From Selenomonadales bacterium (GTDB lineage Bacteria > Bacillota > Negativicutes > Sporomusales > UBA7701), in the NCBI GenBank assembly GCA_029975165.1, contig JARKPR010000085.1, positions 62,001 to 126,000 on the forward strand: DNA of 64,000 nucleotides. Direction: 5' to 3'. Position 1 is the first letter of the stretch. Every line of letters starts with the position of its first letter. This document shows positions 1-64,000 of this stretch, in pieces. The translations under genes were made by a program, and so were the position numbers. Below the pieces are notes generated by a model. It made no database searches, was not told the origin of the DNA, and was given only the letters and a program-made list of their open reading frames with translations.

Positions 1-72
1 GCCCTCGCCCTGGCGCTCCGCCAGCGCAAAGCGCGGATCAAATATCCCGAAGGCAAAGTAATAATAGGGTAG
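1..72 (+). CDS. KtrB/TrkH-type potassium channel subunit, C-terminal end only
   Basis: The window opens inside a gene. The first frame reads 23 residues (ALALALRQRK, then KYPEGKVIIG) and stops at TAG 70-72. A basic stretch followed by a short tail ending in a Y-P-E-x-K-I/V-x-I-G-like motif is typical of the cytoplasmic C-terminus of Ktr/Trk potassium-translocating subunits. The gene lies 12 bp upstream of a KtrA-type regulator, the usual partner. The identification rests mainly on that neighbour because almost nothing of the protein is visible. The two genes would form a K+ uptake complex, KtrB in the membrane and KtrA as its cytosolic gating ring. Confidence 0.6.
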   Translation, partial: ALALALRQRKARIKYPEGKVIIG

Positions 73-84
73 AGGTGGTACCCC

Positions 85-750
85 ATGGGCAAGAAAGACA
101 AAAGGCAATACGCCATCATCGGCCTGGGCAGATTCGGCACCAGCGTAGCCAGCACCCTGTTCCGGGCAGGCTACGAAGTGCTCGCCATCGACGCCGACGA
201 AGAGCGGGTCCAGAAATTCAGCGACGAGGTCACCCATGTCGTACAGGCCGACACCACCGACGAAGCCGCGCTCAAATCCCTCGGCATCCGCAACTTCGAC
301 ACCGTCGTCGTCGCCATCGGCGAGGACGTCCAGGCCAACATCCTCACCACCCTGCTCCTCAAGGAAATCGGCGTACAGTACATCGTCGCCAAGGCCCGCA
401 ACGAACTGCACGGCAAAATGCTTACGAAGATCGGCGCCGACAAGGTCATCTACCCCGAGCGCGACATGGGGGTGCGCGTCGCCCACAACCTCGTATCCAC
501 CAACGTCCTCGACTACATCGAACTTTCCCCCAACCTCAGCCTTGTCGAAGTCGCCGCCCCGCGAACCATCCGCGGACTAAGCCTGGCCGAGGCCAACCTC
601 CGGGCCCTCTACGGCGTAAACGTCGTCGCCATGAAACGCGGCGAACAGATCATCGTTCCCCCCCAGCCGGACGAAAAGATCGGCGACCACGACATCCTCA
701 TCGTCGTCGGCAGCACCGCCGGCGTACAGAAGCTGGAGGAACTGGAATGA
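85..750 (+). CDS. ktrA: Potassium uptake regulatory subunit KtrA/TrkA family
   Basis: This 221-residue protein is the cytosolic RCK gating subunit of a potassium uptake system. An N-terminal Rossmann fold carries the nucleotide-binding GLGRFG at residues 13-18, with the acidic residue that ends the second beta strand at D36. A TrkA_C domain follows from about residue 135 to the end. The length matches KtrA (about 220) rather than the double-length TrkA of enterobacteria. A GAGGTGG ribosome site precedes ATG 85. The stop overlaps the start of the downstream methyltransferase by 4 bp (ATGA), so the two are translationally coupled. RCK domains of this family bind ATP/ADP or NAD(H) and open or close the channel. 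Confidence 0.93.
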   Translation: MGKKDKRQYAIIGLGRFGTSVASTLFRAGYEVLAIDADEERVQKFSDEVTHVVQADTTDEAALKSLGIRNFDTVVVAIGEDVQANILTTLLLKEIGVQYIVAKARNELHGKMLTKIGADKVIYPERDMGVRVAHNLVSTNVLDYIELSPNLSLVEVAAPRTIRGLSLAEANLRALYGVNVVAMKRGEQIIVPPQPDEKIGDHDILIVVGSTAGVQKLEELE

Positions 751-1559
751 CCGAGCTCATCACCAGCCCCCACAACCAACTCGTGAAAACGGCTGCCGCC
801 CTCCGCCAGAAGAAATACCGCGACGAACTCGGCCTGTTCGCCGTCGAAGGCGTACGGCTGGCGGAAGAACTCGTCGCCGCCGGCTGGCCGGCCGAAATAT
901 GCCTCTTCACCGCCGCCGCCGCCGACAACCGGCGGGCGGCGGAAATCATCGACCGCCTCGCCGGCGGGCGCTGCCGGCTCGCCCAGGTGTCCGACGCCCT
1001 CTACGCCAAAATCACCGACACGCAGGAACCGCAAGGACTGATGCTCATCGCCCCGGTACGGCAGACCCCCTTCGCCGCCGCCCTAACCGGCCCGCGGCCG
1101 TCCCTCATCGCCGTCCTCGACGGCATCAGCGACCCCGGCAACGCCGGCGCCGTCATCCGCACGGCCGACGCCGCCGGCTGCAGCGGCGTAGTGCTCCTCA
1201 AAGGCTGCGTCGACCTCTACGCCGGCAAAACCGTCCGGGCCACCATGGGGTCGCTCTTCCACCTGCCGGTCGTCGCCGGCATGGCGGACGGCGAACTGGC
1301 CGCCGCCCTCGCCGCCGCCGCTATCCCACTCGTGGCGACAGCCGCCGGCGGAGCTACCGACTACACCGCCGCCGACCTCGCCGGGCCGGTCGCCATCGTC
1401 TTCGGCAGCGAAGCGCGGGGCGTGAGCGACAGGCTTCTCGCCAGCGCGGCGGCCCGCATCGCCATCCCCATCTACGGCCGCGCCGAATCCCTCAACGTCG
1501 CCACCGCGGCCGCGGTCATCCTTTACGAAGCCGCCCGCCAACGCCGGCCAACCTTGTAA
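747..1559 (+). CDS. SpoU/TrmH-family RNA 2'-O-methyltransferase
   Basis: The start at ATG 747 overlaps the ktrA stop (ATGA). The frame is open much further upstream, but the first 224 codons there are only a shadow of ktrA. The 270-residue product has an N-terminal substrate-binding domain (residues 5-100) and a C-terminal knotted SPOUT domain. The three SpoU motifs are visible: DPGNAGAVIRTA at 129-140, VFGSEARGVS at 218-227 and ESLNVATAAAVILYEA at 247-262. Such enzymes use S-adenosylmethionine to methylate a ribose in rRNA or tRNA, and the target cannot be told from sequence alone. In many Firmicutes this gene sits just upstream of pheST, as here. The last codons overlap the -35 box of the pheST promoter. 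Confidence 0.9.
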   Translation: MTELITSPHNQLVKTAAALRQKKYRDELGLFAVEGVRLAEELVAAGWPAEICLFTAAAADNRRAAEIIDRLAGGRCRLAQVSDALYAKITDTQEPQGLMLIAPVRQTPFAAALTGPRPSLIAVLDGISDPGNAGAVIRTADAAGCSGVVLLKGCVDLYAGKTVRATMGSLFHLPVVAGMADGELAAALAAAAIPLVATAAGGATDYTAADLAGPVAIVFGSEARGVSDRLLASAAARIAIPIYGRAESLNVATAAAVILYEAARQRRPTL

Positions 1560-1582
1560 TTTACCGGCCGATGTGCTATAAT
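1554..1582 (+). promoter_or_regulatory. Sigma-A promoter of the pheST T-box operon
   Basis: TTGTAA at 1554-1559 is separated by exactly 17 bp from a consensus TATAAT at 1577-1582. The -35 box overlaps the stop codon of the upstream methyltransferase. Transcription would start near 1589, which matches the 5' base of the T-box stem I. Confidence 0.82.
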
Positions 1583-1587
1583 ACGTG

Positions 1588-1963
1588 GTAGCAATGACCT
1601 GTTATTTCCATTGATAGCAGAGAGGGTGTGGTCTCGTTGGTGGTGACCGCCGATTTCTTCTGGAGGATGTTCGAAGCCACCGGTTCCATTGCTGCCTATT
1701 TACTCTATAAAAGGCTGATGATTCAATAGATTGCCTGCCATGACGGAGAGAGTACGCCTGCTTCGTTTCCACAGGGAGGCTGCCGCCACAGACTGAGAGC
1801 GGCGCCGCAACGGACGGCCGAAGTTCACTCCCGAGTATCCGCGCTGAAGAGAGCGATCTTGCGTAGGCCGGACGGTTTTTCCCCGTTAGCGGAAAAGCGA
1901 GCACACTAGTAGGGTGGTACCGCGGAAGCAAAGCTTTCGCCCCTTGGGGCGGAAGCTTTTTTA
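1588..1963 (+). promoter_or_regulatory. T-box leader controlling pheST
   Basis: The hallmark T-box sequence AGGGTGGTACCGCG is at 1911-1924. It is followed by an intrinsic terminator: the stem from 1930 pairs GCCCC 1939-1943 with GGGGC 1946-1950 and runs into a T tract at 1957-1962. The base of stem I is formed by AGCAATG (1590-1596) with CATTGCT (1687-1693). A TTC codon at 1684-1686, directly before the 3' strand of that stem, is the likely phenylalanine specifier. TTC also occurs at 1654-1659, so the exact specifier is not certain. Uncharged tRNA-Phe binding would favour the antiterminator and allow pheST expression. Confidence 0.93.
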
Positions 1964-1992
1964 TTTGTCAACACCAACATTTGGAGGTATGT

Positions 1993-3015
1993 ATGGAACA
2001 GCAACTCAGACAACTCCGCCAGGCTGCCATAGCCGAGCTGCCCCAAGCGCAGAGCCTCGACGCCCTGGGCGACCTCCGCGTCAAATACCTGGGCAAAAAA
2101 GGCAGCCTCACCGCCATCCTGCGCGGCATCGGCGGCCTGGGCCCCGACGAGAGGCCGCGCATCGGCCAGCTTGTCAACGAACTGCGGGCCGAAATCGAAG
2201 CCCTCATCGAAAAAAAGGCGGACGAACTCAAGCAAGCCAGTCTGGCGGTAAAAATCGCCGCCGACACCCTCGACGTCACTCTGCCCGGGCGGCGTCCGCC
2301 CCTCGGCCACAAGCACCCGCTCACCCTGACGCTGGAGAGGATAAAATCCGTCTTCATGCGCATGGGCTTCGATATCGTCGAAGGACCGGAAGTCGAAACC
2401 GACTACTTCAACTTCGAAGCCCTCAACCTGCCGCCCGACCATCCGGCCCGCGACATGCAGGACACCTTCTACATCACCCCCGACATCCTCCTCCGCACCC
2501 ACACCTCGCCGGTCGAGGCCCGCACCATGCAGAGCGTCGCCCCCAACTCGCCGGTACGGATAATCTCCCCCGGCAAAGTCTACCGCGTCGACTACGACGC
2601 CACCCATTCCCCCGTCTTCCACCAGGTCGAAGGCCTGGTGATCGACAAAGGCATCAGCTTCGCCGACCTCAAAGGCACCCTCAACCAGTTCGCCAAGGAA
2701 ATCTTCGGCAACGACGTCAAACTCCGCTTCCGGCCGAGCTTCTTCCCCTTCACCGAACCCAGCGCCGAAGTCGACATCTCCTGCGTCATGTGCGCCGGCA
2801 AGGGCTGCCGTACCTGCAAAGGCACCGGCTGGCTCGAGATCCTCGGCTCGGGCATGACCCACCCGCGCGTACTGGAAATGAGCAACTTCGACCCCGAGCA
2901 GGTCAGCGGCTTCGCCTTCGGTATGGGCGTGGAACGCATCGCCATGCTGGTGTACGGCATTGACGACCTGCGCCTCTTCTACGACAACGACCTGCGCTTC
3001 CTGGCGCAGTTTTAG
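1993..3015 (+). CDS. pheS: Phenylalanine--tRNA ligase alpha subunit
   Basis: This is the catalytic alpha subunit (340 residues) of the heterotetrameric class II Phe-tRNA ligase. The N-terminal 85 or so residues are the tRNA-binding coiled coil. The catalytic core shows class II motif 1 around [11 protein letters not shown], motif 2 in [18 protein letters not shown], and motif 3 in [13 protein letters not shown] near the C-terminus. A cysteine knuckle (CVMC, then CRTC) before motif 3 is typical of bacterial PheS. An in-frame TTG at 1981 is upstream, but GGAGG at 1983-1987 lies inside that extension and points to ATG 1993. Expression is governed by the T-box leader, and pheT follows after 12 bp. 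Confidence 0.97.
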
Positions 3016-3027
3016 GGGGTAAACGCC

Positions 3028-5463
3028 ATGCGCACCTCGATCAACTGGCTGAAAGAATACACCTCGTTCACGGAAACCCCGGAAAAGCTGGCCGACATGC
3101 TCACCATGGCCGGCGTGCCGGTGGAAAATATCGAATACCGCGGCGAAGGCCTCGAAAAAGTCGTCGCCGGCCAGATCACCGACATCACCGTCCATCCCAA
3201 CGCCGACCGCCTCTTCGTTTGCCGGATGGACATCGGCGTCATGCCGATACCGATCTACGTGGTCACCGGCGCCACCAACCTCAAGGTCGGCAACATCGTC
3301 CCCGTCGCCCTGCCCGGCGCCAAGCTCGCCGGCGGCCTCGAAATCGGCATCGCCGACTTCCGCGGCATAAAATCGTACGGCATGCTCTGCTCGGCCGACG
3401 AACTCGGCATGGACGCCAAGATCGTCCCCCCCGAACTGCGCGACGGCATCTACATCCTGCCGGCCGACACCAAACCGGGCGACGACGCCCTCGCCGTCCT
3501 CGGCCTCGACGACGTCGTCCTCGAATTCGAGCTCACCCCCAACCGGGCCGACTGCTTCAACACCGTCGGCCTGGCCCGCGAGGTCGCCGCCCTCACCGGC
3601 GGCACCCTGAAAAGGCCCATGCGCATGCTCCGGGAAGAAGGCCGCGAAAAAGCGACCGACCTCGTCTCCGTAACCATCGAGGACCCGTCCCTGTGTCCCC
3701 GCTTCACCGGCCGCGTCTTCCAGAACGTCAGGATCGGCCCGTCGCCCGCCTGGCTCCAGCGGCGGGTGCAGGCGGCCGGCATGCGGCCCATCAGCAATGT
3801 CGTCGACGTCACCAACTTCGTCATGATGGAACTCGGCCAGCCCATGCACGCCTACGACTACAGCCTTCTCGCCAAAGGCCGCATCATCGTCCGGCGGGCC
3901 CGCCCCGGCGAACGCCTCACCACCCTCGACGGCGTCAAGCGGCAGCTCACCCCCGACATGCTCGTCATCGCCGACGCCGTCCAGGCCGTCGGCCTCGCCG
4001 GCGTCATGGGCGGCCTGGCCACCGAAGTCTCCGCCTCCACCCACACCGTCTTCCTCGAAGCCGCCTCCTTCAACGGCGCCAGCATCCGCCGCACCTCCAA
4101 GGCGCTCGGCCTGCGCTCGGAAGCCTCCATCCGCATGGAGCGCGGCCTGAATACCGCCGACATCGTGCGCGCCCTCGACCGGGCCGCCGAACTGCTGGCG
4201 GAAATGGGTGCCTGCACCGTCTGCCCCGAAGTAGTCGACGTCTACCCCGGCGTCCAGCTGCCCCGCCAGATAACCACCACCGCCGCCCGCATAAACGCCC
4301 GCCTCGGCGTCGACCTGCCGACCGCCAAAATGACCGACATCCTTCGCCGATTGGGGTTTGACGTCGAAACCAAGGCCGAAAAAATCCTCGTCACCGTTCC
4401 CACCTGGCGGAACGACGTCGGCCGCTTCGACGACCTCAGCGAAGAAGTCGCCCGCATCTGGGGCTACGACAACATCCCGGCCACCACCCCCGTCGGCAGC
4501 GCCAAGCCGGGCACCCAGAGCTACACCCAGACCATCGCCGACCGGACGAAAGACATCCTCGCCGGCCTCGGCTTCAGCGAAATCATCACCTTCAGCTTCT
4601 CCCACCCCTCCGTCTACGACAAGCTCAACCTGCCGGACGACAGCGGCCTGCGCGCCGCCATCCCCATCCTCAACCCCATCACCGACGACTTTCCGACCAT
4701 GAAGACCACCCTCCTCGGCGGCGTCCTGCAAACAGTGGCCGGCAACCTGTCCCGCAAGAACGACGACCTCAGGATTTACGAACTTGGCGCCGTCTACCTG
4801 CCCAAAAGCCTGCCGCTCGCCGAACTGCCCGCCGAGCCGCCCGTGCTGTGCGGCGCCCTGTGCGGCAAACGCGCCGAGCTGGCCTGGAACCAGGGGCGGG
4901 AAGCGGTCGACTTCTACGACGCCAAAGGAGCGGCGGAAGTGCTGCTCGAGAAACTCGGCATCGGCGGCTGCGAGGTCCGTGCCGGCGAATACACCGCCAT
5001 GCATCCCGGCAAAACGGCCCTGTTCCATAAAGACGGCGAACTCTTGGGCGCGGTCGGCGAAGCGCACCCCAAAGTCCTCGACGCGTTCGGCATCGGGCGC
5101 AAAGTCTACCTCTTCGAATTCGACGTCACCCGCCTCGTCAAGCACGCCGTCCTCGTCGGCGCCTACCGTTCCCTGCCAAGATTCCCGGCCGTCGCCCGCG
5201 ACCTGGCCGTCATCCTGCCACAGACCGTCACCGCCGCCCAGGCCGCGGCAGCCATCACCGCCGCCGGCGGCGACCTCCTGGCCGGCGTCCGCCTCTTCGA
5301 CATGTACACCGGCGAACAAGTCCCGGCAGGCAGCAAAAGCCTGGCCTTCGCCCTGACCTTCCAGGCGCCCGACCGGACGTTGACCGATAGCGAAGTCGAC
5401 GGCTACTGCCGCCGGATCGTCGCCCGCCTGGAAGAATCCTTCGCCGCCAAACTGCGCGAATAA
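3028..5463 (+). CDS. pheT: Phenylalanine--tRNA ligase beta subunit
   Basis: The 811-residue beta subunit pairs with PheS to form the (alpha beta)2 enzyme. Visible in order are an EMAP-like tRNA-binding domain (about 40-150, containing VHPNADRL), the B3/B4 editing domain (about 210-390), the B5 domain (about 400-475), the pseudo-catalytic core, and a C-terminal ferredoxin-fold anticodon-binding domain (about 717-811) starting near RSLPRFPAVARDLA. The length is normal for the family. AGGGGG upstream of ATG 3028 is a good ribosome site. The gene is co-transcribed with pheS from the T-box promoter. No terminator is obvious directly after it, so some readthrough into the permease leader is possible. 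Confidence 0.97.
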   Translation: MRTSINWLKEYTSFTETPEKLADMLTMAGVPVENIEYRGEGLEKVVAGQITDITVHPNADRLFVCRMDIGVMPIPIYVVTGATNLKVGNIVPVALPGAKLAGGLEIGIADFRGIKSYGMLCSADELGMDAKIVPPELRDGIYILPADTKPGDDALAVLGLDDVVLEFELTPNRADCFNTVGLAREVAALTGGTLKRPMRMLREEGREKATDLVSVTIEDPSLCPRFTGRVFQNVRIGPSPAWLQRRVQAAGMRPISNVVDVTNFVMMELGQPMHAYDYSLLAKGRIIVRRARPGERLTTLDGVKRQLTPDMLVIADAVQAVGLAGVMGGLATEVSASTHTVFLEAASFNGASIRRTSKALGLRSEASIRMERGLNTADIVRALDRAAELLAEMGACTVCPEVVDVYPGVQLPRQITTTAARINARLGVDLPTAKMTDILRRLGFDVETKAEKILVTVPTWRNDVGRFDDLSEEVARIWGYDNIPATTPVGSAKPGTQSYTQTIADRTKDILAGLGFSEIITFSFSHPSVYDKLNLPDDSGLRAAIPILNPITDDFPTMKTTLLGGVLQTVAGNLSRKNDDLRIYELGAVYLPKSLPLAELPAEPPVLCGALCGKRAELAWNQGREAVDFYDAKGAAEVLLEKLGIGGCEVRAGEYTAMHPGKTALFHKDGELLGAVGEAHPKVLDAFGIGRKVYLFEFDVTRLVKHAVLVGAYRSLPRFPAVARDLAVILPQTVTAAQAAAAITAAGGDLLAGVRLFDMYTGEQVPAGSKSLAFALTFQAPDRTLTDSEVDGYCRRIVARLEESFAAKLRE

Positions 5464-5488
5464 TACCCTTCGCTCCCGCCCGTTATTT

Positions 5489-5585
5489 ATCGGCAAACCG
5501 TGTCGGAATCCAAGTATCCCGGGAAATAGTCTGCCGCCGTTCGGCCATACTACTTTCGGGGAACGTTTCCGTCCGGTTTGCCGAT
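5489..5585 (+). promoter_or_regulatory. Structured leader of the amino-acid permease: long-range inverted repeat
   Basis: A perfect 12-bp inverted repeat, ATCGGCAAACCG at 5489-5500 and CGGTTTGCCGAT at 5574-5585, brackets 73 nt. The 3' arm ends only a few bases before the ribosome site (GGGGGG, 5594-5599). The enclosed sequence has smaller complementary pieces, such as GGAAcgTTTCC. If transcribed, the leader would fold into a closed multi-stem structure just upstream of the start codon. I could not match it to a riboswitch class I know. It could also be a protein-binding operator. Confidence 0.45.
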
Positions 5586-5604
5586 TAATTTTGGGGGGAA
5601 GACA

Positions 5605-7005
5605 ATGGACATCTTTCGCACCAAGAACATTGCCACCCTCATGGAGGGCGCCGCGCAGCAAAGGCTCAAGAAAACCCTCGGCGCCACCGATCTGGTGCTG
5701 CTCGGCATCGGCTGCATTATCGGCACCGGCATCTTCGTGCTCACCGGGGTGGCGGCCGCCGAACACGCCGGTCCCGGCATCATGCTCTCCTTCGTGCTGT
5801 CCGGCCTGGCCTGCGCCTTTGCCGCCCTGGCCTACGCCGAGCTCGCCGCCATCGTCCCCATCGCCGGCAGCGCCTACACCTACGCGTACGCCGCCCTCGG
5901 CGAAATCGTCGCCTGGATCGTCGGCTGGAACCTCATCCTCGAATACTCGGTAGGCTCCAGCGCGGTCGCCGCCGGCTGGGCCGGCTACATGACCGGCCTC
6001 TTGAAGTCGGCCGGCGTCGAGCTGCCCAGAAGCCTCACCGCCGTCCCCGCCGAAGGCGGCATCGTCAACCTGCCGGCCGTCTTCATCGCCATCTTCCTCA
6101 GCTTCCTGCTCGTGCGCGGCACCAAGGAAAGCGCCAGCCTCAACAGAATCCTCGTCGCCGTAAAACTGACCGCCGTATTCATCTTCCTTCTCCTGGCCGT
6201 ACCCAGGATCAACCCGGCCAACTGGACGCCCTTCATGCCCTTCGGCTTCAGCGGCGTCGCCACAGGGGCCGCCCTGATATTTTTCGCCTACATCGGCTTC
6301 GACGCCGTCGCCACCACGGCCGAAGAATGCAAAAACCCCAACCGCGACCTGCCGATCGGCATCATCGGCTCGCTCGTCGTCTGCACCCTGCTGTACATCG
6401 TCGTCGCCGCCGCCCTCACCGGGGTCGTCCCCTACCAGCAGCTCGGCAACGCCGAACCGGTGGCCTACGCCCTGCGGGTCCTCGGCTACAACTTCGGCTC
6501 CGCCCTCGTCGGCGCCGGGGCCATCGCCGGCATCACCACCGTGCTCCTCGTCCTGATGTACGGGCAGACCCGCATCTTCTTCGCCATGTCCCGGGACGGC
6601 CTCATCCCCGGCGGCATCTGCGTCATCCACCCCACCTACGGCACCCCTCACGTCATCACCATCGCCGCCGGCATCGCCGTAGCCTTAATCGCCGGCTTCA
6701 CCCCCATCGGCACCATCGCCGAACTCACCAACATCGGCACCCTGTTCGCCTTCATCCTCTCGGCGATCGGCGTGTGGGTGCTGCGGTTCACCAAGCCGGC
6801 TATCCACCGCCCCTTCCGCTGCCCGGCCGTCAGCCTCGTCGTCCCGCTGGCCGTCATCTCCTGCGGGTACCTCATGTACAACCTGCTCTACGACACCTGG
6901 ATCCGCTTCGGCGTCTGGACAGCCATAGGCTTCGCCGTCTACTTCGTTTACGGCCGCCGCAACAGCGTTATCGGCAAGGATGCGGACCCCTTGCCAAACA
7001 AATAG
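5605..7005 (+). CDS. APC-superfamily amino acid permease
   Basis: This 466-residue integral membrane protein has about twelve hydrophobic segments. The N-terminal GIGCIIGTGIFVLTG is the unwound TM1 substrate-binding motif of the amino acid-polyamine-organocation family. The closest subgroup appears to be the basic/neutral amino-acid permeases of the YfnA/CAT type, since the protein extends past TM12 with only a short tail and carries GFDAVATTAEE in the TM6 region. Substrate specificity cannot be read from sequence. ATG 5605 was chosen over an in-frame TTG at 5578 because the GGGGGG ribosome site (5594-5599) lies between them. The gene has a structured leader and a strong hairpin terminator downstream. 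Confidence 0.92.
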   Translation: MDIFRTKNIATLMEGAAQQRLKKTLGATDLVLLGIGCIIGTGIFVLTGVAAAEHAGPGIMLSFVLSGLACAFAALAYAELAAIVPIAGSAYTYAYAALGEIVAWIVGWNLILEYSVGSSAVAAGWAGYMTGLLKSAGVELPRSLTAVPAEGGIVNLPAVFIAIFLSFLLVRGTKESASLNRILVAVKLTAVFIFLLLAVPRINPANWTPFMPFGFSGVATGAALIFFAYIGFDAVATTAEECKNPNRDLPIGIIGSLVVCTLLYIVVAAALTGVVPYQQLGNAEPVAYALRVLGYNFGSALVGAGAIAGITTVLLVLMYGQTRIFFAMSRDGLIPGGICVIHPTYGTPHVITIAAGIAVALIAGFTPIGTIAELTNIGTLFAFILSAIGVWVLRFTKPAIHRPFRCPAVSLVVPLAVISCGYLMYNLLYDTWIRFGVWTAIGFAVYFVYGRRNSVIGKDADPLPNK

Positions 7006-7014
7006 ACAGCGGGA

Positions 7015-7042
7015 AAATAGGCAGCCGCCAGGCTGCCTATTT
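7015..7042 (+). terminator. Hairpin terminator after the permease gene
   Basis: Perfect 12-bp stem AAATAGGCAGCC (7015-7026) and GGCTGCCTATTT (7031-7042) around a 4-nt loop, starting just after the permease stop. The T run is short (three), so it may act in both orientations. Confidence 0.75.
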
Positions 7043-7111
7043 CATGCGGCAGGAAAATTTTCGGTAGGCGCGAATTATTATCAGAAAGACGCGGCGAAGC
7101 AGGGTGATGAA

Positions 7112-7363
7112 ATGAGTGCCAAGAAAAACAAAGTCACGGTGGAAATTTACGGCGGGACATACCCCCTCAAAAGCGACGCCGCACCGGAACGCATAATCAA
7201 GGTGGCCGCCCTCCTCAACGAACGCATGCGCCAGACCGCCTTCAGCAACCCGCAGATGAACACGACGATGGTCGCCATCCTGGCGGCGCTCAACATCGCC
7301 GACGACTATCTGCGCCTGCAGAACGACTACCAGCAGCTGCTCAGGATGCTCAACGATAAATAG
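7112..7363 (+). CDS. zapA: Cell division protein ZapA
   Basis: This 83-residue protein is of the ZapA family, which binds FtsZ and promotes bundling of protofilaments at the division ring. It begins with the usual beta-strand region (KVTVEIYGGTYPLKS), followed by a helix with VAALLNERMRQ, and ends in a helical coiled coil (residues about 50-83) that mediates dimer and tetramer formation. ATG 7112 follows an AGGGTGATGA ribosome site, and upstream in-frame codons lie within the terminator region. In many Firmicutes zapA lies shortly before the U32 peptidase and mutS2 genes, as it does here. Confidence 0.9.
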   Translation: MSAKKNKVTVEIYGGTYPLKSDAAPERIIKVAALLNERMRQTAFSNPQMNTTMVAILAALNIADDYLRLQNDYQQLLRMLNDK

Positions 7364-7425
7364 CGCCCGGTATACCGCTCCTGACCGCGGTCAATAATAA
7401 CGACAGCGGAAAGGAGTGACTGGAA

Positions 7426-8094
7426 ATGGATTACGGAACCCCTGGCGAAGTGCTGCTGCGAATGACGGCCATCTTCGCCGTGGCCCTCATTGTCGTCCGC
7501 ATCATGGGCAACCGGGCGGTCGGCCAACTCTCGCCCTTCGACTTCGTACTCCTTGTAGGCGTCGGCGACATCGTCGCCAACGTCGCCATGGGCGACAACA
7601 GCAGCATCCTCATCGGCGCCGAAGGCCTGGTCGGCCTGCTTCTCCTGCAACAGCTCCTTGCCCGTCTGTCGCTCAAAAGCAACTTCCTGCGCAAACTGTT
7701 CGAAGGCACGCCGGTAGAAATCATCGAAAATGGCCGTATCCTCGACAAGAACCTGACCAAAACCCAGTTTAACCTCGACGACCTGCGCCAGGAGCTCCAC
7801 AAGCAGGGCCTGGACTTTTCCAACGTGAAAGACATCAGGCTGGCCCGCCTGGAGAGCTGCGGGGAATTCTCCGTGATCAAATCCCCCGACCTGGAGCCCC
7901 TCACCAGGCGCGACCTGGATAATTTCATCCGCAGTCTTTCCGAGAACCCGCTCAGCCCGGCCGGGACCGGATGGGCCAAACTCGAACAGCTGGCGGCCGA
8001 TGTGCGGTTCCTGACCGAGCAGATAAAAAACCTGGCCGCCGCCCCGCCCCGGGAAAAAGCGGCGGAACGGGTGCAAGATACGCTGCTGCAATAA
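7426..8094 (+). CDS. DUF421 (YetF-type) membrane protein
   Basis: A 222-residue member of the DUF421/YetF family. The N-terminus has two to three transmembrane segments (roughly 10-28, 36-52, 58-76), including the conserved RIMGNRAVGQLSPFDFV. A cytoplasmic alpha/beta domain follows, with EGTPVEIIENGRI and LTRRDLDNFI. B. subtilis members are linked to spore or envelope stress. The biochemical role is unknown. A GGAGTGA ribosome site precedes ATG 7426. The stop codon lies within the left arm of the terminator hairpin. The C-terminal tail beyond residue 170 is charged and helical. Confidence 0.85.
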   Translation: MDYGTPGEVLLRMTAIFAVALIVVRIMGNRAVGQLSPFDFVLLVGVGDIVANVAMGDNSSILIGAEGLVGLLLLQQLLARLSLKSNFLRKLFEGTPVEIIENGRILDKNLTKTQFNLDDLRQELHKQGLDFSNVKDIRLARLESCGEFSVIKSPDLEPLTRRDLDNFIRSLSENPLSPAGTGWAKLEQLAADVRFLTEQIKNLAAAPPREKAAERVQDTLLQ

Positions 8095-8118
8095 AGAAGG
8101 GCCCGCCCTTCTTTATTT
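8090..8118 (+). terminator. Intrinsic terminator overlapping the DUF421 stop codon
   Basis: Perfect 12-bp stem AATAAAGAAGGG (8090-8101) and CCCTTCTTTATT (8106-8117). The TAA stop of the upstream gene lies inside the left arm. Confidence 0.75.
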
Positions 8119-8142
8119 GTTGTAACCGATAGGAGAACCACA

Positions 8143-9057
8143 ATGCGAAAAGTACTGCTCATCTTCATCGACGGCCTCGGACTGGGGGAGGACGACCCGG
8201 CGACAAATCCGCTCGTCCGCTTCGACCCGCTCTTCCTCCGCTCCCTGTTTGGCCGCCCCCTCGTCAGAAACCTCGGGTGCATACGTAGCGATCAGGTGTG
8301 CCTCGTGCCCACTGACGCCAATTTGGGCGTACCCGGCCTCCCGCAGAGCGCCACCGGCCAGACGGCCATCTTCACCGGCATCAACGCCCCGCAGCTTATG
8401 GGCCGTCATATCCTCGGCTTTCCCGGCCCGGCCCTGGCCGCCGTCATCGCCGAGCACGGCATCATGCGCGCCCTGGCGGACGCCGGCTTCAGCGTCACCT
8501 CCGCCAACATGTACTCCGCCGACTACATGGACCTCGTCGCCCGCCGCCAGCGGCGCCATTCCGTCACCACCCTCACCATCCTCGGCGCCGGCCTCCCGCT
8601 GCGCTCCCTGCCGGCAATGGCGGCCGGCGAAGCCGTCTATCAGGACATCACCAACAAAATGCTGCCGCGCTTCGGCATCACCGACGTACCGGCCGTCGAT
8701 CCGGCCGTGGCCGGGCGGCGGCTGGCCGACCTGGCCCGGCGCCACGCCTTCACCATGTTCGAATACTTCCAGACCGACCGCCAGGGCCACAAGCACGACT
8801 GGGACGAAGCGGCGAAAATCGTCGCCACCCTCGACGGCTTTCTCGCCGCCGTCCACGCCGCCGCCGGCGACACCCTCGTCGTCGTCACCAGCGATCACGG
8901 CAACTTCGAAGACTTCAGCGTCAAAACCCACACCGCCAACCCCGTGCCCACCATCCTGTTCGGGCCGGGCTGCCGCTCGGTCGCCGCCGCCGTCGGCAAT
9001 CTCACCGACATCAAGCCGGCTATCATCGCGTACCTAAAAGAAGGTGACAAACAATGA
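8143..9057 (+). CDS. Alkaline-phosphatase-superfamily metalloenzyme
   Basis: This 304-residue protein has the metal-ligand pattern of the superfamily containing cofactor-independent phosphoglycerate mutase and phosphopentomutase. FIDGLGLG carries D10. SATGQT at 69-74 would hold the phosphorylated or nucleophilic Ser/Thr. TDRQGHKHDW is at 211-220, SDHGNFED at 250-257, and a further His is near 263. It is much shorter than iPGM (about 510) and lacks its transferase insert, so it is more likely a phosphohydrolase or phosphopentomutase-like enzyme of unknown substrate. The stop overlaps the U32 gene start by 4 bp (ATGA), suggesting the two proteins are produced together. Confidence 0.82.
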   Translation: MRKVLLIFIDGLGLGEDDPATNPLVRFDPLFLRSLFGRPLVRNLGCIRSDQVCLVPTDANLGVPGLPQSATGQTAIFTGINAPQLMGRHILGFPGPALAAVIAEHGIMRALADAGFSVTSANMYSADYMDLVARRQRRHSVTTLTILGAGLPLRSLPAMAAGEAVYQDITNKMLPRFGITDVPAVDPAVAGRRLADLARRHAFTMFEYFQTDRQGHKHDWDEAAKIVATLDGFLAAVHAAAGDTLVVVTSDHGNFEDFSVKTHTANPVPTILFGPGCRSVAAAVGNLTDIKPAIIAYLKEGDKQ

Positions 9058-11552
9058 TCGAACTCCTCGCCCCCGCCGGTAGCTCCGAAGCCTTCACCGC
9101 CGCCGTCAACAGCGGCGCCGACGCCGTCTACCTCGGCGGCCGCCAGTTCGGCGCCCGCGCCTACGCCGCCAACTTCGACGACGACCAACTGGCCACCGTA
9201 GTGCGCGACGCCCATCTGCGCGGCGTCAAAATCTACGTTACCGTCAACACCCTCGTCGACAACAGCGAAATTCCCGCATTGGCCGCCTACCTGCGCCACC
9301 TGTACGAAATCGGCGTCGACGCCATCCTCATCCAGGACGCCGGCGTGCTCGCCGTGGCCCGCCAGGTCGTCCCCCGCCTGCCGCTGCACGCCAGCACCCA
9401 GATGACCGTCCACAATATCGAAGGCGTCAAATTTCTCGCCGAACACGGCATAAGCCGCGTCGTCCTGGCGCGCGAACTGTCGCTCGACGCCATCCGCCAC
9501 ATCTGCGCCCATTCGCTGCTCGAAATCGAAACCTTCATCCACGGCGCCCTGTGCGTCTCCTACTCCGGCCAATGCCTCATGTCCAGCATGATCGGCGGCC
9601 GCAGTGGCAACCGCGGCCGCTGCGCCCAGCCCTGCCGCCTGCCGTACACCCTGGTCGACACCGGCGGCAAAAACGTCCTCGCCGGCCGGGACGCCGGCGA
9701 ATACCTCCTCAGCCCCAAAGACTTCAACACCATCGAACATATCCCCGAACTCATCGCCGCCGGCGTCGTCTCCTTCAAGATCGAAGGCCGCATGAAACGG
9801 GCCGAATACGTCGCCGTCGTCGTCGACTGCTACCGCCGGGCCATCGACTCCTGCCTCGCCGGCCGCGGGGACTTCGCCGTCCCGGCCCAGGACCAAAAAG
9901 ACATGGCCCAGATCTTCAACCGCGGCTTCACCACCGCCTACCTGTACGGCAAGCAGGGACGGGAAATGATGAGCGACCGCCGTCCCAACAACCGCGGCGT
10001 CCGCATCGGCCGCGTCCTCGAATACGACCCGCGCGCCAAAACGGCGGCCATCAAGCTCGACGAGCCGCTCGCCGTCGGCGACATCGTCGAATTCTGGGTC
10101 AAAGTCGGCGGCCGCGCCAACACCACCGTCACCGCCATCTGCGTCGACGGCCGCGAAGTGACCGCCGCCCCGGCCCAGGCCGTGGCCGTCATCCCCGTGG
10201 CCGGCGCCGTCCGCCCCGGCGACCGCGTCTTCAAAACCTTCGACGCCGCCCTCATGGCCAAAGCGCGGGCCGGCTTCGACGCCGCCAACCCTCTGCGCCG
10301 CGTGCCGGTCGACGCCGCCGTGGCAGTAGGGGAGGGGAGGCCGCTCGCCGTAACCCTCAGCGACGACGCCGGCAACACCGGTTGCGGCCAGACCGCCTTC
10401 CTGGCCGAAAAGGCCCTCAAGCGCCCTCTCACCCAAGAAACGCTCGCCGCCCAGATCGGCCGTCTGGGCACGACCGTCTTCGCCCTCCGCGACCTGCGCA
10501 GCGACATCGACGGCCAGGTCATGGTCCCGCTCAGCGAGCTCAACGAAGCACGGCGCCAGGCCGTCGAAGAACTCGAACAAGCCCGCCTCGCCCGCTGCGC
10601 CCGCCCGCCCCTGCCGGACGGCGCCCCCGACCTCGCCGCCGTCCTCCCCGGGCCGTCCCGTGCCCGAACCCGCAAGCCGGCCCTGGCCGTCAACGTCGAC
10701 ACCCTCGACAAAGCCGCCGCCGCCGCCATGAGCGGCGCCGACATCATCATGTTCGGCGGCGACAGCCTGTCCGGCCGGCCGCCCACCCCCGACGACTACC
10801 GGCAGGTCGCCGCCCTGGCCCGCGACCGCGGCCTTGCCGTCATCTTCAACACCCCCCGCCTCGTCCAGGACTGGCAGTGGCCCGGCCTCGAAGCCGACCT
10901 CGAGCTCTTCCACACCCTGGCCCCCGACGCCGTCGCCGCCGCCAACCTCGGCACCCTGCACCGCCTGCGCCGCATCCCCGGCCTCGCCGTCCACGGCGAC
11001 TGGCCCCTCAACATATACAACAGCGCTGCCGCCCGTTTCTTCACCGCCGCCGGCCTGGCCAGCCTCGCCCTCTCCCCCGAACTCACCCTCGCCCAAGTCG
11101 AAGCACTCGCCCAGGACGGCGGCGCGGACCTCGAATGCCTCGTCCACGGCCGCCTCACCCTCATGATCTCGGAATACTGCGTCATGGGCAGCTTCCTCGG
11201 CGACCTCCGCGCCGGCGCCTGCACCCGGCCCTGCCGCCAAGGCCGCTACCTGCTCAAAGACCGGCTGGGCGAAACCTTCCCCGTCGCCGGCGACCAATTC
11301 TGCCGCATGCACATCCTCAACGCCAAAGAACTCAGCATGCTGCCCCACGTGCCCCGCCTGGCCCGGTCCGGCATCGCCCGCCTCCGCATCGAAGGCAAAG
11401 CCGCCGACGCCGCCGAAATCGGCAAAATCACCCGCCTGTATCGCGAACTCCTCGACCAGGGCGAGGAACACCCCCTGCTCGCCGGCGACAAAATCAAAGC
11501 CCTCGAACACGACGACATCACCCGTGGCCACTATTTCAGAGGAGTACTATAG
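9054..11552 (+). CDS. Large U32-family protein (RlhA-like, DUF3656)
   Basis: An 832-residue U32-family protein. The N-terminal barrel begins with the signature ELLAPAGSSEAF and GADAVYLGG. The family block HGALCVSYSGQC, followed by GNRGRCAQPCR, provides a cysteine cluster at about 165-200. More Cys pairs occur later (YCVMGSF and GACTRPCRQGR near residues 705-730). U32 proteins were annotated as collagenase-type peptidases. Characterised members such as E. coli RlhA and TrhP hydroxylate rRNA or tRNA, so an RNA-modifying role is more likely. The double-length architecture matches RlhA-like proteins with a DUF3656 insert. It is translationally coupled to the upstream metalloenzyme and sits close to mutS2. 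Confidence 0.9.
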   Translation: MIELLAPAGSSEAFTAAVNSGADAVYLGGRQFGARAYAANFDDDQLATVVRDAHLRGVKIYVTVNTLVDNSEIPALAAYLRHLYEIGVDAILIQDAGVLAVARQVVPRLPLHASTQMTVHNIEGVKFLAEHGISRVVLARELSLDAIRHICAHSLLEIETFIHGALCVSYSGQCLMSSMIGGRSGNRGRCAQPCRLPYTLVDTGGKNVLAGRDAGEYLLSPKDFNTIEHIPELIAAGVVSFKIEGRMKRAEYVAVVVDCYRRAIDSCLAGRGDFAVPAQDQKDMAQIFNRGFTTAYLYGKQGREMMSDRRPNNRGVRIGRVLEYDPRAKTAAIKLDEPLAVGDIVEFWVKVGGRANTTVTAICVDGREVTAAPAQAVAVIPVAGAVRPGDRVFKTFDAALMAKARAGFDAANPLRRVPVDAAVAVGEGRPLAVTLSDDAGNTGCGQTAFLAEKALKRPLTQETLAAQIGRLGTTVFALRDLRSDIDGQVMVPLSELNEARRQAVEELEQARLARCARPPLPDGAPDLAAVLPGPSRARTRKPALAVNVDTLDKAAAAAMSGADIIMFGGDSLSGRPPTPDDYRQVAALARDRGLAVIFNTPRLVQDWQWPGLEADLELFHTLAPDAVAAANLGTLHRLRRIPGLAVHGDWPLNIYNSAAARFFTAAGLASLALSPELTLAQVEALAQDGGADLECLVHGRLTLMISEYCVMGSFLGDLRAGACTRPCRQGRYLLKDRLGETFPVAGDQFCRMHILNAKELSMLPHVPRLARSGIARLRIEGKAADAAEIGKITRLYRELLDQGEEHPLLAGDKIKALEHDDITRGHYFRGVL

Positions 11553-11583
11553 TTAACCCCAAATCCGAATGGAGAAAATACCC

Positions 11584-13950
11584 ATGGACTCATCCGTATT
11601 GACAACCCTTGAATTCACCAAAATCCGCGCTATGCTCGCCGCCGCCGCCGGCTCCTCGCTCGGCCGGGAAATCGCCGAAGAACTCGTGCCGGAAAGCGAC
11701 GCCGCCACCGTCGAAGGCCGCCTGGACGAAACCAGGGAGGCTTTCGACCTCTTGGCCGCCGCCGCCGTAGTTCCCCTGGGCGGCATCCGCGACATCCGCG
11801 ACCTGCTGCGGCGGGCCGACCGGGGCGCCGTCCTCGAACCGCCGGACTTCGTCGCTATCGGCAGCACCCTGTACGCCGCCCGGCGGCTGAAACAATTCTT
11901 CGCCGACCTCACCACGCCGCTGCCCCGCCTGGCGGAATCCGCGGCCGCGATCGCCGTCTTCCGCAACCTGGAGAACGCCATCGCCGACACCATCGGCGAC
12001 CAAGGCGCCGTCCTCGACACCGCCAGCCCCGAGCTGGCCCGCCTCCGCCGCGAGATCCGCGTCACCCAAAGCCGCGTCAAAGAGAAGATCGACCACATCC
12101 TCCACTCCGGCCAATACCAAAAACTCCTTCAGGACGCCATCGTCACCATCCGCGGCGACCGCTACGTCATCCCCGTCAAACAGGAATACCGCAACGCCTT
12201 CCCCGGCATCGTCCACGACCAGTCGGCCAGCGGCGCCACCGTCTTCATCGAACCCATGGCCGTCGTCAACCTCAACAACGACCTCAAACAACTCATGGCC
12301 GCCGAACTCAACGAAATCGAACGCATCCTCCGCCACCTCAGCGCCCAGGTCGCAGCCGCCGCCGACCCGCTGCTCGAAACCTGCCGGGCCCTTGGCCAGA
12401 TCGATTTCGCTTTCGCCAAAGCCCGCCTCGCCCTCGACATGCGGGCCATCCGCCCCCGGCTCAACACCGCCGGCCATGTCGCCGTCCGCCAAGCCCGCCA
12501 TCCCCTCATCCCCGCCGACGCCGTCGTCCCCATCGACGTGCGCGTTGGCAAAGACTTCGGCATCCTCGTCATCACCGGCCCCAACACCGGCGGCAAAACC
12601 GTCACCCTCAAAACCGTCGGCCTCTTCGCCCTCATGGCCCAGGCCGGCCTCTTCATCCCGGCCGCATCCGACTCGGAGATGACCGTCTTCGCCCACGTCT
12701 ACGCCGACATCGGCGACGAACAGAGCATCGAACAGAGCCTCAGCACCTTCTCCGCCCACATGACCAACCTCGTCCGCATCCTCGGGCGCGTCACCGCCGC
12801 CGACCTCGTCCTCATCGACGAAATCGGCGCCGGCACCGACCCCGACGAAGGGGCGGCCCTCGCCATGTCCATCCTCGAATACCTCCATGGGCGCGGCAGC
12901 CGCGTCATCGCCACCACCCACTACAGCGAACTGAAAACCTTCGCCTACTCCCGGCATGGAATCGAAAACGCCAGCGTAGAATTTGACGTACATACCCTGC
13001 GGCCGACCTACCGGCTGCAAATCGGCCTGCCCGGCAGCAGCAAAGCCTTCCTCATCTCGCGCCGCCTCGGCCTCGACGCCGCCATCGTCGCCCGCGCCCA
13101 GGAGCTCATCGACGAAGACTACGCCGAATTCGACAAAGTGCTCACCGCCCTGGAAGAACAGAAACGGCTGCTCGCCGACCGCCAGCAGGAACTGCGCCTC
13201 CTCCAGCGCGAAGGGGAAGAACTCAAACACAGCCTCCAAAAAGAAAAAGACGCCTTGGCCGACAAGAAGAGCCAACTGCTCGCCAAAGCCCAGGCCGAAG
13301 CCGAGCGTCTCCTCAAACAGGCGCGCAGCGAGGCCGAAGCCGTCATCGCCGACCTCAAAGCCCAATACGCCGCCGGCAGCATGCGCGAGCGGCAGCAGGC
13401 CATCGACGGCGCCCGCCGGCGCCTGTCGGCCGGCCTCAGCGAAGTGCGCGCCGCCGGCGACGACGACGAAGACCGGGCGCCCGGAGCGCCCGCCACCGCC
13501 GCCGACCTCCTCCCCGGCGCCAAAGTCCATATCGCCACCCTCGGGCAAACAGGCACCGTCATCGCCGTCGCCGGCGACGAAGTCACCGTCCGGCTGGGAA
13601 TAATGAAGCTCAACGTCCCGCTGGCCAACTGCCGGCTGGCCGAGGCCCCTCCCGCGCCGCCGCCGCAGTCCGGCCGGGCGGGCGTCGACCTCGCCAAAGC
13701 GCAGCAAGCCTCGCGGGAAATCGACATCCGCGGCCAAACGGTCGAAGAAGCGGAGGCCGTCCTCGACAAATACATCGACGACGCCATCCTTGCCGGCCTG
13801 GGCGAGCTCATCGTCATCCACGGCAAAGGCACCGGCGCGCTCAAGAAAGGAGTCAGGGCTTACCTCAAAGACCACCGGGCCGTCCGCGAAATCCGCATCG
13901 GCGAAAGCGGCGAAGGCGGCGACGGAGTTACGGTAGCAAAATTAAAATAG
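11584..13950 (+). CDS. mutS2: Endonuclease MutS2
   Basis: This 788-residue MutS2 lacks the mismatch-recognition domain of MutS. It contains the core/lever region, the ATPase domain with Walker A GPNTGGKT (about 332-339) and Walker B LVLIDEIGAGTDP (about 407-419), a charged coiled coil (about 515-600), and a C-terminal Smr nuclease domain (from about residue 712, with DIRGQTVEEAE and VIHGKGTGALKKGV). Family members suppress homologous recombination or act as ribosome-collision sensors that split stalled ribosomes. ATG 11584 is preferred over in-frame ATG 11569 because GGAG at 11571-11574 lies between them at good spacing. Its length agrees with B. subtilis MutS2 (785). Confidence 0.96.
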   Translation: MDSSVLTTLEFTKIRAMLAAAAGSSLGREIAEELVPESDAATVEGRLDETREAFDLLAAAAVVPLGGIRDIRDLLRRADRGAVLEPPDFVAIGSTLYAARRLKQFFADLTTPLPRLAESAAAIAVFRNLENAIADTIGDQGAVLDTASPELARLRREIRVTQSRVKEKIDHILHSGQYQKLLQDAIVTIRGDRYVIPVKQEYRNAFPGIVHDQSASGATVFIEPMAVVNLNNDLKQLMAAELNEIERILRHLSAQVAAAADPLLETCRALGQIDFAFAKARLALDMRAIRPRLNTAGHVAVRQARHPLIPADAVVPIDVRVGKDFGILVITGPNTGGKTVTLKTVGLFALMAQAGLFIPAASDSEMTVFAHVYADIGDEQSIEQSLSTFSAHMTNLVRILGRVTAADLVLIDEIGAGTDPDEGAALAMSILEYLHGRGSRVIATTHYSELKTFAYSRHGIENASVEFDVHTLRPTYRLQIGLPGSSKAFLISRRLGLDAAIVARAQELIDEDYAEFDKVLTALEEQKRLLADRQQELRLLQREGEELKHSLQKEKDALADKKSQLLAKAQAEAERLLKQARSEAEAVIADLKAQYAAGSMRERQQAIDGARRRLSAGLSEVRAAGDDDEDRAPGAPATAADLLPGAKVHIATLGQTGTVIAVAGDEVTVRLGIMKLNVPLANCRLAEAPPAPPPQSGRAGVDLAKAQQASREIDIRGQTVEEAEAVLDKYIDDAILAGLGELIVIHGKGTGALKKGVRAYLKDHRAVREIRIGESGEGGDGVTVAKLK

Positions 13951-13969
13951 AGAAGAGCGGAGGAGAAAA

Positions 13970-14500
13970 ATGATCACCAAAAGCCAGGAAATCGAAGAAC
14001 GCAGCATCGAGCGGATCGCCGACCTTATGTGCGTGGCGGCCCGCACCGCCCCGAAGGCGCGGGGCGTAGACAACCTCGTCGTCATGCTCGTCAAGGCGCG
14101 GGAAAAAGACCAGTTGGCGGAAGAAATGCGGAAGATCGCCGCCCAAAGCGGCAGCCAATTCTTCGCCCGCGACGCCGGCTGCCTCGACAAAGCGGCCGCC
14201 GTCATCCTCCTCGGCCAGAAAATCCAGCCCCTGGGCGTGAGCCCCTGCGGCTACTGCGGCAAGGGAAACTGCGCCGACTGTGCCAAGCAGGGCGGCCTCT
14301 GCGCCATAAGCATCGGCGACCTGGGCATCGCCATCGGCTCCGCGGTCGCCACCGCCGCCCTGCACCACATCGACAACCGGGTGATGTTCAGCGTCGGCAA
14401 AGCCGCCCTCAACCTGAACCTCTTCCCGGAAGACGTCACAATCGCCTACGGCATCCCCCTCAGCATCGCCGGCAAAAATATATTCTTTGACCGTGGTTAG
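13970..14500 (+). CDS. DUF2148 ferredoxin-domain protein
   Basis: A 176-residue protein of the DUF2148 family found mainly in anaerobes. Five cysteines lie close together in the middle: C93, C96, C101, C104 and C111, in SPCGYCGKGNCADC and GGLCA. This suggests one Fe-S cluster. The rest looks like a compact alpha/beta fold with a hydrophobic C-terminal half (GDLGIAIGSAVATAA). The function is unknown, though the family often neighbours redox or stress genes. A GGAGGAG ribosome site precedes ATG 13970, 19 bp after mutS2, so they probably share a transcript. A bidirectional terminator follows. Confidence 0.85.
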   Translation: MITKSQEIEERSIERIADLMCVAARTAPKARGVDNLVVMLVKAREKDQLAEEMRKIAAQSGSQFFARDAGCLDKAAAVILLGQKIQPLGVSPCGYCGKGNCADCAKQGGLCAISIGDLGIAIGSAVATAALHHIDNRVMFSVGKAALNLNLFPEDVTIAYGIPLSIAGKNIFFDRG

Positions 14501-14535
14501 GACAACAAAACAAAAGCGATTGCGATAAAGCAAAA

Positions 14536-14563
14536 AGAGGCGCGGGATTGCTCCCGCGCCTCT
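14536..14563. terminator. Bidirectional terminator between convergent genes
   Basis: Perfect 12-bp stem AGAGGCGCGGGA (14536-14547) and TCCCGCGCCTCT (14552-14563) with a TTGC loop. An A-rich flank lies on the left (AAAAAG). It separates the plus-strand DUF2148 gene from the minus-strand aminotransferase. Confidence 0.8.
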
Positions 14564-14569
14564 CTACTT

Positions 14570-15754
14570 TCAGCGGTATTCCCTGATCGCGGCCGCCATG
14601 CGGCCGATCCCCTCCCTGATGCGCTCCTCGGACATATTGGAAAAGTTCAGGCGCAGAGTGTTCTCCACCTGCCCGTTGGGGAAAAAAGAGTCGCCAGGCA
14701 CGAACGCCACGTTGCGCTCAAGGCAGTCGTGCAGGAGCTTGACGGCCTTGAAGCCGGCCGGCAGCTCCACCCAGGTGAACAGGCCGCCCTGGGGATAAGT
14801 ATGCTTCACCGCCGCCGGGAACATGGCGTCCATCGCCGTCATCATCGCGTCGCGCCGCCGGCGGTACACGGCGACGATCTTCGCGACATGAGCGTCCAGG
14901 TCGTACAGTTCGAGAAACTTCGCGATCTCCCGCTGGCTGAGCGAGGAAGTGTGCAGATCCGTCCCCTGCTTGATGAGGACCAGCTTCTCAAAGAACTTCG
15001 CCGCCGCCGCGATCCAGCCGATCCGCAGGCCGGGGCAGAAAATCTTCGAGAACGTCCCCACGTAAACCACCAGCCCCTTGCTGTCGAACGACTTGACCGC
15101 CGGCAGCGTCTCGCCGGCGAAGCGCAACTCGCCGTACGGGTTATCCTCGACCACCGGCACCTCGTATTCCTGTACAAGGGCGGCGAACTGGCGCCGCCGC
15201 TCCAGCGACCACGTCCTCCCGGACGGGTTCTGGAAATCGGGAATGACGTAAATGAGCTTGACCCGTTCGGTGGTGCGGAGGATGTTCGCCAACTCCTCGA
15301 TGATCATCCCCTCGTCGTCCGTCGGCACCGCCACGAAGCGGGCCTGATAGGCGCGGAAAGCGCTGATCGCCGCCAGATAGGTCGGGCTCTCGCACAAAAC
15401 GACATCGCCCGCATCCAGGAAAAGCTTGCCGGCCAGATCGAGCGCCTGCTGCGAGCCGCTGGTAATCAGGACATTATCGTAGCCGACATCCACGGCGAAC
15501 TTGGCGGCGATCCTCGCCGCCACCTGCCGCCTGAGCGGCTCGAACCCCTCGGTCGTCGAATACTGCAGCGCCTGGCCGCCGGCCTCGTCGAGCACCTGGA
15601 CCGCCGTTCGCTTAAGCTCCTCGATCGGGAAAACCTCCGGGGCCGGAAGACCGCCGGCGAAAGAAATAATCTCCGGCCGGACGGCAACTTTTAAAATCTC
15701 CCTGATCTCCGACGCTTTCAAAAGCTCCACCCGTTCAGCAAACTTCACGGCCAT
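14570..15754 (-). CDS. PLP-dependent aminotransferase (MocR/LysN-like class I/II)
   Basis: A 394-residue fold-type I aminotransferase. The PLP lysine is K237 in GTFSKIFCPGLRIGW. Cofactor contacts are visible in TSGSQQALDL (about 98-107) and PDFQNPSG (172-179). It resembles 2-aminoadipate or aromatic/branched-chain transaminases of the MocR C-domain type, but it has no DNA-binding domain. Three in-frame ATGs (15763, 15760, 15754) lie close together behind a GGGAGG site. I chose 15754 because it leaves about 9 nt of spacing; the choice affects only three residues. Open frame continues upstream to 15961 but has no homology-like content. The substrate is uncertain. Confidence 0.9.
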   Translation of the reverse strand: MAVKFAERVELLKASEIREILKVAVRPEIISFAGGLPAPEVFPIEELKRTAVQVLDEAGGQALQYSTTEGFEPLRRQVAARIAAKFAVDVGYDNVLITSGSQQALDLAGKLFLDAGDVVLCESPTYLAAISAFRAYQARFVAVPTDDEGMIIEELANILRTTERVKLIYVIPDFQNPSGRTWSLERRRQFAALVQEYEVPVVEDNPYGELRFAGETLPAVKSFDSKGLVVYVGTFSKIFCPGLRIGWIAAAAKFFEKLVLIKQGTDLHTSSLSQREIAKFLELYDLDAHVAKIVAVYRRRRDAMMTAMDAMFPAAVKHTYPQGGLFTWVELPAGFKAVKLLHDCLERNVAFVPGDSFFPNGQVENTLRLNFSNMSEERIREGIGRMAAAIREYR

Positions 15755-15788
15755 GGCCATCATCCTCCCGACGGTAATTTTATCTCCA

Positions 15789-15817
15789 ATAATACACAGA
15801 TAAAAAAACATCGTAAA
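15789..15817 (-). promoter_or_regulatory. Probable sigma-A promoter of the aminotransferase gene
   Basis: On the minus strand TTTACG (15817-15812) and TATTAT (15794-15789) are 17 bp apart, about 35 bp upstream of the chosen start codon. The region 15765-15920 is AT-rich compared with its surroundings and holds alternative -35-like hexamers. Confidence 0.45.
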
Positions 15818-15923
15818 TATCCAATCGCCAAAAATCAAATATAAATTGGCTATTTTTCGGAAAAGTGTTTTATTGGCTCTATCCAAAGTCCGGCCGCCGT
15901 AGCGTCTGCCATTTACGTCAGGC

Positions 15924-15952
15924 AAAAAAAAAGATGCGGAGCAGTCCACATC
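15924..15952 (-). terminator. Intrinsic terminator of the ybaB operon
   Basis: On the minus strand GATGTGGA-CTGC-TCCGCATC (15952-15933, one G-T pair) is followed by a run of nine T. It ends the transcript of the hypothetical gene at 15965. Confidence 0.8.
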
Positions 15953-15964
15953 CGAACACATCTG

Positions 15965-16540
15965 CTAAAAATTCGTTTTCCAGTTAAGATACTTCCCCAG
16001 CCCCCGTTTCTCGCCGTCCGCCGCCTCGGGGCCCTCCTGCTTCTCGGCCAAGGCCGCGAGCGAGGTCACCGTGGCGGCGGTTGGGGGGACAGGTTGCTTA
16101 TCCTCGCCTTTTTCCTCCTTTTTGTCTCCGCCCTTGGCCGTCTCGCCCTTGTCGGTCTTCTCGCTTTTCTCAGTCTTCTCGCTCTTGTCGCCCATGTTGC
16201 CGAGCAAACCCATGATAGCCCCGATGGTGGTCGGATTGAGCTTTGACTTGATCTGGGGACTGTTAAGCAGCGGCAGGAGCGAGACCAGCGCTTCCGGCCC
16301 GAGCCCGCCGCCCTCCCCCTTGGCAAGATCGCCGAGCAGCTTCTGCAGCGGGCTGGCGCTGGCGACCGGCGCCGCCGCAGCCGTTCGCGGCTGGCCATGA
16401 CCGAGGATCGCCACCAGGCAGATCAGCGACAGGACGGGGATGAGCTGCTCGTAACCCGCCCCCTCGTTGACCGCGGCCTCGATCATCCTGGTCACCGACT
16501 GGAGCAGGGAACCAGGCTTTTCGACTGGTTCGTTGGCCAT
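15965..16540 (-). CDS. Hypothetical protein with central hydrophobic segment and Lys/Glu repeats
   Basis: A 191-residue protein that I do not recognise. It starts behind GAGGAGGGG, immediately after the ybaB-type gene, and the two form a minus-strand operon. Residues about 33-48 (IPVLSLICLVAILGHG) are hydrophobic and could be a short membrane segment or buried helix. The middle carries hydrophobic helices (SLLPLLN, TIGAIMGLLGNM). Residues about 115-145 are a low-complexity charged stretch of repeated K-S/T-E-K units, likely disordered. The C-terminus ends in an aromatic tail (YLNWKTNF). It could be a sporulation or envelope-associated factor, but nothing in the sequence proves this. Confidence 0.7.
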   Translation of the reverse strand: MANEPVEKPGSLLQSVTRMIEAAVNEGAGYEQLIPVLSLICLVAILGHGQPRTAAAAPVASASPLQKLLGDLAKGEGGGLGPEALVSLLPLLNSPQIKSKLNPTTIGAIMGLLGNMGDKSEKTEKSEKTDKGETAKGGDKKEEKGEDKQPVPPTAATVTSLAALAEKQEGPEAADGEKRGLGKYLNWKTNF

Positions 16541-16552
16541 AAAAACCCCTCC

Positions 16553-16873
16553 TCAAAACAACCCTGGTATGCTCGGCAGGTTGAGATCGCCGGCCAGCTT
16601 GCCCATAGCCGCCTGATGCATCTCGCGGGACTTGGCCAGGGCGCTGTTGGCCGTGGCTACCAGCAGATCCTGCAGCAGCCCCGCGTTGGCAGCCTCAAGA
16701 TACTTGGCGTTCAGCTCGATGGCGACGATCTCCTGTTGGCCGTTGACGACCACCTTGACGACATCGCCGCTGGAAACCTCTATCCGCTCCGCCTTAAGCT
16801 TTTCCTCCGCCTGGCCGACGTACTGCTGCACTTTTTTCACCATATCCATGACATTGCCCAACTGCTCCCACAC
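16553..16873 (-). CDS. YbaB/EbfC-family nucleoid-associated protein
   Basis: A 106-residue protein with the YbaB pattern. Helix 1 has MDMVKKVQQYVGQAEEKLK, followed by the beta-sheet segment GDVVKVVVNGQQEIVAIELN and a C-terminal helix (LLVATANSALAKSREM). Family members are dimers that bind DNA and associate with the nucleoid. The frame is open further upstream with ATG at 16888, but GGAGGTG lies within those codons (16886-16880). GTG 16873, about 6 nt after that site, is therefore the likely start. The usual yaaK/ybaB neighbours dnaX and recR are absent, so this is probably a second, paralogous copy paired with the hypothetical gene at 15965. Confidence 0.75.
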   Translation of the reverse strand: MWEQLGNVMDMVKKVQQYVGQAEEKLKAERIEVSSGDVVKVVVNGQQEIVAIELNAKYLEAANAGLLQDLLVATANSALAKSREMHQAAMGKLAGDLNLPSIPGLF

Positions 16874-16949
16874 AACGTTCACCTCCATATTGATTAATGA
16901 TAGACTATGCGTTGTCCGCCGGCTTGTGTGTGTCCAAAGAAAATGCGGG

Positions 16950-16977
16950 ACCGTTCGCCGTCGTCCGTCATATATTA
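16950..16977 (+). promoter_or_regulatory. Sigma-K-type sporulation promoter, copy 1
   Basis: AC at 16950-16951, 17 nt, then CATATATTA at 16969-16977. This matches the mother-cell sigma-K consensus (AC ... CATANNNTA) and partly that of sigma-E. It precedes the small gene at 17011. Three further copies with identical spacing follow downstream. Confidence 0.7.
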
Positions 16978-17010
16978 GAATAGAAAAAAACGCTGCGGGA
17001 GGAGTCACAT

Positions 17011-17358
17011 ATGCGCGGTCAGCGAAAAAATACACGGCGGTCGGTTCATATCACCGCAGATGCGGGCGACGACCAGGTAAAACTGGCAGAACCCGTCAAA
17101 AAAAGCAAGACAGGCAAACCACTGCGAATGCTCAAAAGGATTGTCGGCCACCCGGACTTCGGCTATCAGTGCATGGTAATCATGCTCTCCCTGACCCAGG
17201 GCAACGTCCCCATGGAGCGGCGGATCGACACCATGACCTCCTCGATCGAAACCCTCCGCAACATCGCCGGTGTCCTCACCAACGCCACGCAGTCCCTCAA
17301 GGCGGCGGCGGAAGCGCCCAAACAGATCCGGCGGCTCGTGACCCCGAACGACAGTTAA
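17011..17358 (+). CDS. Small basic hypothetical protein, probably sporulation-expressed
   Basis: A 115-residue protein with no family I recognise. It has a strongly basic N-terminus (RGQRKNTRRS, then KKSKTGKPLRMLKR). A hydrophobic patch follows (YQCMVIMLSLTQG, about 53-65), then an amphipathic helical C-terminal half rich in Thr/Ala (TMTSSIETLRNIAGVLTNATQSLKAAAEA). A GGGAGGAG ribosome site is well placed before ATG 17011. The upstream promoter is of the same sigma-K type as those of the three tiny peptide genes that follow, so it is probably made in the mother cell late in sporulation. A coat, cortex or membrane-associated role is possible but unproven. Confidence 0.72.
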   Translation: MRGQRKNTRRSVHITADAGDDQVKLAEPVKKSKTGKPLRMLKRIVGHPDFGYQCMVIMLSLTQGNVPMERRIDTMTSSIETLRNIAGVLTNATQSLKAAAEAPKQIRRLVTPNDS

Positions 17359-17374
17359 ATTCGTCGGGCGGGTA

Positions 17375-17402
17375 ACACTTCACGGCGTCGCTCCATATAT
17401 TG
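17375..17402 (+). promoter_or_regulatory. Sigma-K-type sporulation promoter, copy 2
   Basis: AC at 17375-17376, 17 nt, CATATATTG at 17394-17402 (last base off consensus). It precedes tiny peptide gene A. Confidence 0.62.
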
Positions 17403-17473
17403 AAGTAGAAGGGCGGGGCGGTCGAAGCTGTCTGGCACCGCCTTCAATAACGACATCAAGGGGGATGGAACAG

Positions 17474-17581
17474 ATGGGTAGAGGTTTTTGCGGCTGCGGT
17501 GGACGCGGATCGATTGTGGTTGTAATTATCATAATCATCCTTCTCCTGCTATTCTTCGACGACGAATCCGTCACCATCTAA
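17474..17581 (+). CDS. Tiny Gly/Cys-rich membrane peptide A (35 aa)
   Basis: The peptide starts MGRGFCGCGGRG and continues with an unbroken hydrophobic helix of Ile, then Leu, then Phe residues (14-28). It ends in an acidic tail beginning DDE. The N-terminus is glycine-rich with two cysteines (C6, C8). AAGGGG at 17458-17463 is the ribosome site; an in-frame ATG at 17465 would be too close to it. The layout (Gly-rich head, single membrane helix) resembles the tiny YjcZ-type sporulation peptides, but the acidic tail and CGCGG head differ. Its sigma-K-like promoter and two downstream paralogues argue that it is real. Confidence 0.78.
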   Translation: MGRGFCGCGGRGSIVVVIIIIILLLLFFDDESVTI

Positions 17582-17600
17582 CGGCATACTTATCATTGCG

Positions 17601-17633
17601 GGAACACGCGGCCAGCGTGTTCCTAAAATTTTG
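17601..17633 (+). terminator. Hairpin after peptide gene A
   Basis: GGAACACGC (17601-17609) pairs with GCGTGTTCC (17615-17623), followed by TAAAATTTT. The same arms recur after genes B and C. Confidence 0.7.
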
Positions 17634-17645
17634 CCCCGCTCAGTA

Positions 17646-17673
17646 ACCGATTAGGGCGATAGCCCATATATTA
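17646..17673 (+). promoter_or_regulatory. Sigma-K-type sporulation promoter, copy 3
   Basis: AC at 17646-17647 within CAGTAACCGA, 17 nt, CATATATTA at 17665-17673, then AACTG. It precedes peptide gene B. Confidence 0.72.
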
Positions 17674-17725
17674 AACTGTAGGGTTCCATAAACAGCTGAC
17701 ATGATTGCTAGGAGGGAGGACTGAC

Positions 17726-17839
17726 ATGGGTCGTGGGTTTGGCTGCGGTGGTGGCGGCCACGGAGTCGTCGCGGTGATCATCATAATAATCATTTTGCTC
17801 CTGTTCTTCTTCGAGGATGACGGACTCTCCACCATCTGA
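17726..17839 (+). CDS. Tiny Gly/Cys-rich membrane peptide B (37 aa)
   Basis: This is a paralogue of peptide A: MGRGFGCGGGGHG, then a hydrophobic helix (residues 14-29) with six consecutive Ile, three Leu and three Phe, then an acidic tail starting EDD. One cysteine (C7) remains in the GCGGGG head. An excellent GGAGGGAGGA ribosome site precedes ATG 17726. The gene lies between its own sigma-K-like promoter and a 12-bp hairpin terminator. The peptide would insert as a single-span membrane protein with the Gly/Cys head on one side and the acidic tail on the other. No function can be assigned. Confidence 0.8.
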   Translation: MGRGFGCGGGGHGVVAVIIIIIILLLFFFEDDGLSTI

Positions 17840-17857
17840 CAAAAGCAACCGCCCTAC

Positions 17858-17893
17858 AGGAACACGCTGCCAACAGCGTGTTCCTAAATTTTT
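17858..17893 (+). terminator. Hairpin terminator after peptide gene B
   Basis: Perfect 12-bp stem AGGAACACGCTG (17858-17869) and CAGCGTGTTCCT (17874-17885), followed by AAATTTTTAT. Confidence 0.8.
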
Positions 17894-17905
17894 ATCCCGA
17901 CAGTA

Positions 17906-17933
17906 ACCGACCAACAGGCAAAACCATATATTA
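17906..17933 (+). promoter_or_regulatory. Sigma-K-type sporulation promoter, copy 4
   Basis: AC at 17906-17907 within CAGTAACCGA, 17 nt, CATATATTA at 17925-17933, then AACTG. Both flanks match copy 3. Confidence 0.72.
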
Positions 17934-17984
17934 AACTGAAAGGGTCACAAAATCGGCAACGACTATTAGGAGGGAGGACTGAAC

Positions 17985-18101
17985 GTGAGTCGAGGATTCT
18001 TTGGCTGTGGTGGCGGCGGTAACGGATCGATCGTGGTGATTATCATCATCATCATCCTGCTTCTGCTGTTCTTCTTTGAGGATGAAGTTTCAACACTCTA
18101 A
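17985..18101 (+). CDS. Tiny Gly/Cys-rich membrane peptide C (38 aa)
   Basis: The third paralogue starts at GTG 17985 behind GGAGGGAGGA. The head is MSRGFFGCGGGGNG (one Cys, C8). A hydrophobic helix at residues 16-31 has six Ile, four Leu and three Phe, and the tail starts EDE. Across A, B and C the invariant features are R3-G4-F5, a G-C-G-G core, the ordered Ile-Leu-Phe run and an acidic cap. The codons differ between copies (for example ATC/ATA/ATT for Ile), which suggests selection on the peptide and not a recent copy. The gene carries its own promoter and hairpin. Confidence 0.8.
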   Translation: MSRGFFGCGGGGNGSIVVIIIIIILLLLFFFEDEVSTL

Positions 18102-18115
18102 CGTCGTACTTACAA

Positions 18116-18147
18116 CAGGAACATGCCGGGCGTGTTCCTGTCGTTTT
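18116..18147 (+). terminator. Hairpin terminator after peptide gene C
   Basis: CAGGAACATGC (18116-18126) pairs with GCGTGTTCCTG (18130-18140, one mismatch or wobble), followed by TCGTTTTTTG. Confidence 0.78.
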
Positions 18148-18196
18148 TTGCCGCGCCGCTGCGGCGGCTAATAATCTATATGCGGGCGTCGGCAAA

Positions 18197-18225
18197 AAAA
18201 ACACGCGCACGAAGCGCGTGTTTTT
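18197..18225. terminator. Bidirectional terminator between peptide C and the PBP gene
   Basis: 12-bp stem AAAACACGCGC-type (18197-18208) with GCGCGTGTTTTT (18214-18225), loop ACGAA. It has A tracts on the left and T tracts on the right, so it can stop both converging transcripts. Confidence 0.82.
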
Positions 18226-18230
18226 GCTTT

Positions 18231-20357
18231 CTAATTCTTGCGCGGCGACTCGGGTTTTGCGGGGGGCAGGGGAGGCGTCGGCCCGCCGGGCTTGGCCGGC
18301 GGCGGGGGCAGCGTCCGTTCGCCGCTGGAGGTGCCGTCGGCTGTGGAAGGTTTGTCGCCGTTCTTATCGTCGGTGGTCTGCGAAGGCTTGGTTGGCTGGG
18401 TGCCTTCGATGAATATCTCCTGCCGGGCATCCTTGCTTTTCGGATCGACCAGCAGGCCGTCCTTGGGCGAAACCGGCGCGGAAACGATGCCGCTCGGCCG
18501 GGGAAAGTCGCGCACCGGCGTATTAGCCAGCGCCGCCGTCATGAAGCTTTGCCAGATCGTCGCCGGCAAATCGCCGCCTGTCATCCCGTTCAAATATTCC
18601 GGCGTATCGCAGCCCATCCAGACGGCTGTCGCCAGGTCGGGCGTGAAGCCGACGAACCAGGCGTCCAGGTGGTCGCTCGTCGTCCCCGTCTTGCCGGCCG
18701 CCGGCCGGCCGATGTTAGCGCCGCCGCCCGTGCCGCGAATAAGGACGCCTTTCATCATATCGGTCAGGACGTACGCGCTGCGTTCGTTGATAACCGCCCG
18801 CGCGCGGGGCTGATGCTGCTCGAGCACCTTGCCGTTCCGGTCGACCACCCGCAGGACGGCGGTCGGCTCGACCCTCACCCCGCCGTTGGCCAATACGCCG
18901 TAAGCACTGGCCATCTCCAGCGGCGTCACCCCCCTGGTCAGGCCGCCCAGGGCCATCGCCAGGTTGACATCGTTCACCGGCCCGCGGGTGACCAGCGTCG
19001 AGATACCCATCTGCTGGGCGTAATACAGCGGTTTCTCCGGCCCGACCCGCTGGGCCAGCTTCACCGCCACGACATTCAGCGAATTCTCCAGGGCCGTCCG
19101 CAGCGTTACGCGGCCGCGGTACTTGTGATCGTAGTTGGTCGGCGAATAGTTGCCGATCGTAATCGGCTTGTCTTCCACGACGGTCGCCGGCGTCATCCCG
19201 CTCTCCAAAGCCGCCAGATACACGAACGGCTTGAACGCCGAGCCGGGCTGCCGCTCAGCCATGACCGCGCGGTTGAACTGGTCGTTGCCGCGGCCGCCGA
19301 CCATCGCCTTGACCTGGCCGGTATGCGTGTCGATAGCCACCAGCGCGCCCTGGGGCTGTTTGATGCCCTTGGCGTCCGTGCGGTAGGTAGGGAGCTTGGC
19401 CATAGCCTTCTCCGCCGCCCGCTGCATATCAAGATCAAGGGTCGTGTAAATCTTCAGACCGTCTTTATAAACCGCGTCCGCCCCGTACTTGTCGATAAGC
19501 TGCTGGGTCACGTAATCGACGAAATACGACGCCTCGCCGGTGCTGGACGGCGAACGGGTCGCCAGCTTGAGCTCGGTCGCCTTCGCCTTGTTGGCCGTAT
19601 CCTGGGAGATATACCCATACTTGACCATCTGATCGAGAACGATGCCCTGGCGATCCTTGGCCGCCTTAAGGTTGTTGAGCGGCGAATAATAATTCGGGCT
19701 CTTGGGAATGCCCGCCAGCAGCGCGCATTCCGCCAGGTTGAGATTCTCCACGTTCTTGCCGAAGTAAACCCAGGCCGCCGCCTGCACGCCGTAGGCGCCC
19801 TGCCCGAAATAGATCTGGTTGAGATAAAGCTCGAGAATCTCGGCCTTGGTATACTGGCGCTCGATCTGAATAGCGAGCACCGCCTCCTGGATTTTGCGCT
19901 TCAGCGTCTGCTCCTGGGAGAGCAGGGCGTTGCGCGCCAACTGCTGCGTTATCGTGCTCGCGCCTTCCGACACCCCGCGATCGAGGACATTGGAAAAAAC
20001 GGCCCGCACTATCGCGCGCGGATCGACGCCGAAATGGTTATAGAAGCGGGCGTCCTCGGTGGCGACAAAAGCGTTCTGCAAATCCTTCGGGACCTTGGCC
20101 AGCGGTACCGGCAGCCTGTTCTCCACCGAATGGATGGTCGCGATAAGCTTGCCGTTGCTGTCGAACACCTGCGACGAAGCGGCCGGGCGTATCTCCCCCT
20201 TGAGGCTGGGCATCGTATGGATGCTGGCCGTCAGGAAGCCGAGTCCCGCGCCGGTGATCAAAACGACGAATATGATGATGGCGATGGCGGCTAGGGTCAG
20301 CAGCTTTCCTTTGCTGCGTCGGCCATTCCTGCCGTTGTTGCTGGGGTCGGAGCTCAT
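18231..20357 (-). CDS. Class A penicillin-binding protein (PBP1A type)
   Basis: This bifunctional peptidoglycan synthase has 708 residues. One N-terminal membrane anchor lies at about 19-43. The GT51 transglycosylase domain has catalytic E101 in VATEDARFYNHFG and GASTITQQLARN at 132-143. The transpeptidase domain contains the nucleophile motif S373-x-x-K376 (GSAFKP), S426-L-N428 and K556-T-G. The tail after about residue 640 is Pro/Lys/Ser-rich and probably disordered. AAGGAGG precedes ATG 20357. It polymerises and cross-links peptidoglycan on the outer face of the inner membrane. Sporulation-specific class A PBPs exist, but nothing here proves such a role beyond the neighbouring sporulation-type cassettes. 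Confidence 0.94.
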   Translation of the reverse strand: MSSDPSNNGRNGRRSKGKLLTLAAIAIIIFVVLITGAGLGFLTASIHTMPSLKGEIRPAASSQVFDSNGKLIATIHSVENRLPVPLAKVPKDLQNAFVATEDARFYNHFGVDPRAIVRAVFSNVLDRGVSEGASTITQQLARNALLSQEQTLKRKIQEAVLAIQIERQYTKAEILELYLNQIYFGQGAYGVQAAAWVYFGKNVENLNLAECALLAGIPKSPNYYSPLNNLKAAKDRQGIVLDQMVKYGYISQDTANKAKATELKLATRSPSSTGEASYFVDYVTQQLIDKYGADAVYKDGLKIYTTLDLDMQRAAEKAMAKLPTYRTDAKGIKQPQGALVAIDTHTGQVKAMVGGRGNDQFNRAVMAERQPGSAFKPFVYLAALESGMTPATVVEDKPITIGNYSPTNYDHKYRGRVTLRTALENSLNVVAVKLAQRVGPEKPLYYAQQMGISTLVTRGPVNDVNLAMALGGLTRGVTPLEMASAYGVLANGGVRVEPTAVLRVVDRNGKVLEQHQPRARAVINERSAYVLTDMMKGVLIRGTGGGANIGRPAAGKTGTTSDHLDAWFVGFTPDLATAVWMGCDTPEYLNGMTGGDLPATIWQSFMTAALANTPVRDFPRPSGIVSAPVSPKDGLLVDPKSKDARQEIFIEGTQPTKPSQTTDDKNGDKPSTADGTSSGERTLPPPPAKPGGPTPPLPPAKPESPRKN

Positions 20358-20386
20358 GGCTACCTCCTTAGGGGCGGACTCCTCAT

Positions 20387-20392
20387 ATTATA
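20387..20392 (-). promoter_or_regulatory. Probable -10 box of the PBP promoter
   Basis: A perfect TATAAT on the minus strand, 30 bp upstream of the PBP start codon. No good -35 box is found at 16-18 bp. The promoter is divergent from that of tyrS. Confidence 0.45.
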
Positions 20393-20425
20393 CCATAAAC
20401 GAAGCCCTTACGAGAGCAAGCGTGT

Positions 20426-20454
20426 TTGCAATTTCGCGCCTTATATGCTATAAT
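20426..20454 (+). promoter_or_regulatory. Sigma-A promoter of tyrS
   Basis: TTGCAA at 20426-20431 and TATAAT at 20449-20454, spacing 17 bp. The resulting leader of about 125 nt is too short for a T-box and lacks the GGGTGG-type element. Confidence 0.78.
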
Positions 20455-20586
20455 TCGCCTGGAACAATCCCAAAAAAAGGCAAACACCGACTCGTAAAAT
20501 CGATTTATTATTATTACACGCTTGGACGAAGAAATCCTGCCGGCCTTCCCTGCATCCGCATCTAAACCGACGGAGGGATATACCAC

Positions 20587-21810
20587 ATGTCAGTCTACGA
20601 AGTGCTCGAAGAACGCGGCTTTATCCAGCAGGTGACCCACGACGAAGAGGTCCGCGAACTGCTGGCCAAAGAAAAAATCACCTTCTACATCGGCTTCGAT
20701 CCCACCGCCGACAGCCTCCACGTCGGCCACTTCCTCGGCATGATGGTCATGGCCCACATGCAGCGGGCCGGCCACCGCCCCATCTGCCTCATCGGCGGCG
20801 GCACGACCATGGTCGGCGACCCCAGCGGCAAAACCGACATGCGCCGGATGATGACCAGGGAAGAAATCGACGCCAACGGCGAACGGTTCAAAAAACAAAT
20901 GCAGCGCTTCCTCGACTTCGCCGAAGACCGGGCCCTCATGCTCAACAACGCCGACTGGCTGTTGGACCTCAACTACGTAGAATTCCTGCGCGAAATCGGC
21001 GTCCACTTCTCGGTTAACCGCATGCTCACCGCCGAATGCTACCGCAACCGCATGGAAAAAGGCCTCACCTTCCTCGAATTCAACTACATGCTCATGCAGG
21101 CGTACGACTTCCTCGAACTCAACCGCCGTACCGGGTGCGTCATGCAGTTGGGCGGCGCCGACCAATGGTCGAACATCCTCGCCGGCGCCGACCTCATCCG
21201 CCGCAAGGAGAGCAAGCCCGCCTACGGCCTGACCTTCACCCTCCTCACCACCAGCGACGGACGGAAAATGGGCAAGACCGAAAAAGGCGCCCTCTGGCTC
21301 GATCCGGAAAAAACCCCGCCCTACGACTTCTACCAGTACTGGCGCAACATTGACGATGCCGACGTCGCCAATTGCCTGGCCCTGCTCACCTTCCTGCCCA
21401 TGGACGAGGTGCGGCGCCTCGGGGCCCTTGCCGGCAGCGAAATCAACACCGCCAAAAAGACCCTCGCCTACGAAGTCACCAAGCTCATCCACGGCGAACA
21501 AGAAGCCGACAAAGCCCGTCAGGCCGCCGAAGCCCTTTTCGGGGGCAGCGACGACCTCGACAATGTGCCTACCACCGTCTTTACCCCGGCTGACATCGTC
21601 GGCAAAAGAATCATCGACATCCTGCCCGCCACCGGCCTGGTCGCCTCGGTGGGGGAGGGGCGCCGGCTCATTGCCGGCGGCGGCCTGTACATCGGCGACG
21701 ACAAAGTCGACGACCAGAACTGCGTCATCGGCGAAGCAGCGGTCAGCGGCGGCAGCCTGATGCTGCGCAAAGGCAAGAAAACCTACCACCGGCTGGTAAT
21801 CGAAAAATGA
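20587..21810 (+). CDS. tyrS: Tyrosine--tRNA ligase
   Basis: This class I synthetase has 407 residues. The HIGH-like motif is HVGH (45-48) within [14 protein letters not shown], and the KMSKS-like loop is KMGKT in [14 protein letters not shown]. The C-terminal 60 or so residues form an S4 RNA-binding domain ([17 protein letters not shown]). The length and KxGKT form match the TyrRS group closer to the TyrZ type than to the KFGKS group. GGAGGG precedes ATG 20587. Unlike pheST there is no T-box leader. A clear terminator follows, so the gene is monocistronic. Confidence 0.96.
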
Positions 21811-21815
21811 AGACC

Positions 21816-21840
21816 AACGGACCGTTCGGTCCGTTTTTCT
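21816..21840 (+). terminator. Intrinsic terminator of tyrS
   Basis: AACGGACC (21816-21823), loop GTTC, GGTCCGTT (21828-21835), followed by TTTCTCTTTTTTT. Confidence 0.88.
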
Positions 21841-21921
21841 CTTTTTTTGAGGAAGGAATTGCTTGGCCGATGGGGGAAAATAATACGGGACGCTTCGTCA
21901 AAACAGAGGTGAATACACGGC

Positions 21922-22674
21922 ATGGACAACATCACTTTCTTGGACGCCGGCGAACAGGGCCTGGTGGTCGAATTCGGCACCCGCATCGACCCCGAGGTCA
22001 ACCGCCGCGTCCATCGGGCGGGAGCCCTCATCACCGCCGCCCGTATCCCCGGCATCATCGAAATCGTGCCCACCTACCGCTCGCTGCTCGTCTACTTCGA
22101 CCCGCTCGCCACCGCCCGCCGCGAACTCGGCGAACGCATCCGGACGCTCATCGGCGACGGCGGCCCGGAAGAAGCGGCCGCCCGGCCCGGCCGGGTGATC
22201 GAGATACCGGTCGGCTACGGCGGTGAACTCGGCCCCGACCTCGACTTCGTCGCCAGCCACACCGGCCTCCCGCCGGAGGAAGTCATCGCCATCCACATCT
22301 CGGTACCCTACCTCGTCTACATGATCGGCTTCACGCCCGGCTTCCCCTACCTCGGCGGCATGTCCGAACGCATCGCCACCCCCCGGCTCGAAAAACCCCG
22401 CACCGCCATTCCCGGCGGCTCGGTCGGCATCGCCGGCAGCCAGACAGGCATCTACCCCATCGCCAGCCCCGGGGGCTGGCAGATAATCGGCCGCACCCCC
22501 GTCAAGCTCTTCGACCCGGCCGCCGCCGCCCCGTTCCTCTTCGCCGCCGGCGACCACCTCCAATTCAAAGCCGTCACGGCCGCGGAATACGCCGCCGTCG
22601 CCGGGCAGGTCGCCGCCGGCACCTACGCGCCCGTCTGCCGGGCCATCGCTGCGGAAGGCGGTGACAGACAATGA
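21922..22674 (+). CDS. pxpB: 5-oxoprolinase subunit PxpB
   Basis: This 250-residue protein is of the KipI/PxpB family. The N-terminal half has the family opening (ITFLDAGEQGLVVEFG). The C-terminal cyclophilin-like half contains GFTPGFPYLGGMSERIATPRL and the glycine-rich PGGSVGIAGSQTGIYP. With PxpC and PxpA it forms the ATP-dependent bacterial 5-oxoprolinase, which recycles 5-oxoproline (pyroglutamate) to glutamate. In Bacillus the homologues KipI/KipA were first described as modulators of the sporulation kinase KinA. The gene overlaps pxpC by 4 bp (ATGA) and starts a compact three-gene operon closed by a terminator. Confidence 0.95.
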   Translation: MDNITFLDAGEQGLVVEFGTRIDPEVNRRVHRAGALITAARIPGIIEIVPTYRSLLVYFDPLATARRELGERIRTLIGDGGPEEAAARPGRVIEIPVGYGGELGPDLDFVASHTGLPPEEVIAIHISVPYLVYMIGFTPGFPYLGGMSERIATPRLEKPRTAIPGGSVGIAGSQTGIYPIASPGGWQIIGRTPVKLFDPAAAAPFLFAAGDHLQFKAVTAAEYAAVAGQVAAGTYAPVCRAIAAEGGDRQ

Positions 22675-23702
22675 TCAGCATCATCACCGCCGGCCTGTTC
22701 ACCACCGTCCAGGACGAAGGCCGCTGGGGCTATCAGGCCTACGGCGTACCGGTGGCCGGAGCCATGGACCGCCACGCCTACAACATGGCCAACATCCTCG
22801 CCGGCAACCAACCGGGGGCGGCCGCCCTCGAAATGACCGTCACCGGCGACACCATCCGCTTCGACCGTGCCGCCTACGTCGCCATCTGCGGCGCCGACAT
22901 GCGCCCCGCCCTCGACGGCCGGGAAATGGCCGTCTGGACCTCCTTCCCCGTCCCGGCCGGCAGCGTCCTCGCCTGCGGCTACGCCGCCGGCGGCTGCCGC
23001 GCCTACCTCGCCGTCCGCGGCGGCATCGACGTGCCGGCGGTCCTCGGCAGCCGCGCCACCTACACCCGGGCGGCGCTCGGCGGCCTCGACGGCCGCAAAC
23101 TCAAAGCCGGCGACACGCTCGCCGTCGGCGCCTGCGACCTTGCCGACACCAGGCCGCTCGTACTGCCGGATGAATTCCGGGCAACCTACGGCAGCGACAT
23201 CGTCCTGCGTGTCCTTCCCGGCCCCCAGGACGACCATTTCACCGCCGACGGACTGGCTACCCTTTTTAGCGCCGCCTACACCGTCACCGACGAAGCCGAC
23301 CGGATGGGCTACCGCCTCGCAGGCCCCAAAATCGCCCACAGCGGCAAAGCCGACATCGTCTCCGACGCCCTGCCGCAGGGTGCCATCCAAGTGCCCGGCC
23401 ACGGCATGCCCATCGTCATGATGGCCGACCGCGCCACCACCGGCGGCTACACCAAGATCGGCACCGTCATCGGCCCCGACCTGGCCCTTCTCGCCCAGGC
23501 CAAACCAGGCGACACCGTCCGCCTGCGCCGCTGCGGCGACGAAGAAGCGGTCGCCGCCCTGCGGGCCGAGCGGGCCCGACACGCCGCCGCTGCCGCCTGG
23601 CGCGCCGGCGCTCTGCGCCCGCCGTCCGCCGCCGTCCGCCGTTTCTCCCTGACCGTCAACGGCCAGACCTACGCCATCGAAATCGAGGAGGAATCGACAT
23701 GA
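22671..23702 (+). CDS. pxpC: 5-oxoprolinase subunit PxpC
   Basis: This 343-residue protein is of the KipA/PxpC biotin-dependent-carboxylase-like family. The N-terminus shows the signature LFTTVQDEGRWGYQAYGVPVAGAMD, and the body holds GYAAGGCRAYLAVRGGIDVP and, near the end, MADRATTGGYTKIGTV. It partners with PxpB, whose cyclophilin-like fold it shares, to form the oxoprolinase core. It overlaps pxpB and pxpA by 4 bp each (ATGA), indicating tight translational coupling and equal dosage of the complex. The tail (residues about 290-343) is Arg/Ala-rich before the conserved end VNGQTYAIEIEE. Confidence 0.95.
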   Translation: MISIITAGLFTTVQDEGRWGYQAYGVPVAGAMDRHAYNMANILAGNQPGAAALEMTVTGDTIRFDRAAYVAICGADMRPALDGREMAVWTSFPVPAGSVLACGYAAGGCRAYLAVRGGIDVPAVLGSRATYTRAALGGLDGRKLKAGDTLAVGACDLADTRPLVLPDEFRATYGSDIVLRVLPGPQDDHFTADGLATLFSAAYTVTDEADRMGYRLAGPKIAHSGKADIVSDALPQGAIQVPGHGMPIVMMADRATTGGYTKIGTVIGPDLALLAQAKPGDTVRLRRCGDEEAVAALRAERARHAAAAAWRAGALRPPSAAVRRFSLTVNGQTYAIEIEEEST

Positions 23703-24460
23703 CCAGAATCGACCTCAACTGCGACATGGGCGAAAGCTTCGGCGTCTACACCCTTGGCTTCGACCAGGACGCCATGCCCCATGTGACCTCCATCAACGTC
23801 GCCTGCGGCTTCCACGCCTCCGACCCCGTAAACATGATGAAAACCGTCAAACTCGCCAAACAGCACGGCGCCGCCATCGGCGCCCACCCGTCCTTCCCCG
23901 ACCTCGTCGGCTTCGGCCGCCGGGTCATGGCCGCCTCCGTCGAAGAAATCAAAGCCGACGTCACCTACCAGATCGGCGCCCTCTGGGGCTTCTGCCTCGC
24001 CGAAGGCGTCAAGATGCAGCACGTCAAAGCCCACGGCGCCCTCTACAACGTCGCCGAAAAAGACCTCGCCGTGGCCACCGCCATCGCCGAAGCCATCAAA
24101 GCCGTCGATCCCGGCCTCTACATGCTTTGCCTCGCCAACTCCACCATGGTCGCCGCCGCCAAAAACGTCGGCGTCAAATACGTCGAAGAAGCCTTTGCCG
24201 ACCGCGCCTACACCGCCCAGGGCAACCTCGTGTCCCGCAAACAGCCCGGCTCGGTCATCCACGACGTCGACCTCGTCGCCGAGCGCGTGCTCTCCATGGT
24301 CACAACCGGCGCCGTCACCTCCATCGACGGCGTGCAAGTGCCCATCAGCGCCCAGACCATCTGCGTCCACGGCGACACCCCCGGCGCCGTCGCAATGATA
24401 AAGAAAATCAGGGAAAAACTTGCCGCCGCGGGTGTAACCGTCCAAGCCTTCGGCCAATAG
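23699..24460 (+). CDS. pxpA: 5-oxoprolinase subunit PxpA (LamB/YcsF)
   Basis: The 253-residue LamB/YcsF-family subunit opens with the invariant IDLNCDMGESFG. It continues with NVACGFHASDP (metal/His site), GAHPSFPDLVGFGRR, VKAHGALYN and CVHGDTPGA. PxpA is thought to form the labile intermediate from 5-oxoproline that PxpBC phosphorylates and opens. The gene order pxpB-pxpC-pxpA differs from the E. coli order, but is complete. GAGGAGG just before the overlap provides the ribosome site. A perfect terminator follows. Confidence 0.96.
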   Translation: MTRIDLNCDMGESFGVYTLGFDQDAMPHVTSINVACGFHASDPVNMMKTVKLAKQHGAAIGAHPSFPDLVGFGRRVMAASVEEIKADVTYQIGALWGFCLAEGVKMQHVKAHGALYNVAEKDLAVATAIAEAIKAVDPGLYMLCLANSTMVAAAKNVGVKYVEEAFADRAYTAQGNLVSRKQPGSVIHDVDLVAERVLSMVTTGAVTSIDGVQVPISAQTICVHGDTPGAVAMIKKIREKLAAAGVTVQAFGQ

Positions 24461-24471
24461 CACATGCCCAC

Positions 24472-24503
24472 AACAAAAAAAGCCGGGTACGGCTTTTTTT
24501 GTT
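24472..24503 (+). terminator. Intrinsic terminator of pxpBCA
   Basis: The A-rich arm and GCCG (24475-24485) pair with CGGC plus seven T (24490-24500) around loop GGTA. The symmetric A/T arms suggest bidirectional function with the convergent SASP gene. Confidence 0.85.
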
Positions 24504-24539
24504 TGGCCGCAAACTGCGGCCTCAGCGCAACTTATTCGG

Positions 24540-24908
24540 TCAGCCGCCTTTCAGGCGCGCCGCCACCGCCTGCTTATCGGTTGCCTCCTCGGCCACCGGC
24601 GCCATCTGCGCCTCGGCCATGCCAACCAGCTCCTTCACCATCTGGCCGCCGATCTTGCCCCCGACCCGGCCGCCTATTTTGCCGACCTCCCCGGTCGTCA
24701 TATTCTCCCAGCCCACATCCTCGATTCTCTCCTTCATCCCCAGCTCCTCGGCCGCTTCCCATTTCCTCTGCTCCAAGGCCTCCTCATAATTCTCGGCCGT
24801 AATCCTCGTATTCAGGTCCCGGCCGAGCGTCTCATCGGCCACCTCCAGCTTAAGCCTCTCCATCGCCTCTTCCGCCTTCGGCTCCAAAAGCTTGTTCCTA
24901 TCGCCCAC
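24540..24908 (-). CDS. Alpha/beta-type small acid-soluble spore protein, extended form
   Basis: These proteins saturate and protect spore DNA. The typical opening RNKLLEPKAEEAMERLKLEVADE is seen in pieces: NKLLEPKA at 5-12 and a germination-protease-like site EVADE at 22-26. A second copy of this half appears as EALEQRKWEAAEELG at 43-57. The DNA-binding core is recognisable in GWENMTTGEVG (66-76), then a triple glycine repeat (KIGG, RVGG, KIGG) and QMVKELVGMAE. At 122 residues it is longer than usual (60-90). GTG 24908 was chosen because AAAGGAGG sits 8 nt upstream; the frame is open to 25037 but that part does not resemble a SASP. It is divergent from yunB. Confidence 0.8.
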   Translation of the reverse strand: MGDRNKLLEPKAEEAMERLKLEVADETLGRDLNTRITAENYEEALEQRKWEAAEELGMKERIEDVGWENMTTGEVGKIGGRVGGKIGGQMVKELVGMAEAQMAPVAEEATDKQAVAARLKGG

Positions 24909-24999
24909 AACCGCCGCCTCCTTTTGCTGCCTGACTTTCACAACTAGTATCCCCGCCGGCGGACACGGAAAAACAGGCAGATTTTCGGCGTCCAAGGCA

Positions 25000-25025
25000 C
25001 CAATCGCCATGACCGGCATATATAT
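25000..25025 (+). promoter_or_regulatory. Possible sigma-E/K-type promoter of yunB
   Basis: CATATATAT at 25017-25025 with AC at 24999-25000, 16 nt upstream. It resembles the CATA-type -10 boxes at 16.9-17.9 kb but matches less well at the 3' end. YunB is a mother-cell (sigma-E) gene in B. subtilis, which supports the call. Confidence 0.4.
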
Positions 25026-25056
25026 AGTAAGCGACACTAATCAGGAGGAGAGGACG

Positions 25057-25722
25057 ATGCGGTTCTCCGTGCGGAAGCGACGACGGTTGCCGGTAGCGGT
25101 TCTGTTAACCGCGCTTGTCAGCCTTGCCTTAAGCATATTCTGGACGGCGGAAACCCACCTAAAGCCCACCCTCATGGCGATAGCCGAAGCAAAAGCCACC
25201 CAAGTGGCCACCCAGACCATTAACAACGTCATCAACGAAAAAGTAAGCCAGCACATCGACCCGCAGACCCTCGTCACCGTCAAGCTCGACAACCACGGCC
25301 GCGTCGTCTTCATTCAGCCCAACACCCTTGAATTCAACCGCCTGGCCGCCGACACCACCATCAAAGTCCAGGACGCGCTGAAACTCATCACCGCAGAAAA
25401 AGTCCACATACCGATCGGCCAAATTTTCGGCAGCCCGTTGCTGGCCGGCCTTGGCCCGCCCATCGTCGTCACCATCATCCCCGTCGGCACCGTCCAGATC
25501 AAAGTCGTCGACAAATTCGAGCAGGCCGGCATCAACCAGACCCGCCACATGGTCTACCTCTTCGCCACCACCCGCGTCCGCATCGTCGTACCGCTCGTCA
25601 GCTCCACCGTAAGCGTCAACACCCAGGTGCCCATCGCCGAATACGTCGTCGTCGGCGAAGTCCCCAGCACCTATGTCCAGTTTCCCTTCCCGCTGCCCGC
25701 CGAGCCCAACGGCGGCTCCTAA
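25057..25722 (+). CDS. yunB: Sporulation protein YunB
   Basis: This 221-residue protein has a basic N-terminus (RFSVRKRRRLP) and one membrane segment (about 12-29). Family blocks follow: TINNVINEKVSQ, DNHGRVVFIQPNTLEFNRLA, the IPIGQIFGSPLLAGLGPPI motif, and TRVRIVVPLVSSTVSVNTQVPIAE. YunB is a mother-cell protein of the spore envelope in Bacillus, and its molecular role is undefined. GGAGGAGAGG precedes ATG 25057. An upstream open frame overlaps the SASP gene on the other strand and is not used. B. subtilis YunB is somewhat longer (about 250). Confidence 0.9.
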   Translation: MRFSVRKRRRLPVAVLLTALVSLALSIFWTAETHLKPTLMAIAEAKATQVATQTINNVINEKVSQHIDPQTLVTVKLDNHGRVVFIQPNTLEFNRLAADTTIKVQDALKLITAEKVHIPIGQIFGSPLLAGLGPPIVVTIIPVGTVQIKVVDKFEQAGINQTRHMVYLFATTRVRIVVPLVSSTVSVNTQVPIAEYVVVGEVPSTYVQFPFPLPAEPNGGS

Positions 25723-25819
25723 AAAAGCGGGCGGCATACCGGGGCGGCAGGCGAGGACCGTAGGCCGGCATCATTGCCGGCATATCGCCATCGCCGCCAT
25801 ATCGGCCACAACACCGCAG

Positions 25820-25860
25820 CAACAGGACGAGGAGCCGAAAACCGGCTCCTCGTCCTGTTG
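25820..25860. terminator. Long perfect inverted repeat after yunB
   Basis: 18-bp perfect stem CAACAGGACGAGGAGCCG (25820-25837) and its complement at 25843-25860, loop AAAAC. No T tract follows on either side, so termination is likely but not certain. Confidence 0.6.
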
Positions 25861-25872
25861 CCCAAAAAGCTA

Positions 25873-25901
25873 TTGCCATCGCCCTGCTTCTGGGGTACAA
25901 T
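25873..25901 (+). promoter_or_regulatory. Sigma-A promoter of the hydrogenase-like sensor operon
   Basis: TTGCCA at 25873-25878 and TACAAT at 25896-25901 with 17-bp spacing, about 50 bp upstream of the ferredoxin gene. Confidence 0.7.
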
Positions 25902-25950
25902 AAAGAGTAAGAAATATTAGTGAAATTTTTCACATAGATAGGAGAAAATC

Positions 25951-26202
25951 ATGCCTACGATCGCAATCTGCATCGGCAGCGCCTGCCACATGCGCGGCGC
26001 GCACGGTGTGCTCGAAGCGTTCCGCGCCCTGCTGGAGAAATACAACCTCACCGCCGCCATCGACCTCGAAGGCAACTTCTGCCAGGGGCGCTGCACCGAA
26101 GGCGTCATCATCAAAATAGACGACGAAATCATAACCAATGTCTCCCAGGACAAAGTCTTCGCCATCTTCCGCGAAAAAGTGCTGAAGGAGGGACAGCCAT
26201 GA
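25951..26202 (+). CDS. Thioredoxin-like [2Fe-2S] ferredoxin
   Basis: This 83-residue protein has the NuoE-like pattern C-x4-C ... C-x3-C: C7 and C12 in CIGSAC, C44 and C48 in NFCQGRC. It would hold one [2Fe-2S] cluster in a thioredoxin fold. It is the first gene of a three-gene operon with a hydrogenase-like sensor and a PP2C phosphatase. Homologues (Thermotoga TM1420 type) sit beside the same kind of hydrogenase-like protein, so it likely passes electrons to or from that partner. The stop overlaps the next start (ATGA), and an AGGAG site lies upstream of ATG 25951. Confidence 0.9.
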   Translation: MPTIAICIGSACHMRGAHGVLEAFRALLEKYNLTAAIDLEGNFCQGRCTEGVIIKIDDEIITNVSQDKVFAIFREKVLKEGQP

Positions 26203-27878
26203 AAACGATAACAACCCAAAAGGTCAACTGTCGCGACTGTCACCGCTGTATGCGGTCGTGCCCCCTGAAAGCCATCGGCATCGAAAACGGCCAGGCCAGG
26301 CTCATCGAAGAGAAGTGCGTCCTCTGCGGCCGCTGCGTCGTCGAATGCCCCCAGGGCGCCAAACAGGTCGACAGCCAGCTAGCCCTCGTCACCGACGCCA
26401 TAGCCGCCGGCCGGTTCGTCGCCCTCAGCCTCGCGCCCTCCTTTATCGCCTCCTTCCCCGAATTTACCCCCCGGCAGCTCTGCTCGCGCCTCGCCGCGCT
26501 TGGCTTCAGCCTCATAGAGGAAACGGCCGTCGGGGCCGAAGAAGTATCCCGCCACTACGGCCGCCTGCTCGCCGGTGCCGGCCGGCCGGTCATCTCCGCC
26601 TGCTGCCCGGTCGTCGTCAACGTCATCACCAAATACTACCCCGACCTCGTGGACAACCTCGCCCCGGTCGCCTCGCCCATGCTCGTCCACGCCAAGCTTC
26701 TCAAGCACCGCCATGGCGACGACATCTTCACCGTATTCGCCGGGCCGTGCATCGCCAAGCTGGCCGAAAGCCGCCAGGACGGCAGTGCGGTGGACGCGGC
26801 GATAACCTTCCGCCAGCTGCGCGAATGGCTGGCCGCCGCCGCCCCGCAGGACGCCTCCGCCGCCGCCCAGAGCCAGCCGGCGCCGGGGCCTGTGCGCTAC
26901 TACCCGATCGCCGGCGGCATCCTCAAATCCTTCACCCGCAGCGAAGCCACCGCCACCGACGTCATCGCCGTCGACGGGCTGGAAAACTGCCTCGAAGTCT
27001 TCGCCGCCCTGCGCAGTGGCGAAATAGCCCCGCGGTTCGTCGAAGCCCTCGCCTGCTCAGGCGGCTGCATCAACGGGCCGGCCAACGGTTGCGCCGCCTC
27101 CGTGCCGGCCAAACGGCTCAAAGTAGCGCAGTTCGCCGCCGCCGGCAGCCGCCGCAACAACAACCCTCCCGACCTCGACTTCACCCGACGCCACGCGTCG
27201 GCGCCGGTCCAGGAACACATCCCCAGCGAAAGCCGCATCCGGGAAGTGCTGCGGCAAACCGGCAAATACAGCAAAGAAGACGAAAAAAACTGCGGCGCCT
27301 GCGGGTTCAACTCCTGCCGCGACAAAGCCATCGCCGTCTGCCAGGGCCTCACCGAGATCGGCACCTGCGTGCCCTACATGCGCTCCAAGGCCGAATCCCT
27401 GGCCAACCTTATCGTCCAGCACTCGCTCAACGCCATCGTCGTCGTCGACAGCCGGATGATCGTCCAGGAATTCAACCCGGCGGCGGAAAAAATGCTTGGC
27501 CGGCCGCAGGAGATCGTCAAAGGAAGCACCTTCGGCGAGGTTTTCGGTTGCGACGCCGTCGACGCCGCCGTGCGGGAAGGCCGGAAAATCACCGATCGGC
27601 GGGTCAGGATCCCCGGCGGCAAAATCGTCAGCCAGACCGTCATCCCCGTGGCCGAGCACAACCTGGCGATAATCGTCATGACCGACATCACCGCCCAGGA
27701 GCGGAACGCCCGCGAAATCGAACAAATGAAACTCCAGACGGTGGAAAAAGCGACCGAAATCATCAATAAGCAGATGCACGTCGCCCAGGAGATCGCCGGT
27801 CTCCTCGGGGAAACCACCGCCGAAACGAAAGCTGCCCTCTTCGAACTCGTCGGCCTGCTGAAAGGGCGGGAAGAATGA
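26199..27878 (+). CDS. [FeFe]-hydrogenase-like Fe-S/PAS sensor protein (HsfB/group C-D type)
   Basis: A 559-residue multidomain protein. Two [4Fe-4S] ferredoxin motifs lie at C11/14/17/21 and C40/43/46/50. An H-cluster domain follows, with all cysteine ligands kept but altered motifs: SACCP (C135, C136), AGPC (C184) where catalytic enzymes have MPC, and EALACSGGC (C286, C290) where they have ExMACxGGC. A further Fe-S module CGACGFNSC (C365, C368, C373) precedes a PAS domain (about 400-515) and a helical tail. Loss of the two conserved methionines near the H-cluster and the PAS domain point to sensing of H2 or redox state instead of hydrogen turnover. The last codons overlap the phosphatase gene, its probable output partner. 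Confidence 0.88.
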   Translation: MKTITTQKVNCRDCHRCMRSCPLKAIGIENGQARLIEEKCVLCGRCVVECPQGAKQVDSQLALVTDAIAAGRFVALSLAPSFIASFPEFTPRQLCSRLAALGFSLIEETAVGAEEVSRHYGRLLAGAGRPVISACCPVVVNVITKYYPDLVDNLAPVASPMLVHAKLLKHRHGDDIFTVFAGPCIAKLAESRQDGSAVDAAITFRQLREWLAAAAPQDASAAAQSQPAPGPVRYYPIAGGILKSFTRSEATATDVIAVDGLENCLEVFAALRSGEIAPRFVEALACSGGCINGPANGCAASVPAKRLKVAQFAAAGSRRNNNPPDLDFTRRHASAPVQEHIPSESRIREVLRQTGKYSKEDEKNCGACGFNSCRDKAIAVCQGLTEIGTCVPYMRSKAESLANLIVQHSLNAIVVVDSRMIVQEFNPAAEKMLGRPQEIVKGSTFGEVFGCDAVDAAVREGRKITDRRVRIPGGKIVSQTVIPVAEHNLAIIVMTDITAQERNAREIEQMKLQTVEKATEIINKQMHVAQEIAGLLGETTAETKAALFELVGLLKGREE

Positions 27879-29029
27879 TGACGCGGCTCTATCCGGAAAT
27901 CGCCGTCGCCCAGCTCTGCAAAGCCGGCGAAGAGCTGTGCGGCGACCGGGTGGAAAGCACCCGCACCGAAACGGCCACCACCGTCGTCATCTCCGACGGC
28001 CTCGGCAGCGGCGTCAAGGCCAACATCCTCGCCACCCTCACCACCAAGATCGCCGCCTCGCTCGTCAAAAGAGACATCCCTCTCGCCGAAGTCGTCCACA
28101 CCATCACGGAAACATTGCCGGTCTGCAGGGAACGGAAGATCGCCTACTCCACCTTTCAGATCATCAAAATCCACCCCGACTGCCTGGCCACCGTCATCGA
28201 ATTCGACAGCCCGGGCACCTTCCTGCTGCGCGGCGGCCAGGTCGTTCCTTTCCCCACCATCGCCAGGGAGATCGGCGGCAAGGCCGTCCGGGAAGGCCGT
28301 CTCCTGCTGGACGAGAACGACGTGCTCGTCGCCGTAAGCGACGGCGTCATCCACGCCGGCATCGGCGGCCTTCTCAAGCTGGGCTGGGACTGGCCCGGCA
28401 TCGCCACCGAACTTGCCGCCAACTGTTCGCCCGCCGACGACGCCGAAGCGATCGCCGCCCACATCCTGGGCTGCTGCAACGGCTACTACCTCGGCAACCC
28501 GGGCGACGACTCGACCGTCGTCGCCGTCAAAATACGCCGGCCCCGCCGGCTCACCCTCTTCACCGGCCCGCCCGCCAACCGCGAGATGGATGAACAAGTC
28601 GTCAGGAGATTCCTGCGCAGCGAAGGGAAACTGGCCGTCGCCGGCGGCACCACCGCCAACATCGTCAGCCGCGTCAGCGGCCGGCCGGTCAAGGTCGACC
28701 TCGACTACCAGGACCCCGCCATCCCGCCCAAAGCCGCCATCGAAGGCATCGACCTCGTCAGCGAAGGAGTGCTCACCCTCACCGCCGCCATAAACCGCCT
28801 CGACGACCCCCGCAAACTGCGCGGCGCCCATCGCCGCGACGGCGCCACCCTGCTGGCCAAACTGCTGAACGAGGCCGATCGCATCGACATACTGGCCGGG
28901 ACGGCCGTAAACCCGGCCCACCAGAACCCGAACTTTCCCGCCCACATCAACATCAAGACCCAGGTCCTGGCCAGCCTGCGCGTCAAGCTGGAAGCCCTGG
29001 GCAAACAAGTCTGCGTGGAGTGGGTCTGA
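27875..29029 (+). CDS. SpoIIE-family PP2C protein phosphatase
   Basis: This 384-residue protein has an N-terminal PP2C/SpoIIE catalytic domain. Metal-binding acidic motifs are visible: TTVVISDGLGSGVKA (about 27-41), VSDGVIHAG (about 151-159) and NPGDDSTVVAVK (about 208-219). The C-terminal 150 residues (from about 226, with LFTGPPANREMDEQVVRRFL and GGTTANIVSR) form a separate domain also seen in hydrogenase-linked phosphatases. It probably dephosphorylates a Ser/Thr-phosphorylated regulator in response to the upstream hydrogenase-like sensor. The start overlaps the sensor stop by 4 bp. A second, shorter SpoIIE-type phosphatase is at 41009. Confidence 0.88.
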   Translation: MMTRLYPEIAVAQLCKAGEELCGDRVESTRTETATTVVISDGLGSGVKANILATLTTKIAASLVKRDIPLAEVVHTITETLPVCRERKIAYSTFQIIKIHPDCLATVIEFDSPGTFLLRGGQVVPFPTIAREIGGKAVREGRLLLDENDVLVAVSDGVIHAGIGGLLKLGWDWPGIATELAANCSPADDAEAIAAHILGCCNGYYLGNPGDDSTVVAVKIRRPRRLTLFTGPPANREMDEQVVRRFLRSEGKLAVAGGTTANIVSRVSGRPVKVDLDYQDPAIPPKAAIEGIDLVSEGVLTLTAAINRLDDPRKLRGAHRRDGATLLAKLLNEADRIDILAGTAVNPAHQNPNFPAHINIKTQVLASLRVKLEALGKQVCVEWV

Positions 29030-29037
29030 GCCCTCTC

Positions 29038-29066
29038 TTCTCAAAACGGCCCGCTTATGCTAAAAT
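29038..29066 (+). promoter_or_regulatory. Possible sigma-A promoter of yebC
   Basis: TTCTCA (29038-29043) and TAAAAT (29061-29066), spacing 17 bp, directly after the phosphatase stop codon. Confidence 0.45.
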
Positions 29067-29100
29067 ATAGCCTGACTTAAACTATTGAGAGGGGAACGTT

Positions 29101-29841
29101 ATGTCAGGACACTCCAAATGGGCCAACATAAAACACCGCAAAGGCAAGATGGACGCCATCCGCGGCAAAGTCACCACCAAAATCAGCCGCGAAATCACCG
29201 TCGCCGCCAGGGCGGGGGGCGCCGACCCGGCCGGCAACATGCGGCTGAAACTCGCCCTGCAGAAAGCCAAGGAAAACAACGTCCCCAAGGACAACATCCA
29301 GCGGGCCATCCAAAAAGGCGTCGGCGCCCTCGATGGCGGCAACTACGAAGAAATCGTCTACGAAGGCTATGGCCCGGGCGGCGTGGCCGTCCTGCTCGAA
29401 ATACTGACCGACAACCGCAACCGCACCGCAGCCGACATCCGCCACCTGTTCGCCAAGAACGGCGGCAACCTCGGCGAAGCGGGCTGCGTGGCCTGGATGT
29501 TCGACAAAAAGGGCCTCTTCCTCGTCGACAAGGCCGCCGCCGGCGAAGAAGACCTCATGCTCGCCGCCCTCGACGCCGGCGCCGAAGACATCAGGACCGA
29601 CGGCGACCAATACGAAATCATCACCGCCCCCGACGACTGGGAGCAAGTCCGCGCCGCCCTCGAAGCCGCCAAAGTGGCCGTCGCCTCCGCCCAGATCACC
29701 ATGGTACCCCAGACGACCGTCGAACTGGCCGGAACAGACGCTGAAAAAATGCTCCGCCTCATGGACGCCCTCGAAGACCACGACGACGTCCAGGAAGTCT
29801 ACAGCAACTTCGACATCCCCGACGACATGCTGGAAGAATAA
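29101..29841 (+). CDS. YebC/PmpR-family regulator
   Basis: This 246-residue member of the YebC family opens with the invariant [14 protein letters not shown] and carries [36 protein letters not shown] and [10 protein letters not shown]. Family members were described as transcriptional regulators. More recent work shows that YebC-type proteins bind the ribosome and help translation through polyproline stretches. GAGAGGGGAACG precedes ATG 29101. In many Firmicutes yebC lies next to bofC and ruvCAB, as here. An unusual structured non-coding element separates it from the next gene. Confidence 0.95.
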
Positions 29842-30099
29842 GAATAATATCAGCTTGTAGACAAAGTCAGACTGGTGAGAAAGGTCCAGATGCAAGGCGC
29901 ACCGGAAGAGCGCGGCACCGTTTCCTCCGCGACCAAGTATGCATGCAAGGTTTGCAGAGGACAGGTGTAACAGCATCGCAAGCGTACATTGGAACGTACG
30001 CAAGCAAGCGCTCTGATAAGTCAGACGCACGACGCTTCAGCGACGATGCGGTCGCTTACAACGCCGCAGATGGGCCTTTATCGCCAGTCTGAATAATAT
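29842..30099. repeat. Structured non-coding element flanked by GAATAATAT direct repeats
   Basis: There is no credible ORF in this 258-bp stretch, and its base composition is closer to 50% GC than its neighbours. It is flanked by identical 9-bp direct repeats GAATAATAT (29842-29850 and 30091-30099). TCAGACTGG (29867-29875) and CCAGTCTGA (30084-30092) form a closing inverted repeat. Inside are further hairpins, such as GCGTAC-8 nt-GTACGC near 29978 and AGCGAC-6 nt-GTCGCT near 30040. It could be a miniature mobile element (direct repeats as target duplication) or a structured RNA. I could not match it to a known family. Confidence 0.55.
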
Positions 30100-30151
30100 T
30101 TTCCTCTTCTGGTAATACTGTAGGCAACATCTATACCAGGGGGGGTTTTTC

Positions 30152-30724
30152 ATGTTGCCCTTTCCCCAGAACCTGAAACGCCGCGCGCTGCTGGCGGCGG
30201 GGCTGGTCGCCGCCGCCCTGATGCTTGCGGCCTACGCCGGCGGAATGCTGCCCTGGCCGGGAAAACAGCGGCCGGCGCAGGACGCGGAGGTTGGCAAACA
30301 GGACACCAAGATAAAAATCACCGCCACGACCGACTTTGCGCAAAAAATCACCTACCTTAAATGCGGCGACGAAGAAGTGTACCGCACCAAACCGGCCGAC
30401 AACCTCATCGGCCTCAACCTGGCCCAGGTCCAGAAAGTATACGCCGGCTGGACGATCGACAAATTCGACGCCCAGGAGGTGGAAATGTCCCTCAAGGTCG
30501 ACAGCTACTGCCGCGAGCACGCCAACAACACCTTCATCGGCGTCAAGGACGGCTTCGTCGCCGTATACCAGGGACGGCCCGGCCCCCGGGCCATCGTCCG
30601 CGAAGTCACCGCGATCCCTGTCCGCAATCTCAGCGCCGAAGACATCGAGGAACTCAGGCAGGGCATGGTCGTAAAATCGCGCGAAGAACTGCTGCGCACC
30701 CTCGAAGGCATGCAATCCCGATAA
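30152..30724 (+). CDS. BofC-like sporulation protein
   Basis: This 190-residue protein has an N-terminal membrane or signal segment (about 10-33). A central region (ITYLKCGDEEVYRTKPADNLIGLNLAQVQ) precedes a C-terminal domain with YCREHANNTFIGVKDGFVAVYQGRPG, which matches the BofC C-terminal domain pattern. BofC in Bacillus is an intermembrane-space protein that restrains the SpoIVB protease, coupling sigma-K activation to forespore signalling. In B. subtilis bofC also precedes ruvAB-queA-tgt, which supports the call. The N-terminal half is divergent. GGGGGGG precedes ATG 30152. A strong terminator follows. Confidence 0.72.
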   Translation: MLPFPQNLKRRALLAAGLVAAALMLAAYAGGMLPWPGKQRPAQDAEVGKQDTKIKITATTDFAQKITYLKCGDEEVYRTKPADNLIGLNLAQVQKVYAGWTIDKFDAQEVEMSLKVDSYCREHANNTFIGVKDGFVAVYQGRPGPRAIVREVTAIPVRNLSAEDIEELRQGMVVKSREELLRTLEGMQSR

Positions 30725-30736
30725 CCGCCACCCGGA

Positions 30737-30767
30737 GCGTAAGCCGCCGCTTGCGCGCTTTTTTTTT
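30737..30767 (+). terminator. Intrinsic terminator after the bofC-like gene
   Basis: GCGTAAGC (30737-30744), loop CGCC, GCTTGCGC (30749-30756, one T-G pair), followed by GC and nine T. Confidence 0.88.
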
Positions 30768-30860
30768 GCCCGCATCCTGCCCGGCGGCGGGCCGATTGTA
30801 TTCAAAATACTTGTCGCAATAAGGAGGAAAAACGGCCCGCATTAGCGAAGTTATATTTTT

Positions 30861-30885
30861 GTTCTGCAAACAAGAACGACGTTCT
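30861..30885 (+). promoter_or_regulatory. Possible operator upstream of pduL: GTTCT/AGAAC/GTTCT half-sites
   Basis: GTTCT (30861-30865), AGAAC (30873-30877) and GTTCT (30881-30885) form two overlapping inverted repeats. The core AGAAC-GAC-GTTCT resembles a Gram-positive LexA box (GAAC-4 nt-GTTC) but has only 3 central bases. It lies 37 bp before the pduL start. A regulator binding site is plausible only. Confidence 0.3.
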
Positions 30886-30921
30886 GTATATGGAAACATA
30901 TTGGCCAAGGAGTTGTTGCTA

Positions 30922-31497
30922 ATGCCGGGAAAACCCATTCGTGTCGGCATTTCGGCCCGTCATGTCCATGTCTCCCAGGAACACCTGGAGATTCTTTACG
31001 GCGCCGGCCACAAACTTACCCCCATGAAAGACCTCTACCAGGACGGCTACTACGCCGCCGAAGAAACCGTCGACCTCGCCACCCCGAAAGGGGCTTTCAA
31101 AAAAGTGCGCATCCTCGGCCCGGTGCGGAAAGCTTCCCAGGTCGAAATATCGCGCAGCGACGCCGTAAAGCTCGGTGTCGCCATCCCGGTCAGGGAATCC
31201 GGCGACATCAAGGGTTCGCCGCCCGTCACCCTCGTCGGGCCCTGCGGCTCGGTCGACCTGCACGAAGGGATCATCGCCGCCTGGCGGCACATCCATATGG
31301 ACCCGGCGGACGCCGCCGCGTTCGGCGTCAGCGACGGCGATTTCGTGCGGGTAAGGTGCCCGAGCGACGAGCGCGCCCTCGTCTTTGAAAACGTCATAAT
31401 AAGGATTTTCGCAGGCTGGAAGCCCGAAATCCACCTCGACACCGACGAAGCCAACGCCGCCATGCTCAATAACGGCGACAGCGTCGAAATAGTTTGA
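30922..31497 (+). CDS. pduL: Phosphate propanoyltransferase PduL
   Basis: This 191-residue protein is of the PduL phosphotransacylase family, unrelated to Pta. Two similar beta-barrel halves are recognisable. The zinc ligands appear as ISARHVHVS near the N-terminus and WRHIHM around residues 121-126, with EIHLDTDEANAA near the end. It interconverts acyl-CoA and acyl-phosphate. AAGGAG at 30907-30912 selects ATG 30922 over upstream in-frame starts. With butyrate kinase 53 bp downstream it would convert an acyl-CoA to the free acid plus ATP (substrate-level phosphorylation). No microcompartment shell gene is nearby, so it is likely the cytosolic form. Confidence 0.93.
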   Translation: MPGKPIRVGISARHVHVSQEHLEILYGAGHKLTPMKDLYQDGYYAAEETVDLATPKGAFKKVRILGPVRKASQVEISRSDAVKLGVAIPVRESGDIKGSPPVTLVGPCGSVDLHEGIIAAWRHIHMDPADAAAFGVSDGDFVRVRCPSDERALVFENVIIRIFAGWKPEIHLDTDEANAAMLNNGDSVEIV

Positions 31498-31550
31498 ATT
31501 GCTGCCGGCTCCGGTGCGCCGGCAAATCTTGTCATGGGAGAGGAGAAAGC

Positions 31551-32621
31551 ATGACCCAGAGAATACTGGCCGTCAATCCCGGCTCGACTTCCACAAAGAT
31601 CGCCGTCTTCGCCGACGGCCGCGAAATCCTGGCCGAAAGCCTCAGCCACAACGCCGAAGAACTGGCCGCGTTCGCAACCATCCTCGACCAGCTTCCCTAC
31701 CGGCAGGCGAAAATCACCGCCATCCTCGAGCAAAAGGGGCTGTCGCTGCGCGATTTTGCCGCCGTCGTCGGCCGCGGCGGTTTGCTCAAGCCGCTGCTCA
31801 GCGGCACATACACCGTCAACGCCGCCATGCTCGACGACCTAAGGAGCGCCAGCTACGGCGCCCACGCCTCCAACCTCGGGGCCCTGCTCGCCGCCCGCCT
31901 GGCGGCCGAAGCCGCCATTCCGGCCTACATAGTCGACCCGGTCGTCGTCGACGAGCTCGACGATATCGCCCGCATAACCGGCCTGCCGGAAATAACCCGC
32001 CGCAGCGCCTTCCACGCCCTCAACCAGAAGGCCATCGCCCGGCGTTTCGCCGCCGGCCTCGGCCGCAACTACGAAGACCTCAACCTTATCATCGCCCACC
32101 TCGGCGGCGGCATCTCGGTCGGCTGCCATCGCCAGGGGCGGGTCGTAGAAGTCAACAACGCCCTCGACGGCGACGGGCCGTTCACCCCCGAACGGGCCGG
32201 CACCGTCCAGGCCGGCCAGTTCGCCGACCTCATCCTGGGCCGCAACCTGAACAGAGGAGAAATCGCCAAGCTGCTCGCCGGCCGCGGCGGCCTCGTCGCC
32301 CTCCTGGGCACCAACGACGCCCGCGAAGCGGAAAAGCGCCTCAAAGCCGGCGACAAGCAGGCGGAAACCGTCTACCAGGCGATGATCTATCAAATCGCCC
32401 GCTACATCGCCGCCGCCGCCGTTCCGGTCTGCGGCAAGGTCGACCAAATCATCCTCACCGGCGGCATCGCCTACTCCGAGTACCTGACCGCCAAGCTCAA
32501 GGAATACGTCGCCTTCATCGCCCCGGTCGCCGTCATGCCTGGGGAGAACGAACTGCTGGCGCTGGCCGAGGGCGCCCAGCGGGTCCTAAACGGCCAGGAA
32601 CAGCCCCGAGAATATAAATAA
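31551..32621 (+). CDS. buk: Butyrate kinase (acetate/butyrate kinase family)
   Basis: This 356-residue ASKHA-fold kinase starts with the phosphate-binding VNPGSTSTKIAVF. It carries RGGLLKPLLSGTY, HASNLGALLA, the catalytic region IIAHLGGGISVGCHRQG and the C-terminal ILTGGIAYSEYLT. The length and the GGLLKP block fit butyrate/branched-chain acid kinases better than acetate kinase (about 400). It converts acyl-phosphate plus ADP to acid plus ATP. Together with the upstream PduL it forms a phosphotransacylase-kinase pair; the physiological acid (butyrate, propionate or branched-chain) is not determined by sequence. GGAGAGGAG precedes ATG 31551, and a terminator follows. Confidence 0.93.
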   Translation: MTQRILAVNPGSTSTKIAVFADGREILAESLSHNAEELAAFATILDQLPYRQAKITAILEQKGLSLRDFAAVVGRGGLLKPLLSGTYTVNAAMLDDLRSASYGAHASNLGALLAARLAAEAAIPAYIVDPVVVDELDDIARITGLPEITRRSAFHALNQKAIARRFAAGLGRNYEDLNLIIAHLGGGISVGCHRQGRVVEVNNALDGDGPFTPERAGTVQAGQFADLILGRNLNRGEIAKLLAGRGGLVALLGTNDAREAEKRLKAGDKQAETVYQAMIYQIARYIAAAAVPVCGKVDQIILTGGIAYSEYLTAKLKEYVAFIAPVAVMPGENELLALAEGAQRVLNGQEQPREYK

Positions 32622-32629
32622 CAGACCAG

Positions 32630-32665
32630 AGGCCCGCCCTGCGGACGACGCGCGGCGGGCCTTTT
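32630..32665 (+). terminator. Intrinsic terminator of pduL-buk
   Basis: AGGCCCGCC (32630-32638) pairs with GGCGGGCCT (32654-32662), followed by TTT and preceded by an inner GC-rich loop. Confidence 0.82.
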
Positions 32666-32744
32666 CCGTCGCCGCCGCCGGCCGCGCCAGGGAGGAATAG
32701 CCCTGCCGCCTGTCGAATTACCGTGTGACGAAGGAGGCGAGACA

Positions 32745-33242
32745 ATGCTCGTACTCGGCATCGACCCCGGCACCGCCATCTGCGGCTGGGGCGTGGTCAG
32801 CCTCGACGGCAGCCGCATCAAAGCGCTGGCTTACGGGGCGGCCGAAACCACCCCCGACATGGACACCGCCGCCCGTCTCGCCGCCGTTTACCGGGCCGTC
32901 GACGCGCTCATCAAGCAGCACCGCCCCGACATCGTCGGCGTCGAGCAGCTTTTCTTCAACAAAAACGTCCGCACCGCCATGACCGTCGGCCAGGCGCGCG
33001 GCGTCATCCTCCTCGCCGCCGCTTTGAACGGCGTCCGCGTCGCCGAGTGCACCCCGCTCCAGGTCAAACAGGCCGTCGTCGGCTACGGCAAAGCCACCAA
33101 GGAGCAGGTAATCTATATGACGCAAAAGCTGCTCTGCCTGCCGGCCAAACCCCACCCCGACGATGTGGCCGACGCCTTGGCCGTGGCCATCTGCACCGCC
33201 CACACCAGCACTCTGCACGAACTGAGGGACTATAAGCGATGA
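32745..33242 (+). CDS. ruvC: Crossover junction endodeoxyribonuclease RuvC
   Basis: This 165-residue Holliday-junction resolvase has an RNase H-like fold with catalytic D7 (GIDPGT), E67 (IVGVEQLFF) and a C-terminal acidic cluster in HPDDVADALA (137-146). The length is typical (160-175). The gene begins the ruvC-ruvA-ruvB operon, with a 4-bp overlap into ruvA. AAGGAGG precedes ATG 32745. RuvC resolves junctions moved by RuvAB during recombination repair. No standard LexA box is visible upstream. Confidence 0.97.
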   Translation: MLVLGIDPGTAICGWGVVSLDGSRIKALAYGAAETTPDMDTAARLAAVYRAVDALIKQHRPDIVGVEQLFFNKNVRTAMTVGQARGVILLAAALNGVRVAECTPLQVKQAVVGYGKATKEQVIYMTQKLLCLPAKPHPDDVADALAVAICTAHTSTLHELRDYKR

Positions 33243-33841
33243 TCGGCTATCTGAAAGGCACCGTCAGCCATCTGTACAACGAGCACTGCCTCCTCGACGT
33301 CCAGGGGGTCGGCTACCGCGTCTTCGTGCCCGCCTCCACCCGGCAGAAGCTCGCCACCGGCGCCGCCGTAAGCCTTTTCACCCACCTCAACGTCCGGGAA
33401 GACGCCATGCTGCTCTATGGCTTCCTCACCGCCGACGAATACGAGCTCTTTCAGCATCTCATCACCATTACCGGCGTCGGCCCCAAGGTCGCCCTCGGCA
33501 TCCTCTCAGCCATCAGCCCGGGCGAATTCCGCGCCGCCGTCGGCCAGAAGAACGCCGCCCTGCTGACCCGCATTCCCGGCATCGGCAAAAAAACGGCCGA
33601 GCGGATGATCCTCGAACTCAAAGACAAGCTCGGCGTGGCCGACGACTTCACCCCGGCCACCGTCAAGGCCGGCGCGGCCGCCGAAGTCCCCCAGGACGCC
33701 CGCCAGGAAGCCGTCCAGGCCCTCGTCGCTCTAGGCTACAGCCAGGGCGAGGTCGGCGCCGTCCTCCAGAAAGTGTACGCCGACGGCCTGGCCGCCGAAG
33801 AATTGATCAAGCTCGCCCTCAAAGAGTTCGCCAGGAGGTAG
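33239..33841 (+). CDS. ruvA: Holliday junction DNA helicase subunit RuvA
   Basis: This 200-residue protein has the three RuvA domains. The N-terminal OB fold (MIGYLKGTVSHLY) comes first. The helix-hairpin-helix pair follows, with ITGVGPKVALGILS and IPGIGKKTAERMILELKDKL. The C-terminal RuvB-binding domain is EAVQALVALGYSQGEV. RuvA tetramers bind the four-way junction and recruit RuvB. The start overlaps the ruvC stop (ATGA), and ruvB starts 6 bp downstream. Confidence 0.98.
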   Translation: MIGYLKGTVSHLYNEHCLLDVQGVGYRVFVPASTRQKLATGAAVSLFTHLNVREDAMLLYGFLTADEYELFQHLITITGVGPKVALGILSAISPGEFRAAVGQKNAALLTRIPGIGKKTAERMILELKDKLGVADDFTPATVKAGAAAEVPQDARQEAVQALVALGYSQGEVGAVLQKVYADGLAAEELIKLALKEFARR

Positions 33842-33847
33842 CTCCCC

Positions 33848-34876
33848 ATGGAAGAAGAAAGAATCGTCGCCGGCGGCGTCCAGGAGGCCGACACCTGGCA
33901 GTACAGCCTGCGGCCCCGCCGGCTCAGCGAATACATCGGCCAGGACCAGATCAAGCAGAACCTCACCGTCTTCATCCAGGCCGCCGCCTCCCGCGGCGAG
34001 GCCCTCGACCACGTCCTCCTCTACGGGCCGCCCGGTCTCGGCAAGACCACCCTGGCCGGCATCATCGCCAACGAACTGGGCGCCGGCTTCCGCGTCACCT
34101 CCGGGCCGGCCGTCGAGCGCCCCGGCGACCTCGCCGCCCTGCTCACCAACCTCAGCGACAAGGACGTCCTGTTCATCGACGAGATCCACCGCCTGCCCCG
34201 CGGCGTCGAGGAAATCCTCTACACCGCCATGGAAGACTACGCCCTCGACATCATCATCGGCAAAGGGCCCAGCGCTCGCTCGCTACGCCTCGACCTGCCC
34301 CGCTTCACCCTCGTCGGCGCCACCACCCGCGCCGGGGCCCTCACCGGACCGCTGCGCGACCGCTTCGGCGTCGTCTGCCGCCTCGAATACTACGAACAGC
34401 CCCATCTGGAGTGCATTATTAAACGGGCGGCGGAAATACTGAACATTGCCGTCGACGACCGCGGCGCGCAGGAAATCGCCCGCCGCTCCCGCGGCACCCC
34501 GCGGGTGGCCAACCGCCTGCTCAAGCGGGTGCGCGACTACGCTCAGGTGGCCGCCGACGGCGTCATCACCGAAGACGTCGCCGACAAGGCCCTGGCCATG
34601 CTCGAGGTCGACCACCGCGGCCTCGACAAAACCGACCGGCGGCTGCTGACCGCCATCGTCGGCATGTTCGGCGGCGGACCGGTCGGCGTCGAAACGCTCG
34701 CCGCCGCCATCAGCGAAGAAACCGCCACCATCGAGGACGTCTACGAACCCTTCCTCATGCAATTGGGCTTCCTCAGCCGCACCCCGCGCGGCCGCGTCGC
34801 CACCCAAGCGGCCTACGGCCACATCGGCGTCCCCTACAAGTCGCCGAACGGCGAAAAACAAGAGAAACTCTGGTGA
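33848..34876 (+). CDS. ruvB: Holliday junction DNA helicase subunit RuvB
   Basis: This 342-residue AAA+ motor has Walker A GPPGLGKT (60-67), Walker [10 protein letters not shown] (107-115), the arginine-finger region [21 protein letters not shown], and a C-terminal winged-helix domain ([17 protein letters not shown]). RuvB hexamers drive branch migration with RuvA. AGGAGG lies in the last codons of ruvA and serves ATG 33848. It is followed within 6 bp by queH, so the recombination and queuosine genes share a transcript. Confidence 0.98.
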
Positions 34877-34882
34877 CGTAAC

Positions 34883-35467
34883 ATGCGGATGCTCCTCCAC
34901 GTCTGCTGCGGCCCGTGCGCCTGCTTCCCGGTCAAACGCCTCCGCGAGCTGGGCCACGAGCTTGTCGGCTACTTCTACAACCCCAACATCCATCCTTACA
35001 AGGAATTCGCCCGCCGCCTGGACACCGCCCGGGAATTCGCCGGCAAAACCGGCCTCGACCTCGTCGTCGACCCGGAATACAACCTCGAAGATTATCTGGC
35101 CCGCTCCCTTGCCGCCGGCGGCGACCGCTGCCGCGCCTGCTACGGGCTCAGGCTGCGCCGGGCCGCCCGCTACGCCGCCGGGCACGGCTTCGACTGCTTC
35201 ACGACCACCCTGCTCGTCAGCCCTTATCAGAAGCACGAAACGATCAGGGAAGTCGCCGGGGAAATCGCCGCCGCCGAAGGCGTGCCGTTCTGCTACATAG
35301 ACTTCCGGCCCGGCTGGCCGGAAGGGGTGCAGCTCAGCAAGGACCTCGAGCTGTATCGCCAGCCGTACTGCGGCTGCATATTCAGCGAACGGGACCGCTA
35401 CTACAAACCGCGCAAGGAGGATGGCCGGCCATGCCAACAGGTTTCGACTCCCTCGGCAAAACCCTGA
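34883..35467 (+). CDS. queH: Epoxyqueuosine reductase QueH
   Basis: This 194-residue protein of the DUF208/QueH family performs the last step of queuosine synthesis, reducing epoxyqueuosine in tRNA. It is the non-orthologous replacement of cobalamin-dependent QueG. The cysteine ligands are visible: C8-C9-x2-C12 (HVCCGPC), C83-x2-C86 (CRACYG) and C163-x-C165 (YCGC). LLVSPYQKHE is also typical. QueA and Tgt, two other queuosine enzymes, are encoded 1.5-4 kb downstream in the same direction. The last 37 bp overlap the start of the DUF2905 gene in another frame. Confidence 0.94.
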   Translation: MRMLLHVCCGPCACFPVKRLRELGHELVGYFYNPNIHPYKEFARRLDTAREFAGKTGLDLVVDPEYNLEDYLARSLAAGGDRCRACYGLRLRRAARYAAGHGFDCFTTTLLVSPYQKHETIREVAGEIAAAEGVPFCYIDFRPGWPEGVQLSKDLELYRQPYCGCIFSERDRYYKPRKEDGRPCQQVSTPSAKP

Positions 35468-35658
35468 TGATCTTCGGCGCCGTCCTCCTCGTCGTCGGCG
35501 CCGTCCTCTACCTCGGCGGCAAGCTGCCCTGGCTCGGCCGGCTGCCGGGCGACATCCACGTCGAAAAAGAAAACTTCAGCTTCTACTTCCCGGTCGTCAC
35601 CTGCATAATCATCAGCGTCGTCTTGACCATCGTTCTCAATCTTTTCAGCCGCCGTTAG
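35431..35658 (+). CDS. DUF2905 small membrane protein
   Basis: This 75-residue protein has two hydrophobic segments (about 8-27 and 51-71) around the family motif GKLPWLGRLPGDIHVE, followed by FSFYFPVVTCI. The start ATG 35431 lies inside the end of queH, behind GGAGG (35416-35420). DUF2905 proteins are short, double-spanning membrane proteins of unknown function, often beside ruvB, queA or spoIID in Firmicutes. The 37-bp overlap with queH suggests translational coupling. Confidence 0.9.
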   Translation: MPTGFDSLGKTLMIFGAVLLVVGAVLYLGGKLPWLGRLPGDIHVEKENFSFYFPVVTCIIISVVLTIVLNLFSRR

Positions 35659-35673
35659 GCTAAAGGAGAGCAT

Positions 35674-37002
35674 ATGCGCAAAATCGTCCTCGCCTTGGGT
35701 CTCATGCTGCTCGCCGCGGCCGCCGCGGCCCCGGCGGCCGCGGCCCCGGCCGCTGCGCCGCTCATCCGGGTGGGCCTATGGACCAACCAGACGAATATCA
35801 TCCTCTCCGCCGAAAGCGGCTTTTCCCTCGTCGACGCCGACAGCAGGGAAACGCTCGGCGACTACAAAGCCGGCGAAAAGGTGACCGTCACCCTCGCCGG
35901 CGCCGGCATGGCCGTCAAGGGCAGCAAGGTAGCCGCGCGGGAAATCCTCGTCGTGCCCGCCGGCAAGGACGCCGCCGTCGAAGTAAACAGGCGCCAATAC
36001 CGGGGGGCGATCAACGTCCGCCGCACCGCCGGCAAAAACGGCCTGACCGTCGTCAACACCCTGCCGCTCGAAGAATACGTCTACGGCGTCATCGTCGGCG
36101 AAATTTCCCCCGCCTGGCCGCAGGAAGCGGTCAAGGCCCAGGCCGTCGCCGCCCGCACCTACGCCCTGTACAGCCTCGGCAAGCACAAAAACGACGGCTT
36201 CGACGTCTGCACCACCACCGACTGCCAGGTTTACGGCGGCAAAACCGCCGAAGACCCCCGGGCCACCAAAGCCGTCGACGCCACCCGCGGCCTGGTCGCC
36301 ACCCACGGCGGCAAGCCGATCGCCGCCTACTTCCACAGCAGCGGCGGCGGCTACACCGAAAACAGCGAAAACGTTTGGGGACAGCGCCTCCCCTATCTGC
36401 GCGGCGTCGCCGACTTCGACGAAACCTCGCCCCACTACAAGTGGGAGAAACAACTGACCAGAAAAGACATCGAGGAAGCGCTGGCCAGCGCCGGCATCCA
36501 GCTCGGCACCCTCCAGGGCATCGAACTATCGCCGCCCACCAAACCGCCGGTCGCCGCCCCTGACCGGGGCGTCTCCGGCCGGGTCACCGAACTGCGCCTC
36601 ATCGGCAGCGCCGGCAGCATCGAGATCACCGGCGCCAAGCTGCGCACCATCCTCGGCCTTAACAGCACCCTCTTCGACGTCAAAGTCACCCTCCCGACCG
36701 TGAAGGCGGTCGAATTCGAAGTCACCGACAGCTATGGCGACCGCACCGTCAAGACGGTGCCGATAAACGTCAAGCCCATACCGGACAAGAACCCCGGCCT
36801 CGACAAGCCCAACATCAGACGGATAAGCGGCCTGGCCAACGAAACGATCGTCTTCGCCGGCTTCGGCTGGGGCCACGGCGTGGGCCTTTCCCAGTGGGGG
36901 GCCAAAGCCATGGCCGAGAAGGCCCCCGTAGGCGATACCGCATATTTCCGCCAGATATTGAAACACTACTACACAGGCGTAGAGATCAGCAAGCTATACT
37001 GA
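35674..37002 (+). CDS. spoIID: SpoIID/LytB-domain protein
   Basis: This 442-residue protein starts with an Ala-rich signal peptide (about 1-29). The SpoIID domain has the core PLEEYVYGVIVGEISPAWPQEAVKAQAVAARTYAL in the 130-165 region, the catalytic-type SSGGGYTENSENVWG (about 224-238), and GFGWGHGVGLSQWGA near the C-terminus. SpoIID is a lytic transglycosylase that cleaves denuded glycan strands to drive engulfment. The position in the ruv-queA cluster is typical of Firmicutes. The central insertion (about 280-380) may mark a SpoIID-like paralogue; canonical SpoIID is about 340 residues and usually near spoIIQ or murA. AAGGAGAG precedes ATG 35674. Confidence 0.88.
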   Translation: MRKIVLALGLMLLAAAAAAPAAAAPAAAPLIRVGLWTNQTNIILSAESGFSLVDADSRETLGDYKAGEKVTVTLAGAGMAVKGSKVAAREILVVPAGKDAAVEVNRRQYRGAINVRRTAGKNGLTVVNTLPLEEYVYGVIVGEISPAWPQEAVKAQAVAARTYALYSLGKHKNDGFDVCTTTDCQVYGGKTAEDPRATKAVDATRGLVATHGGKPIAAYFHSSGGGYTENSENVWGQRLPYLRGVADFDETSPHYKWEKQLTRKDIEEALASAGIQLGTLQGIELSPPTKPPVAAPDRGVSGRVTELRLIGSAGSIEITGAKLRTILGLNSTLFDVKVTLPTVKAVEFEVTDSYGDRTVKTVPINVKPIPDKNPGLDKPNIRRISGLANETIVFAGFGWGHGVGLSQWGAKAMAEKAPVGDTAYFRQILKHYYTGVEISKLY

Positions 37003-37011
37003 GGAGTTCCC

Positions 37012-38031
37012 ATGCTGCTTTCCGACTTCGACTACCACCTGCCGGAAGACCTCATCGCCCAGCATCCGGCCGACATCCGCGACCACTCGCGCCTGCTCGT
37101 GCTCGACAGGGCTACCGGCACGATCAGCCACCGCCATTTCTACGACCTGCCCGCGTACCTCGTTCCCGGCGACACCCTCGTCTTCAACGACACGCGGGTG
37201 ATCCCCGCCCGCCTCGTCGGCACCAGAACCGGCACCGGCGGCAAAGTCGAAATCTTCCTTCTCAACCGCCTGAGCGCGGACACGTGGGAGACGCTCGTCA
37301 AACCCGGCCGCAAGCTCCGTCCCGGGGCCGAGGTCGCGTTCGGCGACGACCTGCGCGCGGAAATACTCGCTGTCACCGACTTTGGCGGACGTGTCGTCCG
37401 CTTTGTTTTTCGCGGTGTCTTCGAGGAAGTGCTGGACAGGCTGGGCGAGACGCCGCTGCCGCCTTATATACATGAAGAACTTAAAGACAAGGAACGCTAC
37501 CAGACGGTTTACTCGCGGGAGCGCGGCTCGGCGGCCGCCCCCACGGCGGGTTTGCATTTCACTGACAAACTCTTGCAATCTCTAACAGAAAGATCTGTCA
37601 ATCTGGTCTTCGTAACCTTACATGTCGGCCTCGGCACCTTTCGCCCGGTCAACGTCGCCGACATAACCGACCACAAAATGCACCGCGAATACTACTCCAT
37701 CCCGGCGGCGGCGGCCGACGCCGTCAACGCCGCCAAGGAGCGGGGCGGGAGAGTCGTCGCCGTCGGCACCACCGCCGTGCGGACACTGGAAACGGCGGCG
37801 CGGGCCGGCCGCATCGCGGCCGGCAGCGGCTGGACGGACATCTTCATCTACCCCGGCCACCGCTTCCAGGCGGTCGACGCCATGATAACCAATTTCCACC
37901 TGCCCAAATCCACCCTGCTGATGCTGATCAGCGCCTTCGCCGGCCGCGAGCGCGTCCTGGCGGCCTACCGCGAGGCGGTGGCCGAGCGGTACCGTTTCTT
38001 CAGCTTCGGCGACGCGATGCTAATCATTTAA
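37012..38031 (+). CDS. queA: S-adenosylmethionine:tRNA ribosyltransferase-isomerase QueA
   Basis: This 339-residue QueA transfers the ribosyl group of SAM to preQ1 in tRNA to make epoxyqueuosine. Signature blocks are [14 protein letters not shown] at the start, [10 protein letters not shown] (about 62-71), the central [17 protein letters not shown]-type block (here [17 protein letters not shown]), GLGTFRPV and the C-terminal [25 protein letters not shown] precedes ATG 37012. It lies between spoIID and a minus-strand membrane gene; tgt follows 0.9 kb later. A stretch around 37555-37622 is markedly AT-richer than the rest of the gene. Confidence 0.96.
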
Positions 38032-38088
38032 AGAACAAGACAAAAAAGAAAAGCCCCGTCGTTGGCCGGAGCTTTCAGCCTGATGACC

Positions 38089-38826
38089 TCAGGATGGGGC
38101 TGTTTCCGCCGCGGACTCGGGGCCCTTAGCGCGTTCCAGGGTAAGAAAGAGCAGGACCGATACGGCGGAGCAGAAGCCGTAGGCAAAGAAGTCGACCGGG
38201 ATGTTCGTCAGAAAAGCTGCGGGCAGGTCATCTTGGATCAGCGTTGCCAAAAGAGAATCCGCGACAAAGGTCAGCCCATAAGTAGCAGCCAAGGCGATGA
38301 AGACGAAGCCGGAGATGACCCACCAGTTGCCTTCCACCAGCCGTTTGCTGTATAACAGGGCCTGCATGCCGCCGTAATTGCGCAGGAAGAGCGCTTCGGT
38401 GGCGAAGATGTAGAATACGGCGAAGATGATTCCCGGCACGATCAATAGCAGCGACAGCGCGCAGACGATAAAGATATTTAATAGTGTCATGACGGCGTAG
38501 CGCGGGAGCAACGAAACGGCCTTTTTTATCGCCGCGGCCGCGGTCACCGCTTCGCCGCCGATTCTGGCGGCGAGCAGGATGGTTATCGGGCCGATGGTGG
38601 CGGGAAAGATGACGAACCCCATTATGGCGCACCCGATAATCCGTTGCGGCGAGTAACTGGCGAAATAGTACTGCGGCAAATCGATCAGCAAGCAGGTTCC
38701 GATGGAATTGAACAAGGTAAATAGGAAAATGGTTTTGGCGTTGGTGGCAAAGACGGCCCAAGCGGCGGCGATGACCCGCGAAAATGACGGTTGGCCGTCG
38801 GGGGCGAGGGATTCCGGCAGTATCAT
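38089..38826 (-). CDS. Polytopic membrane protein (YciC/DUF975-like)
   Basis: This 245-residue hydrophobic protein has about six membrane segments. It begins with a cytosolic stretch (PESLAPDGQPSFSRVIAAAWAVF) and contains a paired-helix core with LLIVPGIIFAVFYIFATEALFLRNYGGMQALLYSKRLVEGNWW. The pattern P-G-I-x-x-A ... S-x-x-L-V-x-G-x-W-W is typical of the glycerophosphoryl diester phosphodiesterase membrane-domain/YciC-like families. The function is unknown. AAGGAGGGC selects the start at 38826; open frame continues a little upstream. It is the only minus-strand gene in the 20.4-64 kb stretch apart from the SASP gene and sits between queA and tgt, so it may be an insertion into the ancestral queA-tgt order. 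Confidence 0.78.
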   Translation of the reverse strand: MILPESLAPDGQPSFSRVIAAAWAVFATNAKTIFLFTLFNSIGTCLLIDLPQYYFASYSPQRIIGCAIMGFVIFPATIGPITILLAARIGGEAVTAAAAIKKAVSLLPRYAVMTLLNIFIVCALSLLLIVPGIIFAVFYIFATEALFLRNYGGMQALLYSKRLVEGNWWVISGFVFIALAATYGLTFVADSLLATLIQDDLPAAFLTNIPVDFFAYGFCSAVSVLLFLTLERAKGPESAAETAPS

Positions 38827-38923
38827 CTTTAGCCCTCCTTTGCGAAGGTATAAATACACTTCCCCAGATCGATATATTTTCCTTTATTTTCATGGTTGCT
38901 TAATAAGAGAATAGCGAGGCTAG

Positions 38924-40039
<1,116 letters not shown>

Positions 40040-40100
40040 AGGAATTACGGGAAAAGCGCAGAATATAGTTTGCGAATAAGATACGGGAGGTGAGGTTATT

Positions 40101-40379
40101 ATGGAGTTTTTAACCCCGGAGATTTTGCAATGGTCGCCGTTCCTACTGATGCTGGTGGTGTTTTATTTTCTCTTCTACCGACCCCAGAAGAAGGAACAGC
40201 AGAAACGCAAAAACATGCTGGACAGCCTTAAGAAAGGCGACCGCGTCGTGACCATCGGCGGCATCCACGGCACCATCACGGCGTTCAGCGACGAGGTCGT
40301 CACCGTCAAGGTGGCGGAAAAAGTGGAGCTGGAGTTCAACCGTTCGGCGATCGGCACGGTAAAAAGCAAGGCCGACTAG
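40101..40379 (+). CDS. yajC: Preprotein translocase accessory subunit YajC
   Basis: This 92-residue protein has one N-terminal membrane helix (about 12-28, ending FLFYRPQKKEQQKR) and a small cytoplasmic beta domain with LKKGDRVVTIGGIHGTI and VVTVKVAEKVELEFNRSAI. YajC associates with SecDF-SecYEG. The order tgt-yajC ... secD-secF is conserved in many bacteria; here six genes separate yajC from secD. GGGAGGTGAGG precedes ATG 40101. Confidence 0.96.
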   Translation: MEFLTPEILQWSPFLLMLVVFYFLFYRPQKKEQQKRKNMLDSLKKGDRVVTIGGIHGTITAFSDEVVTVKVAEKVELEFNRSAIGTVKSKAD

Positions 40380-40380
40380 C

Positions 40381-40974
40381 ATGTCTACAGGAAAAGAAGC
40401 CAAACAGCGGCTGCGCCGGGCAAAGCTTACCGAACGGCGCAGCCTTTCCGCCGCAGAGATCAGGAAAGGGAGCGAGGCAATCGCTGCCTATTTTTGTGCA
40501 TGGCCCGAGTACCGGCAGGCGAAAACGGTCATGCTGTACCTGGCGATGGCGGACGAGCCGCAGACGGCCGCGCTTGTCGAGGACGCCTGGAAAAGCGGCA
40601 AACAGGTGGCCGTGCCGCTGATGGGCGCGGCCTACGGCATCATGGAGGCCGCGGCTTTAGACGGCTGGGACGAGCTCGTCGCCGGCCGCCTCGGCCTGAA
40701 GATGCCCGACCCGGCCAAGTGCCGGCTGATCGAGCCGTCCGCCCTCGATCTGATCGTCGTGCCGGGGGTGGCCTTCGACGCCGCCGGCGGCCGCCTCGGC
40801 ATGGGCGCCGGCTACTACGACCGCTTCCTGCCGAAGGCGGGACAGGCCTGCCGGCTGGGGCTGGCCTGGTCATTGCAGGTGGTGACGGCCGTGCCTGTAG
40901 ACGAGTATGACGTGCGGATGGATTATCTGTTGACCGAGAACGGCTTCCTGCCCCCGGCGGGAGGCCGGCCGTGA
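40381..40974 (+). CDS. 5-formyltetrahydrofolate cyclo-ligase
   Basis: This 197-residue enzyme converts 5-formyl-THF to 5,10-methenyl-THF with ATP. The N-terminal basic helix (KEAKQRLRRAKLTERRSLS) and the C-terminal phosphate-binding block RLGMGAGYYDRFLP (about 139-152) are diagnostic, with LDLIVVPGVAFD just before. The length fits YgfA/MTHFS. It starts 1 bp after the yajC stop, without a strong ribosome site of its own, so it probably depends on translational coupling. The C-terminus (LLTENGFLPPAGGRP) is slightly extended. Confidence 0.93.
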   Translation: MSTGKEAKQRLRRAKLTERRSLSAAEIRKGSEAIAAYFCAWPEYRQAKTVMLYLAMADEPQTAALVEDAWKSGKQVAVPLMGAAYGIMEAAALDGWDELVAGRLGLKMPDPAKCRLIEPSALDLIVVPGVAFDAAGGRLGMGAGYYDRFLPKAGQACRLGLAWSLQVVTAVPVDEYDVRMDYLLTENGFLPPAGGRP

Positions 40975-41008
40975 CGCCGGACGGCGCACGGCGGACGGGG
41001 ATGGCGCC

Positions 41009-41713
41009 ATGGAGATAAGGATCGGCATTGCCAAAGCGAATAAATATGCGGTCGCCGACTGCGGGGACAGTATCGAGGTGGCAGAACGGCCACGCGGAGG
41101 TATTTCCGCCATTTTGGCCGACGGCCAAGGGAGCGGCAAGGCGGCCAAGCAGACGAGCAGCCTGGTGGTGAACCGGGCCGCCGCCCTTATCGCCGAGGGC
41201 GCGCGGGACGGCGCGGTCGCCAGGACGGTCCACGATTATCTCTATGCCATGAAAGACGGCCGGGTTTCCTCGACCCTCACCATTCTAAGCGCCGACTTCG
41301 ACGCCCAGACGCTGCTTTTTTCCCGCAACGCCAACTGTCCGGTGCTGGTGAAGACCGAATACGGCGTCGCCGTTTACGACGAAGAGGTTCCCTCCATCGG
41401 CGTGCACAAATATATGAAGCCGCTGATGAATCAAATTCCCCTCGAAGTGGGCACAATTCTGGTATCGTATACCGACGGCATCCAGGCGGCCGGCCGCAAG
41501 CGGGGCAACGCCGCCGACCCCGCCCGCATCCTCAGGCTGGTCGAGGAGAACGGACCCGACGACGTGGACTTCATCGCCGAGAATATCCTGGAGTACGCCC
41601 TGGCGCTGGACGAGTACCGGCCGGGAGACGACATGACGGTCGTGGCCATGGGGGTTTCGGAGCGCGATTCGACCCACCGTATCCAGCGGCTGAGCGTGTC
41701 GTTCCCGTACTGA
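41009..41713 (+). CDS. SpoIIE-family PP2C phosphatase, single domain
   Basis: This 234-residue protein is essentially one SpoIIE/PP2C domain. Metal-binding motifs are ISAILADGQGSGKAAKQ (about 31-47), GTILVSYTDGIQAAG (about 147-161) and YRPGDDMTVVAMG (about 207-219). No sensor or membrane part is fused. It is followed at 10 bp by a small P-loop protein and then an HD-domain protein, giving a three-gene module between the folate and Sec genes. Such stand-alone SpoIIE phosphatases often act on anti-sigma factor antagonists, but no such partner is seen here. Confidence 0.85.
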   Translation: MEIRIGIAKANKYAVADCGDSIEVAERPRGGISAILADGQGSGKAAKQTSSLVVNRAAALIAEGARDGAVARTVHDYLYAMKDGRVSSTLTILSADFDAQTLLFSRNANCPVLVKTEYGVAVYDEEVPSIGVHKYMKPLMNQIPLEVGTILVSYTDGIQAAGRKRGNAADPARILRLVEENGPDDVDFIAENILEYALALDEYRPGDDMTVVAMGVSERDSTHRIQRLSVSFPY

Positions 41714-41723
41714 GGGCGGGACG

Positions 41724-42101
41724 GTGCGGATCGTCGTGGTCGGACCGTGCGCCAGCGGCAAGACGACGCTTGTGGGCCGCCTGCAAGCGCTGGGCCTCGA
41801 TGCCCATAATGTCGCCCAGGAGCACTCGGGGATCAAAAAACTGTGGCGAAAGAAACAGCCGGACGTGGTCGTTATGCTCGAAGCGTCGCTGCCGGTCATC
41901 CGCCGCCGGCGTTCCGTTCCCTGGGGGGAAGAGAGGCTGGCCGTGCAGCGGGAACGGCTACAGGACGCCCGCGAGCACGCCGACCTGTTCATCCAGACCG
42001 ACCCGCTGACCAAGGAAGAGGTGGCGGCGCGCGTGCTGGACTTTATCGCGGGGAGAGCGGACGATGGCAATAACGATGGCAAGTTTGCAGCAAGACCATG
42101 A
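41724..42101 (+). CDS. Small P-loop NTPase
   Basis: This 125-residue protein has a Walker A motif GPCASGKTT at residues 7-15 and a hydrophobic strand ending in DVVVMLEAS (about 47-55) that may serve as Walker B. A charged stretch (RRRRSVPWGEERLAVQRERLQ) resembles the lid of small kinases. It starts at GTG 41724, 10 bp after the phosphatase gene. The last 38 bp overlap the HD-domain gene in another frame. It could be a nucleotide or small-molecule kinase, or a regulatory NTPase; the family is not clear to me. Confidence 0.78.
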   Translation: MRIVVVGPCASGKTTLVGRLQALGLDAHNVAQEHSGIKKLWRKKQPDVVVMLEASLPVIRRRRSVPWGEERLAVQRERLQDAREHADLFIQTDPLTKEEVAARVLDFIAGRADDGNNDGKFAARP

Positions 42102-42726
42102 AGTAGCCGTTTATCTGGGTTGCAGCACCGAATACCTCTGTGAGCTCGGCTTCACCGAGCACGGCCGGCGGCATGCCGCGCTGGTCGCCGAGCGGGCGCG
42201 GCGGGTGCTTGCCGACCTGGCCTACGGCGAGCGCGACTGCGAACTGGCCGCCATCGCCGGCTACCTCCACGACATCGCCAACCTCGTCAACCGTTACAAC
42301 CACGGCGGTACGGGCGCGGTCATGGCTTACATCATCCTCAGCCGCCTCGGCATGGTCCCGGAAGAGATCGCCCTGGTGGTTTCGGCTATCGGCAACCACG
42401 AGGAGGAGCGGGGCAACGCCATCAACCATGTGGCGTCGGCCCTCATCCTCGCCGATAAATCGGATGTCCACCGGACGCGGGTAACCAATACCGATTTCGC
42501 TAAGTTCGAGATTCACGACCGGGTGAACTACGCGGCCGAAGACAGCCGCCTGACCGTCGACCGGGACGAGGGGACGATAACGCTCGAATTGACGATCGAC
42601 ACCGCTATCTGCCCGGTAATGGAGTACTTCGAGATATTTCTCAACCGTATGGTCATGTGCCGGCGGGCGGCCGAATTCCTCCGCTGCCGGTTCGGTTTGG
42701 TCATAAACGGCACCAAGCTGCTGTGA
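42064..42726 (+). CDS. HD-domain phosphohydrolase
   Basis: This 220-residue protein has an HD-superfamily metal site: H in TEHGRRHAALV (about 33-37), HD in AAIAGYLHDIANL (about 74-75), NHEEE (about 119-123) and D in LILADKSDVHR (about 137-141). After residue 150 a short alpha/beta region follows (EDSRLTVDRDEGTITLELTID). HD proteins cleave phosphoester bonds in nucleotides or signalling molecules. The start lies within the P-loop gene, so the two are likely coupled. The next gene, secD, has its own consensus promoter. Confidence 0.84.
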   Translation: MAITMASLQQDHEVAVYLGCSTEYLCELGFTEHGRRHAALVAERARRVLADLAYGERDCELAAIAGYLHDIANLVNRYNHGGTGAVMAYIILSRLGMVPEEIALVVSAIGNHEEERGNAINHVASALILADKSDVHRTRVTNTDFAKFEIHDRVNYAAEDSRLTVDRDEGTITLELTIDTAICPVMEYFEIFLNRMVMCRRAAEFLRCRFGLVINGTKLL

Positions 42727-42747
42727 AGGTTGGCATAATGGGTTTCA

Positions 42748-42777
42748 TTGACAGCGGACAGGCCGTGCAGATATAAT
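42748..42777 (+). promoter_or_regulatory. Consensus sigma-A promoter of secDF
   Basis: TTGACA at 42748-42753 and TATAAT at 42772-42777 with 18-bp spacing. Both hexamers are perfect. It is the strongest promoter by sequence in the window. Confidence 0.88.
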
Positions 42778-42815
42778 TAGGTTTGTGCAATAAAACAGGA
42801 TAGGGGGAAAGGTCC

Positions 42816-44021
42816 TTGAGATGGGGTAATCTGACCACTTTCACGGTGGTTGTTTTGGCCATTTTGCTTGTTTTCGGCTTTTATATCAAGGATTTGGCCT
42901 TGTCGATCAAGCAGGGTCTCGATTTGCAGGGCGGCACCCATGTCGTCATGGAAGCGGTGGACACGCCCGACGCCAAGGTGAACGAAGACGCGATGCAGCG
43001 GGTCGTCAAGATCATGGAGCGCCGCGTCAACGAGCTCGGCTTGACCGAGCCGATCATCCAGCGCCAGGGCGACCGCCGCATCATCGTCGAGCTTCCCGGG
43101 GTCAAGGACCCCGAGGCCGCCATCGCCCTCATCGGCAAGACGGCGCTGCTCGAGTTCCGCGACGAGTCTGGGAAAACCGTGCTCACCGGCAAGGACCTCA
43201 AGGAGGCCAAGGCCCAGCCCGGACAGGGCAGCCAGCCTGTCGTCGCCATTGAGTTTACCGCCGAGGGCGGGAAAATTTTCGCCGATCTGACGGCTAAAAA
43301 TGTCGGCAAGAAGATAGCCATCCTGCTCGACAAGCAGGTGATCACCGACCCCGTGGTGCAGGAGCCCATTTCGGGCGGCAAGGCGGTCATCACCGGCCAG
43401 CGGACCCCCAAGGAGGCCGAGGAGCTGGCTATTCTCCTTCGTTCCGGCTCGCTGCCGGTCAAGATGGATATCATGGAGACGCGCACCGTCGGCCCCAGCC
43501 TCGGCCAGGACTCCAAGGATAAGAGCGCGCTCGCCTTCGCGATCAGCGTCATCGCCATCGTGGTATTCATGGTCGCCTTCTACCGCCTCTCCGGCGTGGT
43601 GGCCAACATCACCCTGGCCTTGTTCGTCATGCTGCTGCTCGTCGCTCTCAAGATGCTCAACGCCACGCTGACGCTGCCGGGCATCGCCGGCGTCATCCTG
43701 TCGATGGGCATGGCGGTCGACGCCAATGTGCTGATCTTCGAGCGCTTCAAGGAGGAGTACCGCGGCGGCAAGACGCTCAGGGCGGCCATGGACGCCGGCT
43801 TCAGCCGCGCGTTCAATACCATCTTCGACTCGAACGTGACGACCTTGTTCGCAGCTGTCGTCCTTTTCTTCCTGGGGTCGGGCCCGATCAAGGGTTTCGC
43901 CATCACCCTCGGCATCGGCATCCTCCTGAGCATGTTCACGGCCGTCACGGTCACCAGATATCTCCTCAAGTCGCTGATGAACGCCAATATGTTCAAGAGC
44001 GGCAAAATTTTCGGGGCGTAG
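42816..44021 (+). CDS. secD: Protein translocase subunit SecD
   Basis: This 401-residue SecD has an N-terminal membrane helix (about 8-26), then the conserved IKQGLDLQGGTHVVME, a periplasmic domain with LPGVKDPEAA, and a five-helix RND-type domain (from about 235, with MVAFYRLSGVVANITLALFVMLLL and GMAVDANVLIFERFKEE). SecDF uses the proton gradient to pull exported proteins across the membrane. The start is TTG 42816 (Met-Arg-Trp-Gly), and no in-frame ATG is nearby. GGGGGAAAGG is the ribosome site. secF follows after 12 bp. Confidence 0.97.
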   Translation: MRWGNLTTFTVVVLAILLVFGFYIKDLALSIKQGLDLQGGTHVVMEAVDTPDAKVNEDAMQRVVKIMERRVNELGLTEPIIQRQGDRRIIVELPGVKDPEAAIALIGKTALLEFRDESGKTVLTGKDLKEAKAQPGQGSQPVVAIEFTAEGGKIFADLTAKNVGKKIAILLDKQVITDPVVQEPISGGKAVITGQRTPKEAEELAILLRSGSLPVKMDIMETRTVGPSLGQDSKDKSALAFAISVIAIVVFMVAFYRLSGVVANITLALFVMLLLVALKMLNATLTLPGIAGVILSMGMAVDANVLIFERFKEEYRGGKTLRAAMDAGFSRAFNTIFDSNVTTLFAAVVLFFLGSGPIKGFAITLGIGILLSMFTAVTVTRYLLKSLMNANMFKSGKIFGA

Positions 44022-44033
44022 GGGGTGAGAGAG

Positions 44034-44951
44034 ATGTCATTATTGAAGTTCGACTTTATCGGCAAACGTTATTGGTGGTTCGCGCTGTCCATATTAATAA
44101 TGATCCCCGGCATCATCTCCATGGCCGTCCAGGGGTTCAACCTCGGCATTGATTTCACCGGCGGCACGCTCCTCGATCTCAAGTTCACCCAGCCGGTCAC
44201 GGTCGCCCAGGTGCGCGACGCGCTCAAGGACTACCATCTCGAAGGCAGCACCATCCAACTGGCGTCCGGCGCCCAGGTGGAGGCCTCGCCGAACGTCTTC
44301 GTCCGCACCCACGTGCTTACCGAGGACGAGCGCACGGCGGCCATGCAGGGCCTGAAGCAGAAGCTCGGCGATTTCGAGGTGCTGCGCATCGAGAAGGTCG
44401 GCGCCGTCATCGGCTCCGAGCTTACCCGCCAGGCGGTCATCGCCTTGGTGATATCGTGGCTGCTGATGATCGCGTACATAAGTTTCCGGTTTGAATTCAA
44501 GTTCGGCGTTTCGGCCGTCGCGGCCCTCATCCACGACATCATCGTGGTGCTGGGAGTATTCTCGCTGTTCAGGCTCGAGGTCGACGCGTCCTTCGTGGCC
44601 GCCATCCTGACGATCGTCGGCTATTCGATCAACGACACGATCGTCATCTTCGACCGCATCCGCGAGAACCTCAAAACCCACCGCAAGACGGAAAGCTTCT
44701 CGGACCTGGTCAACCGCAGCATCTGGCAGACGATGACCCGGTCGATCTACACCGTCGTCACCGTGCTGTTCTGCTCGCTGGCGCTCTACTTCTTCGGCGG
44801 CGAGACGACGAAGAATTTCGCCCTCGCCCTCACCATCGGTTTCGTCAGCGGCATGTATTCCTCGATCTGCAACGCCAGCCCCATCTGGGTCACCATGAAG
44901 GAGTTTTCCGAACGCCGCCGCGTCGAATCCAAGGTAAAAGGTTCGAAATAA
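44034..44951 (+). CDS. secF: Protein translocase subunit SecF
   Basis: This 305-residue SecF has an N-terminal helix (about 12-30), GFNLGIDFTGGTLLDLKF, and then five helices with ALIHDIIVVLGVFSLFRLEVDASFVAAILTIVGYSINDTIVIFDRIREN. The SIND(T/R)IVIFDRIREN block is diagnostic of SecF. ATG 44034 was chosen because the GGGGGTG ribosome site (44021-44027) lies at 6 nt; a GTG at 44025 is also in frame. A good terminator follows, so secD and secF form a two-gene operon. Confidence 0.97.
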   Translation: MSLLKFDFIGKRYWWFALSILIMIPGIISMAVQGFNLGIDFTGGTLLDLKFTQPVTVAQVRDALKDYHLEGSTIQLASGAQVEASPNVFVRTHVLTEDERTAAMQGLKQKLGDFEVLRIEKVGAVIGSELTRQAVIALVISWLLMIAYISFRFEFKFGVSAVAALIHDIIVVLGVFSLFRLEVDASFVAAILTIVGYSINDTIVIFDRIRENLKTHRKTESFSDLVNRSIWQTMTRSIYTVVTVLFCSLALYFFGGETTKNFALALTIGFVSGMYSSICNASPIWVTMKEFSERRRVESKVKGSK

Positions 44952-44965
44952 GCGTCAGTTACCGG

Positions 44966-44993
44966 AGCCCGGGATTATTCCCGGGCTTTTTGT
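44966..44993 (+). terminator. Intrinsic terminator of secDF
   Basis: AGCCCGGGA (44966-44974), loop TTAT, TCCCGGGCT (44979-44987), followed by TTTTTG and TTTT. Confidence 0.9.
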
Positions 44994-45059
44994 TTTGCCG
45001 CTTGCCGGGCACCAAGCGGGAGGAAGGGCAATATCATGTAGGGCGGAGGTGGTGGGGCT

Positions 45060-46073
45060 ATGTGGATGCTGTTGCCGGCCTTGTCCCTGGCGGTGGTCCA
45101 TATCGCCGGCGATAACGCCGGCGTGGTGCCGGACGCCGCGGCCCGGGGCGGAGCCGGGGTCTATCTGGTCATCGTCCTGGCGTACACCGTCCTCGGCGCC
45201 GGCCTGACGGGGGTGTCGGCCTGGGTCGGCGTCCGCACGGGAGCGGAGCTCACTGTGGTCGTCAGGAGGCTGTTCGGCGTACGCGGCAAGATGATTTTCG
45301 GCCTGGTGACGCTGGGCATATCCATCCCAGCGAGCGCGCTGACCGGGGGCTATTTCGCCGGCTGGCTGGTGCACAGCCAGACCGGGGTGCCGCACATGGC
45401 GGCGGCGGCCCTGTGCCTGGCGGCGTTCACCCTGCTGGCGGGCGGGTACGGCCAGGAGCTGCGGATGGTCGCCAATTACAGTTCCTTTTTCCTGGTGCCG
45501 GCCATTATCGCCATGCTGGCGCTGGCGGCCGGCGATGCTCCCTTCCGGCCCTGGCCGGCCGCCGATATCGACTGGCTGCTCGTCCTGGCGCTGTTCGGCT
45601 ACAACGCCGGCGGGATGCGCCCGGCCCTGGCGGCGGAGACGGCGGCCTGCATGACGCGCCGGGGAGGACGGGCCGTGGCGCTTACCGTGGCCGCCAAGCT
45701 TGTGGAAGGGGCGCTGACGCTGGTTATGGCCTATATCGTCATCGCCGCCGGCACCGCCGGCCCGCTGGCGCTGGCGGCGGCCGCGGAGAAGCTTTTCGGC
45801 GCCGCCGGCGGCGCGGCCTTCGCCGCCATCCTGTTATGCGCCTTCACCACGACGATGGTGCCGGCGATGGCGCTGAACGGCCGCCATCTGGCCTGCTGCA
45901 CCGGGCTGGCGTATTGGCCGGCGCTGGCGCTGGCCGGCGCGTCCGCCTACCTGGCGACCTTCGCCGGCTATCAGGCCCTGCTGTCCATAATGGCCGTTAC
46001 GGCCGTGGCCGCGGCCGTCTTTATCGTTTATACGGCGGTGATGGTACATAAAAAGGGGGTTAATCACCAATAA
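45060..46073 (+). CDS. Polytopic membrane protein, LeuT-fold-transporter-like
   Basis: This 337-residue protein is very hydrophobic with about nine or ten membrane helices and an Ala/Gly-rich composition. A loop block RRLFGVRGKMIFGLVTLGISIPAS and a later GYNAGGMRPALAAETAACMTRRGG suggest a transporter of the APC/NCS1 kind, but I cannot place it in a family with confidence. It could be a small-solute permease or a spore-germination-like membrane protein. GGAGGTGG (45045-45052) precedes ATG 45060. It precedes a DUF456 membrane protein. Confidence 0.7.
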   Translation: MWMLLPALSLAVVHIAGDNAGVVPDAAARGGAGVYLVIVLAYTVLGAGLTGVSAWVGVRTGAELTVVVRRLFGVRGKMIFGLVTLGISIPASALTGGYFAGWLVHSQTGVPHMAAAALCLAAFTLLAGGYGQELRMVANYSSFFLVPAIIAMLALAAGDAPFRPWPAADIDWLLVLALFGYNAGGMRPALAAETAACMTRRGGRAVALTVAAKLVEGALTLVMAYIVIAAGTAGPLALAAAAEKLFGAAGGAAFAAILLCAFTTTMVPAMALNGRHLACCTGLAYWPALALAGASAYLATFAGYQALLSIMAVTAVAAAVFIVYTAVMVHKKGVNHQ

Positions 46074-46103
46074 TCTAAGAGGGAAACTGTCGCCAGAGGG
46101 GCC

Positions 46104-46580
46104 TTGGCCTTGCTGTTGTTGTTGAAATTGACCGTCATCGTGATTATGCTGATCGGCCTGGGACTTACGCTGCTGCCGCGCCTGCCGGGCACGCTGGTCA
46201 TCCTGGGCGCCGCCGTCCTGTACATCGGGGCCGCCGGTATCGCCGCGCCGCCATGGGTGGTGGCGGCGCTCACGGTGCTGGCGTTCGTGGCCGAGGCGGG
46301 CGGACGGCTCCTGCGGCTGTATCTGACCCGCCGCTATTCGCTGTCGCGGGTTTTTTGCGTGAACAGTACGGTGGGCAATGTCGGCGGCATCCTGGCGGCC
46401 GACGCCCTGCTGGGGCCGGTTCTCGGCCTGCTGGCGTGGGAGTTGTTTGCCGGCAAGACGCTGGCGCCCCGCTGGGATATGGTCGGCCGGGTGCTGCTGA
46501 GGCTGGCGGCGGTAGCGATGGTGCGCTTCGGCTGCGGGTTGCTGATGATCGTGCTGGTGCTGGTGTATGTTATGGGGTAG
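46104..46580 (+). CDS. DUF456 membrane protein
   Basis: This 158-residue protein has four to five hydrophobic segments and the DUF456 pattern: GLGLTLLPRLPGTLVILGAAVLY near the N-terminus, then NVGGILAADALLGPVLGLLAWEL. Family members are small membrane proteins of unknown function. The start is TTG 46104, since no ATG is available at the right place. It lies 30 bp after the transporter-like gene and 130 bp before the AAA+ gene. Confidence 0.8.
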   Translation: MALLLLLKLTVIVIMLIGLGLTLLPRLPGTLVILGAAVLYIGAAGIAAPPWVVAALTVLAFVAEAGGRLLRLYLTRRYSLSRVFCVNSTVGNVGGILAADALLGPVLGLLAWELFAGKTLAPRWDMVGRVLLRLAAVAMVRFGCGLLMIVLVLVYVMG

Positions 46581-46710
46581 AGCGGGGAACGAGTTTAGCT
46601 GTTCGGGCGGCTTCTTTGCGGGAGGCCGCCCGATTTGTGCGTCCGGGGGTTACGGGCCGGGGCCCCTGGATACAATAAAGGGAAAGAGCGGGCGGGAGGG
46701 CGAGAAAAAC

Positions 46711-48039
46711 GTGTATAATCGGTTGATTCGGCACAGCGGCAATAAGGATCTTTTTCAGGCTGTTTCCCTGTCGGTGTCCGCCCTGGCGAGCCGCCATCCT
46801 TTTCATCTGCACGCCGAAGGCCTGCGGGGAACCGGCAAGACGACGATATTGCGGGCCGCCGGGCAGATATTGCCGCCCATCGTCAGGGTGCAGGGCTGCG
46901 TATACAACTGCCATCCGGCGTGGCCGCATTGTCCGGAGCACAGGGGGCTGGACGCGGCGGCTATTGAGCGCATCGGCCGCGAGGTGGTGCCTTGTCCGTT
47001 TGTCGAGATTTCCCATTCGGCGAAGGTCGGCACCGTTCTCGGCAGCATCGATCTGCGCCGGCTCGTCGACCGCAGCCGGCCCGTGGCCGCGCTGCTGCCG
47101 GGGACGATTCTCCAGGCCCACCGCGGGGTGGTGTTCATCGACGAGATCAACCGCCTGGCCGATACGTCGCCGGAGCTGGCCGATATCCTCCTTGACGTGA
47201 TGGGTACGAAACCGGGGCGGGTGCAGGTGGAGGAAACGGGGCTGCCGGTGGTGGAGATGCCGGTGGAGGTGACGGTGTGGGCGGCGTCCAACCCGGATGA
47301 GGAACCGGGGGCGCTGGCCCAGGTGCGCAAGCAGTTGGCCGACCGCTTCGATATGGCGGTGACGATGGGCCGGCCGAGCGATTACCGGGCGGTGGCGGCC
47401 ATCCTGGCCCAACGAGCGGGGGCGGCCGCGGACGCCGCGGCGGCGGTGGAACCATGGCGGGGGCGGGGCGACTTCCGCGACGTTGCCGTGGACGAGGGGC
47501 TGAGGAGCATGCTGGCGTCCATTTATGTCGATTACGGGCTGGAGAGTCTGCGGGCGGTGGAGGGGCTGGAGACGGCCGCCAGGCTGGCGGCGCTGCAGGC
47601 CGGCCGCCGCAGGGTGCTGCCGGAGGATGTGGCCCTGGTGGCGCCGGCGATTCTCGGCCATCGTACCGATAACGCCACATTGACGGGGATAATGAATCAG
47701 CTGCAGGCGAACGGGGGGCGGGAGCCGTGGGGCCAGCCGGGCGCCGAGCCGGGCGAGGCGCGGGAGGCGAAGCCCGCGGACAAGGCCGAGGCAGGGGCGG
47801 CGCCGTCGCGGTGGGGGCGCTGGTGGGCCGAATTGAAACGGCGTATGACCATGGACCGGCCGCAACAGGAGAGACCGTCCGGCGACGGGGAAAGGAAAAC
47901 CGGCGGGACGGGGAGGAGCGGCGGTATCGCCGACCCCGCCACGACCGCGATCGCGGCGCCGCCCCATGTCGCCGTGCCGCTTGCCGAGCTGCCGGCGGAG
48001 AAGTATGTGAGCGACGGGGACGGCGACCGTCGTGGCTAA
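46711..48039 (+). CDS. Chelatase-like AAA+ ATPase with Cys cluster
   Basis: This 442-residue AAA+ protein resembles magnesium chelatase subunit I/MoxR. Walker A is GLRGTGKTT (37-45), Walker B VVFIDEIN (140-147), and sensor-1 region AASNPDEE (about 201-208). A cysteine group C63-x3-C67-x6-C74 (CVYNC, then HCPEH) plus C95 lies between Walker A and B, where ordinary MoxR proteins have none; it may bind zinc or an Fe-S cluster. The C-terminal 80 residues (from about 345) are Pro/Gly/Ala-rich and probably flexible. GTG 46711 fits GGGAGGGCGAG upstream. It overlaps the VWA gene by 8 bp. No tetrapyrrole-chelatase large subunit is present. Confidence 0.82.
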   Translation: MYNRLIRHSGNKDLFQAVSLSVSALASRHPFHLHAEGLRGTGKTTILRAAGQILPPIVRVQGCVYNCHPAWPHCPEHRGLDAAAIERIGREVVPCPFVEISHSAKVGTVLGSIDLRRLVDRSRPVAALLPGTILQAHRGVVFIDEINRLADTSPELADILLDVMGTKPGRVQVEETGLPVVEMPVEVTVWAASNPDEEPGALAQVRKQLADRFDMAVTMGRPSDYRAVAAILAQRAGAAADAAAAVEPWRGRGDFRDVAVDEGLRSMLASIYVDYGLESLRAVEGLETAARLAALQAGRRRVLPEDVALVAPAILGHRTDNATLTGIMNQLQANGGREPWGQPGAEPGEAREAKPADKAEAGAAPSRWGRWWAELKRRMTMDRPQQERPSGDGERKTGGTGRSGGIADPATTAIAAPPHVAVPLAELPAEKYVSDGDGDRRG

Positions 48040-49792
48040 GGGCAAGCTCGCCTACGATTCGAGCTTGCTGGCCGAGCTGGATCAGCCGGGGCATGTGCTG
48101 CGGTCCATATTGCGGCAGAACAGGGGGGCGCGGATCGGTGAGAGCGCGGTGGCGAGCCGCAAGATGCATACCGTCGATCCTGCCCGGCCGGAGGTGGTCA
48201 CCGTTCTGACGGACGTCGACGCCGGTAAGATCTTTTATCACCGCCAGAACGCCGGCGAAGTGTTTCATCTCGATATTTTCCACCAGTGCGGCCGGGTGGA
48301 CCACCGCGCCGTGGCCGCGCAGCTCAGGCGGGCTATGGAGATGTATGGTTTCCACTATAGTATTTACGGCAGTCGCCGTCTCGGCTTCGCAACCGGTTGC
48401 GCCGCCGCCAGCGCCGATCTCGTCGATGTCCAGACCGGCACGGGGGGCGGCAGGGTGACGGGCAGCCTCAATTACGGCCGGAAGCTTTCGCTGCGGTTGG
48501 CCCACGAAAATCATGTCCATATCGCCGCGCTGCTGCCGGAAAAACATATCGCCTGCCTTTTTTACCTCGTGCTGGCGGCCGAGGAGGCGATTCTCGCCGC
48601 CGGCCTAGAGCTGCGGCGCAACGAGGGAATTGTCGCCGGACAGGGGGGCGGCGCAGGCAGCAGCGATCTGTCGCCATACTGCGACCAGACGGATTCGTTC
48701 CTGCGCCAGAAGGGGGCCGCGTCGACGGCGACGCTCGAGCGGCAGCAGTACTTGCAGGATGTGTCCGATCTTGCGGACGATTTCGATACGGTGAAGGATG
48801 TGAAGGCGACGCTCGACGAGATTGACGGGGAAGCGGGCGAGCAGAAGATAACTCAGTCGCTGGTGAAGCGGGGGAGCGGCGAACAGGCGCTGCGCCGCCT
48901 CGAACGGCAGGGGATCGTGGCCGTGGAGGGCGGGAAGGTCCGCCTGACCGACTACGGCCGGGCGTTCAAACGGTATATCGACGGCCATCTGCCGGATATC
49001 GAGGCGTATCTGCGGCGGGCTTTCCGGCTCTTCCACCCGCCTGTATGGCGGCCGGGCCACGGCAAGCTGCTCGCGGCCGGCGAAGGCGGCACCGGGCCGC
49101 GCCGGCTGAAGCCGCGCGACGCGGGCGGCGCGGCCGGCGAGCTGGCGGTGGCCGAAACGGTAAACGCCGCCGCCCGCCGGGCTGCGGCCGCCGGGCGGAC
49201 GGAGCTGAGGATCGCGGCCGAGGATTTGCAGGAATTCGTGCGGCGGCGGAAGCAGAAGGCGGAGGTCTGCCTGGTGATCGACGCCAGCGCCAGTATGGCC
49301 GGACAGCGTCTCCTGGCGGCCAAGTTTCTGGCCCGCCATCTGTTGCTGTCGACGCCCGACCGGTTGGCGATCGTCACTTTTCAGGAGTGTTCGGCCAAGG
49401 TGGTGCTGCCGTTGACGCGCGACTGGCAGCAGGCGGAGGCAAGCCTGGGCGAGATTGCGTCCTTCGGTTCGACGCCGCTGGCCGGCGGCCTGTCTACTTG
49501 TCTCGCTTATTTGCGCGAGGCCGGCGCCCGCAATCCGCTGATCATCCTGATAACCGACGGCGTCCCGACAATCGCCGCGCATTCCCACGATCCGCTGGAG
49601 GATGCCCTGGCGGCGGCGGCGGCGGTCAAGGAGTCGGGCTACGGGTTCGCCTGCATCGGCCTGAAGCCTCACCGGTTGTATCTTAACCAGTTGGCCGAGC
49701 GGGCCGGCGGCAGCCTGTATATGCTCGAGGAGCTGGAGAAGTACGCCATGGTGAAGGCGGCGTGGGCGGAGCGGACGGGACGCTATTTGTAG
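48032..49792 (+). CDS. VWA-domain protein, partner of the AAA+ ATPase
   Basis: This 586-residue protein has a C-terminal von Willebrand A domain (from about 400) with a complete metal-ion-dependent adhesion site: D-A-S-A-S in CLVIDASASM (about 414-418), T in FGSTPLAGGL and D in ILITDGVPT. The N-terminal 380 residues form a separate region with RLGFATGCAAASAD, NYGRKLSLRL and a winged-helix-like part (ALRRLERQGIVAVEGGKVRLTDYG). Chelatase D subunits and MoxR partners use this layout to hand a client to the AAA+ ring. GTG 48032 overlaps the AAA+ gene by 8 bp, so the proteins are probably made in fixed ratio. The client is unknown. Confidence 0.82.
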   Translation: MAKGKLAYDSSLLAELDQPGHVLRSILRQNRGARIGESAVASRKMHTVDPARPEVVTVLTDVDAGKIFYHRQNAGEVFHLDIFHQCGRVDHRAVAAQLRRAMEMYGFHYSIYGSRRLGFATGCAAASADLVDVQTGTGGGRVTGSLNYGRKLSLRLAHENHVHIAALLPEKHIACLFYLVLAAEEAILAAGLELRRNEGIVAGQGGGAGSSDLSPYCDQTDSFLRQKGAASTATLERQQYLQDVSDLADDFDTVKDVKATLDEIDGEAGEQKITQSLVKRGSGEQALRRLERQGIVAVEGGKVRLTDYGRAFKRYIDGHLPDIEAYLRRAFRLFHPPVWRPGHGKLLAAGEGGTGPRRLKPRDAGGAAGELAVAETVNAAARRAAAAGRTELRIAAEDLQEFVRRRKQKAEVCLVIDASASMAGQRLLAAKFLARHLLLSTPDRLAIVTFQECSAKVVLPLTRDWQQAEASLGEIASFGSTPLAGGLSTCLAYLREAGARNPLIILITDGVPTIAAHSHDPLEDALAAAAAVKESGYGFACIGLKPHRLYLNQLAERAGGSLYMLEELEKYAMVKAAWAERTGRYL

Positions 49793-49887
49793 CGCCCCGT
49801 TTCTCTTTTCCCGCCGTAATGCAGGTATTAGCGCGGCCAGCGAGAATATTAAGTAATTGAGAAAAATTTTCACGGGGTGGTGGAATA

Positions 49888-50229
49888 ATGCTATATTTGT
49901 TGCTGGCGCTGGTATTTTCTTTGGTTGTAGCAGCATTTGCCATCCAGAATTCGCTTCCGGTCACCGTTTCTTTCGTGACCTGGAGTTTTCAGACTTCCCT
50001 GGTCATAGTCATTCTCGCCTCGGCGCTCTGCGGGGCGCTGGCGATAATATCGCTGGCCGTGCCGATGCAGATCAAGGCGCGCTGGGATCTGAAAAAGAGC
50101 CGGCAGCACCTTGGGGAGCTGGAGGCGGAGGTGGCGACGCTGCAGGCGCGGCTTAACAAGGAACAGTGCGCCAGGGAACAGGACAAGGATATAGTTAAGA
50201 ATGATGCGGGCAGCAATTTGACCAATTGA
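49888..50229 (+). CDS. LapA-domain (DUF1049) membrane protein
   Basis: This 113-residue protein has two N-terminal membrane helices (about 2-18 and 37-58) around the LapA-type motif FAIQNSLPVTVSFVTWSFQTSLV. A cytoplasmic coiled coil follows (LKKSRQHLGELEAEVATLQARLNKE, about 68-92). LapA-like proteins are linked to lipopolysaccharide assembly in Proteobacteria; Firmicute members are of unknown role. GGGGTGG precedes ATG 49888. It lies just upstream of recJ. Confidence 0.86.
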   Translation: MLYLLLALVFSLVVAAFAIQNSLPVTVSFVTWSFQTSLVIVILASALCGALAIISLAVPMQIKARWDLKKSRQHLGELEAEVATLQARLNKEQCAREQDKDIVKNDAGSNLTN

Positions 50230-50394
50230 TACGCGAATAACCAAGGCTGTTTAAGATCTCCAGATGCACGTCCTGATTGCGCAGGTTCTGTAAGCGTTCG
50301 GCGTTATAGGCGATAATCGCCCGTTAGGTGTGCGGGGCGCACCGGAACAGGCAGCGCCGCGGATGGGGGTTTGGCAACGGCCGCCGGAGGTTGT

Positions 50395-52905
50395 ATGGCA
50401 CGACCCGAAAAACTGTGGCGCGTGGCGTCCCCCTGCGCGGAAGCGGCCGCGCGCCTGGCCCGTGAGCTCGACGTGTCGCCGGTGGTGGCCCGGATTCTTT
50501 TGAACCGGGGCATCGGCGACGAGGGCGAGGCACGGCGCTTCTTGCACGGCGGCGCGGAGTCGCTTGCCGATCCTTTTCTTATGCTCGGTATGGAAAAAGC
50601 GGTCGACCGGATCGCCGCAGCGTTGGCCGGCGGCGAGAGGATAACGGTGTACGGCGACTACGATGTGGACGGCGTGACGGCCACGGCGCTGCTGTGCCGC
50701 GTTATCGCGCGGCTGGGCGGGGCGGTGGATTATTATATTCCCGAGCGGCAGAGCGAAGGCTACGGCCTGAACGCCGCCGCCCTGGAAGAGTTGTATAGGT
50801 CGGGGACGAGGCTTGTCGTTACGGTGGACTGCGGCATCAGCGCCGTCGCCGAGGTGGCGGCGTTCGCCGGCCGCATGGATATTATCGTCACCGACCACCA
50901 CCAGCCGCCGGAGGTTTTGCCGCCGGCCCTGGCCGTGCTGAATCCGCGCCAAAGCGGCTGCCTATACCCCGAGAAGAATCTGGCCGGGGTGGGGGTGGCC
51001 TTTAAGCTGTGCCAGGCGCTGTGGCGTCGGCTGGGGGGCGACGAGGCGCCGTTCACCGGGTACCTGGAGCTGGTGGCGGTCGGCACGGTCGCCGATATCG
51101 TGCCGCTGACCGGCGAGAACCGCGTGCTGGTGAAGCTCGGCCTTGAGCGCCTGGCGGCGACGGATAACCCTGGCCTGCTGGCGCTGATGAAGGTGGCCGG
51201 GCTGGCCGTGGACAAGCTGGACACCGGCAAGGTGGGGTATGTTATCGCGCCGCGGCTTAACGCCGCCGGGCGCCTGGGCCATGCCGCCGCCGGCGTGGAG
51301 CTGCTGATGACCGGGGACGCCGGCCGGGCGGCCGCGCTGGCGGCCGAACTGGATGCGGAGAATAGCCGCCGGCAGGCGGTGGAGAAGGAGCTGCTGGCGG
51401 CGGCGGAAGGTCTGCTGGCCGGCACCGATCCCGCGGCGCAGAAGGTGCTGGTGCTGGCCGGGGAGGACTGGCATCCCGGCGTGATCGGCATCGTGGCCTC
51501 GCGCCTGGTGGACAGGTATTACCGCCCGGTGGTGATGATAAGCGTCCGCGACGGGGTCGGCAAGGGCTCGTGCCGCAGCATCCCCGGTTTCGATATCTAC
51601 CGCGCCCTGGAGGGCTGCGCCGATCTGCTGGTCCAGTTCGGCGGCCACCAGCTGGCGGCCGGGCTGACCATTGAGGCGGCGAACATCGACAAGCTGCGCG
51701 AGCGGCTGAACGCGCTGGCGGCGGAAGCGCTCACGGCCGAGGATTACCGGCCGGTGCTCAATATCGATTCGCGCGTCGCCCTGGCGGAGATCGACGCCGC
51801 CCTGCTCGAACAGCTGGCCTGCCTGGCCCCCTATGGCCAGGGCAACCCCAACCCGGCGTTCGTCTGCGAGCAGCTGACGGTGACGGGGGTGCGGCCGGTG
51901 GGGCAGGAGGGGCGCCACCTGAAGCTGCGGGTGCGGCAGGAGCGCGCCAACAGCGACGTGATCGGCTGGGACATGGGCGGCCTGGCGGACAGGCTGGCCG
52001 GCGAGGCTACCATCGACCTGGCGTTCGCGCCCGAGTTCAACGACTGGCAGGGCCAGCGGAACATCCAGCTCAAGGCCCATGACGTCCATGTGCGCCAGGC
52101 GGCCCCCGGCCGGGTGCGGCTGGTGGACGCCCGCGGCGGGAAGCTGCCGGACCATGGAGTGCAAATAGCGGCGGCCGGCGCCAAGACGCTGATTTTCGTG
52201 AACGACCGGCGCGAGGCGCTGCTGGTGGCCCGGCAGCTGCGCAGGCAGCCTGGCGGGCCGGCTGCCGTGAGGTTTTGGCACCAGGCGCTGAGCGCGGAGC
52301 GGCAGCGGCGGCGGCGGGAGGAGTTCGCCGCCGGGCGCGCGAGGGTGCTGGTGGCGGCGGGCGATTACGGCGGCGTCGACCGGGACATCGCCGCCATCGT
52401 CATCGGCGGCCCGCCGCTGTCCAGGGAAGCGCTGGCCGGCTATTGCCGCCTGGCGGCCGCCCAGGACGGGCCGGTCGCGCTCCACTTCGCCTACGGCCCG
52501 GCCGACGGGCGGACAAGCGGCCGGTTGCTGGAGGCGTTCTTCCCCGACCGGACGGCGGTGGGGTGGGTATATCTGGCGCTTAAGGATACGTCCGGGCCGG
52601 ACGGCGCCGTGACGGTGCCGCTCAGGGCGCTGGCCCGCGCCGTGGCCCGGCGGAGCGGCAGGGCCGCAAGCCCGGAAGGGGTGGCGGCCGGCCTGCGGGT
52701 GTTGGACGAGCTCGCCCTCGTCAACTGGGACAGGGCGGCGGGGCTAATCCGCCTCTTGCCCGCGCCGCCCCAGAAGCAGGCGCTCGAACGGTCGGCCGCC
52801 TACCGGGCGGGCGTCGCCGCCAGGCGGATGTATGCTTCTTTCGCCGCGCGGCTGCTGCGCGCTCCTCTGGCGGAGTTGTGGAAAATGACGACAGACGGGG
52901 AATAA
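50395..52905 (+). CDS. recJ: Single-stranded-DNA-specific exonuclease RecJ
   Basis: This 836-residue DHH-family 5'-3' exonuclease acts in recombination and mismatch repair. DHH motifs are visible: YGDYDVDGVTATALL (about 86-100), VVTVDCGIS (about 142-150), VTDHHQPP (about 165-172) and GVGVAFKLCQ. The DHHA1 domain follows with FGGHQLAAGLTIE, then an OB fold. After about residue 570 there is an extra 260-residue C-terminal domain (LIFVNDRREALLVARQL and later DYGGVDRDIAAIVIGG) as in B. subtilis RecJ. ATG 50395 follows GGAGG (50386-50390); an in-frame TTG 50371 lies upstream. The 165 bp before it hold small palindromes but no clear promoter. Confidence 0.95.
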   Translation: MARPEKLWRVASPCAEAAARLARELDVSPVVARILLNRGIGDEGEARRFLHGGAESLADPFLMLGMEKAVDRIAAALAGGERITVYGDYDVDGVTATALLCRVIARLGGAVDYYIPERQSEGYGLNAAALEELYRSGTRLVVTVDCGISAVAEVAAFAGRMDIIVTDHHQPPEVLPPALAVLNPRQSGCLYPEKNLAGVGVAFKLCQALWRRLGGDEAPFTGYLELVAVGTVADIVPLTGENRVLVKLGLERLAATDNPGLLALMKVAGLAVDKLDTGKVGYVIAPRLNAAGRLGHAAAGVELLMTGDAGRAAALAAELDAENSRRQAVEKELLAAAEGLLAGTDPAAQKVLVLAGEDWHPGVIGIVASRLVDRYYRPVVMISVRDGVGKGSCRSIPGFDIYRALEGCADLLVQFGGHQLAAGLTIEAANIDKLRERLNALAAEALTAEDYRPVLNIDSRVALAEIDAALLEQLACLAPYGQGNPNPAFVCEQLTVTGVRPVGQEGRHLKLRVRQERANSDVIGWDMGGLADRLAGEATIDLAFAPEFNDWQGQRNIQLKAHDVHVRQAAPGRVRLVDARGGKLPDHGVQIAAAGAKTLIFVNDRREALLVARQLRRQPGGPAAVRFWHQALSAERQRRRREEFAAGRARVLVAAGDYGGVDRDIAAIVIGGPPLSREALAGYCRLAAAQDGPVALHFAYGPADGRTSGRLLEAFFPDRTAVGWVYLALKDTSGPDGAVTVPLRALARAVARRSGRAASPEGVAAGLRVLDELALVNWDRAAGLIRLLPAPPQKQALERSAAYRAGVAARRMYASFAARLLRAPLAELWKMTTDGE

Positions 52906-52943
52906 TCTATATAAGGACGATTTTGCCAGAAGGAGGTGTGGCC

Positions 52944-55151
52944 TTGAGCAGCGAACCGGCGATCGGCATCGACGACCTTATCGCGCTGATGAAGACTTAT
53001 CTGCCGGCCGAAGCGGCGGCGGCGGCCGAAAAAGCGTACCATTACGCCGCCGAAGCCCATAAAGGGCAGCGGCGCGTTTCCGGCGAAGAATACATCTTCC
53101 ACCCGCTGGGCGTCGCGAAAATTCTTGCCGACCTCCAATTGGATGCCGTAACCATAACCGCCTCCCTCCTGCACGATGTCGTCGAGGATACCACGGTGAC
53201 GTCCGAGGAGCTGGAGAAAAATTTCGGCAGGGAAGCGGCCATGCTGGTCGACGGCGTCACCAAGCTGAGCCGCATCGAATATAAATCGAAAGAGGAACAA
53301 CAGCTCGAAAATTACCGCAAGATGTTCCTGGCCATGGCTAAGGACATCCGCGTGGTGCTCATAAAGCTCGCCGACCGCCTGCATAACATGCGGACTCTCA
53401 AGGCGATGTCGCCCGAGAAGCAGCGGGAGACGGCGCGGGAAACGCTGGAGATCTTCGCTCCCCTCGCGCACCGGCTGGGCATTTTCCGCATCAAGTGGGA
53501 GCTTGAGGACCTGGCTTTCCGCTACCTGGAGCCGGAAAGCTATTATAAGCTGGTCGACGAGGTAAAGCAGAAACGGGCCGAACGCGAGGAATTGATCGGC
53601 GAGGCCGTCGCCCTGCTGCGCGAGCGCCTGGAAGCGATGGGCATCAAAGCCGAGATCCAGGGGCGGCCGAAGAACTTTTACAGCATCTTCAAGAAGATGC
53701 AGAAGGACCACAAGGACATCGACGAGATCTACGACCTGTCGGCGGTGCGGGTGGTCGTCGACAACGTCAAGGACTGCTACGGCGCCCTGGGCATCGTCCA
53801 TACGCTGTGGAAGCCGTTGCCGTACAGATTCAAGGACTTCATCGCCATGCCGAAGTCCAACCTGTACCAGTCGCTTCACACTACCGTCATCGGCCCCAAA
53901 GGCCATCCGCTGGAGATCCAGATCCGCACCTGGGAGATGCACCGCATCTCCGAGTACGGCATCGCCGCCCATTGGCGGTACAAGGAAGGCGGCAAGAGCG
54001 CCGACAGGGATTACGAGCAGAAGCTGTCCTGGCTGCGCCAGCTGCTGGAATGGCAGCAGGATTTGCGCGATCCGCGGGAGTTCATGGAGACCGTCCGCCT
54101 CGACGTGCTGACCGACGAAGTCTTCGTCTTTACGCCGCGCGGCGACGTCATCGACCTGCCGGCCGGCTCGACGCCCATCGATTTCGCTTACCGCGTCCAC
54201 ACCGAAGTCGGCCACCGCTGCACCGGCGTGCGGGTCAACAACAAGATGGTGCCGCTGGAGACCAAGCTCAACAACGGCGACATCGTCGAGATCATCACCA
54301 GCAAACAGGCCAACGGCCCCAGCCGCGACTGGCTGAACATCGTCGCCTCCACCGAGACGAAAAACAAGATCAGGCAGTGGTTCAAGAAGGAGAAGCGGGA
54401 GGAGAACCTCGCCAAAGGCCGCGAGCTGCTGGAAAAGGAAAGCAAGCGGCTGGGTTACGAGCTCTCCGAGCTGTCCAAGGGCGACCGGCTGGAGGAGGTG
54501 GCCAGGAAGCTCAACTGGGGCAGCGTCGACGACCTGCTGGCCGCTCTCGGCTATGGCGGCCAATCGCTGCCCGGCGTCATGACCAAGCTCGTCGAGAGCT
54601 ACCGCAAGGCCCAGCGGGCCGCCGCCCCGACCGACCTGGCCACCGTCGTCAGCGAGGTCAAGCCCAAACGGACCAAGAGCAAAGCGAGCCACGGCATCCT
54701 GGTCAAGGGCGAGTCCGGGGTGATGGTCAGGCTGGCGCGCTGCTGCAATCCCGTGCCGGGGGACGAAATTATCGGTTACATCACCCGCGGCCGCGGCGTG
54801 TCCATCCACCGCACCGACTGCCCCAACCTGCTCGGCAGCCGCGAGGAGTTCGAGCGGATGATCGAAGTGGCCTGGGACATCGCGCCCAGCAACCTTTACA
54901 AGGTGCCGATCGAGATCAGCTGCGTCGACCGGGCCGGCGTCCTGTCCGAGATCCTGATGATGACCTCCGAGGCCAAGATCAACGTCAGCTCGGTCAACGC
55001 CAAGACCCACAAGAGCAAGCTGGCGACCATCTACCTCAGCCTGGAGATTGCCAACCTGAGCCAACTGGAGAATATCATGAGCAAGATGCGGAAAGTGAAA
55101 GACGTATACAGCGTGCAACGGGCCGCCCCCACGGCCGGCGGGGCGCTATGA
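52944..55151 (+). CDS. relA: Bifunctional (p)ppGpp synthetase/hydrolase RelA/SpoT
   Basis: This 735-residue long RSH protein has an HD hydrolase domain with HPLGVAKIL and [10 protein letters not shown] (about 70-82). The synthetase domain follows, with [10 protein letters not shown] and [21 protein letters not shown] (about 300-320). The TGS domain has [22 protein letters not shown], and the C-terminal ACT domain has [17 protein letters not shown]. It makes and degrades the stringent alarmone. The start is TTG 52944 behind a perfect AAGGAGG; no better ATG exists and the resulting length equals that of B. subtilis RelA (734). The stop overlaps dtd (ATGA). Confidence 0.97.
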
Positions 55152-55597
55152 GGGCGGTAGTGCAGCGCACCGACGCCGCCGCGGTGACGGTCGACGGCAA
55201 GACGGTCGGCGCCGCCGGCCGCGGGCTAACGGTATTCCTCGGCGTGGGCGGCGGCGACGGCGAGGCGGCCGCCCGCTACCTGGCGGAAAAGGTCATAAAC
55301 CTGCGCATTTTTCCCGACGGCCAGGGTAAAATGAACCTGTCCCTGTTGGATATCGGCGGCGAACTGCTGGTCGTATCGCAGTTCACGCTGTACGGCGATT
55401 GTCGCAAGGGACGCCGGCCGGGCTTCGACGCCGCCGCATCCCCGGACGTCGCCCAGGAACTGTACGAAAAATTCATCGCCTTCTGCCGCGCCGCCGGCGT
55501 AAAGACGGCGAGCGGCCAGTTCCAGGCCGAAATGATCGTCAAACTGGAAAATCACGGGCCGGTCACGATGCTGCTCGACAGCGACCGCCTGTTTTGA
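55148..55597 (+). CDS. dtd: D-aminoacyl-tRNA deacylase
   Basis: This 149-residue enzyme hydrolyses D-aminoacyl-tRNAs. The catalytic motif SQFTLYGD (about 77-84) and the chirality-checking NHGPVT (137-142) are present. The N-terminus [16 protein letters not shown] is typical. The 4-bp overlap with relA (ATGA) and the order relA-dtd are common in Firmicutes. An MBL-fold hydrolase gene follows at 13 bp. Confidence 0.97.
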
Positions 55598-55610
55598 GGA
55601 GGATGAAAAT

Positions 55611-56234
55611 ATGAAAATATTCACCCTGGAGGTCGGCAACCTCGGCACCAACTGTTACATCGTCTTCGACGAAGCCACCCGGGAAGCGGCGGTCATCGAC
55701 CCGGGCGGCGGCTTCGCGGACATCAACTCCTTCATCAATCGCGAGCAACTGACCGTCAAGTACATCATCAACACCCACGGCCATGTCGACCATATCCTGG
55801 CCAACCTCCAGCTGAAGGACGCCACCGGCGCCCCCATCCTCATCCACGAGGCCGACGCCGCCATGCTGACCAGCGGCCAGCGCAACATGTCGGCTTTCAT
55901 CGGCGGCAGCGTCTCCTGCGGCCCGGCCGACACCCTGCTCAAGGAGGGCGACGTCATCAAGGTCTCCGCCGGCGTCGCGCTGACCGTCATCCATACCCCC
56001 GGCCACACCCCCGGCGGCATCTGCCTCCTGACCGACGGCGTCCTGTTCAGCGGCGACACCCTGTTCGCCGAGTCGATCGGCCGTACCGATTTCCCCGGCG
56101 GCTCGTACAGCCAGCTCATCGCCAACATCAAGGAAAAGCTCCTCGTCCTCGACGACGCCGTCCGCGTCCTTCCCGGCCACGGCCCGGAGACGACAATAGG
56201 GTGGGAGAGGAATAACAATCCCTTTATCCAATAG
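55611..56234 (+). CDS. MBL-fold metallo-hydrolase
   Basis: This 207-residue protein of the metallo-beta-lactamase fold, glyoxalase-II-like subgroup, has the metal motif NTHGHVDHI (about 53-61). Further ligands are HTPGHTPGGICLL (about 127-139), SGDTLFAESIGRTD (about 147-160) and VLPGHGPETTIG near the end. It probably hydrolyses a thioester or a related small substrate; the substrate is unknown. GAGGAGGATG precedes ATG 55611. The relA-dtd-MBL-hemZ-hisS order is common in clostridia and negativicutes. Confidence 0.93.
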   Translation: MKIFTLEVGNLGTNCYIVFDEATREAAVIDPGGGFADINSFINREQLTVKYIINTHGHVDHILANLQLKDATGAPILIHEADAAMLTSGQRNMSAFIGGSVSCGPADTLLKEGDVIKVSAGVALTVIHTPGHTPGGICLLTDGVLFSGDTLFAESIGRTDFPGGSYSQLIANIKEKLLVLDDAVRVLPGHGPETTIGWERNNNPFIQ

Positions 56235-56261
56235 CGATCAGCACGGCTTGGAGTGAATGAA

Positions 56262-57293
56262 ATGTCCAAACCGTACCACGCCTGGCTGAGAATCGCCGTC
56301 GTCCTGGCGGTCTTCTATCTCCTCAGCCAGGTCACGCCCATTTACCTGCCGGTAATTCTCGCCATCATCCTGGCCTTCATCCTCAACCCCCTGGTGGACC
56401 GCCTCGCCGGCGTGAGGATCATGCCCCGCGTCCGCCTGCCGCTGGGGCTGGTGGTGCTCCTGGCGATCGCCGCGCTGTTCGCGGTGCTGGCGGCGGTGAC
56501 AAGCGTCATCTTCGCCCCCTTCGTGAGCGAGTTCAACCGCTTCGTAATCAATCTGCCCAACCTCATCCAGAAAATCCAGAACTTGACAGGCATCCTGGAG
56601 GAACAGGCCCAGGCCATCGACCTGCCGGCCAATATCCGCCTGATGATCGACCAGGTCCTGTCCAGCGCCGCCGCTTACGCCGTCGCCTTCGGCCGCCGGG
56701 CCCTGGGCGCCACCGTGGGCTTCGCCTCCCAGGTCGTGGAGCTGGTCGTCGTGCCGGTGCTGACCTACTATTTCCTCAAAGACTGGCGGGAACTGAAGGA
56801 TTCGGCGCTCGACGCCCTGCCGCCGGACTGGCGCGGCAAGGGGCGCGTCATCGGCGAGGAGATGGCGGCGACGGTCAGCGCCTACATCCGCGGCCAGGCG
56901 GTCGTGAGCATCATCATGGGCTGCCTCGTCTTCGCCGGCATGTATTTCCTGAAGGTCGACTACCCGCTCGTCCTCGGCCTGCTGGCCACCCTCACCGAGA
57001 CCATTCCGATCATCGGCCCGATCATCGGCGCCGCCCCGGCCGTTTTCCTCGCCTACCTCACCGCCCCGGAACTGGCGGCGAAGGTCGTCATCTTTTTCCT
57101 GGCCATCCACCAGCTCGAAAACCATATCGTCGTCCCGAAAATAATGGGCCGCTCCATCGACCTTCATCCGGTGACGGTTATCATCAGCCTGCTCATCGGC
57201 GGCCAGCTGCTGGGCATCGTCGGCATGATTCTGGCAGTGCCTGTTACGGCACTTCTCAAGGTGCTGTACCGGCATCTGTGGCGATACGAATGA
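56262..57293 (+). CDS. AI-2E-family membrane transporter
   Basis: This 343-residue protein of the AI-2E (YdiK/PerM) family has about seven to eight membrane helices. Markers are the N-terminal pair (VAVFYLLSQVTPIYLPVILAIILAFILNPLVD), a long amphipathic middle (LPNLIQKIQNLTGILEEQ) and the C-terminal signature QLENHIVVPKIMGRSIDLHPVTVIISLLIGGQLLGIVGMILAVPVTA. Characterised members export autoinducer-2 or exchange Na+/H+; the role here is unassigned. ATG 56262 was chosen over GTG 56253 since GGAGTGA (56250-56256) lies between them. Confidence 0.92.
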   Translation: MSKPYHAWLRIAVVLAVFYLLSQVTPIYLPVILAIILAFILNPLVDRLAGVRIMPRVRLPLGLVVLLAIAALFAVLAAVTSVIFAPFVSEFNRFVINLPNLIQKIQNLTGILEEQAQAIDLPANIRLMIDQVLSSAAAYAVAFGRRALGATVGFASQVVELVVVPVLTYYFLKDWRELKDSALDALPPDWRGKGRVIGEEMAATVSAYIRGQAVVSIIMGCLVFAGMYFLKVDYPLVLGLLATLTETIPIIGPIIGAAPAVFLAYLTAPELAAKVVIFFLAIHQLENHIVVPKIMGRSIDLHPVTVIISLLIGGQLLGIVGMILAVPVTALLKVLYRHLWRYE

Positions 57294-57315
57294 GCGGGGA
57301 AAGGGGCTTGAAAGC

Positions 57316-57765
57316 ATGAGCATAACCATGGCCGACCTGCGGCAGAAGTTCCACGACCGGCAATATAAGCTGACATCGCAGCGCCAGACCATCTTGCAGG
57401 CTTTTCTCGACAACCAGGACAGACATTTGTCGGCCGAGGACGTGCACACCATCGTCCGCGGGCGGGCGTCGGAAATCGGCCTGGCCACCGTTTACCGCAC
57501 GCTCGAGCTGTTCAGCGAGCTCGACATCCTCCAGCGGCTGGACTTCGGCGACGGCCGCCAGCGGTACGAACTGAACGAGACCAACACCCCCCATCACCAT
57601 CACCACCTCATCTGCCTGCGCTGCGGCAGGGTGAGGGAGTTCGGCGACGACCTGCTGGAGACGCTGGAAACGGCGATCGCCAAGCGGAGCAAATTCACCA
57701 TCGTCGACCATCAGCTCAAATTCTACGGTTATTGCGAGGAGTGCCAGAAAAAGCGTGAAAATTGA
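57316..57765 (+). CDS. fur: Fur-family transcriptional regulator
   Basis: This 149-residue protein has an N-terminal winged helix (LTSQRQTILQAFLDNQDRHLSAEDVH, then IGLATVYRTLELFSELDIL). The dimerisation domain holds the metal site HHHHHLICLRCGRVREF (about 91-107) and a second CxxC (CEEC near residue 144). CxxC pairs bind structural zinc. The HHHHHLICLxCG form is closer to ferric uptake regulators than to PerR or Zur, but the regulon is not testable here. The gene lies between the AI-2E transporter and hemZ, and overlaps hemZ by 11 bp. Confidence 0.9.
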   Translation: MSITMADLRQKFHDRQYKLTSQRQTILQAFLDNQDRHLSAEDVHTIVRGRASEIGLATVYRTLELFSELDILQRLDFGDGRQRYELNETNTPHHHHHLICLRCGRVREFGDDLLETLETAIAKRSKFTIVDHQLKFYGYCEECQKKREN

Positions 57766-59266
57766 CGGCTATTACCTGCCGGCCGACGGCGGGGGACTGG
57801 CCGGTGCGGTGGCCGATGCCGCCGCCCTGTTCGCCCTGCCCGCCGCCGGCATCCTGGCGGCGGGCGACCTGGCCGCCACTCTTCCCGCCGGCGCCGTCTT
57901 CATCCGCAACACCGTAACCGGCGGGACGGCGACGACGGTCATAACCGAAACGTATTTCCGGCGGGAATCCGGCGAACTGGGCTGCCTGACCAGGCGGGAC
58001 GCGGCCGCCGGCGAGGACGGGCCGGCGGCGGTGCAGCGGCTGGTGCGCCTCAACCTCCTCGCCATCCTGCGGCGGCTCACGGGCCGGAACCCCGGCCCGT
58101 GGGGGATTCTGCGCGGCGTGCGGCCGATCAAGATCGTCCACCGGCTGCTCGATGCTGCGCTGACGGCGGCGGAGGCCGCCGAACGGCTGACGGCGAAATA
58201 TGCCGTCGACCCCGGCAAGGCGCAGCTGCTGACGGAGATCGCCGGGCGGCAGCGGCCGTTCCTGCCCGCCGGCGAGGCGGGACGCCGCCTCGTCAGTGTC
58301 TATATCGGCGTTCCTTACTGCCCGTCGCGCTGCTTGTACTGTTCGTTCCCCGCCAACGTCCTGCCCGCCGACCGCGCCGAGGTGGCGGTTTTTTTGAGCG
58401 CCCTCGAGGCCGACCTGGCCGCCGCCGCCGCGTTGCTCGCCCGCCACGGCCTCGAAGCCGAGACGGTATACATCGGCGGCGGCACGCCCACCAGCCTGGA
58501 CGACGCCGACTTCGCCCGCCTGCTGGTCTTGGCCAGGCGTTCGTTCGTCGGCGCCGCGACCCGCGAATTCACGGTCGAGGCCGGCCGGCCGGACAGCCTG
58601 ACGGACGGCAAGGTGGCGGCCCTGGCGGCGGCGGGGGTGACGCGGGTGAGCGTCAATCCCCAGACCATGCAGGAAAAAACCCTAAAACTTATTGGACGAA
58701 ACCATACCGTCCGCGATATAATAGTAATGTTTAGGAAAATACGCGCTGCCGGCATCCCGGTTGTCAACATGGATGTCATCGCCGGCCTGCCGGGGGAGAC
58801 GGCCGCCGATATGGCCGCCACCATGGACGGGGTCGCGGCCCTGGCACCGGAAAACCTCACGGTCCATACCCTGGCGATCAAGCGGGGCTCGCGCCTCGCC
58901 GCCGGCCAGGACGAGGTGGCGCTGCCCGGCGAGGCGGAGACCACGGCCATGGTGGCCGTCGCCGCCGCCGCCGCCGCGAGGATGGGGCTGGTGCCTTACT
59001 ACCTCTACCGCCAGAAGTACATGACCGGCAACCTGGAAAACGTCGGCTATGCCCGGCCGGGCACGGAGTGCATCTACAACATCCAGATCATCGAGGAGCG
59101 GCAGACGGTCCTCGGCGTGGGGCCGGCGGCCGGCACCAAGGCGGTGCGGGACGCCTTCCGCCTCGACAGCTGCTACAACCCGAAGGACGTCGCTACTTAT
59201 ATCAGGAATATCGATCATTACATCCGGCGGCGGGACGGGCTTGTCGCCGCGCTGTTTCAGGGTTAA
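57755..59266 (+). CDS. hemZ: Coproporphyrinogen III dehydrogenase-like radical SAM protein HemZ
   Basis: This 503-residue HemZ-type protein has an N-terminal extension (about 1-165) typical of the family, followed by a radical SAM domain. The cluster motif is C-x3-C-x2-C in PYCPSRCLYCSF (about 187-198). YIGGGTPTSLDD and VNMDVIAGLPGET follow. HemZ-type enzymes act in anaerobic heme synthesis (coproporphyrinogen oxidation) or as heme chaperones. It starts at GTG 57755, inside the fur gene, so regulation by Fur-linked transcription is plausible. No other heme gene is in the window. Confidence 0.92.
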   Translation: MKIDGYYLPADGGGLAGAVADAAALFALPAAGILAAGDLAATLPAGAVFIRNTVTGGTATTVITETYFRRESGELGCLTRRDAAAGEDGPAAVQRLVRLNLLAILRRLTGRNPGPWGILRGVRPIKIVHRLLDAALTAAEAAERLTAKYAVDPGKAQLLTEIAGRQRPFLPAGEAGRRLVSVYIGVPYCPSRCLYCSFPANVLPADRAEVAVFLSALEADLAAAAALLARHGLEAETVYIGGGTPTSLDDADFARLLVLARRSFVGAATREFTVEAGRPDSLTDGKVAALAAAGVTRVSVNPQTMQEKTLKLIGRNHTVRDIIVMFRKIRAAGIPVVNMDVIAGLPGETAADMAATMDGVAALAPENLTVHTLAIKRGSRLAAGQDEVALPGEAETTAMVAVAAAAAARMGLVPYYLYRQKYMTGNLENVGYARPGTECIYNIQIIEERQTVLGVGPAAGTKAVRDAFRLDSCYNPKDVATYIRNIDHYIRRRDGLVAALFQG

Positions 59267-59281
59267 GGAGGAAAACCGAAC

Positions 59282-60547
59282 ATGGAAATTTCGGCGCCAC
59301 GCGGCACCAAGGATATATTGCCGGACAGCAGCGGCCACTGGCGGTACGTGGAGGAGACGGCCAGGGAGGTCTGCCGGGCGTTCGGCTATAACGAGATCCG
59401 CACGCCGGTGTTCGAGCACACCGAGCTTTTTCTGCGCGGCATCGGCGAAACGACCGACATCGTCCAGAAGGAGATGTATACCTTCGAGGATAAAGGCGGC
59501 CGCAGCATCACGCTGCGGCCCGAAAATACCGCCGGCACGGTCCGCGCCTACCTGGAGCACAAGCTGTACGGCGAGAGCCAGCCGGTCAAGCTGTACTACA
59601 TCGGGCCGATGTTCCGCTACGATAAGCCGCAGGCCGGCCGCTTCCGCCAGTTCCATCAGTTCGGCATCGAGGCCATCGGCTCCCCGGGGCCGGCGGTGGA
59701 CGTGGAGATAATCATCGCCGCGGTGGAGTTTTTCCGCCGCCTGGGCCTCAAGGACCTCGACCTGTTCGTCAACTCGGTCGGCTGCCCCAAGTGCCGGCCG
59801 GTGTACCGGGCCAGGCTCCAGGACGCCCTGCGGGACAAACTGGGTGAGTTCTGCGAGGACTGCCGCTCGCGCTTCGAGCGCAACCCGCTGCGTATCCTCG
59901 ACTGCAAGCACGAGAAATGCGGCCAGCTGTCCCAGGGCGCGCCCCGGATGGGCGACTGCCTGTGCGACGAGTGCCGCGACCATTTCGCCGGCCTCCAGGC
60001 CCTGTTGGCGGCGGCGGGCGTGCCCTACCGCCTCAACCCGCGGCTGGTGCGCGGCCTCGATTATTACACCAAGACGGCTTTCGAGATCCAGTACCCGCCG
60101 CTCGGCGCCCAGAGCGCCGTGTGCGGCGGCGGTCGCTACGACGGCCTGCTGGCGGAACTCGGCGGCGACCCGACGCCGGCCATCGGTTATGCCATCGGCC
60201 TGGAGCGGGTGCTGCTGGCGCTGGAGAAGCAGAATCTGCTTCCGCCCGCCGACAAGGCGATCGCCGTGTTCGTGGCCGCGGTCGGCGACCAGGCGCGGGC
60301 GCCGGCCTTCAGGCTGGCGGCCGAGCTCCGGCGGGCCGGCCTGGCCTGCGAGATGGACTACATGAACCGCGGCCTCAAGGCCCAGCTCAAGCAGGCCAAC
60401 CGCTACCCGGCGCGCTTCGTCGCCATCATCGGCGAGGACGAGGCCGCCAATGACAAAGTGACGCTGAAAAACATGCAGACCGGCGAACAGCAGCTTGTGG
60501 ACGCCGGCCAGGTGGAGCAGAAGATACGCGCGGAGATGGGGGATTGA
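59282..60547 (+). CDS. hisS: Histidine--tRNA ligase
   Basis: This 421-residue class II synthetase opens with [10 protein letters not shown]. The class II motif 2 region follows ([23 protein letters not shown]), then the histidine-binding [12 protein letters not shown] and motif 3 [15 protein letters not shown]-terminal anticodon-binding domain is present (about 325-421). AAGGAGG precedes ATG 59282. hisS and aspS are adjacent as in most Firmicutes. Unlike B. subtilis there is no T-box leader before hisS; only about 15 bp separate it from hemZ. Confidence 0.98.
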
Positions 60548-60548
60548 C

Positions 60549-62336
60549 ATGGACTCTATGCTTGGTTTGAAACGCACCCGCCGGTGCGGTGAACTCACGA
60601 GGGACGATGCCGGCCGGGAGGTCGTGCTGTGCGGCTGGATGGCCCGCCGCCGCGACCACGGCGGCCTGATTTTCATCGACCTCCGCGACCGCTCGGGGCT
60701 GGTGCAGCTGGTATTCAATCCGGAAACCGACGTCGAAGCCTTCCATAAGGCGGAGACTGCCCGCAACGAATACGTGCTCGCGGTGCGCGGCATTGTCCGC
60801 CTGCGCGACGCCGACACCGTCAACGCCAACATGGCCACCGGCGAGATCGAGGTCTTCGGCGCCGAGCTGCGCATCCTCAACGCCGCCAAGACGCCGCCTT
60901 TCTACATCCAGGACGATATCGACGTCGACGAGGTGCTGCGGCTCAAATACCGCTATCTCGATCTGCGCCGCCCGGAGATGCAGCGCAACCTCATCCTCCG
61001 CCACCGCGTCACCAAGCTGATGCGGGATTTCCTCGACCGCCAGGGCTTCATCGAGGTCGAGACGCCGATGCTGACGAAGAGCACGCCGGAGGGGGCGCGG
61101 GACTATCTCGTCCCCAGCCGCGTCAATCCCGGCAAGTTTTACGCCCTGCCCCAGTCGCCGCAAATCTTCAAGCAGATCCTGATGGTTTCCGGCTTCGAGC
61201 GCTATTTCCAGATCGCCCGCTGCTTCCGCGACGAGGACCTCCGCGCCGACCGGCAGCCCGAGTTCACCCAGCTCGACATCGAGATGTCGTTCGTCGACCG
61301 CGAGGATGTGCTGACCATGATGGAGAACATGGTTGCCTACCTCTTCAAGGAGGCGATCGGCGCCGACGTGCCGACCCCCTTTAGGCGCATGAGCTACGAC
61401 GAGGCGATGGACAAATACGGCTCGGACAAGCCCGACCTCCGCTTCGGCATGGAGCTGGCCGACCTGTCGGACGCGGTGCGCGGCTCGAGCTTCAAGGTGT
61501 TCGAAGCCGTCCTGGCCGCCGGCGGCCAGGTCAAATGCATCAATGTCAAGGGTTACGCCAATATCCCCCGCCGCGAGCTCGACGGCCTGGTGGACTACGT
61601 CGGCCAGCTCGGCGGCAAGGGCCTGGCGTGGCTGTGCTACACCGCCGAGGGCATCAAGTCGCCGATCACCAAGTTCTTCGACGACGCGACGGTCGCCAGG
61701 ATTACGGCCGCGGCCGGCGCCCAGGAGGGCGACCTGCTGCTCGTCGCCGCCGACGCGCCGGCGGCCCTCAATCCCGTCCTCGGCCAGCTCCGCCTGGAGA
61801 TGGCCCGCCGCCTGAATCTCATCGACCCCGCCAAGCTGTCCTTCCTGTGGGTCATCGATTTTCCGATGTTCGAATACGACGCCGAGGAAAAGCGCTGGGT
61901 GGCCATGCATCACATGTTCACCTCGCCGCGCGACGAGGATGCCGCCTATTTGGACAGCGACCCCGGCCGCATCAAGGCCAAGGCCTACGACATGGTCCTG
62001 AACGGCACCGAGCTCGGCGGCGGCAGCATCCGTATCTTCCAGCGCGAGCTGCAGGAGAAGGTGCTGAAGGCCATCGGCCTGTCGACCGAGGAAGCGGGCG
62101 AGCAGTTCGGCTTCCTGCTGGAGGCGTTCGAGTACGGCACCCCGCCCCACGGCGGCATCGCTTTCGGCCTCGACCGGATGGTGATGCTCATGGCCGGGCG
62201 GCCGTCGATCCGCGACGTCATCGCCTTCCCGAAGACGCAGAGCGCCACCGACCTGATGGCCCAGGCGCCGTCGGCGGTTTCGCCCCGGCAGCTCAAAGAA
62301 CTGTACGTTAAACTGGATTTAGTGCCCAAAAAGTAA
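60549..62336 (+). CDS. aspS: Aspartate--tRNA ligase
   Basis: This 595-residue bacterial-type AspRS has an N-terminal OB-fold anticodon domain ([35 protein letters not shown]). Motif 2 is [24 protein letters not shown], a GAD insertion domain follows (about 285-410), and motif 3 is [15 protein letters not shown]. The C-terminus contains [16 protein letters not shown], typical of the family. ATG 60549 is used; an ATG three codons later (60558) is an alternative. A terminator hairpin follows, and a 6S RNA gene lies directly downstream. Confidence 0.98.
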
Positions 62337-62342
62337 CTGTGC

Positions 62343-62414
62343 GGCGGCCCGGGAATGCAGGCGCGGCGCGGCTTAGGCCAACCACGCGCTGGCAGAAAAT
62401 CCCGGCCGCCTTTT
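62343..62414 (+). terminator. Terminator of hisS-aspS
   Basis: GGCGGCC-c-GGGA (62343-62354) pairs with TCCCGGCCGCC (62400-62410), one bulged C, enclosing a GC-rich branched loop, and is followed by TTTT. It ends directly before the 6S RNA promoter. Confidence 0.7.
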
Positions 62415-62416
62415 CC

Positions 62417-62445
62417 TTGCTTTTCACCAGCAAGTTTGCTAATAT
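62417..62445 (+). promoter_or_regulatory. Sigma-A promoter of the 6S RNA gene
   Basis: TTGCTT at 62417-62422 and TAATAT at 62440-62445, spacing 17 bp. Confidence 0.75.
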
Positions 62446-62451
62446 TAAAGA

Positions 62452-62683
62452 CGGAACAGGGGATAACGGAAAAATCAAATAATTTGCGCGGTTAATAAAC
62501 CCTGCTGTGTGCGTGAGATGCCGATGTTTTGAGCCAACACATTTACAGCGGGAGCCCGGACTCTGATTGTGGCGTGTATGCCCTGGTTCGTTTTGGGGAC
62601 ACATAAAGCAGTCAGGAGGGCACCCACCTGCCTGGGGCAGGTTCAAAACAAGGGCGATACGGCATGGTGGGGCTTATTATTTG
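62452..62683 (+). ncRNA. ssrS: 6S RNA
   Basis: This region encodes no protein and has the 6S RNA layout. CAAATAAT (62476-62483) pairs with ATTATTTG (62676-62683) as closing stem. The conserved run around GAGCCAACACATTTACAGCGGGAGCCC (62531-62556) resembles Firmicute 6S RNA, and an apical hairpin GGCGT-GT-ATGCC lies at 62571-62582. The RNA mimics an open promoter and binds sigma-A RNA polymerase in stationary phase. The B. subtilis 6S-1 gene also lies just downstream of aspS, from memory, which supports the call. The 5' end is placed by the promoter; the mature end may be near 62476. Confidence 0.85.
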
Positions 62684-62685
62684 TG

Positions 62686-62718
62686 GCCGGCACGTAAAGG
62701 TGCGGGCTTTTTGTTTTG
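62686..62718 (+). terminator. Terminator of the 6S RNA gene
   Basis: GCCGGCAC (62686-62693) pairs with GTGCGGGC (62700-62707) with one G-G mismatch, followed by TTTTTGTTTT. Confidence 0.82.
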
Positions 62719-62792
62719 CCCTCATAGGAATTTCCCCGTCCGGCCAGAATTACTATAAATTAACGGCTGATAAAAACGATGTAGGAGTGGGT

Positions 62793-63839
<1,047 letters not shown>

Positions 63840-63855
63840 AAGAGGGACAAGCCGC

Positions 63856-64000
63856 ATGAGCCTTTTTGATGAAGAACCGGCTGCCGGCCCGGCGCTGCCG
63901 CAGCCGCTGGCGGTGCGGATGCGGCCGGCGACGCTGGCGGAGTTCGTCGGCCAGGCCGATCTCATCGCCCCCGGCCGCTTCCTCCGCCGCATGATCGACG
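63856..64000 (+). CDS. rarA: Replication-associated recombination protein RarA, N-terminal fragment
   Basis: The last 145 bp contain the first 48 codons of a protein that starts MSLFDEEPA, followed by QPLAVRMRPATLAEFVGQADLI and PGRFLRRMID. The R-M-R-P-x-T-L-x-E-x-V-G-Q opening is characteristic of RarA/MgsA (YrvN), an AAA+ ATPase acting at stalled replication forks. A similar opening occurs in other clamp-loader-like ATPases, but YrvN is also near aspS in Bacillus. The gene is cut by the window end before Walker A. Confidence 0.85.
   Translation, partial: MSLFDEEPAAGPALPQPLAVRMRPATLAEFVGQADLIAPGRFLRRMID

Follow-up and report, generated by a model that had tools for sequence, protein, structure and literature searches.

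A seemingly undescribed, multi-copy family of tiny, putative membrane peptides with sigma-K-type promoters in spore-forming Negativicutes

Introduction

YjcZ is a very short protein that combines a Gly-rich head with a single hydrophobic helix. SpoVM and CmpA are sporulation-linked microproteins of fewer than 40 residues, SpoVM being an amphipathic helix; in Bacillus both act as small regulators or assembly partners, and small single-helix proteins of such a size often regulate a partner. TatA has an amphipathic helix and a tail, and the peptides Ldr and Ibs belong to type I toxin-antitoxin systems, in which they are controlled by antisense RNA. According to excerpts of PMC517825, yjcZ belongs to the B. 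subtilis sigma-K regulon together with cotA, cotE and gerE, and excerpts of PMC517825 and PMC3789822 place the action of sigma-K late in sporulation, in the mother cell. A figure legend in PMC9562818 gives the Bacillus sigma-K consensus as MWCM-16-CATANNNTD, and for C. difficile the excerpt of PMC3789822 describes a -10 element common to sigma-K and sigma-E and a -35 element that differs between them (AC versus ATA). The spore-forming Negativicutes are presented, in the excerpted part of a 2021 review (PMC7985256), as producing endospores while retaining two membranes and as not yet genetically tractable; Acetonema longum keeps an outer membrane derived from sporulation (excerpts of PMC5007114 and PMC7985256). 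Because these two-membrane spore formers are not yet open to genetics, the parts of sporulation that are specific to Negativicutes are hardly known.

In the window, by which we mean the whole 64 kb stretch of DNA analysed here, an initial annotation had pointed to three consecutive tiny genes, whose peptides would carry a Gly/Cys/Arg head, a run of Ile, Leu and Phe and an acidic tail. Our analysis confirms that this observation is right, and finds it stronger than the annotation had claimed. It also brings out three things on which the annotation is silent: the promoters of sigma-K type, the conserved gene order and the neighbouring gene p115.

Results

All three open reading frames are present on the forward strand at the annotated positions (Table 1), each is preceded by a G-rich ribosome-binding site (Shine-Dalgarno sequence), and the head, the ordered run and the acidic tail are seen in all three peptides. 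For tiny gene 1 an alternative ATG lies at 17465, where it abuts GGGGG at 17460-17464, and therefore 17474 is the better start. The genome from which the window is taken holds five copies of the family, three in the window and two elsewhere.

Table 1. Features of the tiny-gene locus, in window coordinates.
Feature	Position	Strand	Remarks
p191	15965-16540	-	191 residues; beside ybaB in 20/20 loci
Sigma-K-like promoter of p115	16949..16977	+	GACC-N16-CATATATTA; one mismatch at -35
p115, companion gene	17011..17358	+	just upstream of the tiny genes in 20/20 syntenic loci
Sigma-K-type promoter of gene 1	17374..17402	+	AACA-N16-CATATATTG; exact match to MWCM-N16-CATANNNTD
Putative leader stem-loop of gene 1	17408..17445	+	GAAGGGCGG ... 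CCGCCTTC; 3' arm can alternatively pair with the ribosome-binding site
Tiny gene 1 (type A)	17474..17581	+	ATG start, 35 aa, MGRGFCGCGGRGSIVVVIIIIILLLLFFDDESVTI
Hairpin after gene 1	17601..17623	+	GGAACACGC..GCGTGTTCC; not terminator-like in terminator scan
Sigma-K-type promoter of gene 2	17645..17673	+	AACC-N16-CATATATTA; exact match to MWCM-N16-CATANNNTD
Tiny gene 2	17726..17839	+	ATG start, 37 aa, MGRGFGCGGGGHGVVAVIIIIIILLLFFFEDDGLSTI
Terminator-like hairpin after gene 2	17858..17885	+	terminator scan
Sigma-K-type promoter of gene 3	17905..17933	+	AACC-N16-CATATATTA; exact match to MWCM-N16-CATANNNTD
Tiny gene 3	17985..18101	+	GTG start, 38 aa, MSRGFFGCGGGGNGSIVVIIIIIILLLLFFFEDEVSTL
Terminator-like hairpin after gene 3	18115..18141	+	terminator scan

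In the three peptides, an Arg/Gly/Phe/Cys head is followed by Val/Ile, Leu and Phe in that order and then by Asp/Glu. The ordered blocks remarked on in the initial annotation are a trait of the whole family: within the hydrophobic core of 127 distinct peptides, which are related and so not 127 independent cases, the Ile/Val comes first in 97% of Ile/Val-Leu pairs, and the Leu in 92% of Leu-Phe pairs. Every one of the 127 contains Cys, Arg or Lys occurs in 121 heads and in a single tail, and 126 tails carry at least two Asp/Glu residues. By the positive-inside rule, such a distribution of Arg/Lys in the heads and acidic residues in the tails argues that the head faces the cytoplasm, and the charge layout thus suggests a peptide anchored N-in as a single membrane span. 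AlphaFold2, run with 15 sequences, predicts one helix over residues 12-36 (mean pLDDT 73, pTM 0.41), and together with the charges this supports the earlier reading of a probable membrane-spanning peptide.

We extracted 137 distinct members from the loci, having excluded six loci beforehand (two chance-like Bacteroidota pattern hits and four weak loci from outside the class). All three Ile codons are in use (428 ATC, 389 ATT and 134 ATA), and in 130 of the 137 members no codon is repeated more than four times in a row, so the open reading frames are not a codon repeat. The start codon is ATG in 133 members, and a G-rich Shine-Dalgarno sequence lies within 20 nt of the start in 135, a count that leans upwards since the choice of start favoured such signals. 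Between the paralogues in the window, pS is 0.61-0.71 versus a pN of 0.17-0.21. Nei-Gojobori counts pooled over pairs, with 33-39 codons each so that single values are rough, put the dN/dS of tiny gene 1 at 0.11 among four congeners, at 0.20 across six genomes of the bacterial family and at 0.07 for seven orthologues of genus g11, the genus with Sporomusa records. Tiny gene 2 gave 0.18 in four congeners and 0.33 with the window's own copy added, and tiny gene 3 gave 0.18 and 0.21, the orthology of the added copies being assigned by position. All seven orthologue sets therefore lie below 0.35, six of them at 0.07-0.21 and one at 0.33. These ratios show the orthologues to be under purifying selection, as the synonymous differences between the three genes had already suggested to the first annotator, and they are the opposite of what frame-disrupting substitutions would have left. 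We give hardly any credence to a low-complexity artefact, or to a conserved RNA that has been taken for genes: the long single-residue runs and the conserved leader and downstream hairpins would fit either, while the synonymous substitution pattern, the use of three Ile codons and the counts of ATG starts and, with the lean just mentioned, of Shine-Dalgarno sequences all speak against both, and Rfam over 16900-18300 returned nothing above gathering score, its two weak matches falling outside the open reading frames.

Searches of Pfam, NCBIfam, PHROGs and PDB profiles yielded either nothing or weak, chance-like matches through the hydrophobic run, PDB sequences gave no match at E<=1, and a description of the family was not found in the titles and opening abstract lines of the papers found on small proteins of spores and Negativicutes. 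The family therefore seems to be undescribed, in keeping with the initial annotation, which knew of no described family. That annotation had named YjcZ as the nearest in style, a comparison that holds for style and, judged by promoter sequence, may hold for sigma-K-type regulation, with no homology shown. The likeness is that both are very short and combine a Gly-rich head with one hydrophobic helix, and that yjcZ lies in the B. subtilis sigma-K regulon (PMC517825, in excerpt) and the tiny genes bear sigma-K-type promoters; the difference is that an ordered Ile-Leu-Phe run and an acidic tail are constant in the tiny family. Membership of YjcZ (PF09680) was rejected by the profile test, as none of the 36 members used to build our A1 profile matched YjcZ_2 at E<=1, and none of 28 genomes of the order exceeded the Pfam cut-off, the best score being 20.2 bits against 21 in an 86-residue frame; a B. 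subtilis control did exceed it. TatA/TatE (TIGR01411) matched 10 of the 36 members weakly (best E 0.0088) and did not match the first member scanned, and the tiny peptides leave no room for an amphipathic helix and tail such as TatA has. SpoVM and CmpA resemble the family as small sporulation-linked microproteins, a comparison by description only, and by description rather than by sequence SpoVM is set apart, as the tiny peptides have a fully hydrophobic span.

With the 37-residue peptide as query, matches at E<=0.001 were found in all six genomes of the bacterial family, in 27 of 28 genomes of the order and in 47 of 380 genomes of the class; the A1 profile at E<=0.0001 matched 53 of the 380, the most in any one genome being 13 matches, in G007 and G098. 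Among the holders that a DNA-pattern scan names are Sporomusa acidovorans, S. malonica, S. silvacetica, Sporomusa sp. KB1 and Anaerospora hongkongensis, two of the 11 stretches in that scan being Bacteroidota records that we take as chance. A protein-level search for named relatives returned 588 pattern stretches, of which none was confirmed.

This distribution follows spoIVA (TIGR02836), used here as a proxy for the ability to form spores and found in 52 of the 380 class genomes at E<=0.001 (51 over its cut-off). Counted among related genomes with kinship ignored, 50 genomes have both the family and spoIVA, 325 have neither, three have the family only and two have spoIVA only. The family-only genomes are G010, G100 and G118 (65, 83 and 93% complete), of which G100 and G118 also have the companion gene p115, and the spoIVA-only genomes are G013 and G315 (72 and 87% complete); four of these five discordant genomes are thus less than 90% complete, G118 standing at 93%. 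Conserved members are accordingly present in related spore formers, in nearly exactly the carriers of spoIVA, and within the genomes searched the family appears to be kept almost only by spore-forming Negativicutes. Outside the class, the A1 profile at E<=0.0001 matched four of 397 other sampled genomes of the phylum, all weakly, whereas spoIVA was found in 66 of 77 checked (62 over cut-off; 76 genomes at every third handle from G380 to G605, and G544, which was added for its hit). Most of the sampled spore formers elsewhere in the phylum thus have no recognisable member, and among the sampled genomes the sporulation-specific pattern holds within the class and not across the phylum. One of the four outside matches lies inside a 474-residue frame; the other three (G602, G544 and G410) are tiny open reading frames with a Gly/Trp-containing head and a hydrophobic helix, all in genomes with spoIVA, but with weak scores (24.8-28.9 bits) and other tails (basic in G602 and G544), and we regard them as possible cousins. 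At locus L087 of G410, three tandem tiny open reading frames with a common WWIVILILFLIFFVD form a possible cousin array in another class.

The surroundings of the tiny genes are conserved as well. With domain names taken from Pfam matches to the genes of the window, the order is peptidase U32, mutS2, (DUF2148), p191, ybaB, p115, the tiny genes and PBP1A. In 20 syntenic loci from 14 genera and eight families, which include the window's own and were picked for a hit there rather than at random, every locus has mutS2, p191, ybaB, p115 and one or more tiny genes, 19 have PBP1A, and a family member occupies the position of gene 1 in all 20. The cluster holds one to three tiny genes by pattern, to which the profile adds a few weaker ones. 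The companion p115 is a conserved protein with a basic N-terminus, for which Pfam and NCBIfam gave no match at E<=10 and PHROGs only weak ones (best E 0.052). It is present in 50 of the 55 genomes that carry the family or spoIVA (missing from G010, G013, G020, G122 and G123) and in none of 25 hand-picked others. Upstream of p115, CATATATTR occurs in 19 of the 20 loci and GACC, AACC or AACA at spacing 16 in 16, so that p115 shares both the kind of promoter and the genome distribution of the tiny family. The gene p191, beside ybaB, drew no hit from Pfam or NCBIfam at E<=10, and a 98-nt tRNA-Asp that ARAGORN places at 14128-14225 (minus strand), inside the DUF2148 gene at 13970-14500, is probably spurious.

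Each tiny gene in the window is preceded by an exact match to the published sigma-K consensus. The window contains five such sites against 0.58 expected, three of them on the tiny genes, and TAAC-N12..24-CATATATTR, a pattern written after the tiny-gene sites had been seen, has exactly three hits in the window, all on the tiny genes, and none in 100 shuffles. In the wider family, MWCM-N16-CATANNNTD is found exactly in 62 of the 137 members, compared with a mean of 0.9 in shuffled sequence and 2 of 137 on the reverse strand, and other spacings (14, 15, 17 and 18) give only 3, 5, 3 and 7 members. The element CATANNNT alone occurs in 125 of 137 (35 in shuffles), and of the 75 members in which the exact promoter is absent at least 63 retain it. 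Patterns for sigma-E, sigma-F/G and sigma-A were not enriched upstream (0, 3 and 2 of 137 versus 0.2, 3.1 and 1.8 in shuffles). Given the distinction between AC and ATA, the AAC at -35 of the tiny genes favours sigma-K; control of some members by sigma-E is possible, because the -10 element is common to both factors and the sigma-E pattern was strict at both boxes. Two findings weigh against sigma-K control. The site of the gene 1 promoter coincides in part with a sigma-70-like one, scored 9 of 12; the scan concerned gave two sites against 1.1 expected. Neither the genome of the window nor the B. subtilis control gave a match over the TIGR02846 cut-off for sigK, and the top hit in the window's genome (254 bits, positions 19-226) may represent either sigE or sigK. 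A separate observation, at G000:C80:52418-52684 (L105) and L004, is that the C-terminal half of a gene resembling sigK (profile positions 138-226) is present on C80 with no N-terminal half; a tiny-family paralogue that has a CATAGGATA promoter and, by eye, a catalase-like gene are found upstream of it in the same orientation. Possibly a skin-like element with a family member inside interrupts sigK there; alternatively, the draft is incomplete.

These promoters also bear on whether the genes are tandem small hydrophobic toxins of a type I toxin-antitoxin system under antisense RNA control, a reading that we consider very improbable. Tandem tiny hydrophobic frames accompanied by hairpins would be expected of such a system, but the sigma-K-type promoters, the near-perfect restriction to class genomes with spoIVA and a chromosomal position fixed in 14 genera would not, and a scan of the minus strand over 16900-18300 for promoters of the sigma-70 type, the one type covered, gave no match.

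Since each tiny gene has a promoter, the genes look like separate transcription units, with read-through from gene 1 being possible. A hairpin like GGAACACGC/GCGTGTTCC follows the first tiny gene in 13 of the 20 loci, and the exact hairpin occurs at two places only in the genome of the window, after genes 1 and 2. All 20 gene-1 leaders are preceded by GTAACAMTT and a CATATATT-like -10 element, followed by GAAGTAGAAGGGCGG, exactly in nine of the 20 and as variants in the others. The 3' arm of the leader can pair with the 5' arm or with the ribosome-binding site, and own pairings beat swapped ones modestly (84 and 9 of 5000 swapped-pairing permutations for the 20 leaders, 40 and 75 of 5000 for 11 representatives; 762 and 796 of 5000 for the control pair of 5' arm and ribosome-binding site). 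The single-sequence fold of the gene 1 leader does not form the putative stem, and the fold z-scores of the leaders range from -0.7 to -4.8. The pairing is no more than suggestive of a leader riboregulator of gene 1, which stays an idea because the sequences are related and the z-scores mostly modest. Short motifs were also seen 3' of the tiny genes, TACTTA at 17587-17592 and TACTTAC at 18107-18113; within 45 nt past the stop, TACTTAC occurs in 26 of 137 members versus 0.59 in mononucleotide shuffles and TACTTA in 42 versus 2.35, also at paralogues elsewhere. In G007, the paralogues L035, L155 and L158 are followed by ACCTCCTT, which is complementary to a Shine-Dalgarno sequence (by eye).

Discussion

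At the level of sequence, the three tiny genes are shown to be real, selected, conserved and spore-linked genes with sigma-K-type promoters. We propose, with about even confidence, that they encode sporulation microproteins of spore-forming Negativicutes, made late in the mother cell and inserted N-in, which decorate the outer spore membrane or the base of the coat. Judging from the promoters, sigma-K RNA polymerase would transcribe each tiny gene from its own promoter, late and in the mother cell. The peptide would then insert as a single helix; going by its charges, its Arg/Gly/Cys head would stay in the cytoplasm of the mother cell and its acidic tail would lie on the far side of the membrane. 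As a single-span peptide made late in the mother cell, it would enter the membranes on the mother-cell side, and in the engulfed sporangium this may mean either the membrane of the mother cell itself or the outer spore membrane. There, numerous copies could pack their Gly/Cys heads densely on the side of the coat, as a layer that might anchor or cross-link its base.

Instead of forming a structural layer, the same peptides might serve a single larger membrane protein, as its small regulators or as partners in its assembly, which we hold to be possible though unlikely. Their size is typical of single-helix proteins that regulate a partner, the Ile/Leu/Phe run is as strongly conserved as a helix-helix contact would be, and p115 accompanies them in all 20 loci. 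Tandem copies and as many as 13 matches per genome, however, resemble the dosage of a bulk component, and at 27 paralogue loci elsewhere than in the cluster the neighbouring genes, judged by eye from their translations, are varied and show no common function.

If the peptides do decorate the outer spore membrane, the family could be part of what sets the sporulation of diderm Firmicutes apart, coating that membrane and helping to protect or convert it; we consider this extension doubtful. In these bacteria the outer spore membrane, derived from the mother cell, would persist and become the outer membrane of the cell that grows out. If true, this extension would explain why the family tracks spore formation in Negativicutes and is nearly absent from the other sampled spore formers. 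The tiny family is a compact, multi-copy microprotein part with matched promoters and a constant neighbour, rare in the other spore formers sampled. As 50 of the 52 class genomes that bear spoIVA have it, it could help to tell from a draft genome of the class whether the bacterium is able to form spores, and it offers a lead into how the outer spore membrane is built in diderms.
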